This document shows, piece by piece, positions 1 through 47,858 of a DNA stretch of 47,858 nucleotides. The stretch's first letter is position 1, and the number at the start of each line of letters is the position of its first letter. The notes beneath the pieces were generated by a model that searched no databases, was not told the origin of the DNA, and saw nothing but the letters and a program-made list of their open reading frames with translations. This stretch comes from an uncultured delta proteobacterium. GTDB taxonomy: Bacteria; Desulfobacterota; Desulfobulbia; Desulfobulbales; Desulfocapsaceae. Location of the stretch: positions 1 to 47,858 of the forward strand of contig CAIQWD010000004.1 of assembly GCA_903875445.1 (NCBI GenBank), given 5' to 3'. The position numbers and the translations under genes were made by a program.

Positions 1-21
1 GATAAAATCAATAATTTATAT

Positions 22-1116
22 TTGTCGCGAAATCTCGATCTTTTTATTGGTAATGCATTAAAAAAACCAATGTTTTCTGCATGCTCTTTAGGGTTTTATA
101 AGAGCGAACAGGGAAAAATAAGCAGAAAAATATTCAATTACGGTAGAACCGGATTAGGTTGTGAGAAAAACTTGGTTTGTGAAAAAACGTTTTTCGATCT
201 CGCTTCACTCACAAAACCTTTAGTTACATCCTTAGTATTTTTGTTTTTGGTTGATAAAGGAATTATTAAATTTGAAGATAATCTAGCCAAATTTTTTAGT
301 CGTGTTGATTCAGATAAACAATTGATAAAATTACATCATTTATTGACACATACGTCCGGATTACCGGCTCATAAACCTTACTTTAAAGAATTGGTGAAAC
401 TTCCTGTTATTTTGCGATGGAACTTAGTTATAGAGAAAATTCTTTCTGAAAAACTGAGTTATTGTCCTGGAAAATATTGTCTTTATAGTGACTTAGGGTT
501 TATTCTATTAGGCTGTATACTTGAAAGAGTAACTGGCGAGCCGCTTGATATCTTTTGGAAAAAAAACATACTCCAACCTATGAAAATTAAAAACGAACTT
601 TTTTTTGCAAACAAAATAAATACAGAGAAATATAGTTTTGTAGAAACAGGAACATGCCCTTGGTCGAAGACAATTTTAAGAGGGTTAGTAAACGACGACA
701 ATTGCCGGGTACTTGGGGGGGTAGCCGGACATGCAGGTCTTTTTGGAACAATTTCAGGCGTATTAACATTTATTGAAAAATTATCATCGGAAATACAGGG
801 GAAAACCAGTATTCTTCGTTTCAGCACAGAAACTATACAGACCTTCTTGAAAAAGAAAAAAAACACATCTTGGATCAACGGCTTCGATACACCTTCCGCA
901 GGTTGTTCAAGTAGTGGGGATTATTTTTCAGATATGAGCTTTGGTCATCTAGGTTTTACAGGAACTTCTTTTTGGATGGACATAAAGAAGGGATGTGGTG
1001 TTGTCATGTTGACCAACAGGGTCCTTTGCGGTGATGATTTAAACCCCATTAGAAAACTGAGGCCTTTAATACACAACCTAGTAATGAGTTATATAAAACA
1101 AAAAAAATCATCGTGA
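22..1116 (+). CDS. Serine hydrolase, beta-lactamase/PBP4b-like (possibly 5' partial)
   Basis: Beta-lactamase-fold serine hydrolase (class C / YfeW-PBP4b-like). Seen: SLTK nucleophile motif at residues 62-65, an HTSGLPAH stretch near 110, a YSD motif (tyrosine equivalent of YxN) near 155, a GGVAGHAGLF block near 235 and an HLGFTG motif near the C-terminus, which serves as the third active-site motif in this family. Family members act on D-Ala-D-Ala-type peptides or esters; the substrate here is unknown. The first usable codon is TTG at 22, but the frame is open to base 1, so the true start may lie outside the window. No clear signal peptide is visible. The gene is visibly AT-richer than the genes from 3 kb onward. 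Confidence 0.75.
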   Translation: MSRNLDLFIGNALKKPMFSACSLGFYKSEQGKISRKIFNYGRTGLGCEKNLVCEKTFFDLASLTKPLVTSLVFLFLVDKGIIKFEDNLAKFFSRVDSDKQLIKLHHLLTHTSGLPAHKPYFKELVKLPVILRWNLVIEKILSEKLSYCPGKYCLYSDLGFILLGCILERVTGEPLDIFWKKNILQPMKIKNELFFANKINTEKYSFVETGTCPWSKTILRGLVNDDNCRVLGGVAGHAGLFGTISGVLTFIEKLSSEIQGKTSILRFSTETIQTFLKKKKNTSWINGFDTPSAGCSSSGDYFSDMSFGHLGFTGTSFWMDIKKGCGVVMLTNRVLCGDDLNPIRKLRPLIHNLVMSYIKQKKSS

Positions 1117-1143
1117 AAAAACGGTGTGTTTACTTGTATCTCT

Positions 1144-1401
1144 TTACCCCTTTTTGATAAATATAATTTTATTTCCGTATTGATCTTTCTCACCAATAAA
1201 AAAATGGCCATTTCTTTCGCACCACCCCTTGAAGTCTGAGCGAAAACCACTTTGAAGGCCGTTCACTTGAAGAATATCTCCCGATGAAAGTGTAGTTACG
1301 GTTTTTTTTATTAATAGGAGTGGTAAAGGACAGTTGAGTCCGTTAACGTCAAGGGTAGCGGCTATTTTAACATCCTCAGTGGTTTTCAGAAGTTCGCTCA
1401 T
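1144..1401 (-). CDS. TusA/YedF-family sulfur-carrier protein
   Basis: 85-residue protein of the TusA (SirA-like) family. The diagnostic CPxP motif is present (CPLP, Cys24 as the persulfide-carrying residue), preceded by a LDVNGLNCP strand typical of the fold, with a GD-L-V strand about 30 residues later. Family members relay sulfane sulfur for tRNA thiolation, molybdenum-cofactor assembly or dissimilatory sulfur metabolism. Neighbours do not say which role applies; the gene is alone, tail-to-tail with the serine hydrolase and divergent from the HD-GYP regulator. A multi-copy sulfur-carrier repertoire would fit a sulfur-metabolising deltaproteobacterium, but that is inference. Confidence 0.8.
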   Translation of the reverse strand: MSELLKTTEDVKIAATLDVNGLNCPLPLLLIKKTVTTLSSGDILQVNGLQSGFRSDFKGWCERNGHFFIGEKDQYGNKIIFIKKG

Positions 1402-1566
1402 GATACTCTTCTCGAAAAAATTTTAAAGAAAACGAAAAATCTCAAGAACTTCATGTATACCATATTTAAAGATTTGTAAAAGGGGTGAGCAAAGTTGCAA
1501 AATTTTTTTTAAAAATGTAAAGTCTATATAAAGCCTGACACAGATAGAACAAATGGAGATGTTATT

Positions 1567-2685
1567 TTGAACAAAGGTTCTACCAAAATTCTTATCGCAG
1601 ATGATGATGCGATGGTTAGAACTACGGTCTCAAAGATATTGGAGATGTTCGGCCATCAGGTCGAAACAACTTCCGACGGTGTGGGTGTGTTGGAAGCCGT
1701 AGATGATAGTTATGATGTTATAATTCTTGATATTAATATGCCGTATATGGACGGTTTTGAAACCATGGATCGGCTTAATGATTTGAACTATGAGGTGCCT
1801 GTGCTTTTTCTCACCGGTGCCGGTTCGATGGATTACGCGGTTAAGGCAATAAATCTCGGGGCCTATGATTTTCTGACCAAACCCATTGAGGATCTTGATA
1901 TTTTTAATGTGAAGATCCGTCGAGCCATTGAAAAGAGAAATTACGTTCTCAGGGAAAGGCAATACAAGATAGCCTTGGAAGATGATATACAGGTAAAAGC
2001 CAAGCAGCTAGAAGAACAGAATAAATTGCTTCTCACGTATAGCAATAGTTTGGAAAACGCTACTGTTCAATTGATGAGCAGCTTGCAGAACGCCATGGAG
2101 GAGAAGGATTATTATACTGCCGGCCATACCATGCGAGTAACGGAATATGCCCTGATGCTCGGGATGGCCATGGGAATTACGCAAAATGAAATTCTCATTC
2201 TCAGGAGAGCTGCTCAATTTCACGATATAGGTAAATTGGTTATCGATCTCTCTTGTATTCAGAAGCCGGGAAAATTAACGGATGAAGAGTGGCTTCTTAT
2301 TCGCAAACATCCGAGTGTTGGTGCAAATATAATACAACCCTTGGGTTTTATGAAAAGGGAACAATTTATTATTCGCCATCATCATGAAAGAATGGATGGA
2401 AAAGGATACCCCGATGGTCTCACCGGAGACCAACTGGATGATTTGACAAAAATTATAATAGTGGTAGACAGCTATGATGCCATGACCTCAAGGCGCAATT
2501 ACCGAAAAAATATGACCATGGAACAGGCCGTGGAAGAGCTTTTCAAGTGTTGTGGAACCCAGTTTGAACCAAAAATTGTCGAATATTTTGCGAGAAGTAT
2601 TGTTGATTTCACCCCCACAAAGAATATTTTTTCAGACGAACACCTTGAAAAAGCCTTCCAGAGGAATCAAAACCAAGAATTATAA
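1567..2685 (+). CDS. Response regulator with HD-GYP output domain (RpfG-like)
   Basis: 372-residue two-domain regulator. Residues 7-125 form a receiver domain: acidic cluster D12-D14, phosphoacceptor D55 in VIILDINMP, and K105 in the FLTKP motif. A coiled linker (about 130-165) leads to an HD-GYP domain with HDIGKL, the HHHE segment and a GYPDGL version of the GYP signature. HD-GYP proteins hydrolyse cyclic di-GMP, so a phosphorylation-controlled c-di-GMP phosphodiesterase is the likely role. TTG at 1567 is chosen because GGAG lies 8 bases upstream; the ATG at 1554 runs into a stop after three codons. The gene stands just before gatC, with no partner kinase adjacent. Confidence 0.9.
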   Translation: MNKGSTKILIADDDAMVRTTVSKILEMFGHQVETTSDGVGVLEAVDDSYDVIILDINMPYMDGFETMDRLNDLNYEVPVLFLTGAGSMDYAVKAINLGAYDFLTKPIEDLDIFNVKIRRAIEKRNYVLRERQYKIALEDDIQVKAKQLEEQNKLLLTYSNSLENATVQLMSSLQNAMEEKDYYTAGHTMRVTEYALMLGMAMGITQNEILILRRAAQFHDIGKLVIDLSCIQKPGKLTDEEWLLIRKHPSVGANIIQPLGFMKREQFIIRHHHERMDGKGYPDGLTGDQLDDLTKIIIVVDSYDAMTSRRNYRKNMTMEQAVEELFKCCGTQFEPKIVEYFARSIVDFTPTKNIFSDEHLEKAFQRNQNQEL

Positions 2686-2697
2686 AATATATAACTC

Positions 2698-2982
2698 ATG
2701 AAAATTTCAAGAAAACAGGTTGAACACGTTGCTCATCTCGCAAGACTCACTTTGACCGAAGAAGAATTAGAGAGAATGACGGGCCAACTCGACAATATTC
2801 TTTCCTACATTGATAAGCTCGACGAATTAGATACGAGTAGGATAACTCCGACGTCCCATGTTTTTTCGGTATGCAATGCCTTTCGCTCTGATACCGTGCA
2901 AGAATCTTTACCGCGAAACGAAGCCCTGAGAAATGCTCCAAAACAAGACGGCGAGATGTTTCAGGTTCCTAGAATTATCTAG
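2698..2982 (+). CDS. gatC: Asp-tRNA(Asn)/Glu-tRNA(Gln) amidotransferase subunit C
   Basis: 94 residues, the usual length for GatC, with the family pattern: VEHVAHLARLTLTEEE near the N-terminus, LDNILSYIDKLDELDT in the middle and the terminal MFQVPRII (family consensus F-VP+-I). GatC stabilises the GatA-GatB complex that converts mischarged Glu-tRNA(Gln) or Asp-tRNA(Asn) to the amide form in the cytoplasm. It sits 12 bases after the HD-GYP regulator and 41 bases before gatA, in the usual gatC-gatA order. gatB is not in the window, so the third subunit must be encoded elsewhere. Confidence 0.95.
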   Translation: MKISRKQVEHVAHLARLTLTEEELERMTGQLDNILSYIDKLDELDTSRITPTSHVFSVCNAFRSDTVQESLPRNEALRNAPKQDGEMFQVPRII

Positions 2983-3023
2983 TAATTTCACTAACAAAGT
3001 ATTCCTGTTTTCTTGAGGTTTAA

Positions 3024-4481
3024 ATGGAACCGTTCGAGTTGACCATCACCGAGGCATGTGCACAAATGGAAGAGGGTAACCTCACGGCCATAGTCCTTAC
3101 AGAGAGTTGTCTTGCCAGGATAGAAGAGGTGGAAAAGGATGTGCACGCCTTCATCACCATAGACAGAGACGGAGCACTTCAGCAGGCGGAAAAAGCGGAT
3201 AAAAAAAGAAAAGAAGGTGTTGCCGGAAAATTGTGCGGCATACCCTTGTCTATTAAGGATCTTCTTGCCACCAAGGGCTTGAAAACAACCTGTGGTTCAA
3301 GGATTCTCGAAAATTACATCCCCCCCTATGACGCAACTGTTGTTTCGAAGGTAAGGGATGAGGGTGCGGTAATTCTTGGCAAGGCGACCATGGATGAGTT
3401 TGCCATGGGTTCGACCTCGGAAACCTGTGCCTTTGGTGTTCCCCGGAACCCCTGGAAAAAGGGCTATGTCGCCGGCGGATCATCCGGGGGGTCAGCTGCG
3501 GCTGTGGCGTCCTACGAGTGTTTTGCCTCACTGGGTTCAGATACCGGGGGATCGATCCGCCAACCGGCGTCCCTTTGCGGTATTGTCGGCATGAAACCCA
3601 CCTATGGCAGGGTGTCGCGCTATGGGTTGACCGCCTTTGCCTCATCCCTCGATCAAGTTGGCCCACTTTGCCGGACTGTCGCCGACTGTGCCCTCATGAT
3701 GAAGGTAATCAGCGGCTTTGATCCTCTCGACTCAACATCGGTAAAACACGCAGTGCCTGACTACTCCTCTTTTCTTACCCACGGGTTAGCCGGGGTGCGG
3801 ATCGGTGTGCCTCGGGAGTATTTTACGGCGGGTCTCGACCCTGAGGTGGAAAGCATTGTTCGTAACAGTATAGCGGTTCTGAAGGAAAGAGGAGCTGAAA
3901 TAATCGAGGTTACCCTGCCGCACACGGAATACTGTGTTGCCGTGTATTATTTGATTGCACCTTCGGAAGCCAGTTCCAATTTGGCGAGGTACGATGGGGT
4001 TCACTACGGTTACAGGGATATGGGAGCCGATACCTTGCTCGACATGTACAAGGGGACAAGGTCTAAAGGTTTTGGTCCGGAAGTGAAAAGGCGCATTCTC
4101 ATTGGAACATATGCGCTTTCATCGGGTTATTATGATGCATATTACAAAAAAGCCTCACAGGTAAGAACGCTGATACGCAATGATTTCCAAAAGGCCCTTG
4201 AATCCTGCGATGTTATCGTTTCCCCGGTAACCCCGACTCCTGCCTGGCGCATGGGCGAGAATACGGATGATCCTTTATCTGTGTATCTTTCCGACATTCT
4301 GACGCTTTCGGCAAATCTTGCCGGTGTTCCCGGGATGTCCGTTCCCGGTGGTTTTACCGAAGCTGGCCTTCCTATTGGTGTTCAATTCCAGGGGCGACAC
4401 TTTCAGGAAGAAATGTTACTAAAAGTGGGTTTCAATCTTGAGCAAGGACTGCAACTCGGCAAAAGAGTCTTGGATCTTTAA
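3024..4481 (+). CDS. gatA: Asp-tRNA(Asn)/Glu-tRNA(Gln) amidotransferase subunit A
   Basis: 485-residue amidase-signature enzyme, normal GatA length. The Ser-cisSer-Lys catalytic set is visible: Lys in GIPLSIKDLL (about residue 78), the glycine/serine-rich GGSSGGSAAAVA, and the nucleophile Ser in GSDTGGSIRQPA. GatA hydrolyses glutamine and hands ammonia to GatB for transamidation of misacylated tRNA. ATG at 3024 has a GAGG 5 bases upstream. The stop at 4479-4481 is followed within 5 bases by the TTG of hisC, which implies co-transcription and probably coupled translation. Confidence 0.96.
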   Translation: MEPFELTITEACAQMEEGNLTAIVLTESCLARIEEVEKDVHAFITIDRDGALQQAEKADKKRKEGVAGKLCGIPLSIKDLLATKGLKTTCGSRILENYIPPYDATVVSKVRDEGAVILGKATMDEFAMGSTSETCAFGVPRNPWKKGYVAGGSSGGSAAAVASYECFASLGSDTGGSIRQPASLCGIVGMKPTYGRVSRYGLTAFASSLDQVGPLCRTVADCALMMKVISGFDPLDSTSVKHAVPDYSSFLTHGLAGVRIGVPREYFTAGLDPEVESIVRNSIAVLKERGAEIIEVTLPHTEYCVAVYYLIAPSEASSNLARYDGVHYGYRDMGADTLLDMYKGTRSKGFGPEVKRRILIGTYALSSGYYDAYYKKASQVRTLIRNDFQKALESCDVIVSPVTPTPAWRMGENTDDPLSVYLSDILTLSANLAGVPGMSVPGGFTEAGLPIGVQFQGRHFQEEMLLKVGFNLEQGLQLGKRVLDL

Positions 4482-4486
4482 TCATT

Positions 4487-5599
4487 TTGAAAATAACAAT
4501 TCCGGAAAACATTGCCGCAATTACACCGTACCCTCCAGGTAAGCCCCAGGATGAACTGGAAAGGGAGTACGGGATGAGTGGTTCAATTAAACTCGCCTCC
4601 AATGAAAATCCTTGGGGGCCATCCCCCAAAGCAGTTCGAGCCATTCGTTCTGAGTTGTTGAATTTACACCGATATCCTGATGCGTCGTGTTTTTATTTGG
4701 TTAACGCTCTCGCCCGGAAAGCTGGCGTTGACCCGGCCGAGGTGGTCCTTGGCAACGGATCGAATGAAATAATTGATTTTCTGGTGAAGGCATTTGTGCG
4801 GGAAAAGGATGAGGTCATTACCAGCCATCCATCCTTTCTCATGTATCAAAAGTTTGTACAGATTCGAGGTGGTATCAATTATGTCGTTCCGATGCGAGAT
4901 ATGCACCATGATTTAGGGGTTATCAGGGAGATGGTATCCGATAGAACTCGGCTTATTTTCATCGATAATCCTAATAATCCTACCGGCACAACCATCCAAC
5001 CGGTCGATCTTTACCAGTTTCTCAGCGATATTCCGGAGACGATCATAGTGGTGCTTGATGAAGCATACATTGATTTTGCCGAAAAACAGCAGAGGGTGGA
5101 TGTTTTTTCTCTTATTCGAAATAATGCCGGTCGTTGTCCTGTGGTGTTTTTACGTACCTTTTCAAAAGCTTATGGTTTGGCAGGCTTGCGGATCGGTTAC
5201 GCTCTGATGGCCAGGGAGATTGCCTCCTGCCTGCAAAAGGTGCGTCCACCTTTTAATATCAACCAGATGGCCCAAGTGGGTGCCTTGGCGGCTTTAGGGG
5301 ATGAAGAGTATTATGAACGCACACTTGCCCGCACTCAAGCAGGCCTTCTGTATTTAAGTCGTGAGGTGGAAGGGTTGGGGTGTAAAAGCTACCCGTCGCA
5401 AGCCAATTTTTTTCTGATCGATGTGCGGGGAAATGCCGACAAACTTTACAATAGTTTGCTTACCAAGGGAGTTATTGTCCGTTCCATGAGTGCCTATGGT
5501 TTCGAGACCTTCATTCGAGTCACCGTCGGCACCGAGGAAGAAAACAAAAGGTTTATCAAATCGCTCGCCGAAAGCCTTGCGGAACTTAGGGGCCGTTAA
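4487..5599 (+). CDS. hisC: Histidinol-phosphate aminotransferase
   Basis: 370-residue PLP-dependent fold-type I aminotransferase. HisC features include KLASNENPWGPSPKA near the N-terminus, NPNNPTG, VVLDEAYIDF, and the PLP-lysine motif TFSKAYGLAG at about residue 230. It converts imidazole-acetol phosphate to histidinol phosphate; relatives also accept aromatic substrates. The TTG at 4487 is used because the next ATG (residue 30) would remove the N-terminal arm; there is no obvious ribosome site of its own, so coupling to gatA is likely. Its stop codon is buried in a long hairpin (5588-5640). Confidence 0.92.
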   Translation: MKITIPENIAAITPYPPGKPQDELEREYGMSGSIKLASNENPWGPSPKAVRAIRSELLNLHRYPDASCFYLVNALARKAGVDPAEVVLGNGSNEIIDFLVKAFVREKDEVITSHPSFLMYQKFVQIRGGINYVVPMRDMHHDLGVIREMVSDRTRLIFIDNPNNPTGTTIQPVDLYQFLSDIPETIIVVLDEAYIDFAEKQQRVDVFSLIRNNAGRCPVVFLRTFSKAYGLAGLRIGYALMAREIASCLQKVRPPFNINQMAQVGALAALGDEEYYERTLARTQAGLLYLSREVEGLGCKSYPSQANFFLIDVRGNADKLYNSLLTKGVIVRSMSAYGFETFIRVTVGTEEENKRFIKSLAESLAELRGR

Positions 5600-5640
5600 G
5601 AAATAACTCAAACTAATTTCTCTATTTCTTTACGGCCCCT
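5588..5640 (+). terminator. Long hairpin across the hisC stop codon
   Basis: Arms 5588-5605 and 5623-5640 are complementary over 18 base pairs with one T-T mismatch (5597/5631); the loop is 17 bases. The left arm contains the hisC stop codon. No T-run follows the right arm, so this is not a classical intrinsic terminator; it may still attenuate read-through into cmk or protect the hisC mRNA 3' end. Confidence 0.55.
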
Positions 5641-5694
5641 TATGCCGTTCATGACATTCAAACGGATTATTTATTGTTAAACGACGGCTCAAGT

Positions 5695-6384
5695 ATGTCT
5701 GAAAAAGAAAATATCATCACGATAGACGGGCCGGCCGGCGTAGGAAAATCAACGGTGAGCAGAAGGGTGGCCGCCGCCACCGGCTTTGCCTATCTCGATA
5801 CAGGTGCTATGTATCGGGCTGTTGGCCTGTATCTCAAACGGCATGCTATCGATCTTGATAACCCCAAAGAAATTGCTTATATCTTGAAAACCCTGCGTTT
5901 GGAGTTGGTTCCGGCTGTCAATGAACACAGCGATGTCGGGGTTTTTATAAACGGCGAAGATGTGAGTGACCCCATTCGCACGCCGGAGATGGCCATGATT
6001 GCTTCACGGGTATCCGCTGTTCCGGTGGTGCGTGATATTCTCACAGAAATACAGCGGGGATACGGGAAAAAGGGGAAAATTGTTGCCGAAGGCAGGGATA
6101 CCGGAACGGTGGTATTTCCGGACGCGGCATACAAATTTTTCCTTGATGCAAAACCGGAAGAAAGGGCGAGAAGACGCGTCGAGCAGCTGCAAAAAAAAGG
6201 TATTGCCGCCAGTTTGCAACAGATTTTAGAGCTGACACTGGAGCGCGACAAAAACGATCGGAGTAGATCGGTTGCCCCGCTGAAACAGGCCGACGATGCG
6301 CTCCTGATTGACACGACGACAATTACTCTTGAGGCCGTCGTGCTCAGGATACTTGGGGAAATCGCCAAAAAGGACGGACGGTAA
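5695..6384 (+). CDS. cmk: Cytidylate kinase
   Basis: Phosphorylates CMP and dCMP with ATP. The P-loop GPAGVGKSTVSR lies near the N-terminus, followed by the CMP-kinase signatures YLDTGAMYRAVGL, VAEGRDTGTVVFPDA, and the basic segment with R..RD..D near the C-terminus (LERDKNDRSRS). Starting at ATG 5695 gives 229 residues, matching the usual length of about 225-230; a TTG at 5674 would add seven residues and cannot be excluded. It is separated from hisC by the 5588-5640 hairpin. ispH or rpsA, frequent cmk neighbours, are absent. Confidence 0.93.
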   Translation: MSEKENIITIDGPAGVGKSTVSRRVAAATGFAYLDTGAMYRAVGLYLKRHAIDLDNPKEIAYILKTLRLELVPAVNEHSDVGVFINGEDVSDPIRTPEMAMIASRVSAVPVVRDILTEIQRGYGKKGKIVAEGRDTGTVVFPDAAYKFFLDAKPEERARRRVEQLQKKGIAASLQQILELTLERDKNDRSRSVAPLKQADDALLIDTTTITLEAVVLRILGEIAKKDGR

Positions 6385-6420
6385 CTCCGGTCCCGACAGG
6401 AGACGAGGCTGGAGTTACCG
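6379..6420. terminator. Bidirectional hairpin between cmk and pal
   Basis: CGGTAACTCC at 6379-6388 pairs perfectly with GGAGTTACCG at 6411-6420, and three further inner pairs (two G-U) extend the stem to about 13. It contains the cmk stop codon and ends 5 bases before the stop codon of pal on the other strand. Convergent position suggests shared termination, but neither side carries a clear T-run. Confidence 0.5.
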
Positions 6421-6425
6421 GCTTG

Positions 6426-7031
6426 CTACTTGATTATTAAATCAACACGTCTGTTGCCGCTGTAAGCCTCTTCGTCATGTCCGGTGAAAAGGGGTTTTTC
6501 TTTGCCATATGACAAGGTCTGCATACGCTGGGCATCAATACCCATATTGGTAAGATACTGTTGCACATTGATAGCTCTTCTCTCGCCAAGAGCCATGTTG
6601 TACTCATTGGTGCCTCTTTCGTCCGTGTTCCCTTCAAGAACCACCCTTTTACCGGCAACGGTTTTGAGGTATTCGGCGTTACGAGTTATCACCGGGACCA
6701 TGTCGGGACGAATCCCCGCCTGATCGAAATCGAAATAAATCGGAAAAAGATTGTCGGAACATCTTCCGTGTTTTTTCTTATATTCATCAGACTGTTGATC
6801 GGCGTAGCTTCCGCTATTCCCCATTTTGTCGTCAAGGGTGCCAACCTTAGGCAGGCGGTCTTGGGAAAAACCTCCATCAAGAGGGTATTTGCCGCTTTTG
6901 CCAGCGGCATCGGCTTCGGATCCGGAACCTTCCGGAGGAACCACGGTTTTCTTGCTGCAACCGGCACCAAAGAGAAGAAGAGATGCTAAAAGTGCCGAGA
7001 TGGTGAGGGTTGTAAAAATTCTTGTGTTCAT
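6426..7031 (-). CDS. pal: Peptidoglycan-associated lipoprotein Pal (OmpA-like domain)
   Basis: 201 residues from ATG at 7031, chosen because AGGAG precedes it and a lipoprotein signal follows at once: hydrophobic LTISALLASLLLFGAGC with the lipidated Cys about residue 25. A longer reading frame to 7100 would bury the signal. The C-terminal half is an OmpA-like peptidoglycan-binding domain: IYFDFDQAGIRPD, LEGNTDERGTNEYNMALGERRA, and the final SYGKEKP...NRRVDLIIK. Pal anchors the outer membrane to peptidoglycan with TolB; no tol genes are present here, which is unusual since pal often follows tolB. Confidence 0.9.
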   Translation of the reverse strand: MNTRIFTTLTISALLASLLLFGAGCSKKTVVPPEGSGSEADAAGKSGKYPLDGGFSQDRLPKVGTLDDKMGNSGSYADQQSDEYKKKHGRCSDNLFPIYFDFDQAGIRPDMVPVITRNAEYLKTVAGKRVVLEGNTDERGTNEYNMALGERRAINVQQYLTNMGIDAQRMQTLSYGKEKPLFTGHDEEAYSGNRRVDLIIK

Positions 7032-7178
7032 GGGGTCTCCTGTTGCGAAGCTATTGTTGAGTATAATGATTGACGTGATCTCTACTTTAGTCGTATTCAT
7101 GCAGAGGTCAAGTGGAAATTGTCAGGAAAAGAGTGTTGTTGTCGGATGTAGGAAAAATCTGGAAATCAATGAGGCAAG

Positions 7179-9401
7179 ATGATGTTTGCAGGTAAGGAAG
7201 AAGGCTTGGAGAGCACAGCGAACTATGAGGTGGTTGCCGGTTGTGCCGCCGGGCTTGAGAATCTCGTGCGCGGGGAGGTGGAACTGTTCGGCGGGCAGGA
7301 GGTTGTTACCGGCATCGGAGTGGTGCGCTGGCGCGGCACTCTTTTGTCGGCTTATCGCTGTTGTCTGTGGTCTCGTTTTGCCTCTCGAGTCTTTCTCGAA
7401 CTGTGGCGGTTTGCCGTAACCGACGAAGATTCACTTTATAACGCCTCTCTGGCTGCTGAATGGGGGGAACATCTCACCGAAGATACCACCTTTGCCGTTG
7501 GTTGCACCTTGTCCGGAGAGTCGAGGATCACCCACAGCCGTTTCGCAGCGCTCAGGCTTAAAGATGGTCTCGTTGATCATTTTCGGGCCAGAACCGGCAA
7601 AAGGCCATCGGTCAAAACCGACCGCCCCGGGGTGCAGCTCCATCTGCATATTGATAATAATTTTGCCACCATTTCCCTCGATTTATCGGGTGAGAGTCTG
7701 CATCGCCGCGGATATCGCGATGCGTCCGGCAAGGCTCCCTTGAAGGAGACTCTCGCGGCGGCGATTGTCGCCCTCAGTGGTTGGATGCAGGCTCCGCAAG
7801 CCCTTGTTGATCCGATGTGCGGCACCGGCACTCTGTTAATTGAGGCGGCATTGATGTTTGGAGATTCCGCACCCGGATTGTCGCGCAGCTATTATGGTTT
7901 CATGGGGTGGCTGGGCCATGACGACAAACTCTGGCACAGTCTCGTTGACGAGGCTTCGGCGCGAGAAGAGGCGGGTGAGAACCAGGAGTGGCCTCTTATA
8001 GTTGGTTATGACTGTGATCCCGCCGTCGTGCGAGCGGCTCGGAAAAATATCCGGTTGGCCGGCCTCGACCGACATATCGGCATACACCAAGGGGAGGTTG
8101 CCGGCCTTCAGGCCCCGGCCGAAAACGGCCTTGTGCTCAGCAATTTGCCCTTCGGGGAACGGCTTTCGGAGACGGAGCTGGTGACGCAACTTTACCGGGG
8201 TTACGGCAGGATCTTACGCCGGCGATTTTCCGGATGGAACGCCGGGGTTTTTATTGCCAATCCGGAGTTGACCGACAGTTTTGGACTCTCTTGGGAGCAT
8301 AAACATCGGCTGTATAATGGTTCAATACCCTGCCGGCTGCTCACCGGTCGTGTCGGTGGGGGAGAGCAGGAGTTTCGTTGGCAACCCCTGGTGCAAACCG
8401 ATGAGGGCAGCGGCAGTGAGTTCGCCAACAGGTTCCGCAAAAATCTCAAGCAAATGCTGAAATGGGCGGAAAAAGAGGGGGTATCTTGTTTCAGGGTGTA
8501 TGACCGCGATCTTCCGGAGTATAATATCAGTATAGATCTCTATGGTAAATGGGTGCACATCCAGGAATGGGCACCTCCGAAAACTATTGATCCGGACACT
8601 GCAGCAGCCAGATTGGGCAGTGCGGTCATTGCCGTCAAAGAGATCCTGGGAACGAGATCCGACCGGGTGTTTCTCAAAACCCGGGAGCGCCAGAAGGGCC
8701 GAAATCAGTACGGAAAGAAAGGAAACACCCGTAAGATGTACGAAGTCAGGGAGGGAAGCTGCTCTTTCCTTGTCAACTTCACCGATTATCTCGATACCGG
8801 TCTGTTTCTTGATCACCGACCGGTTCGGGAAAGGATATTTGCGGCGGCTAAGGGCAAGAGCTTTCTCAACCTCTATGGATACACCGGGACCGCGACGGTG
8901 CAAGCCGCTCTGGGCGGGGCGTCGAGCACAACAACGATCGATCTTTCAGCCACCTATTTGCAGTGGACAAGAATGAATCTTGCCTTAAACGGTCTCGGGG
9001 AGGTGACCAACAGGGTTGAAAAGGCTGATTGTCTGGAATGGCTGGGCGCTTGCAGCACGATCTACGATCTGATTTTCATCGATCCCCCAACGTTTTCCAA
9101 TACCAAGAAAGAGATGCGAGTCTTTGATGTCCAGGAAGATCATGTCAGGTTGATTCAACTGGCAATGTCTCACTTGGACCTGCACGGTCTGTTGATTTTT
9201 TCAACCAATTTCAGGCGTTTTCAACTAGCCGAGAGTTTGTCGGAAAAATATGCAATTACCGACATTTCTAGGCAATCATTGCCTTTTGATTTTTCCCGGG
9301 ATAAGAAAATTCATAAATGTTGGGAATTTCGTCACCAGATCCCGATCGTCAGTGAAAAAAAAGACGTTATAAAAGGAAAGCAAAGTTGGTTGCCTGAGTG
9401 A
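7179..9401 (+). CDS. rlmKL: Bifunctional 23S rRNA (guanine-N2/N7) methyltransferase RlmKL
   Basis: 740 residues, slightly longer than the roughly 700 of E. coli RlmL. N-terminal THUMP-type region (about 15-165), a first Rossmann methyltransferase (PMCGTGTLLIEAAL; then SNLPFGERL in the position of the NPPYG catalytic loop) and a second C-terminal methyltransferase of RlmK/RlmI type (LNLYGYTGTATVQAA, IFIDPPTFSNTK). Known role: m2G2445 and m7G2069 methylation of 23S rRNA. The catalytic loop reads NLPFG rather than NPPYG; this substitution is noted but its effect is not known. ATG 7179 is preceded by GAGG; ATG 7182 is an equal alternative. Confidence 0.9.
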   Translation: MMFAGKEEGLESTANYEVVAGCAAGLENLVRGEVELFGGQEVVTGIGVVRWRGTLLSAYRCCLWSRFASRVFLELWRFAVTDEDSLYNASLAAEWGEHLTEDTTFAVGCTLSGESRITHSRFAALRLKDGLVDHFRARTGKRPSVKTDRPGVQLHLHIDNNFATISLDLSGESLHRRGYRDASGKAPLKETLAAAIVALSGWMQAPQALVDPMCGTGTLLIEAALMFGDSAPGLSRSYYGFMGWLGHDDKLWHSLVDEASAREEAGENQEWPLIVGYDCDPAVVRAARKNIRLAGLDRHIGIHQGEVAGLQAPAENGLVLSNLPFGERLSETELVTQLYRGYGRILRRRFSGWNAGVFIANPELTDSFGLSWEHKHRLYNGSIPCRLLTGRVGGGEQEFRWQPLVQTDEGSGSEFANRFRKNLKQMLKWAEKEGVSCFRVYDRDLPEYNISIDLYGKWVHIQEWAPPKTIDPDTAAARLGSAVIAVKEILGTRSDRVFLKTRERQKGRNQYGKKGNTRKMYEVREGSCSFLVNFTDYLDTGLFLDHRPVRERIFAAAKGKSFLNLYGYTGTATVQAALGGASSTTTIDLSATYLQWTRMNLALNGLGEVTNRVEKADCLEWLGACSTIYDLIFIDPPTFSNTKKEMRVFDVQEDHVRLIQLAMSHLDLHGLLIFSTNFRRFQLAESLSEKYAITDISRQSLPFDFSRDKKIHKCWEFRHQIPIVSEKKDVIKGKQSWLPE

Positions 9402-9527
9402 ATTTCCAATGGCAATTAGTTTGCGATACTATTAATACTACAGACAACGAAGTGAATTCGGAAGTTTATTAAAAACCGGCATCCCGATGCCTGTGCGACT
9501 GATCTCGGGTGCAAAGGGGGAGTATCA

Positions 9528-9927
9528 ATGAAGACATTGATTGTGGAGGACGATTTTTTGGCGAGATCCCTTCTCTCGACGCTGTTATCGGACTTTGGAA
9601 TCTGCCATGTAGCGGTGAACGGCAAGGAAGCTCTGGGAGCCATCGAAAAGGCGTTCGACGAGAACGATCCTTATGACCTTATTTGTCTGGACATCATGAT
9701 GCCGGTAATGGATGGGCAGGAGGCTTTGCTCGAGTTACGGAAAATTGAGGCTAGGCGAGGCATACGTGGCCTGGATACCACCAAAGGTCATTATGGTCAC
9801 CGGTATTGATGACTCGAAAAATATTATGAAAGCGTTTCGTCAGGGGCAGTGTGAAGCTTACTTGACCAAGCCTTTGGATCGTAAAAAACTCATTAACCAT
9901 ATTCGGGACCTCGGATTGATCGTATGA
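9528..9927 (+). pseudogene. Single-domain response regulator, one-base frameshift
   Basis: A receiver domain split over two frames. Frame one (from ATG 9528, good GGGGGAG site) gives LIVEDDFLARSLL, phosphoacceptor in LICLDIMMPVMDGQEALLEL and then runs out of homology and stops at 9809. The frame one base later (to 9927) supplies the missing end: KVIMVTGIDDSKNIMKAF and the YLTKPL lysine motif. Removing one base from the AAAGG run at 9783-9787 restores a continuous receiver of about 132 residues. It may be a real mutation, a sequencing error at the A-run, or (least likely) a programmed +1 shift. Placed 34 bases before the HPt gene. Confidence 0.85.
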
Positions 9928-9961
9928 TTGCCTTGCAAGGATGCGATCATTCTGTTTCACC

Positions 9962-10384
9962 ATGACACACGAAAAAAAACACGATCAGGATGCAATAAGC
10001 GGTAGTTCGATCCCGGCATGTATTACCCTGGTAAAACTGCGCGAGCATTTCAAGGAAAAATACAAGTTTACTGAACCGCAGGTCGAACTCATGGTCGTAA
10101 GCTCCTGCAAATCACTGGAACAAGGTTTGGCACATTTGCTGGGCTTTCTCGCTGGCGAGGCTTCAGTTCAAGGGCGAGGGCTGAAGGCGATATATCATGG
10201 ATTTAAGGGCTTATTTCTCAATATGGGAGAACCGGAATGGGCTGCGTACACCAAAGAAATTGAACGGAAACTCCTGGCGGATGAACACTTAGACCACAAG
10301 ACGATTGCCGGAATACTGCGGCATGGGGTGGCGGAGGTTCTTGCCTATGGCGGGACAACCGATGCTACTCCGACGAAAAGGTGA
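9962..10384 (+). CDS. HPt-domain phosphotransfer protein
   Basis: 140 residues from ATG 9962. The segment [13 protein letters not shown] (His79) matches the HPt phosphotransfer motif H-x-x-K-G with the conserved downstream N-x-G, and the flanking sequence is predicted helical, as expected for a four-helix bundle. HPt proteins shuttle phosphoryl groups between receivers. The stop overlaps the GTG start of the hybrid kinase by four bases (GTGA), and a receiver lies just upstream, so this is most likely the intermediate of a local multi-step relay. An ATG at 9941 would add seven residues without benefit. HPt domains are short and divergent, hence moderate confidence. Confidence 0.7.
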
Positions 10385-12108
10385 AATCTTCAAGGATTCA
10401 CAGGGAGGTGGATGTGGCAGAGATTGAAAAGCTGCAGCAGCAGGTTGAGGAATTAAGAACGCAACTGGCCAAACAGAAAAAGACGAGTGAGATGTTGAAA
10501 AAAAGAGCGGTGCAGGCCATCCTCAGCAGCAGAAGTGCTGAACTGGAGGTTGCCGAACACCGTAACTGCGAAGCAGGTCTCGTCCGAGCCGAGGTTGCCA
10601 GTCGGGTGAAGAGTGTTTTTCTTGAAAACGTGAGCCATGAGATTCGCTCTTCCATGAACGGCATCATCGGGATGACAAATCTTGTTCTCGACACGGAGTT
10701 GTCGCCCGAACAGCGCCTATACCTGGAAATGGTCAATTCGTCGGTTGATCGACTGTTGGTGGTGGTGAATGAGATCCTTGATTTTTCGCGGATTGAAAGC
10801 GGGGAGTTGCTCATTGAACCGGAAGATTTCAACCTCAAGGAAAGCCTTGACCATGATCTGTATTTGCTCAAACTGACCGCTGAAAAAAAAGATATCGTCC
10901 TGACATGTACTGTCGCTCCTGAAGTTCCCGCCCACGTACACGGAGATCCTGCCCGCCTGGTACAAATTCTCACCAATCTGGTTAACAATGGGATCAAATA
11001 TACCGATCAGGGCGCAGTTTCCATCAGAATTGAAAATTGCGGGTACGACAGCGCCAGCACCCTTCGACTGCGATTCAGTGTCGAAGATACGGGGTCCGGC
11101 ATTGCCCCGGAAAAGCTCGAACTGATAAATCATTACTTCAAACAGAAGATCACTCCCAATGTTTCCTTGCCGCTATCGGTCGGCACTACCGGACTGGGAC
11201 TGACGGTGTCTTCCCAGCTTGTCAAACTGATGGGCGGGGAAATCGCTGTGGAGAGCGGGCCCTCGGGATCAATTTTTTCCTTTGAACTCCCTTTTAAAGA
11301 GGTATCCGACATCCAGAGTCTTGAGGAAAAGGCTAATACCACCCTTGAGAACATTACTGAAAGCGGCACTTTTGCCCTCCGGGGTGCCAAGTTGTTGCTT
11401 GCTGAAGACGAACTCATCAACAAGATGCTTATAGAAACCATCCTCAAACAACAGGGGGTGCACGTCACTGCTGTCGATAACGGTCAGGCGGCGGTCCAAG
11501 AGGCTTGCAGCGGGGCCTATCAGCTGGTTCTCATGGATGTCCAGATGGAAGAGATGGACGGTCTCGAGGCCACCCGGGCGATTAGAAAGCATGAGCGGAA
11601 ACACGGGGGCCATTTGGATATCGTAGCCCTCACCGCTCAGGCAATGCCCGGGGATCGTGAGAAATGTCTCCAGGCCGGCATGGACGACTATCTTGCAAAG
11701 CCGCTTGAGAAAACCCAGCTCATTGAGATTCTGGTAAAATTTCTCACCAAAAGAGCCCTGCTGGTGGACGGTGATCCGATCAGTCAGAACGTGCTCGTAC
11801 GGAGCCTCATTGAGTCCGGATGGCAGGTTATCCTTGCCGAGACGAGAAGGTCGGCGATGTACGAGGCCTCTCTTTCCCATTTTGATCTCATCCTTCTCGA
11901 TGTATCCAGACCACACCTGGAAAGCCAGAAAGTGGCAAAACTGATCCGCCAACTGGAGGAATATTCGGGACAGCGGGCGATGATCGTTGGGGTGGGGGAT
12001 GGGCAAGAGGGAGCGGAGCTGCAAAGCTGTGGTTTTGATGGGGTCATGGACCGTCCTGTCACCAAGGCCAAGATCCTGCGTCACCTCGATGTTCTCTCGG
12101 CTACCTGA
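10381..12108 (+). CDS. Soluble hybrid sensor histidine kinase with two receiver domains
   Basis: 575 residues. N-terminal coiled coil (about 10-70) replaces any sensor or membrane domain. HisKA follows with His86 in [13 protein letters not shown], then HATPase with N-box ([10 protein letters not shown]), DTGSGI and [10 protein letters not shown]. Receiver 1 (about 337-455) is complete: [17 protein letters not shown], and YLAKPL. Receiver 2 (about 460-575) keeps LILLDVSRP as phosphoacceptor strand but has DGD in place of the usual acidic pair and DRPVT in place of KP, so its lysine is missing and it may be non-catalytic. GTG start overlaps the HPt stop. Input probably reaches it from a partner protein. 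Confidence 0.9.
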
Positions 12109-12172
12109 GAGCCGGAAGCCGGCGAGGGAGTGTCGTGTCGATAAGCAAGAGGCGTAACGCGTCCGAGTATTT

Positions 12173-13210
12173 ATGATACATTATTCACGGGTTTGTCTGC
12201 ACACCATCGGCTACGAACTTCCCCCAAGGGTTATCAGCTCGGACCAGATTGAAGAACGATTGTCATCTTTGTACGAGAGATTGCGTCTTCCCAGCGGCAG
12301 ACTGGAGCTGATGAGCGGGATCAAGGAGAGGCGTCTCTGGCCGCAGGGTACACGACCGAGCGAGGCCGCCACCCTTGCCGGTCGTCGGGTTCTGGAAAAT
12401 GCCGGGCTTGATCCCGGGGACATCGAATGCCTGATTTTTACCTCGGTCTCCCGCGACATGATGGAGCCGGCAACGGCTTCGTTTGTGCATGACAAGCTGG
12501 GACTCTCCCCAACCGCCCTGATTTTTGATATTTCCAATGCTTGCCTGGGTTTTCTTGATGGCATGGTGATGCTCGCCAATATGATTGAGCTGGGCCAGGT
12601 GGCCAACGGGCTTATCGTCTCGGGAGAGACCGCCGAGGATTTACTGGAATCGACCCTTGTGGCATTACAGGGTGATATGACGATAACCCGGAAGGGCATC
12701 AAACCGGCCTTTGCCTCGCTCACCATAGGCTCCGGATCGGTTGCCCTGTATATGCGGCGGGCACGGGAAGGTGAGGATCGTCCCCGATTGGTGCATGGTG
12801 CCTGGCGGTCGAACACCAGGCACTCCGATCTCTGCCATGGCGGACAGCGAGGAGGCAATACCATTCTCATGGCCACCGACTCCGAGGCCTTGCTGCATCG
12901 CGGGGTGGAAACGGCGCTTGCTACCTGGGAGAAGTTTTCCGCAAAAGATGGCTGGCAGGCAAGGGAGATAGACAGGTTTTTCTGCCATCAGGTGGGTTCG
13001 GCGCATGCCAAACTGCTCTTTGAAAAATTGGGATTGCCGCCCGGAAAAAATTTTGAGACCCTGCAGACTCTCGGTAATGTCGGGTCGGTTTCGGCACCTA
13101 TCACCATGGCCATGGCCATGGAACAGGGGGTTTTTCATTCCGGCCAAAGAGGTGCGCTGCTGGGGATAGGCAGCGGCATTAACTGTATGATGCTGGGAGT
13201 TGAGTGGTAA
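12173..13210 (+). CDS. 3-oxoacyl-ACP synthase III-like enzyme (FabH/OleA family)
   Basis: 345-residue KAS III-type thiolase-fold enzyme with the full Cys-His-Asn set: Cys124 in SNACLGF, His in FCHQVGSAH and Asn in LGNVGSVSAP. The N-terminal SGIKERR and the insertion around SRDMMEP are closer to the OleA-like branch than to housekeeping FabH (about 317 residues), but oleBCD partners are absent. It condenses an acyl-CoA or acyl-ACP with another acyl or malonyl unit; substrate unknown. It is 2 bases ahead of the AMMECR1 gene, so the two are almost certainly co-transcribed. Confidence 0.82.
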   Translation: MIHYSRVCLHTIGYELPPRVISSDQIEERLSSLYERLRLPSGRLELMSGIKERRLWPQGTRPSEAATLAGRRVLENAGLDPGDIECLIFTSVSRDMMEPATASFVHDKLGLSPTALIFDISNACLGFLDGMVMLANMIELGQVANGLIVSGETAEDLLESTLVALQGDMTITRKGIKPAFASLTIGSGSVALYMRRAREGEDRPRLVHGAWRSNTRHSDLCHGGQRGGNTILMATDSEALLHRGVETALATWEKFSAKDGWQAREIDRFFCHQVGSAHAKLLFEKLGLPPGKNFETLQTLGNVGSVSAPITMAMAMEQGVFHSGQRGALLGIGSGINCMMLGVEW

Positions 13211-13212
13211 CA

Positions 13213-13779
13213 ATGAGTGATCCTTTGAGCGACGACCAGGGGCGTTTGTTGCTGACCCTGGCAAGAACAACTCTGCAGCATCGATTGGTGGGTGGGGATG
13301 CCCCGCAAGCACCCGACGATCCGACTCTTTTGTCGTCGGCGGCAACCTTCGTTACCTTGAAAAAGGCCGGCAACCTGCGCGGCTGCATCGGCAATCTCCA
13401 ACCCGTCGGGGCACTCTGGGAAGGAATACGCGACAACGCCATCAATGCCGCCTTCCATGACGGTCGTTTTTCGCCGCTCAGAGCGGAAGAGCTTCTGCGC
13501 GTACATCTCGATATCTCCATTCTGTCCTCCCCACAGCCCCTTGCCTACACGGACCCGGAAACGCTCGTCGCAAAATTGCGACCGGGAATTGACGGGGTTA
13601 TTGTCGGCGACGGCAGGCATAGCGCCACTTTTCTGCCCCAGGTGTGGCAGCAGCTTCCCGATCCACAACAGTTTCTTGGTCATCTTTGCCTGAAGGCCGG
13701 TCTGGCGGAGCGGGCCTGGCGGGATCGAAAACTGGAGATTCAGACCTACCAGGTTCAATGTTTTGCCGAGGACAAATGA
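13213..13779 (+). CDS. AMMECR1-domain protein (AmmeMemoRadiSam protein A type)
   Basis: 188 residues covering essentially one AMMECR1 domain: FVTLKKAGNLRGCIGNLQP near residue 50 (the conserved LRGCIG signature), NAINAAFHDGRFSPL, then DISILS and the glycine-rich GVIVGDGRHSATFLPQVW. In many bacteria this domain is encoded with a Memo protein and a radical SAM enzyme; neither partner is here. Biochemical function is not established for the family. ATG 13213 is used; GTG 13204 would only add three residues. The stop overlaps the start of the next gene (ATGATG). Confidence 0.88.
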   Translation: MSDPLSDDQGRLLLTLARTTLQHRLVGGDAPQAPDDPTLLSSAATFVTLKKAGNLRGCIGNLQPVGALWEGIRDNAINAAFHDGRFSPLRAEELLRVHLDISILSSPQPLAYTDPETLVAKLRPGIDGVIVGDGRHSATFLPQVWQQLPDPQQFLGHLCLKAGLAERAWRDRKLEIQTYQVQCFAEDK

Positions 13780-14414
13780 TGCAAGAGGTGGTGTTGCCGG
13801 AGATCCTCGCCGGGAGACTTAAAGAGATTTACCAAGGACTCCAGGATGAATACGACAGGGTGGCTCGGGAGCTGCATTTTTCCTGCAACGGTTGTCCGGA
13901 TAATTGCTGCGACTCCTACTTTTTGCATCACACCTATACCGAGTGGGCGTTCCTGTGGATCGGCTTCAGGCGGCTTGATGCCAACCGGCAAGATACGCTC
14001 CTCAGCCGTTCGCGCACCTGGCTGGAAGAGTGCGAAAAGGCCTTGGCCGTTGGCGGCCGACCGCAGGTCATGTGTCCCCTCAACGAGAACGGACTTTGTG
14101 GGCTTTATGAACACCGGTTGCTGGTTTGTCGAACCCATGGGGTGCCTGCGCGGATGAAAAGACCGGATGGACACGAACTGCGCTTTCCCGGTTGTTTTCG
14201 TTGTCAGGAGATTGTTGCTGTCGACTATCTCGATAAACAACCGCCGCATGTTGAAAGAACGCCGCTGTTGCATAGCCTCGCGGCGTTAGAGAATCAACTC
14301 CTGGGAGGCAAACGCCACCTTTTACCCAAGGTCCGCATCACCATTGCCGAGATGCTGGTCAAGGGGCCTCCGGCACTGCCAGCGGGACACGAGGGAAGAA
14401 ACACCGAGCCCTGA
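13776..14414 (+). CDS. YkgJ-type cysteine-cluster protein
   Basis: 212 residues from the first ATG of the ATGATG that overlaps the AMMECR1 stop; a longer frame upstream is not needed. Cysteine pattern: CNGCPDNCC (about 32-40), C-P-L-N-ENGLCGLY with C and the CRTHG motif (about 90-115), then a further C-x-x-C (GCFRC). This arrangement fits the YkgJ/CxxCxxCC family, thought to bind a zinc or Fe-S centre; function unproven. A second, diverged family member lies at 20979-21692. Confidence 0.72.
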   Translation: MMQEVVLPEILAGRLKEIYQGLQDEYDRVARELHFSCNGCPDNCCDSYFLHHTYTEWAFLWIGFRRLDANRQDTLLSRSRTWLEECEKALAVGGRPQVMCPLNENGLCGLYEHRLLVCRTHGVPARMKRPDGHELRFPGCFRCQEIVAVDYLDKQPPHVERTPLLHSLAALENQLLGGKRHLLPKVRITIAEMLVKGPPALPAGHEGRNTEP

Positions 14415-14480
14415 TGGGCAAACACACAAAAGATAACTCCCCGAAAAAAGATAATCCTCGGAAGAAAGAGCGAGAAGAAA

Positions 14481-15014
14481 ATGCGTTTGAAAGTAAATAA
14501 AAAACAACCAAATTCGAAAATGTGCTTTGTCTGCGGGACCGATAACAGCTTTGGCCTGAAGAGTTGGTTCTACGAATTGGAAGACGGTCAACTCATGGCG
14601 ATTTTTCAGCCGGTCGAACAACATCAGGGGTATCCCGGCAGGCTGCATGGCGGCATCGCCGCGACCATCCTCGATGAAACCATCGGCCGCGCCATAATGA
14701 TGCACCATTCGCATAATATCTGGGGAGTAACGGTGGATTTTTCCATGAAACTGCGGAAACCGGTACCGATTGAGGGGGAGATCAGGGTGCTGGCAAGGAT
14801 CGTTTCCGAGGGCAAACGTTCTTTTCAAGGTGAGGGCGCAATTCTCCTCTCGGACGGCCAGGTGGCGGTTGAGGGAAGAGGAAAATATCTGAAAATGGAC
14901 ATCGAAAAAATCGCCGATTTTGACCATCAGGGTGATGCCTGGCAGGTGATACCCTCCCAGGACGACCCTGAATTCATCGAAATTCCCAAGCAGCCCTGGG
15001 GCAGCGGAGCTTAA
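14481..15014 (+). CDS. PaaI-like hotdog-fold thioesterase
   Basis: 177 residues. The hotdog helix with substrate-proximal residues is seen in GRLHGGIAATILDETIGRA (HGG motif and acidic residue in the helix), followed by the strand VTVDFSMKLRKPVPI. A short N-terminal CFVCG motif (CxxC) precedes the fold, as in several thioesterases of this subgroup. Predicted to cleave acyl-CoA or acyl-ACP thioesters in the cytoplasm. Being downstream of the KAS III-like gene suggests a shared acyl-chain process, though a gap of 66 bases and no proven operon keep this as inference. Confidence 0.8.
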   Translation: MRLKVNKKQPNSKMCFVCGTDNSFGLKSWFYELEDGQLMAIFQPVEQHQGYPGRLHGGIAATILDETIGRAIMMHHSHNIWGVTVDFSMKLRKPVPIEGEIRVLARIVSEGKRSFQGEGAILLSDGQVAVEGRGKYLKMDIEKIADFDHQGDAWQVIPSQDDPEFIEIPKQPWGSGA

Positions 15015-15032
15015 ACTACCAAGTCACCCTTT

Positions 15033-16103
15033 TTACACTTTGAAACGAATGTTGAGAATATCGCCGTCACAGACAATATAGTCTTTCCCCTGCAGATACA
15101 TCTTTCCGGCTTTTTTCAGCTCCGCCTCGCTGCCGTATTCGAGGAGTTCATCGTATTTTATTACCTCGGCCCGGATAAAACCGCGCTGCAGGTCGGAGTG
15201 AATTACCCCGGCGGCGACCGGGGCCGGAGATGCTGCCCGCACCAGCCATTGCCGCACCTCATCTTTGCCGACGGTAAAAAAGGAGATAAGGCCGAGGGCC
15301 TGCAAACACAGCCGGGCCATGGTTCCCAGTGCCGGTTCCTGTATCCCCAGGTCGCGGAGAAATTCGGCTTTTTCTTCCTCGGTATCAAGGAGAACGATTT
15401 CCGACTCCACCTGGGCCGAAACCAGCATGGCCTCCATTTTGCCAAGACGGCATTTCTCCGCCATCTTTTCAAGCAAGGCCTGGTCGCCCAGCTGCTCTTC
15501 GGCTACGTTGAAGGCGAGAATCAGCTCTTTTTTGGTGATCAAGGGATAACTGCGAATGAGGAATTCTTCTTCCTCGGTAAGTTGCAACAGCCGGAGAGGT
15601 CTTTCTTCCTCCAGGTGCCCTTGCATCTTTCGCATCAGTTCCAACTCCTTCTGCTGTTTTTCGTCCTTAATCTTTTTCAGGGCGAGTTCGATGCGTTCGA
15701 TGCGTTTTTCGACAAAGATCTGGTCGTGCATGATGAGTTCGCCGTTGACCATCTCCGCATCTCTCACCGGATCAACAGTACCCTCGGCGTGGTAGATCGA
15801 AGCATCGTCAAAGGCGCGGACGACATGACAGAGGGCGTCGACATCGGCAATTTCCTTAAAAATATCACCCTTGGCGATATTTTCCTGCTCCATCTTCGGC
15901 AGCAAAACCAGATCGATACGCGCCCTGACAGCCTTGTTTGGTTGGTACATTGCCACCAATTTGTCAAAACGGGGATCACGTATCTCGGCTGTTCCCGGAA
16001 CCGGCTTAACGGGGCCTGCCTGTTCGCGCAAATGGCTGCCTGTCAACACCTGAAACAGGGTTTTTTTGCCGGTTTGCGGTAGTCCTATTATTCCTACTTT
16101 CAT
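15033..16103 (-). CDS. YchF-like GTPase/ATPase (Obg-HflX superfamily, TGS-type C-terminus)
   Basis: 356 residues, near the usual YchF length of about 363. The G1 loop is GLPQTGKKTLF, against GLPNVGKSTLF in true YchF; the G4-like element NVAEE keeps the N-x-x-E that gives YchF ATP preference. A coiled-coil segment lies at about 130-190 and a C-terminal TGS/DUF933-type region ends in GKDYIVCDGDILNIRF. YchF proteins bind ribosomes and respond to stress. The diverged G1 loop suggests a paralogue or lineage-specific version rather than the housekeeping copy. It runs convergent with the thioesterase and divergent from trmO. Confidence 0.82.
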   Translation of the reverse strand: MKVGIIGLPQTGKKTLFQVLTGSHLREQAGPVKPVPGTAEIRDPRFDKLVAMYQPNKAVRARIDLVLLPKMEQENIAKGDIFKEIADVDALCHVVRAFDDASIYHAEGTVDPVRDAEMVNGELIMHDQIFVEKRIERIELALKKIKDEKQQKELELMRKMQGHLEEERPLRLLQLTEEEEFLIRSYPLITKKELILAFNVAEEQLGDQALLEKMAEKCRLGKMEAMLVSAQVESEIVLLDTEEEKAEFLRDLGIQEPALGTMARLCLQALGLISFFTVGKDEVRQWLVRAASPAPVAAGVIHSDLQRGFIRAEVIKYDELLEYGSEAELKKAGKMYLQGKDYIVCDGDILNIRFKV

Positions 16104-16337
16104 TGTTGTAAGTATACCTTAGTAAAAGGGGAAGAAGCTCTGTTCGACGGAGTGGGATAGAGCAATGGAGCAATGGGTGCATTGTCGATGGGCAATCTTG
16201 ACTGAAAACGTATTTGCAAGACAGATACCATAGGAGAGTCGTTTCCGGCAAGTTAATAGCACTTCCTGGTGCGGCGAGGGGTGGATTCTGTACTGCAAAT
16301 GGGTTGTCGGAGGTAACCGAGAAAGGAGTTGAAAACA

Positions 16338-17111
16338 GTGGTATTGGATACGAGAAGTTTTCCATCTGCGGTGATAATTGAGCCGATTGGCATAATCCAC
16401 TCCTGTTTCACCGAGAAATTCGGCATTCCCCGCCAACCCGGAATGGTTCCGGCAGCCACAGCCCGCTTGGAACTGTTGCCGCCCTGCAACCGCTCGGAGA
16501 TGGTGCGAGGTCTGGATCAGTTTTCCCATCTCTGGGTGCATTTTCTCTTCCATGAGACGATTGCCGAGGGCTGGAAACCGACGGTTCGCCCGCCTTGGCT
16601 CGGGGGCCAAAAAAGAGTTGGGGTTTTTGCCAGCCGGAGTCCGCACCGTCCGAACCATATGGGGCTGTCGGCGGTCAAGCTGGAGGCGGTTGTCACCGAT
16701 AAAGGCTTAGTGTTTCTCGACCTCTCCGGGGTCGATTTTCTCGATCAGACGCCTGTTTTCGACATCAAACCGTACATCCCCTACAGCGATAGCCTAGAAT
16801 CTGCTTCCTGTGGCTACGCGCACGGCATGCAACCGGAGGTGCCGATAACCTTCACCGCCGAAGCAGAAGCCTTCTGTGCCGGCTATCAAATTGAGACCGG
16901 GAGGGACATACTCCAGCTGATTCGGGAGATGATTCGCCATGACCCGCGACCGGCGAGCCAAAAAAAGCGTAAGAGCCGGTTCGGGATGCTGCTTTGGGAT
17001 GTGAATATTCGCTGGTGTGTCGAGGAGGAGGGAGTCCGGGTTGAGGAGTGTGCCCCGATAAACGGGATAAGTCTCTTCACGAAAAATTCTTCACAAAAAA
17101 CATGTAAATAA
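16338..17111 (+). CDS. trmO: tRNA (adenine(37)-N6)-methyltransferase TrmO (TsaA-like)
   Basis: 257 residues. The beta-barrel TrmO/YaeB pattern is present: EPIGIIHSCFTEKFGIPRQPG at the N-terminus, FSHLWVHFLFH, GVFASRSPHRPNHMGLSAVKL, and VFDIKPYIPYSDS. It methylates t6A37 in tRNAs. GTG 16338 is preferred to the TTG at 16329 because GGAG (16325-16328) lies 9 bases before the GTG but directly abuts the TTG. The last 20 or so residues are poorly conserved. Convergent with lptC. Confidence 0.88.
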   Translation: MVLDTRSFPSAVIIEPIGIIHSCFTEKFGIPRQPGMVPAATARLELLPPCNRSEMVRGLDQFSHLWVHFLFHETIAEGWKPTVRPPWLGGQKRVGVFASRSPHRPNHMGLSAVKLEAVVTDKGLVFLDLSGVDFLDQTPVFDIKPYIPYSDSLESASCGYAHGMQPEVPITFTAEAEAFCAGYQIETGRDILQLIREMIRHDPRPASQKKRKSRFGMLLWDVNIRWCVEEEGVRVEECAPINGISLFTKNSSQKTCK

Positions 17112-17128
17112 TTTTTCTAAGAGACTAA

Positions 17129-17710
17129 TCAAGGTTCGATAAAACCATTGATGAGGCACTTTACCCTCTTGCCGAAGTCATAGGTTTGGGTGTTGATGTT
17201 ATAGTCGAAACTTCCCCCGGTAATTTCGCCGGTCTCATTTTTCAGTTTGGTCTTGCCAGGGGAATGGACAGTGCGTTTATCGCTATTATAGATGAGCAGG
17301 TCGGTATACATAAACTGGTTTTCCTCGATTTTATGGAGTACCACATCCTTGATCAGGACGAGGATCTTGCTGGCCATACTGTATTCCCCGCTTTGCGAGG
17401 TGATGAGGGTTACTTTGCCGTTGTCGTCGAAGACCTCGGCATTAACCTTATCGAGGATCACAATATCCAAATCTTCGGGTTTGGTTCGGGCCTTGGCGGC
17501 GTGGATAACAGCAGTGTCTTTGCCTTTTTGGTTTTGCAGAATGGTAACCGTCTGCATACTGAAATTCTGATGATCTGTATTTTCCTTATTTATGTTGGGA
17601 TCAAAACCGCCGCGTGGAGTGAGGAATTTGCCGACTGGAATACTCCACAGGGGGAAGGTGACCAGGAACGCCAGAGGAATCAGCCAGATGGTGTTGCGGT
17701 GGAATTTCAT
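17129..17710 (-). CDS. lptC: LPS export protein LptC
   Basis: 193 residues: an N-terminal membrane anchor (IWLIPLAFLVTFPLW) followed by a periplasmic beta-jellyroll domain with the repeating strand pattern of LptC (INKENTDHQN..., LITSQSGEYSMASKILVLI, YTDLLIYNSDKRTVHS). LptC links the LptB2FG ATPase to the LptA bridge in LPS transport. Its start overlaps the kdsC stop by four bases. The genes normally downstream, lptA and lptB, are missing; a convergent trmO occupies the place. Confidence 0.85.
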   Translation of the reverse strand: MKFHRNTIWLIPLAFLVTFPLWSIPVGKFLTPRGGFDPNINKENTDHQNFSMQTVTILQNQKGKDTAVIHAAKARTKPEDLDIVILDKVNAEVFDDNGKVTLITSQSGEYSMASKILVLIKDVVLHKIEENQFMYTDLLIYNSDKRTVHSPGKTKLKNETGEITGGSFDYNINTQTYDFGKRVKCLINGFIEP

Positions 17711-18345
17711 CGGTTTCGGTATTTCTGCAACAATTCTGCCGTAAGGTTCCGGGCCTCGAGGATGAGGTCACAGGCATCCCGCACCGCGCCTTCCCCGCCT
17801 TTTCGCTCGGTAAGGAAGTGGGCTGCCTCCTGCACCTCGCGCACGGCATTGGCCGGGGCGATGGCCAGTCCAACCTGCTGAAGAAGAGGCAGATCGAGCC
17901 AGTCGTCCCCCATATAGGCGATCTCAAAGGGACGTAGTCCGGAAAGCTGCATGATATCTTTAAAGGCCTCGCCCTTGTTCGGCATCCCTTGATAAAGATA
18001 GCGCATTTTCAGTTCGTTTGCTCGTCTGGCCACCACCTCGGATGTACGCGCGGTAATGACGCCTGCGTCAACACCGGCCTCTCGCAGGAGGCGGAGCCCG
18101 AAGCCATCCTGGGTGTTGAAGGCCTTGCTTTCCTCGGTGCTGCCGGTATACAGGAGGCTGCCGTTGGTGAGAACCCCGTCGACATCCAGGAGCAGGAGGC
18201 GGATATCTTTTGCCTTGGCGAGGGCACGCCGGCGCTCCGAATTGGTGGCCCGACTCGCCTTTTCCCGGGCGATGGCACGGTAACCTTCCATTACCTCGCA
18301 ATCGGAGGGATAAGGGGAACCGGGTGATGAGCAGTGGTCGGACAT
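17707..18345 (-). CDS. kdsC: 3-deoxy-D-manno-octulosonate 8-phosphate phosphatase
   Basis: 212 residues with HAD-superfamily motifs: nucleophile in LLLDVDGVLTNG (about residue 55), TARTSEVVARRA and the acidic motif GDDWLDLPLL. This C0-type HAD hydrolase removes phosphate from Kdo-8-P. The roughly 50-residue stretch before the first motif is longer than in E. coli KdsC; an internal ATG (residue 19) would shorten it, but the ATG at 18345 sits two bases after the kdsA stop and fits the operon. Co-transcribed with kdsA and lptC. Confidence 0.9.
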   Translation of the reverse strand: MSDHCSSPGSPYPSDCEVMEGYRAIAREKASRATNSERRRALAKAKDIRLLLLDVDGVLTNGSLLYTGSTEESKAFNTQDGFGLRLLREAGVDAGVITARTSEVVARRANELKMRYLYQGMPNKGEAFKDIMQLSGLRPFEIAYMGDDWLDLPLLQQVGLAIAPANAVREVQEAAHFLTERKGGEGAVRDACDLILEARNLTAELLQKYRNR

Positions 18346-18347
18346 GG

Positions 18348-19184
18348 TCAGCTGACGGCGTTTCGCACCTTGAGGATTTGCCGGAGCAGGTCTTCCACCT
18401 GCTGCAGGGGAATGGAGTTGGGCCCGTCACACAGGGCTTTTTCCGGGTTCGGATGGATCTCCAGAAACAGACCGTCGACCCCGACCGCAACCGCAGCTCT
18501 GGCTAAGGGAGCAATGAATTGACGCTGGCCTCCGGAAGAGCCGCCGGCACCGCCCGGCAACTGCACCGAGTGGGTAGCGTCAAAAATCACCGGGCAGCCG
18601 AAGGAGCGCATGACCGGCAGGGCGCGCATGTCGACCACGAGATTATTGTAGCCGAAGCTGGCGCCCCGTTCGACGAGCATGATCTTGGTACCGCCGACAC
18701 CGCGGATTTTGCTTACCGCATTTTCCATATCCCAGGGCGAGACAAACTGCCCTTTTTTCACATTCACCGGTTTCCCGGTCTTGGCGGCGGCGACCAAGAG
18801 ATCGGTCTGGCGACAGAGAAAAGCCGGGATCTGGAGAATATCGAGCACCTCGGCGGCGGCCGCAACCTGGCTTATCTCGTGGATGTCGGAGATCACCGGC
18901 ACCTGGAACTCGCGGCGGATTTTTGCAAGGGTTGCCAGGCCGTCAACCAGGCCTGGCCCACGATACGAGGTGAGCGAGGTGCGGTTGGCCTTGTCGAAGG
19001 AGGCCTTGAAAACATAAGAAATCCCTAGTCTTGCACAGATTTCCTGCATGGTTCCGGCAACGGTTCTGGCCAGTTCTTCCGATTCGAGGGCGCAGGGGCC
19101 GCCGATCAGCAAGAGGGGCTGGCCGGAGCCGACGACCAGCGGCGCACCGTTTGGGGTGTCGACGGTTACGGCAATCTCCATCAT
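18348..19184 (-). CDS. kdsA: 2-dehydro-3-deoxyphosphooctonate aldolase (Kdo-8-P synthase)
   Basis: 278 residues from ATG 19184, the usual length. An upstream open frame to 19334 overlaps pyrG and adds a low-complexity extension, so it is rejected. Family features: [23 protein letters not shown], and [10 protein letters not shown] near the C-terminus. Condenses arabinose 5-phosphate with phosphoenolpyruvate to Kdo-8-P. The start lies 7 bases after the pyrG stop; pyrG provides CTP, which Kdo activation to CMP-Kdo also consumes, so the grouping is functional as well as positional. Confidence 0.94.
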
Positions 19185-19191
19185 CGGGATT

Positions 19192-20850
19192 CTAGCCTTT
19201 CTGCTTGTGAGCAAGAGCCGCGCTGATGAAATCCCGGAACAGTGGATGGGGCTGCATCGGTTTCGACTTGAACTCCGGATGAAACTGGCAGCCGAGGAAC
19301 CACGGATGGTCGGTGAGCTCGACAATCTCAACAAGATTATTGTCGGGCGAGGCGCCGGAAATCGTCAGTCCGCCTTTTTCCAGAGGTATGCGGTACTCAT
19401 TGTTGAACTCGAAACGATGCCGGTGTCGTTCGGAGATTTCTTTTTTGTCATAGGCCCGAAAGGCGTTGGAATCTTCTTTAAGGATACAGGGATAAGCGCC
19501 CAGCCGCATGGTTCCACCGAGGTCCGATGCCCTGTCGCGGACCTGCATCTTGTTGCTTCGGTAGTCAAACCATTCCTTGATCAAATAGATTACCGGGTCG
19601 GGGGTAAGTTCATCCAGTTCCGTCGAATTGGCCCTCGGCAGGTCGAGGACATCCCTGGCAAACTCAACAACAGCCAGCTGCATGCCGAGACAGATGCCGA
19701 AAAACGGAACTTTGTTTTTTCGCGCATAATTGATGGCCTTGATTTTTCCTTCAACGCCGCGTTTGCCGAAGCCACCAGGCACCAGGATGCCGTCGCACCC
19801 GGCAAGGAGGCTGGCGACGTTTTTCGATTCGAGGTCTTCGGCACTGATGTATTCCAGGCGAACCTTGGTGCCGTTGGCGATACCGCCGTGCACCAAGGCT
19901 TCGTGCAGGCTTTTATAGGACTCGGTCAAATCCACATATTTCCCGGTAATAGCGATGGTCACATCGTTCTTCGGGTTGTGGATGGTGTGGACCAGATCCT
20001 CCCAGGGTTTAATGTTCGGCTGACCGGTCCAGATGTTGAGGAGTTCCAGGATCTTGCTGTCAAGGCCTTCGCGATGCAGATGCAGGGGCAGCTCGTAGAT
20101 GGTTTCCACGTCGATGGCGGTGATGACCGCATCCTGGGCGACATTGCAAAACAGGCTGATCTTGCTCTTTAAGCTGTTGTCGAGAGGCACTTCGGTACGG
20201 CAGAGGAGAATGTCCGGTTGGATGCCGTCGGCCCGCAGTTCACGCACCGAATGTTGGGTCGGCTTGGTCTTCACCTCGCCGGCGGTTTTGATATAGGGCA
20301 CCAGGGTCAGATGGATAAAGAGGGTGTATTCCCGTCCGAGATCGCCGCGCAGCTGGCGGATCGCCTCAATGAAGGGCAGACCCTCGATATCGCCGACGGT
20401 ACCGCCGATTTCGATGATCGCCACATCGGCAGAACCGTCGAGTTGCAGAATGGCGCCCTTGATTTCATCGGTGATATGGGGGATGACCTGCACCGTGCCG
20501 CCGAGATATTCACCGCGCCTTTCCTTGGTTATGACCGAATAGTAGATCCGGCCCGAGGTGTAGTTGTTCTTTTGCTCCATGACGGCGGAGGTATACCGCT
20601 CGTAATGACCCATGTCGAGGTCGGTTTCGGCACCGTCATCGGTGACATACACCTCTCCGTGCTGGAAGGGATTCATGGTGCCCGGATCGACATTTATGTA
20701 GGGATCGAGCTTTTGGAAGGTCACCGTCAAGCCCCGGCTTTCCAGAAGAGCACCGATGGCCGCCGAGGCCAGTCCCTTGCCCAGCGAGGAGAGTACGCCG
20801 CCGGTGACAAAAATAAACTTGGTTCGTTTGGTATTATTTGGCTTTTTCAT
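19192..20850 (-). CDS. pyrG: CTP synthase
   Basis: 552 residues from ATG 20850; a longer frame to 20907 is not needed. Synthetase domain begins with [20 protein letters not shown] and contains [37 protein letters not shown]-type segments. The class I glutaminase domain has the nucleophile Cys in [10 protein letters not shown] and the His-x-Glu near the C-terminus ([11 protein letters not shown]). Makes CTP from UTP, ATP and glutamine. First gene of the pyrG-kdsA-kdsC-lptC operon. Confidence 0.97.
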
Positions 20851-20978
20851 GGCGCGTACTATAGCAATCGGACCTGATTTTTGAAACAGAAAAGTTCTCT
20901 GGGGCAAGAAAAACAGCGGGTGAAAGGGGGATAACTATAACTTTTTGTTGGAGTTTGAAAAGGTTTGCCGGCGTATTG

Positions 20979-21692
20979 CTATTTGCCGTTCAAGATGTCT
21001 TCCAGGCGCTTTTCCCCTATCTCGGCCGCAAAAATGGATTCCAGCAGCTGTGTCACTTTGCCGTCGTCTTCTTCACTGAGGAGAAAACCGGGCAAAGGTT
21101 TGGCGGTGAGGGTGCGCAACCGTGCTTTAATTATTCCGGCCTGTTCAAGGTGGGTGCCGATCTCCCGAAATTCGCTTATATCAAGAAGAGCCGGGAGGAC
21201 GTCCAGCATATTCCCCCAGTATTCCCTTTGGCCGAGGTGTTCGATGAGCTGGGTGACCGCCGTCGCCGCTTCGAAATAGAAATCGGGTACCAGGGCCGGC
21301 TGCGTTGAGGAACATCTCTTGCTGGAGGTAAAGAGTCGGCAGCCGAAGGGACGGGCGGGGTATATCCGGCAGGAATGATCTTCAAGAAAAGGACAGGGGG
21401 AAGTGTTGTCATTGTGGCCGGGATCGGCGTCTCGGCCTTCCAAACAGGCCCCGGCAAAGTCGTTGTTGGTCATTGTCGCAGGCCGGTGGATGGGCGGAAG
21501 AGCCAGTTTTGCGGCGAACCAGGAAGAAAGGTTTTCCGCCGTGACAAAGCGGAGGATATCTTCACCTTCCAGAGCAGTGATGGTGACATTCTGCGTGCAG
21601 CAGGTGCTGCAGCCCCGGGAACAGGCGGCGGGTAAGTGGTGACTCCATTCGGTGAAAACAGCATATATTTTATGTAAAATGGTACCTTTCAT
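20979..21692 (-). CDS. YkgJ-type cysteine-cluster protein
   Basis: 237 residues from ATG 21692, preceded by AGGAG at 8 bases spacing; eight more in-frame residues upstream are not favoured. Cysteines: CSRGCSTCC (about 24-32), then CPFLEDHSCRIYPARPFGCRLF, with the C-x7-C and RPFGCR elements typical of the YkgJ family. Presumed metal- or Fe-S-binding; role unknown. The N-terminal CxxxCxxCC and the RPxxCR motif are better preserved here than in the copy at 13776-14414. It is divergent from the lytic transglycosylase gene. Confidence 0.78.
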   Translation of the reverse strand: MKGTILHKIYAVFTEWSHHLPAACSRGCSTCCTQNVTITALEGEDILRFVTAENLSSWFAAKLALPPIHRPATMTNNDFAGACLEGRDADPGHNDNTSPCPFLEDHSCRIYPARPFGCRLFTSSKRCSSTQPALVPDFYFEAATAVTQLIEHLGQREYWGNMLDVLPALLDISEFREIGTHLEQAGIIKARLRTLTAKPLPGFLLSEEDDGKVTQLLESIFAAEIGEKRLEDILNGK

Positions 21693-21922
21693 TTGTTCTT
21701 CTCCTGTTTTTTGCAAGCGAAAAAGGCCAGAGTAGCATATCGACAGAATTTGCCAATAAAAACCGGAAGCAAAAAACGGCCAAGGTCTCTTGCCTATTTG
21801 GCTGGGAAAATTCCGCTACTTCTGCTAAAGAGATGATTAACGAAAAACTCCGGCACCGTTTCGGAAAAACGGTCGATTTCGCGTTGCCGGGAGATACCAA
21901 AAAAGGATGAGGGTTGGAAAAG

Positions 21923-23137
21923 ATGGTACTTCGGAAAATACTGATGGTGTTGTGGGCGGTGGTTACAGTGCACCTGTCGGGTGCTGCTCCTGTTTCGGCG
22001 ATGAATGTCGGTTTTAAACAATGGTTGGACGATTTTTATCCGACAGCGGCGAAGGAGGGTATCAGCCGGGCAACTTGGGATTCAGCCTTTACCGGCGTCA
22101 CCGAACCCGATCCGCAGGTTCTTGAAAAGGCCAGCTTCCAGCCGGAGTTTACCACCGAAATCTGGGATTATCTCGATAGTCGGGTCAATCCTCTGGCCAT
22201 TGACAAGGGCCGGAAAATGGCCAAGGTCCATGCCGCAACCCTGGCGGCGGTTGAACAAAAATTTGCGGTCGAACAATCGGTACTCCTAGCGATCTGGTCG
22301 ATGGAATCGAATTACGGGGCGATTCTCGAGCAGCCGGAGCGCTTGTTTTATGTTCCTTTGGCCCTTGCCACACTCGCCTATGGCGATCCGAAAAGAAGTA
22401 AATTTGCCCGGACACAACTGGTGGCCGCCTTGAAAATCCTCCAGACCGGGCAGATAGGCCGCGCCCATTTGATGGGCTCCTGGGCCGGCGCCATGGGGCA
22501 TACCCAGTTTATCCCCACCAGTTATTTGGCTTATGGCGTCGATATGGACGGCAGTGGGCGCCGTGATATCTGGAACTCCGTTCCCGACGCCCTGGCGACG
22601 GCCGCCAATTTGCTCAAGGCCAACGGCTGGCAGAAAGGCAGCCCTTGGGGCTATGAAGTGGTAATGCCGGCAGGCGGCGAGAAACTCCGGGAGGAGAGCA
22701 AAACTCTCGCGGAATGGGCAAAGCTTGGCTTCAAGAGGGTAGGGGGAGTGGCTTTTGCCCGGCAGGAAGACAAGGCGCTGCTGAAAGTCCCGGCCGGACC
22801 GGAGGGGCCGGTCTTCTTGATGCTCGGTAATTTCTCCGTTATCAAGCGCTACAACAACTCCGACTCCTACGCCCTGGCCGTCAGCCTCTTAGCCGATCGG
22901 CTGGCCGGCTCCGGCGGCATCCTGGTAAAAGCCTGGCCGAGACCATCGGGGTCATTAAACGCCGACGAAAAACTGGAATTACAACAGAGATTGCAACAGC
23001 TGGGACTCTATATCGGTGAGGTGGATGGCCATTTGGGGCCGGCAACCGAGAAGGCGATCAGGAGTTACCAAGGTCAGGCCGGCTTGTCTCCGGACGGTCT
23101 CCCTTCCCAGAATCTTCTACAGGCTCTCAGGCGCTGA
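21923..23137 (+). CDS. MltB-type lytic murein transglycosylase with peptidoglycan-binding tail
   Basis: 404 residues from ATG 21923 (GAGGG at 9 bases); TTG 21914 is a possible alternative. A signal peptide ends near GAAPVSA. The catalytic domain has the glutamate in IWSMESNYGAI and the MltB signatures AHLMGSWAGAMGHTQFIPTSYLAYGVDMDG. A C-terminal peptidoglycan-binding type 1 repeat follows (LQQRLQQLGLYIGEVDGHLGPATEKAIR). Cleaves the glycan strand with formation of 1,6-anhydroMurNAc. The stop is 13 bases before the GH17-GT2 gene, hinting at one transcript for envelope polysaccharide work. Confidence 0.9.
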   Translation: MVLRKILMVLWAVVTVHLSGAAPVSAMNVGFKQWLDDFYPTAAKEGISRATWDSAFTGVTEPDPQVLEKASFQPEFTTEIWDYLDSRVNPLAIDKGRKMAKVHAATLAAVEQKFAVEQSVLLAIWSMESNYGAILEQPERLFYVPLALATLAYGDPKRSKFARTQLVAALKILQTGQIGRAHLMGSWAGAMGHTQFIPTSYLAYGVDMDGSGRRDIWNSVPDALATAANLLKANGWQKGSPWGYEVVMPAGGEKLREESKTLAEWAKLGFKRVGGVAFARQEDKALLKVPAGPEGPVFLMLGNFSVIKRYNNSDSYALAVSLLADRLAGSGGILVKAWPRPSGSLNADEKLELQQRLQQLGLYIGEVDGHLGPATEKAIRSYQGQAGLSPDGLPSQNLLQALRR

Positions 23138-23150
23138 GGATAAACTCACT

Positions 23151-25817
23151 ATGACGAGAGCAAATTTTCTCATCTGCATTGCCATCGCAGTTGTTTCCAT
23201 AAGTTTCTGGGCCCTGCTCAACAGACAGGAAGCGGAACCGCCCTGGCCCAAACGTATCCAGGGCTTTTCTTTTTCGCCGATGCAGGCCTGGAATGACCAG
23301 GCAGAACATAATCTGCCGACGGTTGCGGAAATCGAGTCCGATCTGAAACTGGTTTCGGAAAAGACCTATGCCATTCGTCTCTATACGACCGAGGGTGTCC
23401 TTGCCGAGATTCCGGCCTTGGCCAAAAAATATGGTCTCAACGTAACTCTTGGGGCATGGCTCGATAAAAACCTGGAGGAGAATGACCGCCAGATCGAAAC
23501 GGTCATTCGCCTGGCGAAGGAAAACTATCGCAATGTCATCCGCATTATTGTCGGCAATGAATCCATGCTGCGGGGCGAATTAACGGCGGAGCAGTTAGGG
23601 GTGTATCTTGATCGAGTTCAGAAAGCAGTCGAATTACCGGTAAGCACTGCAGAACCATGGCATATCTGGATGAAGCATCCGGAACTGGCCAGCCATGTCG
23701 ATTTTGTCGCCACCCACATGCTGCCCTATTGGGAAGGTGTGCATCTTGACCGGGCGGTTGATTATGTTGTCGAACACATGAAGATGCTGCAAAAAGCCTT
23801 CCCGGAAAAGCCTGTGGTCATAACCGAGGTCGGCTGGCCGAGCAACGGCCGTACCCGCAAGGCGGCGGTCGCTTCTCCCTTCAATGAGGCAACGTTTTTA
23901 AGGCGGTTCATCAAACGCGCCGAGGAGCTGAATTACACCTATTATATCATGGAGGCCTTTGATCAGCCGTGGAAGAGAACCAGTGAAGGTTCGGTAGGCG
24001 CCTATTGGGGCGTCTATGACGCGGCGCGTCAGGCCAAATTCCCTTTCACCTCGCCTATTGTCGAGGTGCCCGAGTGGCGTGTCCTCGCCGGTATTTCTCT
24101 GGGTATCGCCATCATCACCTTTGCCCTTCTGCTTATCGACAGCACCACTCTGCGGAAACGTGGGCGTGGTTTTCTGGCCACCATCGCCTTTGTTGCCGCA
24201 ACCGGGGCCGTCTGGATTGTTTACAGCTATACCCAGCAGTATCTGACCATCTCAATGATGATCGTCGGCTTTCTTATGCTATGCGGTATCATCGGCGTGG
24301 TCATTGTTCTTCTGGCGGAAGCGCATGAGTGGGCGGAAGCGATATGGACGAGCGTCGGACGACGCACTTTCACTGCCATCCATGCCCCGGATGAGAAGCT
24401 GCCTATGGTATCGGTGCATGTTCCGGCCTACAATGAACCGCCGGAAATGATGATCGAAACCCTCAACGCCCTGGCAGTTCTCGATTACCCGGCCTTTGAA
24501 GTCATCGTCATTGATAACAACACCAAGGACCCGGCAGTCTGGCAGCCGGTTCAGGCCCACTGCAAGATCCTCGGTCCCCGCTTCCGTTTTTTTCATGAAG
24601 GCCAACTGGCCGGCTTCAAGGCAGGCGCCCTGAATTATGCCCTGGCGAAAACTGCACCGGAGGCGGAGGTGGTGGCGGTGATCGACAGCGATTACATGGT
24701 GTCCACCAACTGGCTGCGTGACCTGGTGCCCCAGTTTTTGCGGCCTGAGGTGGCAATAATCCAGGCCCCCCAGGACTACAGGGATGACGGCGACAACCTC
24801 TTCAAGGCCATGTGTTATGCGGAGTATCGCGGTTTTTTCTATATCGGTATGGTCACTCGCAACGAGCGCAATGCCATTATTCAGCATGGTACCATGACCA
24901 TGGTGCGCAAATCAGTGCTCGAAGAGGTCGGCAGGTGGGCAGAGTGGTGCATCACCGAAGACGCCGAATTGGGACTGCGGATCTTTGAAAAAGGCTATGA
25001 GGCGCTCTATATTGCCAAAACCTATGGCCGCGGGGTCATGCCGGACACCTTTATCGACTTCAAGAAACAGCGTTACCGCTGGGCCTATGGTGCGGTGCAG
25101 ATTATCCGCCATCATGCCAAGGCCTTACAGTGGCGGAAGCAGAGTCGCCTGACCTATGGCCAGCGTTACCATTTTATCGCCGGCTGGCTGCCGTGGGTGG
25201 CGGACAGCATCAATCTCATCTTTACCCTGGCGGCCCTCGGCTGGTCCATCGGCATGCTCCACTTTCCAACCAAGGTTGACCCACCGATGATTATTTTGTC
25301 GGCGGTGCCGCTGGCCTTCTTTGTCTTCAAGATGGCCAAGATGTTTTATCTCTACCGCAGTCGAGTGAAGGCGACGATTAGCCAGACGCTGGCCTCGGCG
25401 GTTGCCGGTCTGGCCTTATCGCACACCATCTCTAAAGCCATTTTATTCGGCATGGTATCAAAAGGACTGCCCTTTTTCCGAACCCCGAAAAAGGCTGAGG
25501 GACGACCCTTCTGGTATGCTTTGCAGTCAGCCCGGGAAGAGGGGTTGATCGCCATTGCCCTGCTGCTTGCCGCCTATGCCCTTATCCGGGCGCAGGACGT
25601 CGACCCGCCGCCGGATACTATCGTGTGGATAGTGGTGCTGCTGGTACAGTCCATTCCTTATCTGGCTGCCGTCCTCATGGCAATAATCAGCGCCTTTGCC
25701 AAGCTGCCGACCAAGCTCATCAGTACCATCACCGCTCCGCCTGCAGTGGGTTCTGCTGCCGACGCAGAAAGCCGGGTGGCAACGGCAGTTGATGATACCC
25801 CGGAGCGGCCGGAGTAG
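23151..25817 (+). CDS. GH17-GT2 fusion membrane glycosyltransferase (beta-1,3-glucan synthase-like)
   Basis: 888 residues from ATG 23151 (GAGGA 10 bases upstream). Order: one N-terminal membrane helix (4-22); a periplasmic glycoside hydrolase family 17 domain (about 30-290) with the acid/base Glu in VGNESMLRGE and nucleophile Glu in VITEVGWPSNG; two or three helices (about 310-400); a cytoplasmic GT2 domain with VSVHVPAYNEPPEMM, DSDYMV (DxD), ITEDAELGLRI and the QxxRW motif in KKQRYRWA; then several C-terminal helices. GH17-GT2 fusions of this kind (NdvB of Bradyrhizobium and Pseudomonas) make cyclic or branched beta-1,3-glucans. The product here is inferred. Confidence 0.88.
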   Translation: MTRANFLICIAIAVVSISFWALLNRQEAEPPWPKRIQGFSFSPMQAWNDQAEHNLPTVAEIESDLKLVSEKTYAIRLYTTEGVLAEIPALAKKYGLNVTLGAWLDKNLEENDRQIETVIRLAKENYRNVIRIIVGNESMLRGELTAEQLGVYLDRVQKAVELPVSTAEPWHIWMKHPELASHVDFVATHMLPYWEGVHLDRAVDYVVEHMKMLQKAFPEKPVVITEVGWPSNGRTRKAAVASPFNEATFLRRFIKRAEELNYTYYIMEAFDQPWKRTSEGSVGAYWGVYDAARQAKFPFTSPIVEVPEWRVLAGISLGIAIITFALLLIDSTTLRKRGRGFLATIAFVAATGAVWIVYSYTQQYLTISMMIVGFLMLCGIIGVVIVLLAEAHEWAEAIWTSVGRRTFTAIHAPDEKLPMVSVHVPAYNEPPEMMIETLNALAVLDYPAFEVIVIDNNTKDPAVWQPVQAHCKILGPRFRFFHEGQLAGFKAGALNYALAKTAPEAEVVAVIDSDYMVSTNWLRDLVPQFLRPEVAIIQAPQDYRDDGDNLFKAMCYAEYRGFFYIGMVTRNERNAIIQHGTMTMVRKSVLEEVGRWAEWCITEDAELGLRIFEKGYEALYIAKTYGRGVMPDTFIDFKKQRYRWAYGAVQIIRHHAKALQWRKQSRLTYGQRYHFIAGWLPWVADSINLIFTLAALGWSIGMLHFPTKVDPPMIILSAVPLAFFVFKMAKMFYLYRSRVKATISQTLASAVAGLALSHTISKAILFGMVSKGLPFFRTPKKAEGRPFWYALQSAREEGLIAIALLLAAYALIRAQDVDPPPDTIVWIVVLLVQSIPYLAAVLMAIISAFAKLPTKLISTITAPPAVGSAADAESRVATAVDDTPERPE

Positions 25818-25829
25818 GGTGCCAAGGAA

Positions 25830-26303
25830 TTAGCGCATCTCGCCAATTGCCGCAAAAACGGCGCCGGTAAGGGCGGCCAGATCGGCCGGGGCGAGTTCTA
25901 TTTCCAGTCCGCGTCGTCCGGCACTGACGAAGATTGTTGCAAAAGATGATGCCGACGAATGGATAAAGGTCGGCAGTCTTCTTTTTTGCCCGAGAGGACT
26001 GACGCCGCCAAGAACATAACCGGTGGCTCGTTCGACATCCTCTTTTTCGGCCATTGCCGCTTTTTTCACGCCCGCCGATTTGGCGAATTGTTTCATGTTG
26101 AGAGTCATGGAGACTGGAATAATGCCCACCGCAAGAGCTGCTCCGTCGAGCTGAACCACCAAGGTTTTAAAAACCCTCGCCTCGGCAATTGCCAGTTTTT
26201 CCGCCGCTTCTTTGCCATAGGAAAGGCTGGTCGGATCATGCGGGTAGGAATGCACGGTGAAAGGAATTTTTGCCTTTTTTGCCGAATTTATGGCCGGGGT
26301 CAT
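25830..26303 (-). CDS. YbaK/EbsC-family Cys-tRNA(Pro) deacylase
   Basis: 157 residues, a single YbaK-fold domain: PAINSAKKAKIPFTVHSY at the start, KEAAEKLAIAEARVFKTLVV (conserved K of the editing site), VGIIPVSMTLNMKQFAKSAG and a GGVSPLGQKRRLPTFI loop (family consensus GGxSPxGxKK). Hydrolyses cysteine misacylated on tRNA(Pro). Convergent with the GH17-GT2 gene, 12 bases apart at the stops. Confidence 0.9.
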   Translation of the reverse strand: MTPAINSAKKAKIPFTVHSYPHDPTSLSYGKEAAEKLAIAEARVFKTLVVQLDGAALAVGIIPVSMTLNMKQFAKSAGVKKAAMAEKEDVERATGYVLGGVSPLGQKRRLPTFIHSSASSFATIFVSAGRRGLEIELAPADLAALTGAVFAAIGEMR

Positions 26304-26583
26304 GGTTTTTCCTCAGGGAGGATGCAAGAAAATTAGTGGTCGGTGTGTCACTCTCAACCCTTATACCATGCGGGGCTGCTTTCAACTAGGGGTGAGAAGG
26401 TGTTTGCCTGAGGAGATAGGCTGATCCGGCCGGCAAGGTGGAAATAGGTGTTGCCGTCTCTCTGGCGGTGCACTAGGATGGTGCCGGTTAGCTGGTCGAA
26501 AAAGCCCCGGGTTTGTCAGCTATTGCATGGATTACAAGGTGTTCCGGGGCGTTGCTTCCTGGCCATGATCATGTGAGGAAAGA
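26304..26583. other. Intergenic region, no gene seen
   Basis: 280 bases between the start of the YbaK gene (-) and the start of the GT10 gene (+). It must hold both promoters, but no convincing boxes, repeats or small reading frame stood out. Confidence 0.5.
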
Positions 26584-27738
26584 GTGTCAAAGAAATTTTT
26601 TTCATCTACCAACAGTGAAGATCTTCCGGACATGAAAGATTTAGTACGACCGCAATGGGGCGAAGCGAAACTGAAGGTCAAGTTTATGCACCGCGGCTTA
26701 CGCCGGGGGCATTCTTTTGCCCGCTTTCTTCGCCAGTTTCCCGGATCACTTCCCCAGTGGGGCCCTTGCCTGTTCGACTTCGATGTTGATTGCCGGGACT
26801 ATGACTGGCTGGTGGTCTTCCATGATCTGCCCCGGGGCGACACCTTTTTTACCGAGGAGAAATTGGCCTGTCCCCGTGAAAAGACCATGCTGATCACCGG
26901 CGAACCATCGACCATTACCGTGTTCGGTACCGACTACCTGCGGCAGTTCGGCTGTATCCTCACCTTTCAGGAGAGGTGGGCGATGAAACATCCCAGGGTT
27001 ATTTTTCACCATCCCGGCTTGCCCTGGTATTACGGTCTACCTACCGGTGGAGGCGAGTTGATCACTTGGGACATGATGGCAGCAACTTCGCTCCCGGAAA
27101 AAACAAAGATGATTTCCACCGTTTGTTCGATACGGACAGGCAACATCACTCTCCATTCAACCCGCGTTGATTTCACTCGACGATTAAAGGGTGAGTTGCC
27201 GGAACTGGATATCTATGGCCATGGGGTCAATCCAATGAACGACAAGGCGGAAGCGCTTGATTCCTACCGATTCCATATCGCGGTGGAAAATCATGTCTAT
27301 GTTCACCACCTCACCGAAAAATTGCCGGACGCCTTTCTCGGTTATACTTTGCCGTTTTACCATGGTGCCCCCAATGCCGCCGACTACTTCCCCAAGGACA
27401 GTTTCATCCCCATTGATATCAATGACTACCAGCGTTCCCGGGATATTATTAAAAGCCATCTCGCCAATAACGAATATGAGGATCGTCTGCCGTATATAAT
27501 CGAGGCCCGGCGTCGGGTGCTGGAGGAGGAGAATCTTTTCGCCATCGTTAGCGGCAAGATCTGGGAAAAAGACCAATCGACTGTCACTGCCACCATGGGA
27601 AAGGTGATTCGCAGCCGCTCAACCATGCGCATTAAAAATCCCCTCGCTGGGATTCGCAGCCTCACCGAGAAGGCGGCTACCAAGATTTACCACCGCATCA
27701 CCTATAAAACCCGCAACAAAAAGAAAATTCACACCTGA
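26584..27738 (+). CDS. Glycosyltransferase family 10 (alpha-1,3-fucosyltransferase-like)
   Basis: 384 residues starting at GTG 26584 with GAGGA 5 bases upstream. The C-terminal half holds the GT10 acceptor/nucleotide-sugar signature: FHIAVENHVYVHHLTEKLPDAFLGYTLPFYHGAPNAADYFPKDSFI, matching the conserved E-N...T-E-K...G-x-P-V/F-Y-x-G-x-P motif of fucosyltransferases. No membrane anchor is present, as in bacterial cytoplasmic enzymes decorating LPS. Sugar donor is probably GDP-fucose or a related sugar; inferred from family only. The C-terminal end is basic (KIYHRITYKTRNKKK), which may associate with membrane. Confidence 0.82.
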   Translation: MSKKFFSSTNSEDLPDMKDLVRPQWGEAKLKVKFMHRGLRRGHSFARFLRQFPGSLPQWGPCLFDFDVDCRDYDWLVVFHDLPRGDTFFTEEKLACPREKTMLITGEPSTITVFGTDYLRQFGCILTFQERWAMKHPRVIFHHPGLPWYYGLPTGGGELITWDMMAATSLPEKTKMISTVCSIRTGNITLHSTRVDFTRRLKGELPELDIYGHGVNPMNDKAEALDSYRFHIAVENHVYVHHLTEKLPDAFLGYTLPFYHGAPNAADYFPKDSFIPIDINDYQRSRDIIKSHLANNEYEDRLPYIIEARRRVLEEENLFAIVSGKIWEKDQSTVTATMGKVIRSRSTMRIKNPLAGIRSLTEKAATKIYHRITYKTRNKKKIHT

Positions 27739-27753
27739 GAGGAAATCCGGAAT

Positions 27754-29157
27754 ATGAATTATCGAATTGAACATGACTTGCTCGGGGAACGTGAAGTTGC
27801 GGCAACTGCCTATTATGGCGTGCATACTTTGCGAGCGCTGGAAAATTTTCCGATCAGCAAAATACCGATCAGCACGTATCCAAATTTGCTGAAGGCCCTG
27901 GCTTGTGTCAAGCAGGCCTGCGCCTTGGCCAATCATGAACTGGGCTTATTGGTTGATAACAAAGCACATGCCATTGTCGAAGCCTGCAAGGAAATCATTG
28001 GCGGAAAATTACATAACCAGTTTGTTGTCGATGTGATCCAGGGCGGTGCCGGAACCTCGACGAATATGAATGCCAATGAGGTAATTGCCAATCGCGCCTT
28101 GGAACTGCTTGGTTGTGAGCGGGGCGACTATAAAAAGCTGCATCCGCTTGAAGATGTCAATATGAGCCAAAGCACGAACGATGTGTATCCAACTGCGGTG
28201 AAGGTGGCCTTGCGATTCAAAATTGATGAACTCATTGCCGGCATGGATGTGTTGAAAACAGCCTTCGCGGAAAAAGCTGAAGAATTCAAGGATGTTTTAA
28301 AAATGGGGCGGACGCAATTGCAGGATGCCGTGCCGATGACTCTCGGTCAGGAATTCAGCACCTACGCCGTAATGATCGAAGAAGACCAGCAACGACTGCA
28401 TGAAGCAGCTTTATTGATTCAGGAAATGAATCTTGGCGCGACCGCAATTGGAACAGGGATCAACGCCCACCCCGGTTATGCCTCACTGGCTCGCAAATAT
28501 TTGAGCCTTGTCACCGGGATTCAATATATCACCGCCGGCAACCTGGTGGAGGCGACACAGGATGCCGGCGCCTTTGTGCAACTTTCCGGCGTGTTGAAGC
28601 GCGTAGCTGTGAAACTCTCGAAGATTTGCAACGACCTGCGCCTTCTTTCTTCCGGACCTCGGACCGGGTTCGGCGAGATTAATCTTCCCGCCGTTCAGGC
28701 TGGGTCGAGCATCATGCCGGGGAAGGTGAATCCGGTAATTCCCGAGGTTGTGAACCAAATTGCCTTTATGGTGATCGGCAACGATGTGACCGTGTCCTTT
28801 GCCGCAGAAGGCGGACAGCTGCAATTGAATGCTTTCGAGCCGATCATTGCGCGGAGTTTATTTGACAATCTCGTCTACTTGCGTCAGGGATGTGTGACCC
28901 TTGCTGCACGTTGCGTAAGAGGCATCACCGCCAACCGTGAACACCTGACCAAGATGTTAAACCATTCCATCGGCATTGTCACCGCGCTCAATCCCTTGAT
29001 TGGCTACGAGAATGCAACTGCTGTGGCAAAAGAGGCGCATGTCACAGGCAAGGGTGTAGCCGAAATCGTGCTGGCGCGGGGCTTGTTGACCAAGGAACAG
29101 CTGGACGAAGTATTGTGTCCGGAAAATTTAACACAGCCAGGTTGGTTTAAGAAGTAA
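27754..29157 (+). CDS. aspA: Aspartate ammonia-lyase
   Basis: 467 residues, standard AspA length. Fumarase/aspartase superfamily signature GSSIMPGKVNPVIPE is present, with GGAGTSTNMNANEVIANRA and MSQSTNDVYPTAVKVA upstream, which are typical for aspartase. Interconverts aspartate with fumarate and ammonia. Starts 15 bases after the GT10 stop with GAGGAAAT as ribosome site, although the two products seem unrelated. Confidence 0.95.
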   Translation: MNYRIEHDLLGEREVAATAYYGVHTLRALENFPISKIPISTYPNLLKALACVKQACALANHELGLLVDNKAHAIVEACKEIIGGKLHNQFVVDVIQGGAGTSTNMNANEVIANRALELLGCERGDYKKLHPLEDVNMSQSTNDVYPTAVKVALRFKIDELIAGMDVLKTAFAEKAEEFKDVLKMGRTQLQDAVPMTLGQEFSTYAVMIEEDQQRLHEAALLIQEMNLGATAIGTGINAHPGYASLARKYLSLVTGIQYITAGNLVEATQDAGAFVQLSGVLKRVAVKLSKICNDLRLLSSGPRTGFGEINLPAVQAGSSIMPGKVNPVIPEVVNQIAFMVIGNDVTVSFAAEGGQLQLNAFEPIIARSLFDNLVYLRQGCVTLAARCVRGITANREHLTKMLNHSIGIVTALNPLIGYENATAVAKEAHVTGKGVAEIVLARGLLTKEQLDEVLCPENLTQPGWFKK

Positions 29158-29170
29158 GCGAGTTCATCAT

Positions 29171-29935
29171 CTATTCGCACCAATATTCGGCAAGCCATTT
29201 TGTTGGTTTTACCGTCTTATACCACACCTTATACCATGGCACAGATGAACCCCAAACTCCGGCGATGGCTTCATCTGGCTTTGGATTACCGTGAAAAGCA
29301 ATAATTTTTGCCCCTTTAGGGATTTTTTCTTTTTTGGGAATTACAAAACTATTTAAAATTCCACCGGGCATACAATGAGCCTTAAAGCTTCGAACCCATT
29401 CTACCGGAAACCATTCGAAACCTCCCTTTCCTAGAGCTTGGGGTAGATAGACCTGTTCTGTTCGATAGTTTTCATATACGGAAGCCGCGTTTTCTTCCCA
29501 TTGTTCTAACAATTGATTATGTTTTCCCATCTCAAAACAAATCACAGACCCTTGTCCAATTGTTCTGTTAGGTTGAGACCAATTTTCAGCCATACTTAAT
29601 TTGTCGGAGTATGTAAAAAAACAATCTATATTGTCGACAATCACAACATCAAGATCCAATAGCAATACTTTTCCTGTAATGTCAGAGTATTGTTTGCCTA
29701 GAAGTGCGAGTTTGCGCCAGCACAGACATTTTTTCAAATATTCCGGTGGTGGTTCTTTAAAAACAGGCAGAGGTAATACCTCAATATCATTGTGAATGTC
29801 ATCAGCTATCTCTGTTAGGCATATAAAACGAAATGGCAAGGTGAGATTGCGCCGAACCATATGATATAAATTGTTAACATACTCTTGACCAAATTTAGTT
29901 CCCCATTTAATACAAACAACATTTACCGGTGTCAT
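29171..29935 (-). CDS. Putative glycosyltransferase with DxD motif
   Basis: 254 residues. VLLLDLDVVIVDNID (about residue 90-105) gives the nucleotide-sugar/metal DxD motif, and the flanking pattern (CLCWRKLALLGK, GSVICFEMGKHNQLL, IIAFHGNPKP) is like GT8-type or related small sugar transferases. The final HGNPKP histidine is also family-like. No membrane segment. AAGGA precedes the ATG by a few bases. It is visibly AT-richer than both neighbours, with aspA in tail-to-tail position, and is probably a recent acquisition. Donor and acceptor cannot be told. Confidence 0.65.
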   Translation of the reverse strand: MTPVNVVCIKWGTKFGQEYVNNLYHMVRRNLTLPFRFICLTEIADDIHNDIEVLPLPVFKEPPPEYLKKCLCWRKLALLGKQYSDITGKVLLLDLDVVIVDNIDCFFTYSDKLSMAENWSQPNRTIGQGSVICFEMGKHNQLLEQWEENAASVYENYRTEQVYLPQALGKGGFEWFPVEWVRSFKAHCMPGGILNSFVIPKKEKIPKGAKIIAFHGNPKPDEAIAGVWGSSVPWYKVWYKTVKPTKWLAEYWCE

Positions 29936-30179
29936 ATAGTTCCTTCTTTAATGAATTGACAGGTGAGCCTTTCGTAAAAAGACGGTTGATAACAAAACCA
30001 GGGAGTATTTTAATTAACATGCTGAAATATTTGAACTTCATGGCATTTTCCTCGGTATAGTTCTGTGTCCGGCAAAACAAAACCAAGGAGAATGTCGTGA
30101 AGCTCGTAGACAAGATACCATGGTTGATGGATCGAGTCCAAAGAAGTTTATTCTCCCATTTCAACCAATGTTTTGCGTG
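29936..30179. other. AT-rich spacer with an uncertain small reading frame
   Basis: 244 bases between the sugar transferase start and the caspase-protein stop. A minus-strand frame (29907-30164, 85 residues) contains MKFKYFSMLIKILPGFVINRLFTKG, which looks like the hydrophobic tail of a larger enzyme, but it overlaps the transferase start and has no recognisable family. It is most likely a decayed remnant. Confidence 0.35.
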
Positions 30180-32660
30180 TTATTGCATTTTATAGAACGG
30201 TCTGTCCTTGCTGTTGATGATAACGAGGGTTGTCTGTTGGGAGCCAATTTTCTTTGCCAATGCCGCGGTTGTCTGTTTGGCATAGTTCCCGAGTTCCGAG
30301 ACGCTTATGGTCCGGTCATTATTGCTGTCCGCTTCTTGTTTATTGCTGAGGCCGTCGAGCAGGGTGTAGGTGAGCAAGCCATTGCCTTTATAGCCGTCCA
30401 GTGCCTCCTGGACCGAGCTGGTGGAAGTAAAGAGAGGCAAGCCCATTTTCCTGGCGAGCACGGACATGCGGGCCTCAAAGAGGCTGCTGACAATGGCATC
30501 GATTCCTCCGTCCTGGCAGGAATCGAAAATGAACAATTGGTTGAGCGACTTAATTTTCTTTGCAGTGTCGACTAGTTCGTTCGAACTTATGGTACTGGCA
30601 TCGCTGAGGGTACCGTCATAGTCACTGGTCAAGATATAATACTGGCTCTGGAGAAGAATGCCGTGGCCTGCGATAAAAAGAATGAAGCCGTCCTCCGGCT
30701 TGATTATTGCCGAAAGCTCATTGATTTTTTTGAGAATATCCGATTTTCTCGCCTTCTCATTAACGAGGAGTTCCTGGTGGATATTGCCGGCTGGGTAGAT
30801 CGTGGCTGCCTGGTGGCTAAGCTTTAGCTGTATATCGGCGGCGTCTTTGGCCGCATATTTGAGGTTGACTGCCTTGTCCTTATATTTGTTGCTGCCGATC
30901 GACAGGATATACAGATGGGGGGCATCAGCTGTTTTGGTTGAACGAAACCCAAAGGTTTGCACAGGGCTTTGCACGGTATTGTTCTTATTAAAAGCAGTTA
31001 TGGAGATTTCGTTTTCCCCGGAAACTGTGTCAATCTCCTTGCAGTCGGTGAAACTCGCCCCTTTTTCATGGCTGTCGATCGGTATGGGTTTACCGATTTC
31101 GCTTATAGCCAAACTGCGCATCTGTTCATGAATCGCGGCGCCGTTCATGGCCATAAGATGGAGTTTTTCCGAGGGGGATCTGACCATATCCCGATAATAG
31201 CCGTCGGACACAATGAGTTTGCCGTTGTGAAACAGGCGAACTTCGCCGATGCCGCCGCCGGTAGTCGATGCCTGGTAGCAGACCTTGATTTTGGCTGCAT
31301 CCGTGTTGTTCGGGATGGTGGCAAAACCGACACTCGGAGGTGGGTTTTTGACTGCTAAAGACATGGTGAGCGGGGCGATATTGCGGACGTCTTCCCCTTG
31401 CAGGGCGGTCATGACGATATCCGGCCGATAGAAAGCATCGTAGAACCGCTCGATTGGGAAGTTTTTACCGTCAAGACTTGCGGTCAGGTAGGTGGCACCT
31501 TTTGCCGAGGCGTTATAGTAACCTTCGGAGGTAATAATGAGCCACTCATCGTCGTCAAAACTGACCAGCATGGCCCGCTCTCTTCCGGTGGTCGTGTCGA
31601 AAAGCCTTATTGCCGCGTCATCGGCGTGCAGAAAAATTGATTTTCCATTGGGATGAAAGAGCGCCGCCAGCGGATGTTCCTGGGAGCCACCGGCCGATGC
31701 CGGCTTGTTCAAGAGGAGACGGGCAACCGGTTTTGCCGAGGCAAGATCCCAGAGTGTCGGGGGTTGAGAGGCGATAAAACCATATTTATCGTCCGGTGAC
31801 AGTGCCGTTCCCCATACCCCGTGCCAAAAACCGTCAAGCCCGGAAATTTTTTGCACCTGCCTTCCCGTGGCAATGTCCCATTTTCTGGCCGTACTGTCAC
31901 CCGCGGCACTGGTAAAAATGAATTGACTGTCCGAGGAGATGGCGATCCCGGTAATGCCACCCTTAAGGCCTTTTTCATGGCCGGCAAAATGTTGGACTTT
32001 CTGACCCGATTCAATATCCCACATCTTCAAAACAGCGTCGGTGCCGCCGGTGACGATGTAGCTCCCGTCGGGAGTAAATGCCGCCACAAGGTGTTTCGGC
32101 AAGTTGAGGATTGAGGCTTGGGAGCCGGCATCGAATTGCTTGATAAAGTCACCGGTCTCCGTGTTAAAAAGATAGACATAGCTGCCATGGGTGGCTAAAA
32201 GGGACTTGCCGTCCGGGGAGAAAGCAACGCAGAACAGATCTTTTTTGAGATCAGGAAAGGTTCTGATCTGTTTTCCGCTGTCGAGATCCCAGATGCCAAG
32301 GCTGGACTGATTGTCCGCCGACCGACCGCCAAGCACCGCATATTTGCCGTTCGGGGAGAGGGCGACGGAGGCGATATGCAGGTTATGGATGGCGATTGTC
32401 CGCAGTTGTCGGCCTTGCACCAGGTCCCAGAGGTGCAGCGTTCCGCCGGCAGGATTGCCGATATTCTGAGCGTTATCGATGGTGACGAGAAGAGCGCCGT
32501 TTCGGGAAATCGCCATAGTGCTGATATTTTTCGCGGGGCGACTGAGATTCATTTTGATATCGGACAGTTGCAAAGCAGAGAGAGGGACTTTGGCAGCGCA
32601 GGAGGAAAGGAGGAGAACACAAAAAAATATCAGCATCTTTTGCGGAACATGCATGGACAA
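30180..32660 (-). CDS. WD40-repeat, caspase-like (peptidase C14) lipoprotein
   Basis: 826 residues. N-terminal lipoprotein signal: MLIFFCVLLLSSC with lipidation Cys at about 21. A seven-bladed WD40 propeller follows (about 45-375; blade ends LHLWDL, LGIWDL, VYLFNT, LKMWDI, ARKWDI, PTLWDL, IRLFDT), a linker domain (about 375-570), then a caspase-like p20 domain starting near LYILSIGSNKY with catalytic His666 (AGHG) and Cys715 (DSCQDG). D778-E789 reads as an EF-hand-like Ca-binding loop. Such WD40-metacaspase-like proteins are common in environmental bacteria; their substrates are unknown. Lipidation implies an outer- or inner-membrane periplasmic location. Confidence 0.85.
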   Translation of the reverse strand: MSMHVPQKMLIFFCVLLLSSCAAKVPLSALQLSDIKMNLSRPAKNISTMAISRNGALLVTIDNAQNIGNPAGGTLHLWDLVQGRQLRTIAIHNLHIASVALSPNGKYAVLGGRSADNQSSLGIWDLDSGKQIRTFPDLKKDLFCVAFSPDGKSLLATHGSYVYLFNTETGDFIKQFDAGSQASILNLPKHLVAAFTPDGSYIVTGGTDAVLKMWDIESGQKVQHFAGHEKGLKGGITGIAISSDSQFIFTSAAGDSTARKWDIATGRQVQKISGLDGFWHGVWGTALSPDDKYGFIASQPPTLWDLASAKPVARLLLNKPASAGGSQEHPLAALFHPNGKSIFLHADDAAIRLFDTTTGRERAMLVSFDDDEWLIITSEGYYNASAKGATYLTASLDGKNFPIERFYDAFYRPDIVMTALQGEDVRNIAPLTMSLAVKNPPPSVGFATIPNNTDAAKIKVCYQASTTGGGIGEVRLFHNGKLIVSDGYYRDMVRSPSEKLHLMAMNGAAIHEQMRSLAISEIGKPIPIDSHEKGASFTDCKEIDTVSGENEISITAFNKNNTVQSPVQTFGFRSTKTADAPHLYILSIGSNKYKDKAVNLKYAAKDAADIQLKLSHQAATIYPAGNIHQELLVNEKARKSDILKKINELSAIIKPEDGFILFIAGHGILLQSQYYILTSDYDGTLSDASTISSNELVDTAKKIKSLNQLFIFDSCQDGGIDAIVSSLFEARMSVLARKMGLPLFTSTSSVQEALDGYKGNGLLTYTLLDGLSNKQEADSNNDRTISVSELGNYAKQTTAALAKKIGSQQTTLVIINSKDRPFYKMQ

Positions 32661-32981
32661 GCCTCATTATCATCGTTTTCTATTTTTCGAGGGGGAAAAA
32701 CGGGAAATATACAGATCCTTCCTCTCCCCATTCTCATTTGTTCATATTGCCGGTTCATGAAAAGGGCTCTTGAAGTCGGCAATGCGGACATCATATCGCT
32801 CGCGTATGGAGGTGTCTATAACTGTCTGTGCAGCTGCTCGCAAATAATCGGTGAAGATGAGTGTCTCTTGCACTGGCCCGATGATCGGTATAGATTCAGC
32901 GTTTTACCAATGAGGCTGCAAGCGCCTAGTGCAAGAAGCGCGAAAGAAGCACCGGCCCGGATTATTCAGGATTCTGCTTTC
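32661..32981. other. Divergent promoter region, no gene seen
   Basis: 321 bases between the caspase-like gene (-) and the SLT gene (+). An open frame runs through on the plus strand, but it lacks a plausible start or conserved content. A spaced 8-base inverted repeat (32867-32874 and 32928-32935) is the only structure noticed. Confidence 0.4.
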
Positions 32982-34118
32982 ATGACCACATCACGCCCAT
33001 CCCCATCCCAGCCGACAAAACGAAAACGGCAAATCACCCCTAAACGCTCAGGAGTTTCCCCTTCCGGGAGGAGAAAAGGCAGGGCTCCGGCAAAAAAACC
33101 GCAGGCCACTCTATTTCGAGACATCCTCCTGATAAGTTTGGAGTGTATGGGATTTACGGTTGTTGGCATAGCTGCCGTCATTGTCCTCCTCGGTTATTTT
33201 GCCGGCAGGTTCTCCGGGACCAGATTTCTTCATAGCCTTCTGCCATTTGCCGGGGGGATTTTCGGATTTGTTGTTCTGGCTGCAGCTCTTCTCAGCGTTT
33301 GGAAGAGACTGCGGCGGTGGCTGCAGGGCCGCTCGGTCTTGCTTCCCCCGGCTGTCATCCTCGGAGTGGCTTTCTTGATCGGCGGTTTTGTCCCGAAGGA
33401 GCATTTCACCCGTGCCTTTGGCTCGTATCGCACCCTGGTCGGCGGCAAGGAAGAGGCCGGCAGGGTAACTCTCGCGCATCAGGTGTATGCCGCCTATCGT
33501 CGTCTGGATACGGTGCAACTTGTGAAAATGATTAACCGGTCGGGACCCTATGCGGAGGCCATTGAGGAGGCGGCAGCGACCTATGCCCTCGACATCGATC
33601 TGCTCAAAGGCCTTGCCGCCACGGAATCCTCCTTCCTGCCGCGCACCAGCACCGATGGCGGGCATGGACTCTTTCAAATCACCCAGGCACCGAGCACAGT
33701 GGTAACGGCAGTCAACAGAATCTTCCCGGCGGATAAGCGGCAGATGGCTGACCCCCGGTATAATGCCTTTCTTGGGGCAGCCACCCTCCGCTACTATATC
33801 GACGAGATGAAGGGCGACATGTTTCTCGGTCTTTTGGCCTATAACATCGGGCCGGCCAATGGGGGTCTGCTTTTTATCATGGCGCAATACGGGGTGACGG
33901 ACTTTGTCACCATCCAGCCCTATCTCTTGCAGTTGCCCCGCGATTATCCGACCCGCGTCTTGGCCTATGCCCTAGCCTTTCGTATAGAGCGGATGGAGGG
34001 GCGCCTTCTGGCGTATGAGGAGGAGAAAAACGCAATAAAAATTCAAGGTCTTGGTATTCCCGGGTTAGAGATAATTGTATTCAAGACATTGTCGACGACA
34101 ACAGGGGTGTCGAGGTAG
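32982..34118 (+). CDS. Membrane-anchored SLT-type lytic transglycosylase
   Basis: 378 residues from ATG 32982 (AGGA 9 bases upstream); a longer frame from 32376 overlaps the divergent gene and is rejected. The N-terminal 45 residues are Lys/Arg/Pro-rich and cytoplasmic, followed by three hydrophobic segments (about 55-75, 85-108, 118-138). The SLT catalytic domain comes next, with Glu in LAATESSFLP and the family GGHGLFQITQ and LGLLAYNIGPANGG. Cleaves peptidoglycan glycan strands with the active domain in the periplasm. The last 25 codons overlap the 3' end of the gene on the other strand (34043-34118). Confidence 0.85.
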   Translation: MTTSRPSPSQPTKRKRQITPKRSGVSPSGRRKGRAPAKKPQATLFRDILLISLECMGFTVVGIAAVIVLLGYFAGRFSGTRFLHSLLPFAGGIFGFVVLAAALLSVWKRLRRWLQGRSVLLPPAVILGVAFLIGGFVPKEHFTRAFGSYRTLVGGKEEAGRVTLAHQVYAAYRRLDTVQLVKMINRSGPYAEAIEEAAATYALDIDLLKGLAATESSFLPRTSTDGGHGLFQITQAPSTVVTAVNRIFPADKRQMADPRYNAFLGAATLRYYIDEMKGDMFLGLLAYNIGPANGGLLFIMAQYGVTDFVTIQPYLLQLPRDYPTRVLAYALAFRIERMEGRLLAYEEEKNAIKIQGLGIPGLEIIVFKTLSTTTGVSR

Positions 34119-34372
34119 GTCAAGGTTGGGTCGGAGTCATATTTGCCACGGACGAACGCTTTCCATTCATCGGTGTACAGCCTGTCTGCATCTTCTCGCG
34201 ACTGCCAGAGATAAATTCCGCCGGCTTTAATGCCGTCGGGGGTAAGAAAGTAGTATTTTCTAATCAATCCGGGCATTCCTTGGTATTTGGGGGCGGTACT
34301 CAGAAAAATATCTCGAGCCTGAAGATTTGATATCGGTTGTGGAAGTTTGAATTCGACAATTACAGTAATCAT
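34043..34372 (-). CDS. YdhR-like mono-oxygenase-fold protein
   Basis: 109 residues of ferredoxin-like dimeric alpha/beta-barrel type. MITVIVEFKLPQPISNLQARDIF opens the first strand and helix, followed by PGLIRKYYFLTPDGIKAGGIYLWQSREDADRLYTDEW, which matches the YdhR/antibiotic biosynthesis mono-oxygenase pattern. Catalysis in this group is unproven. Its 3' end overlaps the SLT gene by 76 bases in tail-to-tail orientation. Sits 10 bases after the GNAT gene, likely one operon. Confidence 0.65.
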   Translation of the reverse strand: MITVIVEFKLPQPISNLQARDIFLSTAPKYQGMPGLIRKYYFLTPDGIKAGGIYLWQSREDADRLYTDEWKAFVRGKYDSDPTLTYLDTPVVVDNVLNTIISNPGIPRP

Positions 34373-34382
34373 GCATCTCTCC

Positions 34383-34871
34383 CTATGGATTCACCCGTTT
34401 TCCGAGGATCGACAGACTGAATTCCTTGCCGTCCATTTCTGCTATCTCGGGAAGTTTTCCCCATTCTTCAAAGCCAAAGGATTTGAAGAGCCTGAGACTC
34501 GGGTCATTGTGGGAAAATACAAATCCGACAACGGTCTTGATGTCCAACCGTTGAGTCATTGCCAATGCCTCCGCCAACAAAGTTCGGCCAAGCCCTTTTC
34601 CTCTGCATGCCGCTGCAACATAGATACTGATTTCGGCGGTGTGGTCGTAAGCGGCTCTGCCGTAAAAAGACTGGAAACTCACCCAGGCGACAACCTTGTT
34701 GTCTTCTTCGTGGACCATGAGCGGGCGCTTGCCTTGGATATGCTGCCCGAACCACTCCATCCTTGACGCAACCGTTACTTCGACAGTGTCGGCAGTAGAC
34801 TGTCGAGTCGGAATGGTTGCGTTGTAAATAGAGACAATTATCGGCAGATCACTCTCATTTGCAATTCGCAT
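34383..34871 (-). CDS. GNAT acetyltransferase, phosphinothricin N-acetyltransferase-like
   Basis: 162 residues covering one GNAT domain. N-terminal MRIANESDLPIIVSIYNATI is typical of the PAT/YncA group, and the acetyl-CoA loop is RGKGLGRTLL (R-x-x-G-x-G). Late motif NDPSLRLFKSFGFEEWG fits the family C-terminus. Relatives acetylate phosphinothricin or methionine sulfone/sulfoximine; the natural substrate may be a small amino-acid analogue. Substrate not decided. Confidence 0.83.
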   Translation of the reverse strand: MRIANESDLPIIVSIYNATIPTRQSTADTVEVTVASRMEWFGQHIQGKRPLMVHEEDNKVVAWVSFQSFYGRAAYDHTAEISIYVAAACRGKGLGRTLLAEALAMTQRLDIKTVVGFVFSHNDPSLRLFKSFGFEEWGKLPEIAEMDGKEFSLSILGKRVNP

Positions 34872-34901
34872 GTTCTTCTTTTTGAATCGAGTACTTCACA
34901 T

Positions 34902-35342
34902 TTAAAAACTGTCCATTGTTCCCGCCGATTTTCCTTTTCGCGTATCAAACAACGAGCCTCCTTTTGCGGCAGCCTGCAAACGATACAGGGCGTCCCCCGG
35001 CAACTTTTCGATGGTTCCTGTTCCATCATTATTTTTATGGATGCGGGCGAGTGCATCCATCCCCGAATCGTATTCAAACAACACCTTGTCGACCTCCGTC
35101 TTATAACTGATCTGATATTTGAATTGATGTGGGTTGTCTTTGATCAACGAAAGCATCGCTATCGCCTGGCCGGTCGCTCCGAATGAAGCATTTCGCACCC
35201 CCAGATCCTTTTGAATAACCTCCGCGGCAGTGCATAGGGCCGGCAGGAATAATGCCAGTACCAAGAGGACAAGTGTCTTTGAGAAATGTTTATCCAAATT
35301 TGGAAGCGGCTTCCAGGAGCCGCTAAATGTATTTTTTGTCAT
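34902..35342 (-). CDS. Exported protein of unknown function
   Basis: 146 residues, family not recognised. A hydrophobic core LVLLVLALFLPALCTAAE (about residues 24-41) with an A-x-A-type cleavage site predicts secretion to the periplasm. The first 20 residues are long for a signal peptide n-region, so an internal start is possible. The mature part (EVIQKDLGVRNASFGATGQ...) has no cysteines and no further hydrophobic stretch. It is in series with the GNAT and YdhR-like genes. Confidence 0.6.
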   Translation of the reverse strand: MTKNTFSGSWKPLPNLDKHFSKTLVLLVLALFLPALCTAAEVIQKDLGVRNASFGATGQAIAMLSLIKDNPHQFKYQISYKTEVDKVLFEYDSGMDALARIHKNNDGTGTIEKLPGDALYRLQAAAKGGSLFDTRKGKSAGTMDSF

Positions 35343-35721
35343 TGTCAGCGGATGGTTGTGAGCGACAGATATTGCTCTGTCATCTTTTCATGTAGTTGCT
35401 AACAAGAATAGTGCGTATTCTTCCCTTTGTCCAATGATCGCATTATCGAACGAACGTAGCGTGCCGTTTTCATTGTGGCAATGAGGCTTGGTATCACCAT
35501 AAAGCACGGACACCGGAAGAAAATCTTGTGGTGACAGCAGTCGAAACAGGTAAACACCAATGGCGACAAAAGCACCACACAATGAAGCAATGATGAGCCT
35601 GTCTTTTTTCTCGTCATTTAAAGATTGAATTGCTTACTCGTGATTTTTCTAATACCATTTTTGGATGTTCTTAACATAATCTCGGTCACAGTTTCAATCA
35701 GTTAACAGGAGGATCAAACCT
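35343..35721. other. Intergenic region upstream of the molybdenum hydroxylase genes
   Basis: 379 bases that hold, at most, the doubtful small frame above. The last 100 bases, from about 35620, are AT-rich and probably contain the promoter for the downstream pair, which begins with a strong ACAGGAGGATC ribosome site. No clear -12/-24 or -10/-35 pair was identified. Confidence 0.4.
35388..35582 (-). CDS. Possible small membrane protein, start uncertain
   Basis: 64 residues from TTG 35582; the frame goes back in phase through NDEKKDRLIIASLCGAFVAIG to a stop, but contains no ATG, GTG or further TTG there. A single membrane helix (CGAFVAIGVYLFRLL) then a soluble tail. An overlapping ATG frame in another phase (to 35617) encodes no convincing protein. 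This may be a small gene with a rare start, a truncated gene or chance. Confidence 0.3.
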   Translation of the reverse strand: MCGAFVAIGVYLFRLLSPQDFLPVSVLYGDTKPHCHNENGTLRSFDNAIIGQREEYALFLLATT

Positions 35722-36204
35722 ATGCCGGAATCCATACGTTTCACACTGAATGCAAAACCTGTCACCATAACCGCGGAAGGCGACCGCAATCTTCTTTCCG
35801 TCTTACGTACTGATCTGGGCCTTACCGGGCCAAAATTCGGTTGTGGTGAGGGGATCTGCGGCTCGTGCACTATTCTGTTAAATAATGAACCGGTCCGCTC
35901 TTGTCAAATGAAGGTCAAGGACGTTGAGGGGGCATCGATTGTGACAATTGAAGGTTTGGCGAAAGACGGAGCCTTGCATCCCTTGCAAAACGCATTTATT
36001 GCTCACGATGCGCTGCAATGCGGCTATTGCACCCCCGGCATGATTCTTACCGCCCATGGTTTTCTCTCTCATACCCCCAATCCTACCCGCGAGGAAACCA
36101 TCGCGGCCATGGAGGACAATCTCTGCCGCTGCGGCGCCCATAAAAGGATTGTTGAAGCCATTCAAGACGCGGCCAAAACGATGAAGGGAGGGCAAGCATC
36201 ATGA
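35722..36204 (+). CDS. 2Fe-2S subunit of molybdenum hydroxylase (IorA-like)
   Basis: 160 residues with two [2Fe-2S] sites. The plant-type ferredoxin cluster is carried by GCGEGICGSCTILLNNEPVRSC, and the second, helical cluster by CGYCTPG and NLCRCGAHKR. This is the small subunit pattern of the xanthine dehydrogenase family, most like isoquinoline 1-oxidoreductase alpha. It passes electrons out from the Mo site of the partner subunit. ATG 35722 has AGGAGG upstream; the stop overlaps the next ATG by four bases (ATGA). Confidence 0.93.
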   Translation: MPESIRFTLNAKPVTITAEGDRNLLSVLRTDLGLTGPKFGCGEGICGSCTILLNNEPVRSCQMKVKDVEGASIVTIEGLAKDGALHPLQNAFIAHDALQCGYCTPGMILTAHGFLSHTPNPTREETIAAMEDNLCRCGAHKRIVEAIQDAAKTMKGGQAS

Positions 36205-38369
36205 GCAAAAAAATGAGACAGGACCAAGGGCAACAGGAAATATCTCTGTTATCCGTGACTCGCCGTCAATTTTTAAAGCAAATGGGGATAGTGGGGGGCG
36301 GGATTTTTGTCTATTTTAATGTGGGGAATCTGGACGCTTGGTCCCTTACCAAGCGGGAAGGCTTTTTGAATGCCAAAATCCCGACCGATTTCAACGCCTT
36401 TTTACGGGTCGGGACGGATGGCAAAATTTCCTGTTTCACAGGGAAAATTGAAATGGGCCAGGGAGCGATCACCTCCTTACCCCAGATGCTTGCCGAGGAA
36501 CTGGACGTCTCCTATGATGCGGTGAACCTCGTCATGGGCGATACGGACCTCTGCCCATGGGATGTGGGCACCTTCGGCTCACTTTCGATCCGCCATTTCG
36601 GCATTGTTCTCAGAGAGGCGGCCAGTGAGGCCAAAGGCGTATTGAAAGAGCTGGCCGGCGACATCCTGAAACAGCCGGCTATCGACCTCGGGACAAGGGA
36701 CGGCTTTGTTTATGTAAAGGCCACGCCTGCTCAGAAGGTGAGCTATGCCCAGCTCACGCAGGGGAAGATCATTGAAAAACATTTGGACACACCTCCTTTG
36801 AAACCTCACACCGAGTATGCCATTATGGGCAAATCCATGCTCCATCAGGATGCCCGCGATAAGGTTACCGGCAAGGCCAAATATGCCGGAGACATCCGCT
36901 TACCCGGCATGCTATATGCGGCCATTTTACGACCGCCGGCCCACGGCGCCGAATTGAAGAATCTCGATCTGTCCGGGGCAAAACAGATGGAGGATGTCTT
37001 GGTCATCGAAGATGGAGATTTGATAGCCGTTCTTCACCCGTTTCCGGATAAGGCAAAAAAGGCCTTGGCAAAAATTAAAGCCGAGTATACCACCCCCGAA
37101 ACCGGATTGGATCACGACACCATCTTCGATCACTTGCAGGCGGTGGCGCCTGTTGGGAAAACGACCTCTTCGGCCGGCGATCTTGAAACCGGAAGAGGCA
37201 TGGCTGCGCATAGTTTGGAAGAGACCTACTTGAACAGCTACGTCGCCCATGCACCGATGGAACCCCACACTGCCGTCGCCAGTTTTGAGAACGGCAAATG
37301 TACGGTATGGGCCTCCACTCAGACCCCATTTTCAACGAGAGACCGGATTGCAGCCGTCTTGAACCTTAAACCGGAAATGGTGCGGATGATCACCCCCTTT
37401 GTCGGAGGAGGCTTCGGCGGCAAGGGAGAACCGGGCAACCAGGCGGTAGAGGCCGCCCGGTTGGCAAAAATTGTCGGGAAACCGGTTCAAGTGGCCTGGA
37501 GCCGGGAAGAAGAATTTTTTTACGACACCTTCCGGCCCGCGGCAATTGTCAAAATCAAATCCGGCATTGATGCCGGCGGCAAGATTGTGTACTGGGACAA
37601 CACCGTCTATTTTGCAGGTGAAGGGGGGAGCGCGCCGATTTACGACATCCCGCATTCCCGCACGGTCATACGTGGCGAATGGCGGCAAAACGACCCTGGA
37701 TCGCATCCCTTCGCCGTTGGGCCGTGGCGGGCGCCGGCCAACAATACCAACACCTACGCCCAGGAGCTGCAAATCCATATGTTGGCCGCCAAGGCGGGGA
37801 TGGATCCCCTGGCCTTTCGTCTGCACAACCTGAAAGATCAACGGATGATCGGCGTATTGGAGGCAGCGGCAAAACAGTTCGGTTGGGGGTCGACAAAATC
37901 AGCCGACGGGCGGGGCTATGGCATATCCTGCGGTATTGATACCGGGACCTATGTTGCCCATATGGCGGAAGTCGAAGTGGACAAGAACACAGGAAAAATC
38001 AAGGTCAAGCGGGTGGTTTGCGCCCAGGATATGGGCTTTGTCGTCAATCCGCAAGGCGCGAAAATTCAGATGGAAGGGTGTATTACCATGGGTCTCGGCT
38101 ACGCTCTCGCTGAGGAAATTCATTTTAAAAACGGTAAAATTTTCGACCTGAATTTTGATTCCTATCAATTGCCGCGCTTTTCCTGGCTTCCCGAAATTGA
38201 AACAGTCCTCGTCGATAACAAAGATCTGCCTCCGCAGGGAGGCGGGGAGCCGGCCATCGTCGGGATGGGCGCGGTCCTTGCCTGTGCCGTCTTCGATGCA
38301 ACCGGTGCAAAAGTGCTGCAGCTGCCTATGACCTCGGAACGGGTCAAGAAGGCCCTCGCCACGATCTGA
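36201..38369 (+). CDS. Molybdopterin-binding subunit of xanthine dehydrogenase-family hydroxylase (IorB-like)
   Basis: 722 residues. A twin-arginine signal-like N-terminus TRRQFLKQMGIVGGGIFVYF suggests export or membrane attachment by Tat. Mo-binding landmarks: GKIEMGQGAITSLPQMLAEEL, GGFGGKGEPGNQ and the catalytic glutamate region GGGEPAIVGMGAVL near the end. Hydroxylates a substrate with water and passes electrons to the Fe-S subunit. There is no FAD subunit gene, as in the two-subunit isoquinoline/aldehyde oxidoreductases. The substrate is unknown; no cytochrome or accessory (XdhC-like) gene lies nearby. Confidence 0.9.
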   Translation: MSKKMRQDQGQQEISLLSVTRRQFLKQMGIVGGGIFVYFNVGNLDAWSLTKREGFLNAKIPTDFNAFLRVGTDGKISCFTGKIEMGQGAITSLPQMLAEELDVSYDAVNLVMGDTDLCPWDVGTFGSLSIRHFGIVLREAASEAKGVLKELAGDILKQPAIDLGTRDGFVYVKATPAQKVSYAQLTQGKIIEKHLDTPPLKPHTEYAIMGKSMLHQDARDKVTGKAKYAGDIRLPGMLYAAILRPPAHGAELKNLDLSGAKQMEDVLVIEDGDLIAVLHPFPDKAKKALAKIKAEYTTPETGLDHDTIFDHLQAVAPVGKTTSSAGDLETGRGMAAHSLEETYLNSYVAHAPMEPHTAVASFENGKCTVWASTQTPFSTRDRIAAVLNLKPEMVRMITPFVGGGFGGKGEPGNQAVEAARLAKIVGKPVQVAWSREEEFFYDTFRPAAIVKIKSGIDAGGKIVYWDNTVYFAGEGGSAPIYDIPHSRTVIRGEWRQNDPGSHPFAVGPWRAPANNTNTYAQELQIHMLAAKAGMDPLAFRLHNLKDQRMIGVLEAAAKQFGWGSTKSADGRGYGISCGIDTGTYVAHMAEVEVDKNTGKIKVKRVVCAQDMGFVVNPQGAKIQMEGCITMGLGYALAEEIHFKNGKIFDLNFDSYQLPRFSWLPEIETVLVDNKDLPPQGGGEPAIVGMGAVLACAVFDATGAKVLQLPMTSERVKKALATI

Positions 38370-38394
38370 TTGCCAGACCATTAGGCCATCCTTT

Positions 38395-38413
38395 ACCCGC
38401 TGTGCGGGTTTTT
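38395..38413 (+). terminator. Rho-independent-like terminator after the hydroxylase operon
   Basis: ACCCGC (38395-38400) and GCGGGT (38404-38409) form a six-pair stem with a TGT loop, followed by a run of five T. It lies 26 bases after the stop of the molybdenum subunit. Confidence 0.7.
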
Positions 38414-38463
38414 GCGATGGCCTTGCCGCAGTTCGCCATTATGCATCGACATTTAAAGCCACA

Positions 38464-38494
38464 GGAGGATTATCCAGTATCGGGGTAATCCTCC
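38464..38494. repeat. Strong hairpin in the hydroxylase-TetR gap
   Basis: GGAGGATTA (38464-38472) pairs with TAATCCTCC (38486-38494), and three inner pairs extend the stem to 12 with a 7-base loop. No T-run follows. A smaller hairpin, CCTCAA/TTGAGG around a T5 loop, lies at 38519-38535. Confidence 0.6.
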
Positions 38495-38655
38495 AAGGGT
38501 GCGGAAGTGTTGAAAGATCCTCAATTTTTTTGAGGGGAACTCCGATAGCGTGTATCGATGATGCTGAAAGAACACTCCTTGACCGGGTGTTGATAATTTG
38601 GTAAATAATATTTATCAATTTTTGCTATATTTATTTATTTTTTAAAAATTATTTG

Positions 38656-38669
38656 ATCATATATATGAT
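38656..38669. promoter_or_regulatory. Palindrome upstream of tetR, possible operator
   Basis: ATCATATATATGAT is a perfect 14-base palindrome 51 bases upstream of the TetR-family start codon, in an AT-rich stretch. TetR regulators commonly bind palindromes in their own promoter, so this is a candidate operator; in such AT-rich sequence it could also be chance. Confidence 0.35.
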
Positions 38670-38720
38670 ATAAATATATTTATTTTTTCATGCAATAGGT
38701 AAATAAACATTATTCATGTT

Positions 38721-39314
38721 ATGAAAACCTCAATCACCATCAATCCCCCAGGCAAATTGAAGATCATCGATGCGATGAGAACTCTGCTGGAGGAACGGAC
38801 CTTCGAATCCCTCACTATCTCGGATATCGCATTCACAGCTGGAGTCACCGAAGGACTGATCTATAAGTACTTCAAGGACAAGCGCGATCTCCTGCACCAC
38901 GTCCTCAAGGAGCACTACGACCATTTCTTGGTCCAGATTGAACGGGACCTGCAGGGGATCGACGGGGCCCTAAACAAACTGAGAAAAATCATCTGGTCCT
39001 CCATCGAACGCTATGCCAATCACCGTGTGTTTGCCAGGATAATCCTTCTTGAAGTCAGGAATTCGGAAGAATATTTCCACAGTGAGGCCTATGCCTTGGT
39101 GCGGCAGTTCAACCGTATCCTCCTCGATATTATCAAAGAAGGCATCGCGAGCGGTGAAATCAGGGACACTCTACCTCCCGCCTACATCCGCAATGCCATT
39201 TTCGGCACCATAGAGCATTCGTGCCTGAATCGGGCCATTTTCAATGAACCAGTATCGACAAATGATGCTGCCAGGATCATAACCGAGCTGCTTTTGAACG
39301 GGATCAAACGATAA
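38721..39314 (+). CDS. TetR-family transcriptional regulator
   Basis: 197 residues. The N-terminal helix-turn-helix reads ERTFESLTISDIAFTAGVTEGLIYKYFKDKRDLLHHVL, typical of TetR/AcrR (AGV..G.IY.YF..K..L). The C-terminal ligand-binding region is mostly helical without a signature. It stands directly before thiolase and acyl-CoA genes in the same direction, so a fatty-acyl or aromatic acyl-CoA ligand is plausible by analogy with FadR/PsrA-type TetR proteins. ATG 38721 lacks a strong ribosome site. Confidence 0.88.
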   Translation: MKTSITINPPGKLKIIDAMRTLLEERTFESLTISDIAFTAGVTEGLIYKYFKDKRDLLHHVLKEHYDHFLVQIERDLQGIDGALNKLRKIIWSSIERYANHRVFARIILLEVRNSEEYFHSEAYALVRQFNRILLDIIKEGIASGEIRDTLPPAYIRNAIFGTIEHSCLNRAIFNEPVSTNDAARIITELLLNGIKR

Positions 39315-39405
39315 TCAGGAAAAGAACAGCAATTTTTCTAACCCGGTGTCTCGCCGCTGATGTCAACCGGTTGTGGATATCGAACACACCAGAAAGGACA
39401 GAACC

Positions 39406-40656
39406 ATGAAAGACGTTGTCATTGTATCCGGATGCCGAACCGCTATCGGCGCATTCGGCGGCACCCTCCGTGACCTGAACGGCGCCATCCTGGCAAGTAT
39501 CACCATGAAAGAGGCCATTCGGCGGGCCGGCATCGATCCGATCTTGATCGACGATATCCGCTACGGCTGCTGCATGGAATCAGCCGACACCCTGAATGTG
39601 ACCCGGGTCGGCTCGCTGCTTGCCGGCATTCCGGAAACCGTTACCGCCGTAACCATTAATCGGGTTTGCATCTCGGGTATGGAGGCCGCCATCTCCGGTA
39701 TGGCCATGATCCAGGCCGGCATGGCCGACATCATCCTGGCCGGCGGAACCGAACATATGTCCAGCGTTCCCTATTCGGTTCCGGGGGCACGATGGGGCTG
39801 TCGCCTGCAGGACCAGACTTTTGTCGATAATCTGATCCATACCCTCCATTGCGGCTCCCACCTCATTCCACACCCTGAAGACGGCCCGGTGGACGCCACC
39901 CGGCAGCCGCTCAGCATGTTTGTCGGCAAACCCTATATCATGGGGCACACGGCGGAATTCGTCGCCCAGCATCTGAATATTACCAGGGAAGAGATGGACG
40001 AAGTCGCTCTGCGAAGCCACAACGAGGCGGAACGGGCCACCCTGGACGGGTCCTTTGCCGACGAGATTGTGCCGGTGGAAGTTCCCCAGAAAAAGAAACC
40101 CCCTCTCGTCTTTGCCAAGGACGAACATTTCAAACCCGGTATGACCATGGATATGCTCCGTAAACTGCCACCGGTCTTTGTCCCCAAAATCGGCACCGTC
40201 ACCGCCGGCAACTCCAGCGGCATCAACGACGGGTCCACCGGTATGGTTATCATGTCCGCCGACAAGGCAAAGGAACTGGGTTTACAACCCTTGGCCAGGA
40301 TCAGGGCCGTCGCCAGGGGGGCATGCCACCCCTCAGTCATGGGACTATCGCCGGTCCCGGCCGTCCGCAACCTGCTCAAGTCTTCCGGCCTTACCATAAA
40401 GGATTTTGACCTCATTGAGGTTAACGAGGCCTTTGCCGCCCAGTACCTTGGCTGTGAGAAAGAGTTGGGTCTCAACCGGGAGATCACCAACGTCAACGGC
40501 TCGGGCATCGGCCTGGGACACCCAGTGGGCTCGACCGGTGCCCGCCTGATGGTAACCCTGATGTACGCGATGAAAAAGCGCGGCAAATCCCTGGGTCTCG
40601 CTACCCTGTGCGGCGGCGGCGGAGTATCCATGGCCTGCGCCATTGAAATGATCTAA
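39406..40656 (+). CDS. Acetyl-CoA acetyltransferase (thiolase)
   Basis: 416 residues from ATG 39406, with AAAGGA about 9 bases upstream; an upstream GTG at 39373 is not needed. Thiolase triad visible: acylated Cys in NRVCISGMEA (about residue 88), His in GSGIGLGHPVGSTGAR and the second Cys in LCGGGGVSMA. Slightly longer than the 390-400 norm, with an insertion around residues 120-165. It cleaves or condenses 3-oxoacyl-CoA. First enzyme gene of the beta-oxidation-like cluster. Confidence 0.93.
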   Translation: MKDVVIVSGCRTAIGAFGGTLRDLNGAILASITMKEAIRRAGIDPILIDDIRYGCCMESADTLNVTRVGSLLAGIPETVTAVTINRVCISGMEAAISGMAMIQAGMADIILAGGTEHMSSVPYSVPGARWGCRLQDQTFVDNLIHTLHCGSHLIPHPEDGPVDATRQPLSMFVGKPYIMGHTAEFVAQHLNITREEMDEVALRSHNEAERATLDGSFADEIVPVEVPQKKKPPLVFAKDEHFKPGMTMDMLRKLPPVFVPKIGTVTAGNSSGINDGSTGMVIMSADKAKELGLQPLARIRAVARGACHPSVMGLSPVPAVRNLLKSSGLTIKDFDLIEVNEAFAAQYLGCEKELGLNREITNVNGSGIGLGHPVGSTGARLMVTLMYAMKKRGKSLGLATLCGGGGVSMACAIEMI

Positions 40657-40726
40657 ACCGAATTAAGGATGTGTCGCCATCCGGAAGATCCCGGACGGAC
40701 AATTATTCTATGTGGAGGGGAACACC

Positions 40727-42370
40727 ATGACCTATGAACCACTCTCGGAACAGGAAAAACTTCGGTACAGCACGATCAGTCAGGAAAACATCGATTTCAT
40801 CATGAGCCGAAACAACCGGATCAACAGGTGGGTCATTGCCGATATGATCCGCCGGACCCGTTAACACTATCCTGACAAAAAGGCCCTGGTGTTCAACGAC
40901 ATGAGCCTGACTTACAGCCAGCTGGAAGATCAGTGCAACCAGGCCGCCAACGCCCTCACTGGCCTGGGAGTAAAAAAGTACGATCGTGTAGCCATCCTGG
41001 CCCATAACACCCACCATCATGTCCTGACTTGGCTGGGTTGCGCCAAGATCGGGGCAATCTATCTTGCCGTCAATTACTTGCTGAGAGACGACGACATCGC
41101 CTTTTGTATCAACCACTCGGAAAGCACCGTTTTTATAATTGAAGACAGCCTCTATGACAATGTCAAGGGGGTGCTGAACAAGATGCCGCAGGTAAAACAC
41201 CTGATCTGGTCCGATCAGGGGGCCGGACAGCCTGCGCCCGCAGGATTTATCGACTTCAATGCCTGGTATTCCCCGGCACCGACAACAGAGCCCGATGTCA
41301 TCCTGCGAATCGAAGATCCGGTCCAGATGACCTACACCAGTGGCACCGAATCCCAGCCGAAGGGTGTGATTATCAGCAACCAGGCCCTAATCGCCGAATA
41401 TATGGGCTGTATAATTGACGGAAAGTACGACCACACCGACATCAACATCAATGCTTTGCCCATCTATCATTGCGCCCAGCGGGACGTGTTCATGAATCCG
41501 CTATTCTGGATCGGCGGCACCAACATTCTCATGAGTCCGGATATCGGTAAGATACTGGCCGCCATCGAGACCTGGAAGGCGACCATGTTCTTTGCCCCGC
41601 CAACAGTCTGGATCGGTATGCTCCGGCATCCGGATTTCGGCAAATATGATCTGTCCAGCCTGGTGAAATGCTACTATGGCGCTTCCATCATGCCGCGGGA
41701 GATCCTTCGGGAAATCCTGGAGAAATTTCCCAAGGCCGGGGTCTACAACTATTACGGCCAGACCGAGCTGGCGCCGTACCACTGCATCCTCAAGGCCGAA
41801 GACGCCCAGGCTAAAATCGGTTCTGCCGGTATGGCCGGACTGCATATGGAGTCTCGAATCGAAGATGAGGCTGGTAATAAAATCACTGCCGTCGACGTAT
41901 CCGGCGAGATATGCGGCCGCGGCCCCCATGTCATGACGATGTATTTCAAAGAACCTGACAAAACAGAAGCTGCGATGAAAGATGGCTGGTTTCATTCCGG
42001 GGACTTGGGTGCCCTCGATGAGAACCGCTACATCACTGTGGTGGACCGAAAAAAAGACATGATCAAAACCGGTGGCGAGAACGTTGCCTCCAGGGAGGTC
42101 GAGGAGGCAATATTCCTCCACCCGGCCGTGCAGGAGGTGGCCGTGGTCGGTCTGAACCATCCCCGTTGGGTGGAGGCGGTGGCAGCGGTTATTAAGCTCA
42201 AGGAAGGGGCCACAGCCACGGAAGCGGAGATTATGGAGCACTGCAAAAAGAACCTTTCATCCTTCAAGGTCCCGAAAAAGATTATCTTTGTCGAAGCGCT
42301 CCCGAAGACTCCGACCGGCAAGATCCTGAAACGCCAAATGCGGGAATCCTTTAAAGGAATTTTCAGCTAA
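40727..42370 (+). pseudogene. Acyl-CoA ligase (AMP-forming) with in-frame TAA at codon 46
   Basis: Translating from ATG 40727 (strong GGAGGGG site) gives a normal ligase N-terminus ending RRTR, then TAA at 40862-40864, then HYPDKKALVFNDMSLTY in the same frame and a complete AMP-binding enzyme to 42370: TYTSGTESQPKGVI, YYGQTELAP, HSGDLGALDENRYITVVDRKKDMIKTGGENV and PTGKILKRQMRE. Related enzymes read straight through this point. One base change (for example CAA to TAA) would explain it. Re-initiation at GTG 40889 would yield a protein lacking about 54 residues. A sequencing error cannot be excluded. Confidence 0.85.
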
Positions 42371-42411
42371 CCGTCCCGTGGTATCTCCGGGAGGTATCAA
42401 GAGGAATAATC

Positions 42412-44136
42412 ATGGCTCGAAAAATATACAACGGCGGTGAATATCTGGTGCAGAACATCAATTGCCGGGATGTGTTTACTCCAGAGGATTTCACTGACGA
42501 ACATAAACAGATTGCCGAGACCATCGAGCAATTTGTAGCTGGCGAAATCCTGCCAATCAACGAGGCGATCGAGTCGAAGAATTTCGATCTGGTGGTGCAA
42601 AAACTAAAAGAATGCGCCGAACTCGGACTGATGATGATCGATACGCCGGAACTGTACGGTGGGCTCGAACTCGACAAGGCGACCAGCATGCTGGTCATGG
42701 AAAAAATGGCCTTCGCCCGGAATTTTGGCTTGTCCTACATGGTTCATACCGGCATCGGCATGTTGCCGTTGGTGTTTTACGGCACCGCTCGGCAGAAAGA
42801 TCGCTATCTGCGCAAACTGATCCATGCGGAAATGATCGGCGCCTACTGTCTGACCGAACCGGGCTCCGGTTCCGATGCCCTCGGTGCGAAAACGACGGCG
42901 ATGCTCTCTGCCGACGGCAGCCACTATGTCCTTAGCGGCACCAAGCAATTCTGCTCCAATGCCGGGTTCGCCGATCTGTTTACGGTCTTCGCCAAGGTCG
43001 ACAAGGTCCACTTTACCGCCTTTCTGGTAGAACGCATCTTTGCCGGCCTGGAATTTGGCCCGGAAGAAAAAAAAATGGGCATGCACGGTTCTTCCACCCG
43101 CCAGGTTATACTTGATAATGTCCGCGTACCGGTTGAGAATGTTCTTGGTGAGGTCGGTAAAGGGCATAAGATCGCTTTCAACGTTTTAAACGTCGGACGT
43201 TTCAAGCTCGGGGCGTTCTGTGTGGGACAGGAAAAATACGCACTATCTGAAGGGGCGCGTTATGCCAATGAACGTCAGCAGTTCAATGTCCTGATCAGCA
43301 GTTTCGGGGCCATCCGCGAGAAGCTCGCCGATGTGACGGCCATGACTTTTGCCTCCGAAGCTGTCGTTTACCGGCTGGCCGGTCTGCTTGATGATCGTTT
43401 GGCGACTATCGACAAAGGCATTGAAAATTATTACACCCTGTACCTGAAGGGGATCGAGGAATACGCGGCCGAATGCGCCCTGACCAAAGTCTTCTGCAGC
43501 GAGTCGGCAGCAAAAAGCATTGACGAAATGCTGCAGGTGCACGGCGGGTACGGCTATATCGCCGAGTACCCCATCGAGCAACTGTATCGTGATGAGCGGG
43601 TGCAGAGGATCTATGAGGGGACCAACGAGATCAACCGCATACTGATTCCCAGTCTTCTGATCCGCAAAGAAATCGGAGGAAAGGCGCTTGGTCCAGGGTT
43701 CGAAATTGCCGAGACTGGAGACTTTGCAGCGGAAAAACATCTCTTGCAGGGGATGAAACGGACTTATCTGGCCCTCACCGATCATATCGTCAAGGTGTTC
43801 GGTCCCGGGATTACCGGCGAACAGGAAATTCTCCTGGCTCTAGCCGACACGGCAATTCAGATATTCGGCCTGGAAAGCGCCGTGTTGCGCGCGGAAAAGT
43901 CCTCTCTTGCGGCAACGGAGAAAAAGCAGGAACTGTATCGGGCGGTGGTCACGTTGTGTACCTTCACGGCAAGACAACATTTTGTCAACGCCGCCGAAAA
44001 ATGTGCGGTGTTCCTTGGCAATGATTCGCCGCTTGCCGCAATGAAAGCTGTAACTTCCTACAAGACCAGAGGCCTGCTGGCCGCCAAACAACTGATTGCC
44101 AAAGCCACCAGCCAGGCAGAAAGGTACATTTTCTAG
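42412..44136 (+). CDS. Acyl-CoA dehydrogenase (VLCAD/ACAD9-like length)
   Basis: 574 residues; longer than the 380 of simple acyl-CoA dehydrogenases, with a C-terminal extension as in very-long-chain types. FAD and substrate motifs: AYCLTEPGSGSDALG, the VLSGTKQFCSNAG strand and KVFCSESA. Catalytic base Glu in RVQRIYEGTNEINR. C-terminal about 150 residues form an added helical domain. Introduces the trans-2 double bond in acyl-CoA beta-oxidation, giving electrons to ETF. ATG 42412 has AAGAGGAA upstream. ETF genes are not in the window. Confidence 0.92.
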   Translation: MARKIYNGGEYLVQNINCRDVFTPEDFTDEHKQIAETIEQFVAGEILPINEAIESKNFDLVVQKLKECAELGLMMIDTPELYGGLELDKATSMLVMEKMAFARNFGLSYMVHTGIGMLPLVFYGTARQKDRYLRKLIHAEMIGAYCLTEPGSGSDALGAKTTAMLSADGSHYVLSGTKQFCSNAGFADLFTVFAKVDKVHFTAFLVERIFAGLEFGPEEKKMGMHGSSTRQVILDNVRVPVENVLGEVGKGHKIAFNVLNVGRFKLGAFCVGQEKYALSEGARYANERQQFNVLISSFGAIREKLADVTAMTFASEAVVYRLAGLLDDRLATIDKGIENYYTLYLKGIEEYAAECALTKVFCSESAAKSIDEMLQVHGGYGYIAEYPIEQLYRDERVQRIYEGTNEINRILIPSLLIRKEIGGKALGPGFEIAETGDFAAEKHLLQGMKRTYLALTDHIVKVFGPGITGEQEILLALADTAIQIFGLESAVLRAEKSSLAATEKKQELYRAVVTLCTFTARQHFVNAAEKCAVFLGNDSPLAAMKAVTSYKTRGLLAAKQLIAKATSQAERYIF

Positions 44137-44195
44137 GGAATATTCACCGGTTTTGCGCTCGGAAATCGCTCCAAGGAAGATAGAGGAGGTGTGAA

Positions 44196-44667
44196 ATCGG
44201 GTTTATCGACATTCTCAGCACCTTTATCCAGGTGATCAACGTCAACCTGATTGGAACCTTCAACATGGTTCGTCTTGCAGCAGATGTGATGAGCAAAGGA
44301 CAGCCGAACGCCGACGGCGAGAGGGGAATCATTGTCAATACTGCCTCTGTCGCTGCCTTTGACGGCCAGATAGGCCAGGCCGCCTATGCCGGTTCGAAAG
44401 GCGGAGTGGTCGCGATGACCTTACCTCTGGCACATGAGTTGGCGCGCTCTGGTATCCGGGTTATGACAATTGCCCCCGGCATTTTCGAAACGCCGATGTT
44501 GCTTGGGCTGCCGCAGGATGTGCAGGATTCTCTGGGCAAGACGGTCCCGTTCCCGTCACGACTGGGCAAGCCTGCGGAATATGCAGCAATGGTGCGCCAC
44601 ATTGTCGAAAACGCCTATTTGAACGGCGAGGTAATCCGCCTCGATGGCGCCATCCGAATGGCAGCGA
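44196..44667 (+). pseudogene. 3-hydroxyacyl-CoA dehydrogenase (HSD10-like SDR), truncated at both ends
   Basis: Homology to HSD17B10-type short-chain dehydrogenases begins abruptly at [16 protein letters not shown] and includes [23 protein letters not shown] (Ser-Tyr-Lys site) and ends [10 protein letters not shown]. The whole N-terminal NAD-binding part (TGxxxGxG, about 75 residues) is missing, although a perfect GGAGG ribosome site (44184-44188) survives just in front of the break. At the other end the normal stop is gone: the frame runs on as unrelated sequence to 44918. The product cannot bind NAD; not a functional enzyme. Confidence 0.85.
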
Positions 44668-45175
44668 ATAAGCCGTGTTCGGCGCCTACTTCTTGTTCCT
44701 GTGCTCATTTCACTGGGACAAAAAATCGGCTCAATTTTCTTCGGAAATCCGACCTAATCAGGCGGAGGTCGGAATCGAACCATTATATATTAATTTGTTT
44801 AATCAATATATTAGGAACGAACAAAAAATTGCATAGGGAAAAACACTCACATCAGTACACACAAAGTGTAGCCTCTGCACAACGATTTTTCGGTATACCT
44901 GGCAGCCTCTTCAGATGATTTTTAGTCTCCAAAAGTTTCATAAGGAAAGGCAGAGACAAGAAGGCCCGACCGAAATATAGATCATGTCTATACCAGGGGA
45001 TCAGAAGTAACTTACCACCGATTTTGATCGAATTATGTGATAAAAATTGGAAAACATGAGTTACGGAATTTCAGCTACTTAAATTGTAATTACTTGGAGG
45101 GGAGGCTATTGAGAAGTTGAGAAGATCGACTAGGGGATTGATCTACACCATTCACAGGTGTGACTGGTGCCAACA
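44668..45175. other. AT-rich region without a supported gene
   Basis: 508 bases after the SDR break. The first 250 are only the run-on of the broken frame. A hairpin (44747-44754 with 44765-44772) and a tRNA T-arm-like string on the minus strand (44760-44780) are the only structures noticed. Nothing protein-like was seen between 44919 and 45175. Confidence 0.5.
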
Positions 45176-45868
45176 TTAGAAAATATTTAAAATAACCTTT
45201 ACATCATTCTCGAACCGAATAGCCTCTGGGCATCTTGGCACAGCACCTTCTGTACAATGCGACCACCCATTAACGATAGATTTGAGATAAAATTTATATT
45301 TGTCTGTTGCCTTTTTCAGTTTTCCTTCTTTGTGTCTGACAAGTCGATGTGGCTTTTGGATCAGGAGGGTCCCTGGTGTTTCCCTGCACTCGATTGGAAG
45401 GTTACCATCAGCATCATCGGGGTATAGAGCGCATAGAACCCATGCTTCAGTATCTTGGGAGGGAACACACAACACAACATTGCTAGGCAAAACCCCACCC
45501 AATAAACTGATTAAGTGTTCTCGTATCCAGTCGCACCTAATCTTTGCAGGTGGACAACCACCATTAAAAATCGGTTGCTTGAAGTCAGGATCAGTTGCGA
45601 CATCAGCATCAATGTGAATGATCAGACAGTCAGCTTGTAGCAATGCTTCATCGCGACCGGCAGCCCCCCCTGCGCGTCTCCCGCTACACCAATCACGCAC
45701 TCCTTTCCATCCATTCGAAAGATTGGAATCTAAGCCATCGACATAAGCAGAAGAGGGTGGCTGGATATGCCTTGAGACAAAATCCTCTCCATCCAACCAA
45801 TGTGAGACCAAGCCTTCAATGAAAATTTGATCAGTGGGACCTTCAGTGACATAATAGACGCGTTTCAT
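45176..45868 (-). CDS. TOPRIM-like (DUF4276-type) protein of an ATPase-TOPRIM pair
   Basis: 230 residues from ATG 45868, which overlaps the ATPase stop (TGATG), the tightest coupling possible. TOPRIM signature: Glu9 in YYVTEGPTDQIFIEG, and Asp87/Asp89 in LIIHIDADV. A DTEAWVLCAL element follows, as in DUF4276/RloB-like proteins. TOPRIM proteins partnered with ABC-type ATPases are usually nucleases (OLD, PARIS AriB, AbiL and Gabija relatives). Probable role: nuclease effector of a defence or DNA-repair module; inferred. A longer frame to 45910 is rejected because of the overlap arrangement. Confidence 0.7.
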   Translation of the reverse strand: MKRVYYVTEGPTDQIFIEGLVSHWLDGEDFVSRHIQPPSSAYVDGLDSNLSNGWKGVRDWCSGRRAGGAAGRDEALLQADCLIIHIDADVATDPDFKQPIFNGGCPPAKIRCDWIREHLISLLGGVLPSNVVLCVPSQDTEAWVLCALYPDDADGNLPIECRETPGTLLIQKPHRLVRHKEGKLKKATDKYKFYLKSIVNGWSHCTEGAVPRCPEAIRFENDVKVILNIF

Positions 45869-47061
45869 CAAATACTCGTAGGTACGCCACCAAATGTACC
45901 CATTACCCATTGTTGTGATAGTGGAATCCCTTCATCGGCCTTCTGCAATAGTTGTTCACTTATTTCAACACGACTAACAATTGTTTTTCCTCGCATGCTT
46001 CGCTCCACTGTGAAGAGTCGTATGTCATTATCTCTAAGTGGAAGTCCATCCAGAACAAGAGGATTGTGGGAAGTTAAAAGAAGCTGCCGATCGTTACGCT
46101 CTTTTACCCACTCACAAAGTTTAGCCGTAAGTGCCTTAGCCAGACGCGGATTAAGTGCATGATCGAAATTATCGACAGCGAAAATTGGTGGGGACTCGGG
46201 GTGATGGGCAAGTACCATCATAAATAGAACATACAAGGCACCTTCGCTTGCATCGTACCCTGAGAGCATATTCCTCCCGTCTGCCATAAATCGATCACGA
46301 AAACGCAAAATTCGTGTTGGCTGAGGGATACTTTTGGAAACTGGAACCTCATCAGGTTTAGTAGCAGTATATGCATTCGCCCAATCGATCAGCTCCAATG
46401 CCGATTTGAGGGGGTTTAGCCTTCTTGCTTTTGGAGAAGCTAAATAGGACAATGAAATTTCTCTTATAGCTTCTGCAAGGCGTCCGCCACTCAATCCAAC
46501 TGGCTCACGAGATTGCATGTCGATTTGGAGCCCTCGCAGAGTTGCAGTATCAGGAGAGTAAATCGCGTACTGCCTCAAGTCTTTCAATAACGAGCTAGCT
46601 AGACCTTTCTCTGGGAGTTCAACAGTCTTGAGGGCAGCGTATCCGGAGTATGGGTCGAGGCGGACTTTCTTTAACCTTTGTGAGCGGCCTACGTGTTTCG
46701 TGATTCCTTCTGTCAATAATTCTGTCTTATATCGCCAAGCGGGTTCGGGCTTTTCTAAAGGATTGAAAAGACCTACTGAAAACACAGCTCCCTCGTTAGA
46801 GGCAGTAAAGCGAATTTCTGATGGTTGCCGACTACCTTTAAAACTTGACTTATAGAGAGCAGGCAGTCCAAGCCTTACGCCACGTCGCAGTAAAGCCTCA
46901 TCATCTACTCGACCATTTGCTGCAGCACCGAGAACTCCGACAGCTTCTAATAGATTACTTTTCCCGCTGCCGTTTGCGCCGATGAAGACATTTACAATGC
47001 CAAAGTCAACACTGACATCTTCAAGCGATTTAAACGATTGAATTGAAATAGTATTTAACAT
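45868..47061 (-). CDS. AAA15/AAA21-type ATPase of an ATPase-TOPRIM pair
   Basis: 397 residues. SMC/ABC-like ATPase head: Walker A GANGSGKS at 28-35 directly after the N-terminal strand LNTISIQSFKSLEDVSVDFG, signature-like SGYDASEGALYVLFMM, Walker B PIFAVDNFDHALNPRLA and switch histidine in LLLTSHNPLVL. Walker B has Asn where Glu is normal. The middle is a short helical insertion, too short for a long coiled coil. This belongs to the family found with TOPRIM partners in anti-phage systems (AriA of PARIS is a comparison, not a proven match). Sits alone in an AT-rich island. Confidence 0.8.
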   Translation of the reverse strand: MLNTISIQSFKSLEDVSVDFGIVNVFIGANGSGKSNLLEAVGVLGAAANGRVDDEALLRRGVRLGLPALYKSSFKGSRQPSEIRFTASNEGAVFSVGLFNPLEKPEPAWRYKTELLTEGITKHVGRSQRLKKVRLDPYSGYAALKTVELPEKGLASSLLKDLRQYAIYSPDTATLRGLQIDMQSREPVGLSGGRLAEAIREISLSYLASPKARRLNPLKSALELIDWANAYTATKPDEVPVSKSIPQPTRILRFRDRFMADGRNMLSGYDASEGALYVLFMMVLAHHPESPPIFAVDNFDHALNPRLAKALTAKLCEWVKERNDRQLLLTSHNPLVLDGLPLRDNDIRLFTVERSMRGKTIVSRVEISEQLLQKADEGIPLSQQWVMGTFGGVPTSI

Positions 47062-47279
47062 GACTCACGTCAGTTGTTGATGATGACATTATTAAAATAG
47101 AATGGTTCCTTTTATAGGTCCAAAAAATAGAAAAGACATCTTCGCAAGCATTCATTATTCCTTAAAATGTGACGCTGATCGAGATTGCATGTTCGCAACA
47201 TAACAGATCATGAACTTATTAGTTGATATCACAACCTAACGCAAGAATAAGTTATTGGATCTCTGAAAAACAATTGCTA
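47062..47279. other. AT-rich upstream region of the ATPase-TOPRIM pair
   Basis: 218 bases, AT-rich, no reading frame of note. Probably holds the promoter for the minus-strand pair. Confidence 0.4.
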
Positions 47280-47475
47280 TCATAGTTGTTTTAGCAAGTC
47301 TTTGACAAAAATATCTGATTTAACCAATCCCGCTCCACCTTCAGTTTGCCAATTTCGCTGTACAGGCGTTTTGCTTTGCTTATGAATCTGCTTCTTCCAT
47401 TGGGTGATGGTGATAAGACATCGCTTTCTAAGGCGACTATAAAAAACCGGTTTCGAAGATCGGATCCGCTCCATT
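47280..47475 (-). mobile_element. Decayed IS3-family transposase OrfA fragment
   Basis: Two overlapping minus-strand frames each hold part of an IS3-type OrfA: TITQWKKQIHKQ in one frame (helix-turn-helix end), and AKRLYSEIGKLKVERDWL in another (leucine-zipper part, family consensus LY-IG-L-VE-DFL). No single frame joins them and no OrfB, inverted repeats or DDE motif is present. An inactive remnant. Confidence 0.7.
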
Positions 47476-47858
47476 TACGGTTGTAAACCGTATCCTTTTC
47501 AGATCGATCTCGCAAGATTTCCTTTGTTCACCCACTATGCTTCTGCCAGGTATTTTGCCTTCTCGGTCCAATTCTATCAACAGCGTTTGCACATCAATTA
47601 AAAGCTCCTCAAAGTCAAGCCAACCATCATCTTACGGCTCAACAATTGTCTTAACAATCTTTTGGGGAGACGGTGGCGCCCTTCCCCGTTTTGACTTGGC
47701 CTCCTCGGACAAACCAAGCTCGTCTTCGACAGTTAGAAAAATATAATTCTGCAATATCAACATAATACGACACTCAAGAAAAGTCTTGGCACTACCTGAC
47801 ACGGGCAATCTGAAGAGCTTTTTCATATTTCCCGAATGGTTGGCGGTAGCGCAACACC
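47437..47858 (-). pseudogene. Unrecognised broken frame with an internal TAA, open at window edge
   Basis: One phase encodes about 64 residues ending KRGRAPPSPQKIVKTIVEP, then TAA (47632-47634), then DDGWLDFEELLIDVQTLLIEL and on to 47437, as if a single protein were interrupted by a stop. The family is not recognised; proximity to the IS3 remnant suggests mobile-element origin. The upstream part may also be frameshifted (a phase reading RYRQPFGKYEKALQIARVR begins at the window edge). Confidence 0.4.

Follow-up and report, generated by a model that had tools for sequence, protein, structure and literature searches.

Pairs of an ATPase and a TOPRIM protein recur as an effector layer in bacterial immunity, and few of these dyads are understood. 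In PARIS (AriA and AriB; class 4 OLD), the OLD-type ATPase and the TOPRIM protein are products of separate, adjacent genes. AbiL (AbiLi and AbiLii) likewise has an OLD-type ATPase gene followed by a small TOPRIM-type gene, and Gabija consists of a fused ATPase-TOPRIM protein and a helicase, GajB. TOPRIM-linked OLD-ABC dyads also serve as auxiliary effectors within BREX and BREX-related/DUF499-type operons, according to the accessible portion of PMC12839542.

The window (the whole stretch of DNA analysed, 47,858 nucleotides, coextensive with its contig) carries a pair of this kind near one end. By its profile matches, the pair is a member of PDC-M31, an existing computational candidate type of PADLOC-DB 2.0.0. 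PDC-M31 is a known but unvalidated candidate defence type, to which the window pair adds a member. (Its name was not found in papers of the one literature library searched.) A sequence-only reading of this DNA had seen no clear match to a named type; that claim falls, as both window proteins match PDC-M31, and so do 33/33 aligned pairs. The same reading had proposed a candidate defence module combining an SMC/OLD-type ATPase head with a TOPRIM-type partner, and here profile, fold and neighbourhood evidence agree. As to the standing of such candidates, other PDC types have failed phage tests, which speaks against a defence reading: one study detected no defence by PDC-M63AB or PDC-S04 (PMC12409345, in its available text).

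Layout, motifs and fold

Both genes lie on the minus strand. M31A (45868..47061) encodes a 397-aa OLD/ABC-type ATPase, assigned to PDC-M31A on its translation, profile PDLC04570, Pfam AAA_21 and a fold search; M31B (45176..45868) encodes a probable TOPRIM-type nuclease of 230 aa, assigned to PDC-M31B on profile PDLC04571 and invariant residues. In the ORF translations, the M31A stop and M31B start meet in TGATG (45866..45870, minus strand) and overlap by one base (45868), through which the two genes may be translationally coupled; ORFs, strand, overlap and coordinates are exactly as first read. Both ORFs are more than chance, since they match family profiles nearly full length: the search against defence-family profiles that the sequence-only reading had proposed returns PDC-M31A at E 3.6e-161 (residues 1-395 of 397, profile 1-394 of 395) and PDC-M31B at E 1.8e-46 (residues 3-226 of 230, profile 5-229 of 233). 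Relative to the pair at locus L001 (protein identity 83% for M31A and 73% for M31B), pN is 0.10 for M31A and 0.18 for M31B, far below pS (0.78 and 0.74), which implies purifying selection on both genes; pS is saturated, and therefore no dN/dS is given for the ATPase. The two module genes are all that the window and L001 loci have in common. Promoter-like sites are not in excess (5 found, shuffle mean 6.1) and none is claimed, nor is any terminator (4 terminator-like sites, shuffle mean 2.4).

The pair had been placed in an AT-rich island with IS debris. It is AT-rich, but mildly so (45.4% GC vs 50.9% for the window, with 10% of 1886-bp stretches equally low or lower), and the IS debris is weakly supported: an IS3-family transposase is matched at E 0.06, as one of two hits of the sole upstream ORF remnant tried; Pfam gives zero matches at E<=0.01 for two such remnants. 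About 800 bp of contig remain beyond the ATPase start, so the upstream neighbourhood of the pair is not visible, and within these bounds neither a defence gene alongside nor a defence island is seen. ORFs of at most 74 aa extend to the contig end on that flank; a dehydrogenase remnant lies on the other, downstream flank, where segments 44768-45006 and 45005-45085 are found again elsewhere in the same genome. In a check for the reverse transcriptase or ncRNA of a class 3 OLD retron, up to the contig end 800 bp upstream, Rfam returned zero matches in 44000-47858 and no large ORF adjoined the pair.

The motifs of M31A, all on the minus strand, comprise a Walker A sequence (GANGSGKS, residues 28-35, 46957..46980), DASEGA at the ABC signature position (residues 270-275, 46237..46254), Walker B (DNFDHALNP, residues 297-305, 46147..46173) and an H-loop (TSHNP, residues 330-334, 46060..46074). 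Window M31A matches Pfam AAA_21 at E 1.4e-21. Its structural model, of modest confidence (pLDDT 61), retrieves 249 PDB chains at E<=1e-3 with Septu PtuA, retron-Eco8 OLD, SMC and Rad50 on top; the retron-Eco8 chain ranks second, OLD and GajA chains fall within the first 25, and query TM-scores are 0.35-0.48 among the matches listed. The modelled fold is that of an ABC ATPase resembling OLD, GajA, PtuA and Rad50.

At its N-terminus, M31A weakly resembles profiles and sequences of RecF, Rad50 and SMC, which could be taken to indicate an SMC/RecF-like ATPase of repair or housekeeping whose partner is functionally unrelated. This is very improbable. The NCBIfam matches listed (25 of 47) are far under the curated cut-offs (RecF, for example, at 41 vs 172 bits); at E<=1e-30, 33/33 aligned ATPases match PDC-M31A only; and the pair is present in just 1/15 genomes of the genus and occurs on plasmids and viral contigs. 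RecF/SMC housekeeping identity is accordingly rejected on the sub-cut-off scores and the occurrence within the genus.

The most distinctive feature of the M31A family is loss of the Walker B glutamate. Window M31A has Asn298 at the expected catalytic Glu site. The Glu is absent in 34/34 M31A-type ATPases (Asn in 31 of these) and present in 31/31 comparator ATPases, so that, as far as the alignments go, the family lacks the canonical Walker B of the OLD/ABC superfamily. (L058 and L046 have identical ATPases, at zero tree distance; L058 is counted in the 34-member set and excluded from the 33-member alignment set.)

M31B has the acidic residues expected of a TOPRIM domain: motif 1, EGPTD (E9, D13; 45830..45844), a DxD motif (D87, D89; 45602..45610) and a distal EAW (E141, W143; 45440..45448), all on the minus strand. 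E9, D87 and D89, which had been singled out at first reading, are invariant in 33/33 aligned sequences, as are G10, D13, P37, G53 and W143; E141 and K186 are nearly so among these 33. E9 is the motif 1 Glu, and D87 and D89 the motif 2 DxD, of a TOPRIM domain. The metal ligands of P2 OLD are E398/E402/D453/D455, and the TOPRIM acids of M31B show similar order and +4 spacing (PMC7049728, in its available text). The M31B model has zero PDB or BFVD fold matches at E<=1e-3; above that threshold, a PARIS complex chain ranks second in PDB (E 0.13, TM 0.21) and an RloB-like protein has the top probability, 0.91, among the 50 BFVD matches listed. PDB sequences yield none at E<=1e-3 (best E 0.0055, a FANCL fragment; 0.3 by profile).

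The partner had also been called DUF4276-like, which survives at a remote level. Pfam DUF4276 (PF14103) is unmatched by window M31B, and also unmatched in its own genome. In profile-profile comparison, M31B aligns with two DUF4276 groups (4 and 5 sequences) at probabilities of 80.2% (220 columns) and 87.8% (125 columns), with reversed controls at <=0.9%; 16 core M31B sequences give 42% and 53% with these groups, which give 72% with each other, and single DUF4276 sequences give 36% (L077) and 18% (L081). On these comparisons M31B is, remotely, a distant DUF4276 homologue.

Distribution and neighbourhood of the family

The pairing is constant. The partner ORF lies directly downstream on the same strand in 27/27 ATPase-bearing loci, at a gap of -75 to +16 nt (measured by first possible start codons), and M31B models are the sole matches of 33/33 aligned partners at E<=1e-8. 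For relatives found by the M31B profile a match to M31B is built in, which does not apply to seven pairs found by ATPase alone (L021, L022, L059 and L066-L069); M31B is adjacent in 7/7 of these.

Distribution of the pairs is sporadic and mobile. Among 15 genomes of the genus, the window's own is the one with the pair, and a scan of genome contigs finds 2 loci. L057 and L002 are one and the same contig, and L057 is unused. Window M31B as query finds no relatives among plasmid and phage records; with the L010 proteins as queries, the partner is found on 1 plasmid and the ATPase on 2 plasmids and 1 phage record. On viral contigs, single-protein scans with the window, L059 or L022 ATPase find no new relative, and a signature-motif pattern recovers L059 only, already known. 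The viral loci L060-L064 are treated as outside the family: their top scores against the ATPase model range from 8e-23 to 8e-13, and at E<=1e-3 they lack an M31B-type ORF.

Some relatives have defence neighbours. In two different genomes an M31 pair is inserted between core genes of an Hma operon (L002, HmaB 1.2e-220 and HmaC 6.1e-38; L044, HmaB E 0 and HmaC 6.9e-281). On a conjugative Enterobacter plasmid, one relative is upstream of a complete CBASS, at a distance of ~1.2 kb; the L041 pair adjoins type I restriction-modification, and another relative adjoins a Cas12u3-like gene accompanied by a repeat array of 14 copies. Against the defence reading, the neighbours of several relatives are ordinary (MCP, a TPP enzyme, triosephosphate isomerase).

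Enrichment of defence genes near relatives, which the sequence-only reading had proposed to check, is found when counted by ORF and not by locus. At E<=1e-25, neighbour ORFs match 72 PADLOC families, vs 3 in an equal control set. At least 10/77 neighbour ORFs have such a match vs 1/77 controls (Fisher p 0.009); the 10 is a minimum, since such PADLOC scans list 25 families at most, and is pooled from several scans, part of the 77 having been scanned singly. The three control families are likely one protein, because just one control ORF carries the sigma-54 motif; counted as three proteins they give p 0.08. By locus the comparison is not significant (6/25 vs 1/19 control regions, p 0.12). (ORFs for the test came from a crude caller and were 140 aa or longer; at each of 25 loci, at most the 2 nearest per side were taken, no farther away than 6 kb. 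Three neighbour ORFs above 1300 aa were dropped, reducing 80 to 77. The controls number 77, out of 153 ORFs, and come from 19 of the 20 regions fetched, with none for the two plasmid loci or the L042 genome.) L001, L022 (a phage record) and L056 (no ATPase) were left out beforehand. Exclusion of L001 leans toward enrichment, because its neighbours look ordinary; counted as a miss, it brings the by-locus p to 0.21.

Residence on plasmids and viral contigs, two overlapping genes and a TOPRIM nuclease that could be toxic would also suit an addiction (toxin-antitoxin) module that stabilises plasmids, prophages or genomic islands and does not itself act against phage. This is unlikely, given that an addiction module would serve no evident purpose at the two Hma-operon insertions and that M31B is paired with an OLD-type ATPase of 397 aa, a kind of protein employed in phage sensing.

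Proposed mechanism

Read from its architecture, motifs, membership, constant pairing and distribution, all directly observed, and from the defence context of some relatives, the window pair is probably a two-gene PDC-M31 anti-phage module in which ATP-bound, OLD-type M31A gates the TOPRIM nuclease M31B, aborting infection. With ATP bound, M31A would form an oligomer that keeps M31B silent. A phage product would perturb this assembly and free or activate M31B, which would then cut nucleic acid (by analogy with AriB, the first guess is tRNA or other RNA), and the infected cell would stop supporting the phage. AriA/AriB logic, as set out in the available text of PMC12409363, is the basis of this sensor-effector analogy. 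The switch is inferred to need ATP binding and not fast turnover because the Walker B Glu is missing in every member examined; the same absence could mean action unlike that of PARIS.

Tentatively, M31A may be thought of as a natural "Walker B mutant", binding but barely hydrolysing ATP. The ATP-locked assembly would be its guard state, and a trigger would break the assembly without turnover, releasing a divergent DUF4276-type TOPRIM nuclease; in Hma, the dyad might serve as a back-up effector, firing once the host operon has been disabled by phage.

It is possible, though less likely, that M31B of the same module is instead a DNA nuclease in the style of OLD, GajA and retron-Eco8, nicking or degrading phage and host DNA, and not a tRNase. 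Several OLD-type TOPRIM nucleases cut DNA, and the high ranks of retron-Eco8 and GajA in the M31A fold search point the same way; in the case of retron-Eco8, degradation of phage and host dsDNA does not depend on ATP hydrolysis (PMC12887533, in its available text). On the other hand, split genes and distant DUF4276 kinship are nearer the AriA/AriB form than fused OLD, and nothing in the sequence fixes the substrate.

Conserved loss of the Walker B Glu makes it testable whether an OLD-type sensor needs ATP hydrolysis or binding only; the available text on retron-Eco8 points to ATP binding without detectable hydrolysis (PMC12887533). The two Hma insertions are a defined setting in which guarding of a host defence system by such dyads could be tested.

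Comparison with named systems

The architecture had been likened to PARIS, AbiL and OLD-like systems. The likeness holds for the OLD-type ATPase/TOPRIM layout and does not extend to membership in PARIS or AbiL: profile, partner and layout tests reject PARIS, AbiL, Gabija and HEC-01 alike. Sensor and effector logic is likely common to PARIS and the M31 pair. AriB is presumably filed under DUF4435; M31B has no DUF4435 match in Pfam, and the profile alignment is 32% over just 20 columns. Window M31A reaches at best 5.8e-19 against AriA models, vs 3.6e-161 against M31A, and ATPases adjoining DUF4435 genes keep the Walker B Glu (3/3) that the M31A family lacks.

By hhalign, the M31A profile is homologous to that of AbiLi (99%, 14 AbiLi), although Walker B is DE in 14/14 AbiLi, unlike M31A. 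The AbiLi partner is judged RloB-like in 9/14 loci, and a 9-sequence RloB-like profile gives 11% over 8 columns with M31B (reversed control 0.1%); an earlier profile of three AbiLii genes, one of them not RloB-like, gives 5%. HEC-01 (Hma-embedded candidate 01) is also an ATPase with a small TOPRIM-like gene inside another defence operon; at L060, on a viral contig, it is flanked by BrxC and PglX. Window M31A matches HEC-01A at best at 2.4e-20 and window M31B matches HEC-01B at 0.012, the M31 models doing far better; M31B gives 44% with a two-sequence HEC-01B-like profile, and Walker B of the L060 ATPase is EE, unlike M31A.

Two-gene modules of DUF4276 (PF14103) have Walker A ATPases near 13/16 of the DUF4276 matches fetched, and 13/13 of these nearby ATPases keep the Walker B Glu, unlike M31A. 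In contrast to Gabija, the window pair is two separate genes without GajB alongside. Among the OLD-ABC dyads of PMC12839542, the available text does not single out the M31 family or the Walker B change. No tested feature separates the window pair from PDC-M31, which both of its proteins match nearly full length, with the same order and pairing.

The gene pair and its type

P0001 is an ATPase of 397 aa (47061..45868, minus strand) and P0002 a probable TOPRIM-type nuclease of 230 aa (45868..45176, minus strand), both read by ORF translation. The stop of the first and the start of the second share a single base (TGATG), which bears out the overlap described in the sequence-only reading. The pair has a GC content of 45.4% vs 50.9% for the window, which is one whole contig out of the 117 that make up a draft genome of 4.89 Mb; the contig ends ~800 bp upstream of the P0001 start, and the view of the upstream neighbourhood is limited to that.

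Against PADLOC profiles, P0001 matches PDC-M31A over nearly its full length (E 3.6e-161; next family 2.4e-20) and P0002 matches PDC-M31B (E 1.8e-46). The type is thus a named candidate, and the earlier statement that no named type is clearly matched has to be dropped. Of the Pfam families, AAA_21, AAA_15, SMC_N and AAA_23 pass the cut-off in P0001, and none does so in P0002; among the NCBIfam matches listed, all are far under their cut-offs. 'PDC' denotes phage defence candidate (PMC12548924), and one account describes PDCs as derived by guilt-by-embedding, with validation pending for most (PMC12988326). The term 'PDC-M31' is absent from the literature searched (bioRxiv preprints lie outside it and might hold a description). 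The window pair is a new member of this unvalidated candidate type, ordinary in kind.

Relatives, neighbourhoods and possible recent arrival of the window copy

Of 28 loci (one from a phage record, the others from genomes and plasmids), 27 have an M31A-type ATPase (the contig of the exception, L056, stops short of the expected ATPase place), and in all 27 the partner is the next downstream ORF on the same strand, -75 to +16 nt away. An aligned set of 33 pairs includes the window pair and viral contigs L059 and L066-L069. Every ATPase in it matches M31A alone at E<=1e-30, and every partner matches M31B models alone at E<=1e-8; the partner match is independent in seven pairs, because these were found via the ATPase alone. 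The pair occurs in 1/15 genomes of the genus, 7/395 of the phylum, 4/149 of another family of the same phylum (two of the four are already within the seven) and 14/377 of the phylum to which the genome bearing locus L002 belongs, each frequency counting in the genome used as centre.

The neighbourhood enrichment that the sequence-only reading had proposed to check is significant by ORF but not by locus. (Operationally, 77 near-neighbour ORFs of 25 loci were compared with 77 ORFs elsewhere in genomes of the same set.) The neighbours matched 72 PADLOC families at E<=1e-25 and the controls three, one ORF each and all RtcR-like; these three matches are probably to one protein, since a sigma-54 activator motif is present in only one control ORF. 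On that count at least 10/77 neighbours match, vs 1/77 controls (p 0.009); were the controls 3/77, p would be 0.08, and without Cas12-like and kinase-like matches the comparison is 8 vs 1 (p 0.034). Per locus it is 6/25 vs 1/19 control regions (p 0.12; counting L001 as a miss raises it to 0.21).

In two relatives the pair is inserted into an Hma operon, giving the order HmaB-M31A-M31B-HmaC; these are L002 (HmaB 1.2e-220; HmaC 6.1e-38, truncated where the contig stops) and L044 (HmaB E 0; HmaC 6.9e-281). In the latter, PADLOC matches nothing at E<=1e-15 in a 1548-aa ORF (L044:511-5154) upstream of HmaB, a place where one would look for another Hma subunit. In L020, which is the conjugative Enterobacter plasmid pE5_001, the pair has a complete CBASS (SAVED effector, cyclase, E1-E2, JAB) starting ~1.2 kb downstream on the same strand, with an integrase gene after it. 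In L041 the pair adjoins genes for type I specificity and methylase, with a weaker restriction-subunit match, and a Cas12u3/Cas12f-like gene lies near the pair in L046 and in viral contig L058. In L058 this gene (scanned as L046:10360-11712) is followed by a CRISPR-like array of 14 copies with a period of ~66 bases, the two together spanning L058:6352-8900 and adjoining the M31 pair. In L059 the pair has an HNH gene on one side and terminase-like genes on the other (ORFs read by eye). Directly upstream of the pair on a human-gut phage scaffold is a 1257-aa ORF, perhaps of HD-domain type by eye (L022:483-4256). Neighbours in other relatives are ordinary metabolic or chemotaxis genes, which counts against a defence reading, and the visible neighbourhood of the window copy (~800 bp of it upstream) has no defence gene next to the pair.

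Two relative genomes, G916 and G923, share the window's stretch through an acyl-CoA dehydrogenase gene, which in G916 is followed by an intact short-chain dehydrogenase gene. Their similarity to the window stops close to where the latter gene ends, at 44701 and 44685. The window's version (44207-44918) lacks ~340 bp of 5' part present in these relatives and looks like a remnant. Intergenic segments 44768-45006 and 45005-45085 recur in the same genome, on contigs C102 (89% identity, near the contig end) and C113 (75%), and are perhaps mobile or repeated DNA. At nucleotide level the window and L001 have only the pair in common (45210-47061, ending at the ATPase start codon), and both genes are under purifying selection. 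Together, these features fit recent arrival of a two-gene cassette beside repeated, perhaps mobile DNA. At the equivalent G916 site past the dehydrogenase (L138:5067-5913), two ORFs resemble, by eye, a tyrosine recombinase in two pieces, which may make this site a hotspot.

The nuclease-like partner

Residues E9, G10, D13, P37, G53, D87, D89 and W143 are invariant in 33 M31B sequences, and T12, W54, V57, E141 and K186 nearly so; E9, D87 and D89, singled out in the sequence-only reading, are among the invariant ones. The metal ligands of P2 OLD are given as E398, E402, D453/D455, D541/E543 and K550 (PMC7049728). M31B shows the same order, with E9, D13 four residues on, the DxD and a distal acid; judged by order and spacing, these residues would correspond to those ligands. 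The best of five AlphaFold models is good (pLDDT 81.5; range 81.5 to 43.3) and places E9 and D87 just behind strands. Foldseek found nothing significant in PDB or BFVD: PARIS complex chain 8ux9_A came second in PDB (E 0.13, TM 0.21, not significant), and the top probability among the 50 BFVD matches listed, 0.91 (E 0.18), went to an RloB-like phage protein.

The description 'DUF4276-like' survives as remote kinship and not as Pfam membership. Profile-profile comparison with two DUF4276 groups gave 80.2% (220 columns) and 87.8% (125 columns), falling to 42% and 53% with 16 core M31B sequences only and to 36% and 18% against two single DUF4276 sequences; reversed controls gave <=0.9% and M31A 0.2%. 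By the same measure a two-sequence HEC-01B-like group reached 44%, DUF4435 32% (20 columns only) and nine RloB-like partners of AbiLi 11% (8 columns). DUF4276 itself is matched (E<=0.001) in 19/118 genomes of a sample of the window's phylum, over cut-off in 14, and 13/16 fetched DUF4276 loci have a Walker A ORF within the fetched stretch, making diverse ATPase-TOPRIM pairs.

The ATPase and known ATPase-TOPRIM systems

M31A has well-conserved motifs (Walker A GANGSGKS, a DASEGA signature, a THNP H-loop). A fold search with its modest model (pLDDT 61) gives 249 matches to PDB chains at E<=1e-3; Septu PtuA, retron-Eco8 OLD, SMC, Rad50 and retron PtuA head the list, and OLD and GajA come within the first 25. 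PARIS, as described in PMC12409363, keeps its TOPRIM tRNase sequestered in an ATPase assembly for as long as no phage protein is sensed. By analogy, M31A would probably be the sensor that holds M31B, and M31B probably the cutting component; we consider it likely that the PDC-M31 pair is an ATPase-gated nuclease defence module. On viral contig L060 (L060:1793-10078) an HEC-01 pair sits between BrxC and a PglX-type methylase, an ATPase-TOPRIM candidate inside a BREX operon; TOPRIM-linked OLD ATPases as back-up effectors within BREX-related operons are an already published theme (PMC12839542).

The interest of the window pair lies in the two Hma embeddings and in a loss shared by the whole family, that of the Walker B catalytic glutamate, which is absent in 34/34 M31A-type sequences (31 D-N, two D-S in L022 and L059, one E-N in L002; L046 and L058, both within the count, carry the same ATPase). 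D300, the second acid, does not vary among 33 M31A sequences. An amide at this glutamate position usually slows hydrolysis in ABC ATPases and stabilises the ATP-bound dimer. For retron-Eco8, ATPase activity is reported as not detectable, yet ATP-site mutations abolish defence (PMC12887533), and the Walker B of Ts OLD deviates from the ABC consensus (PMC7049728). In contrast to M31A, all 31 comparator ATPases keep the glutamate: 14/14 AbiLi, 3/3 near DUF4435 genes, the HEC-01-type ATPase of L060, and 13/13 near DUF4276 genes.
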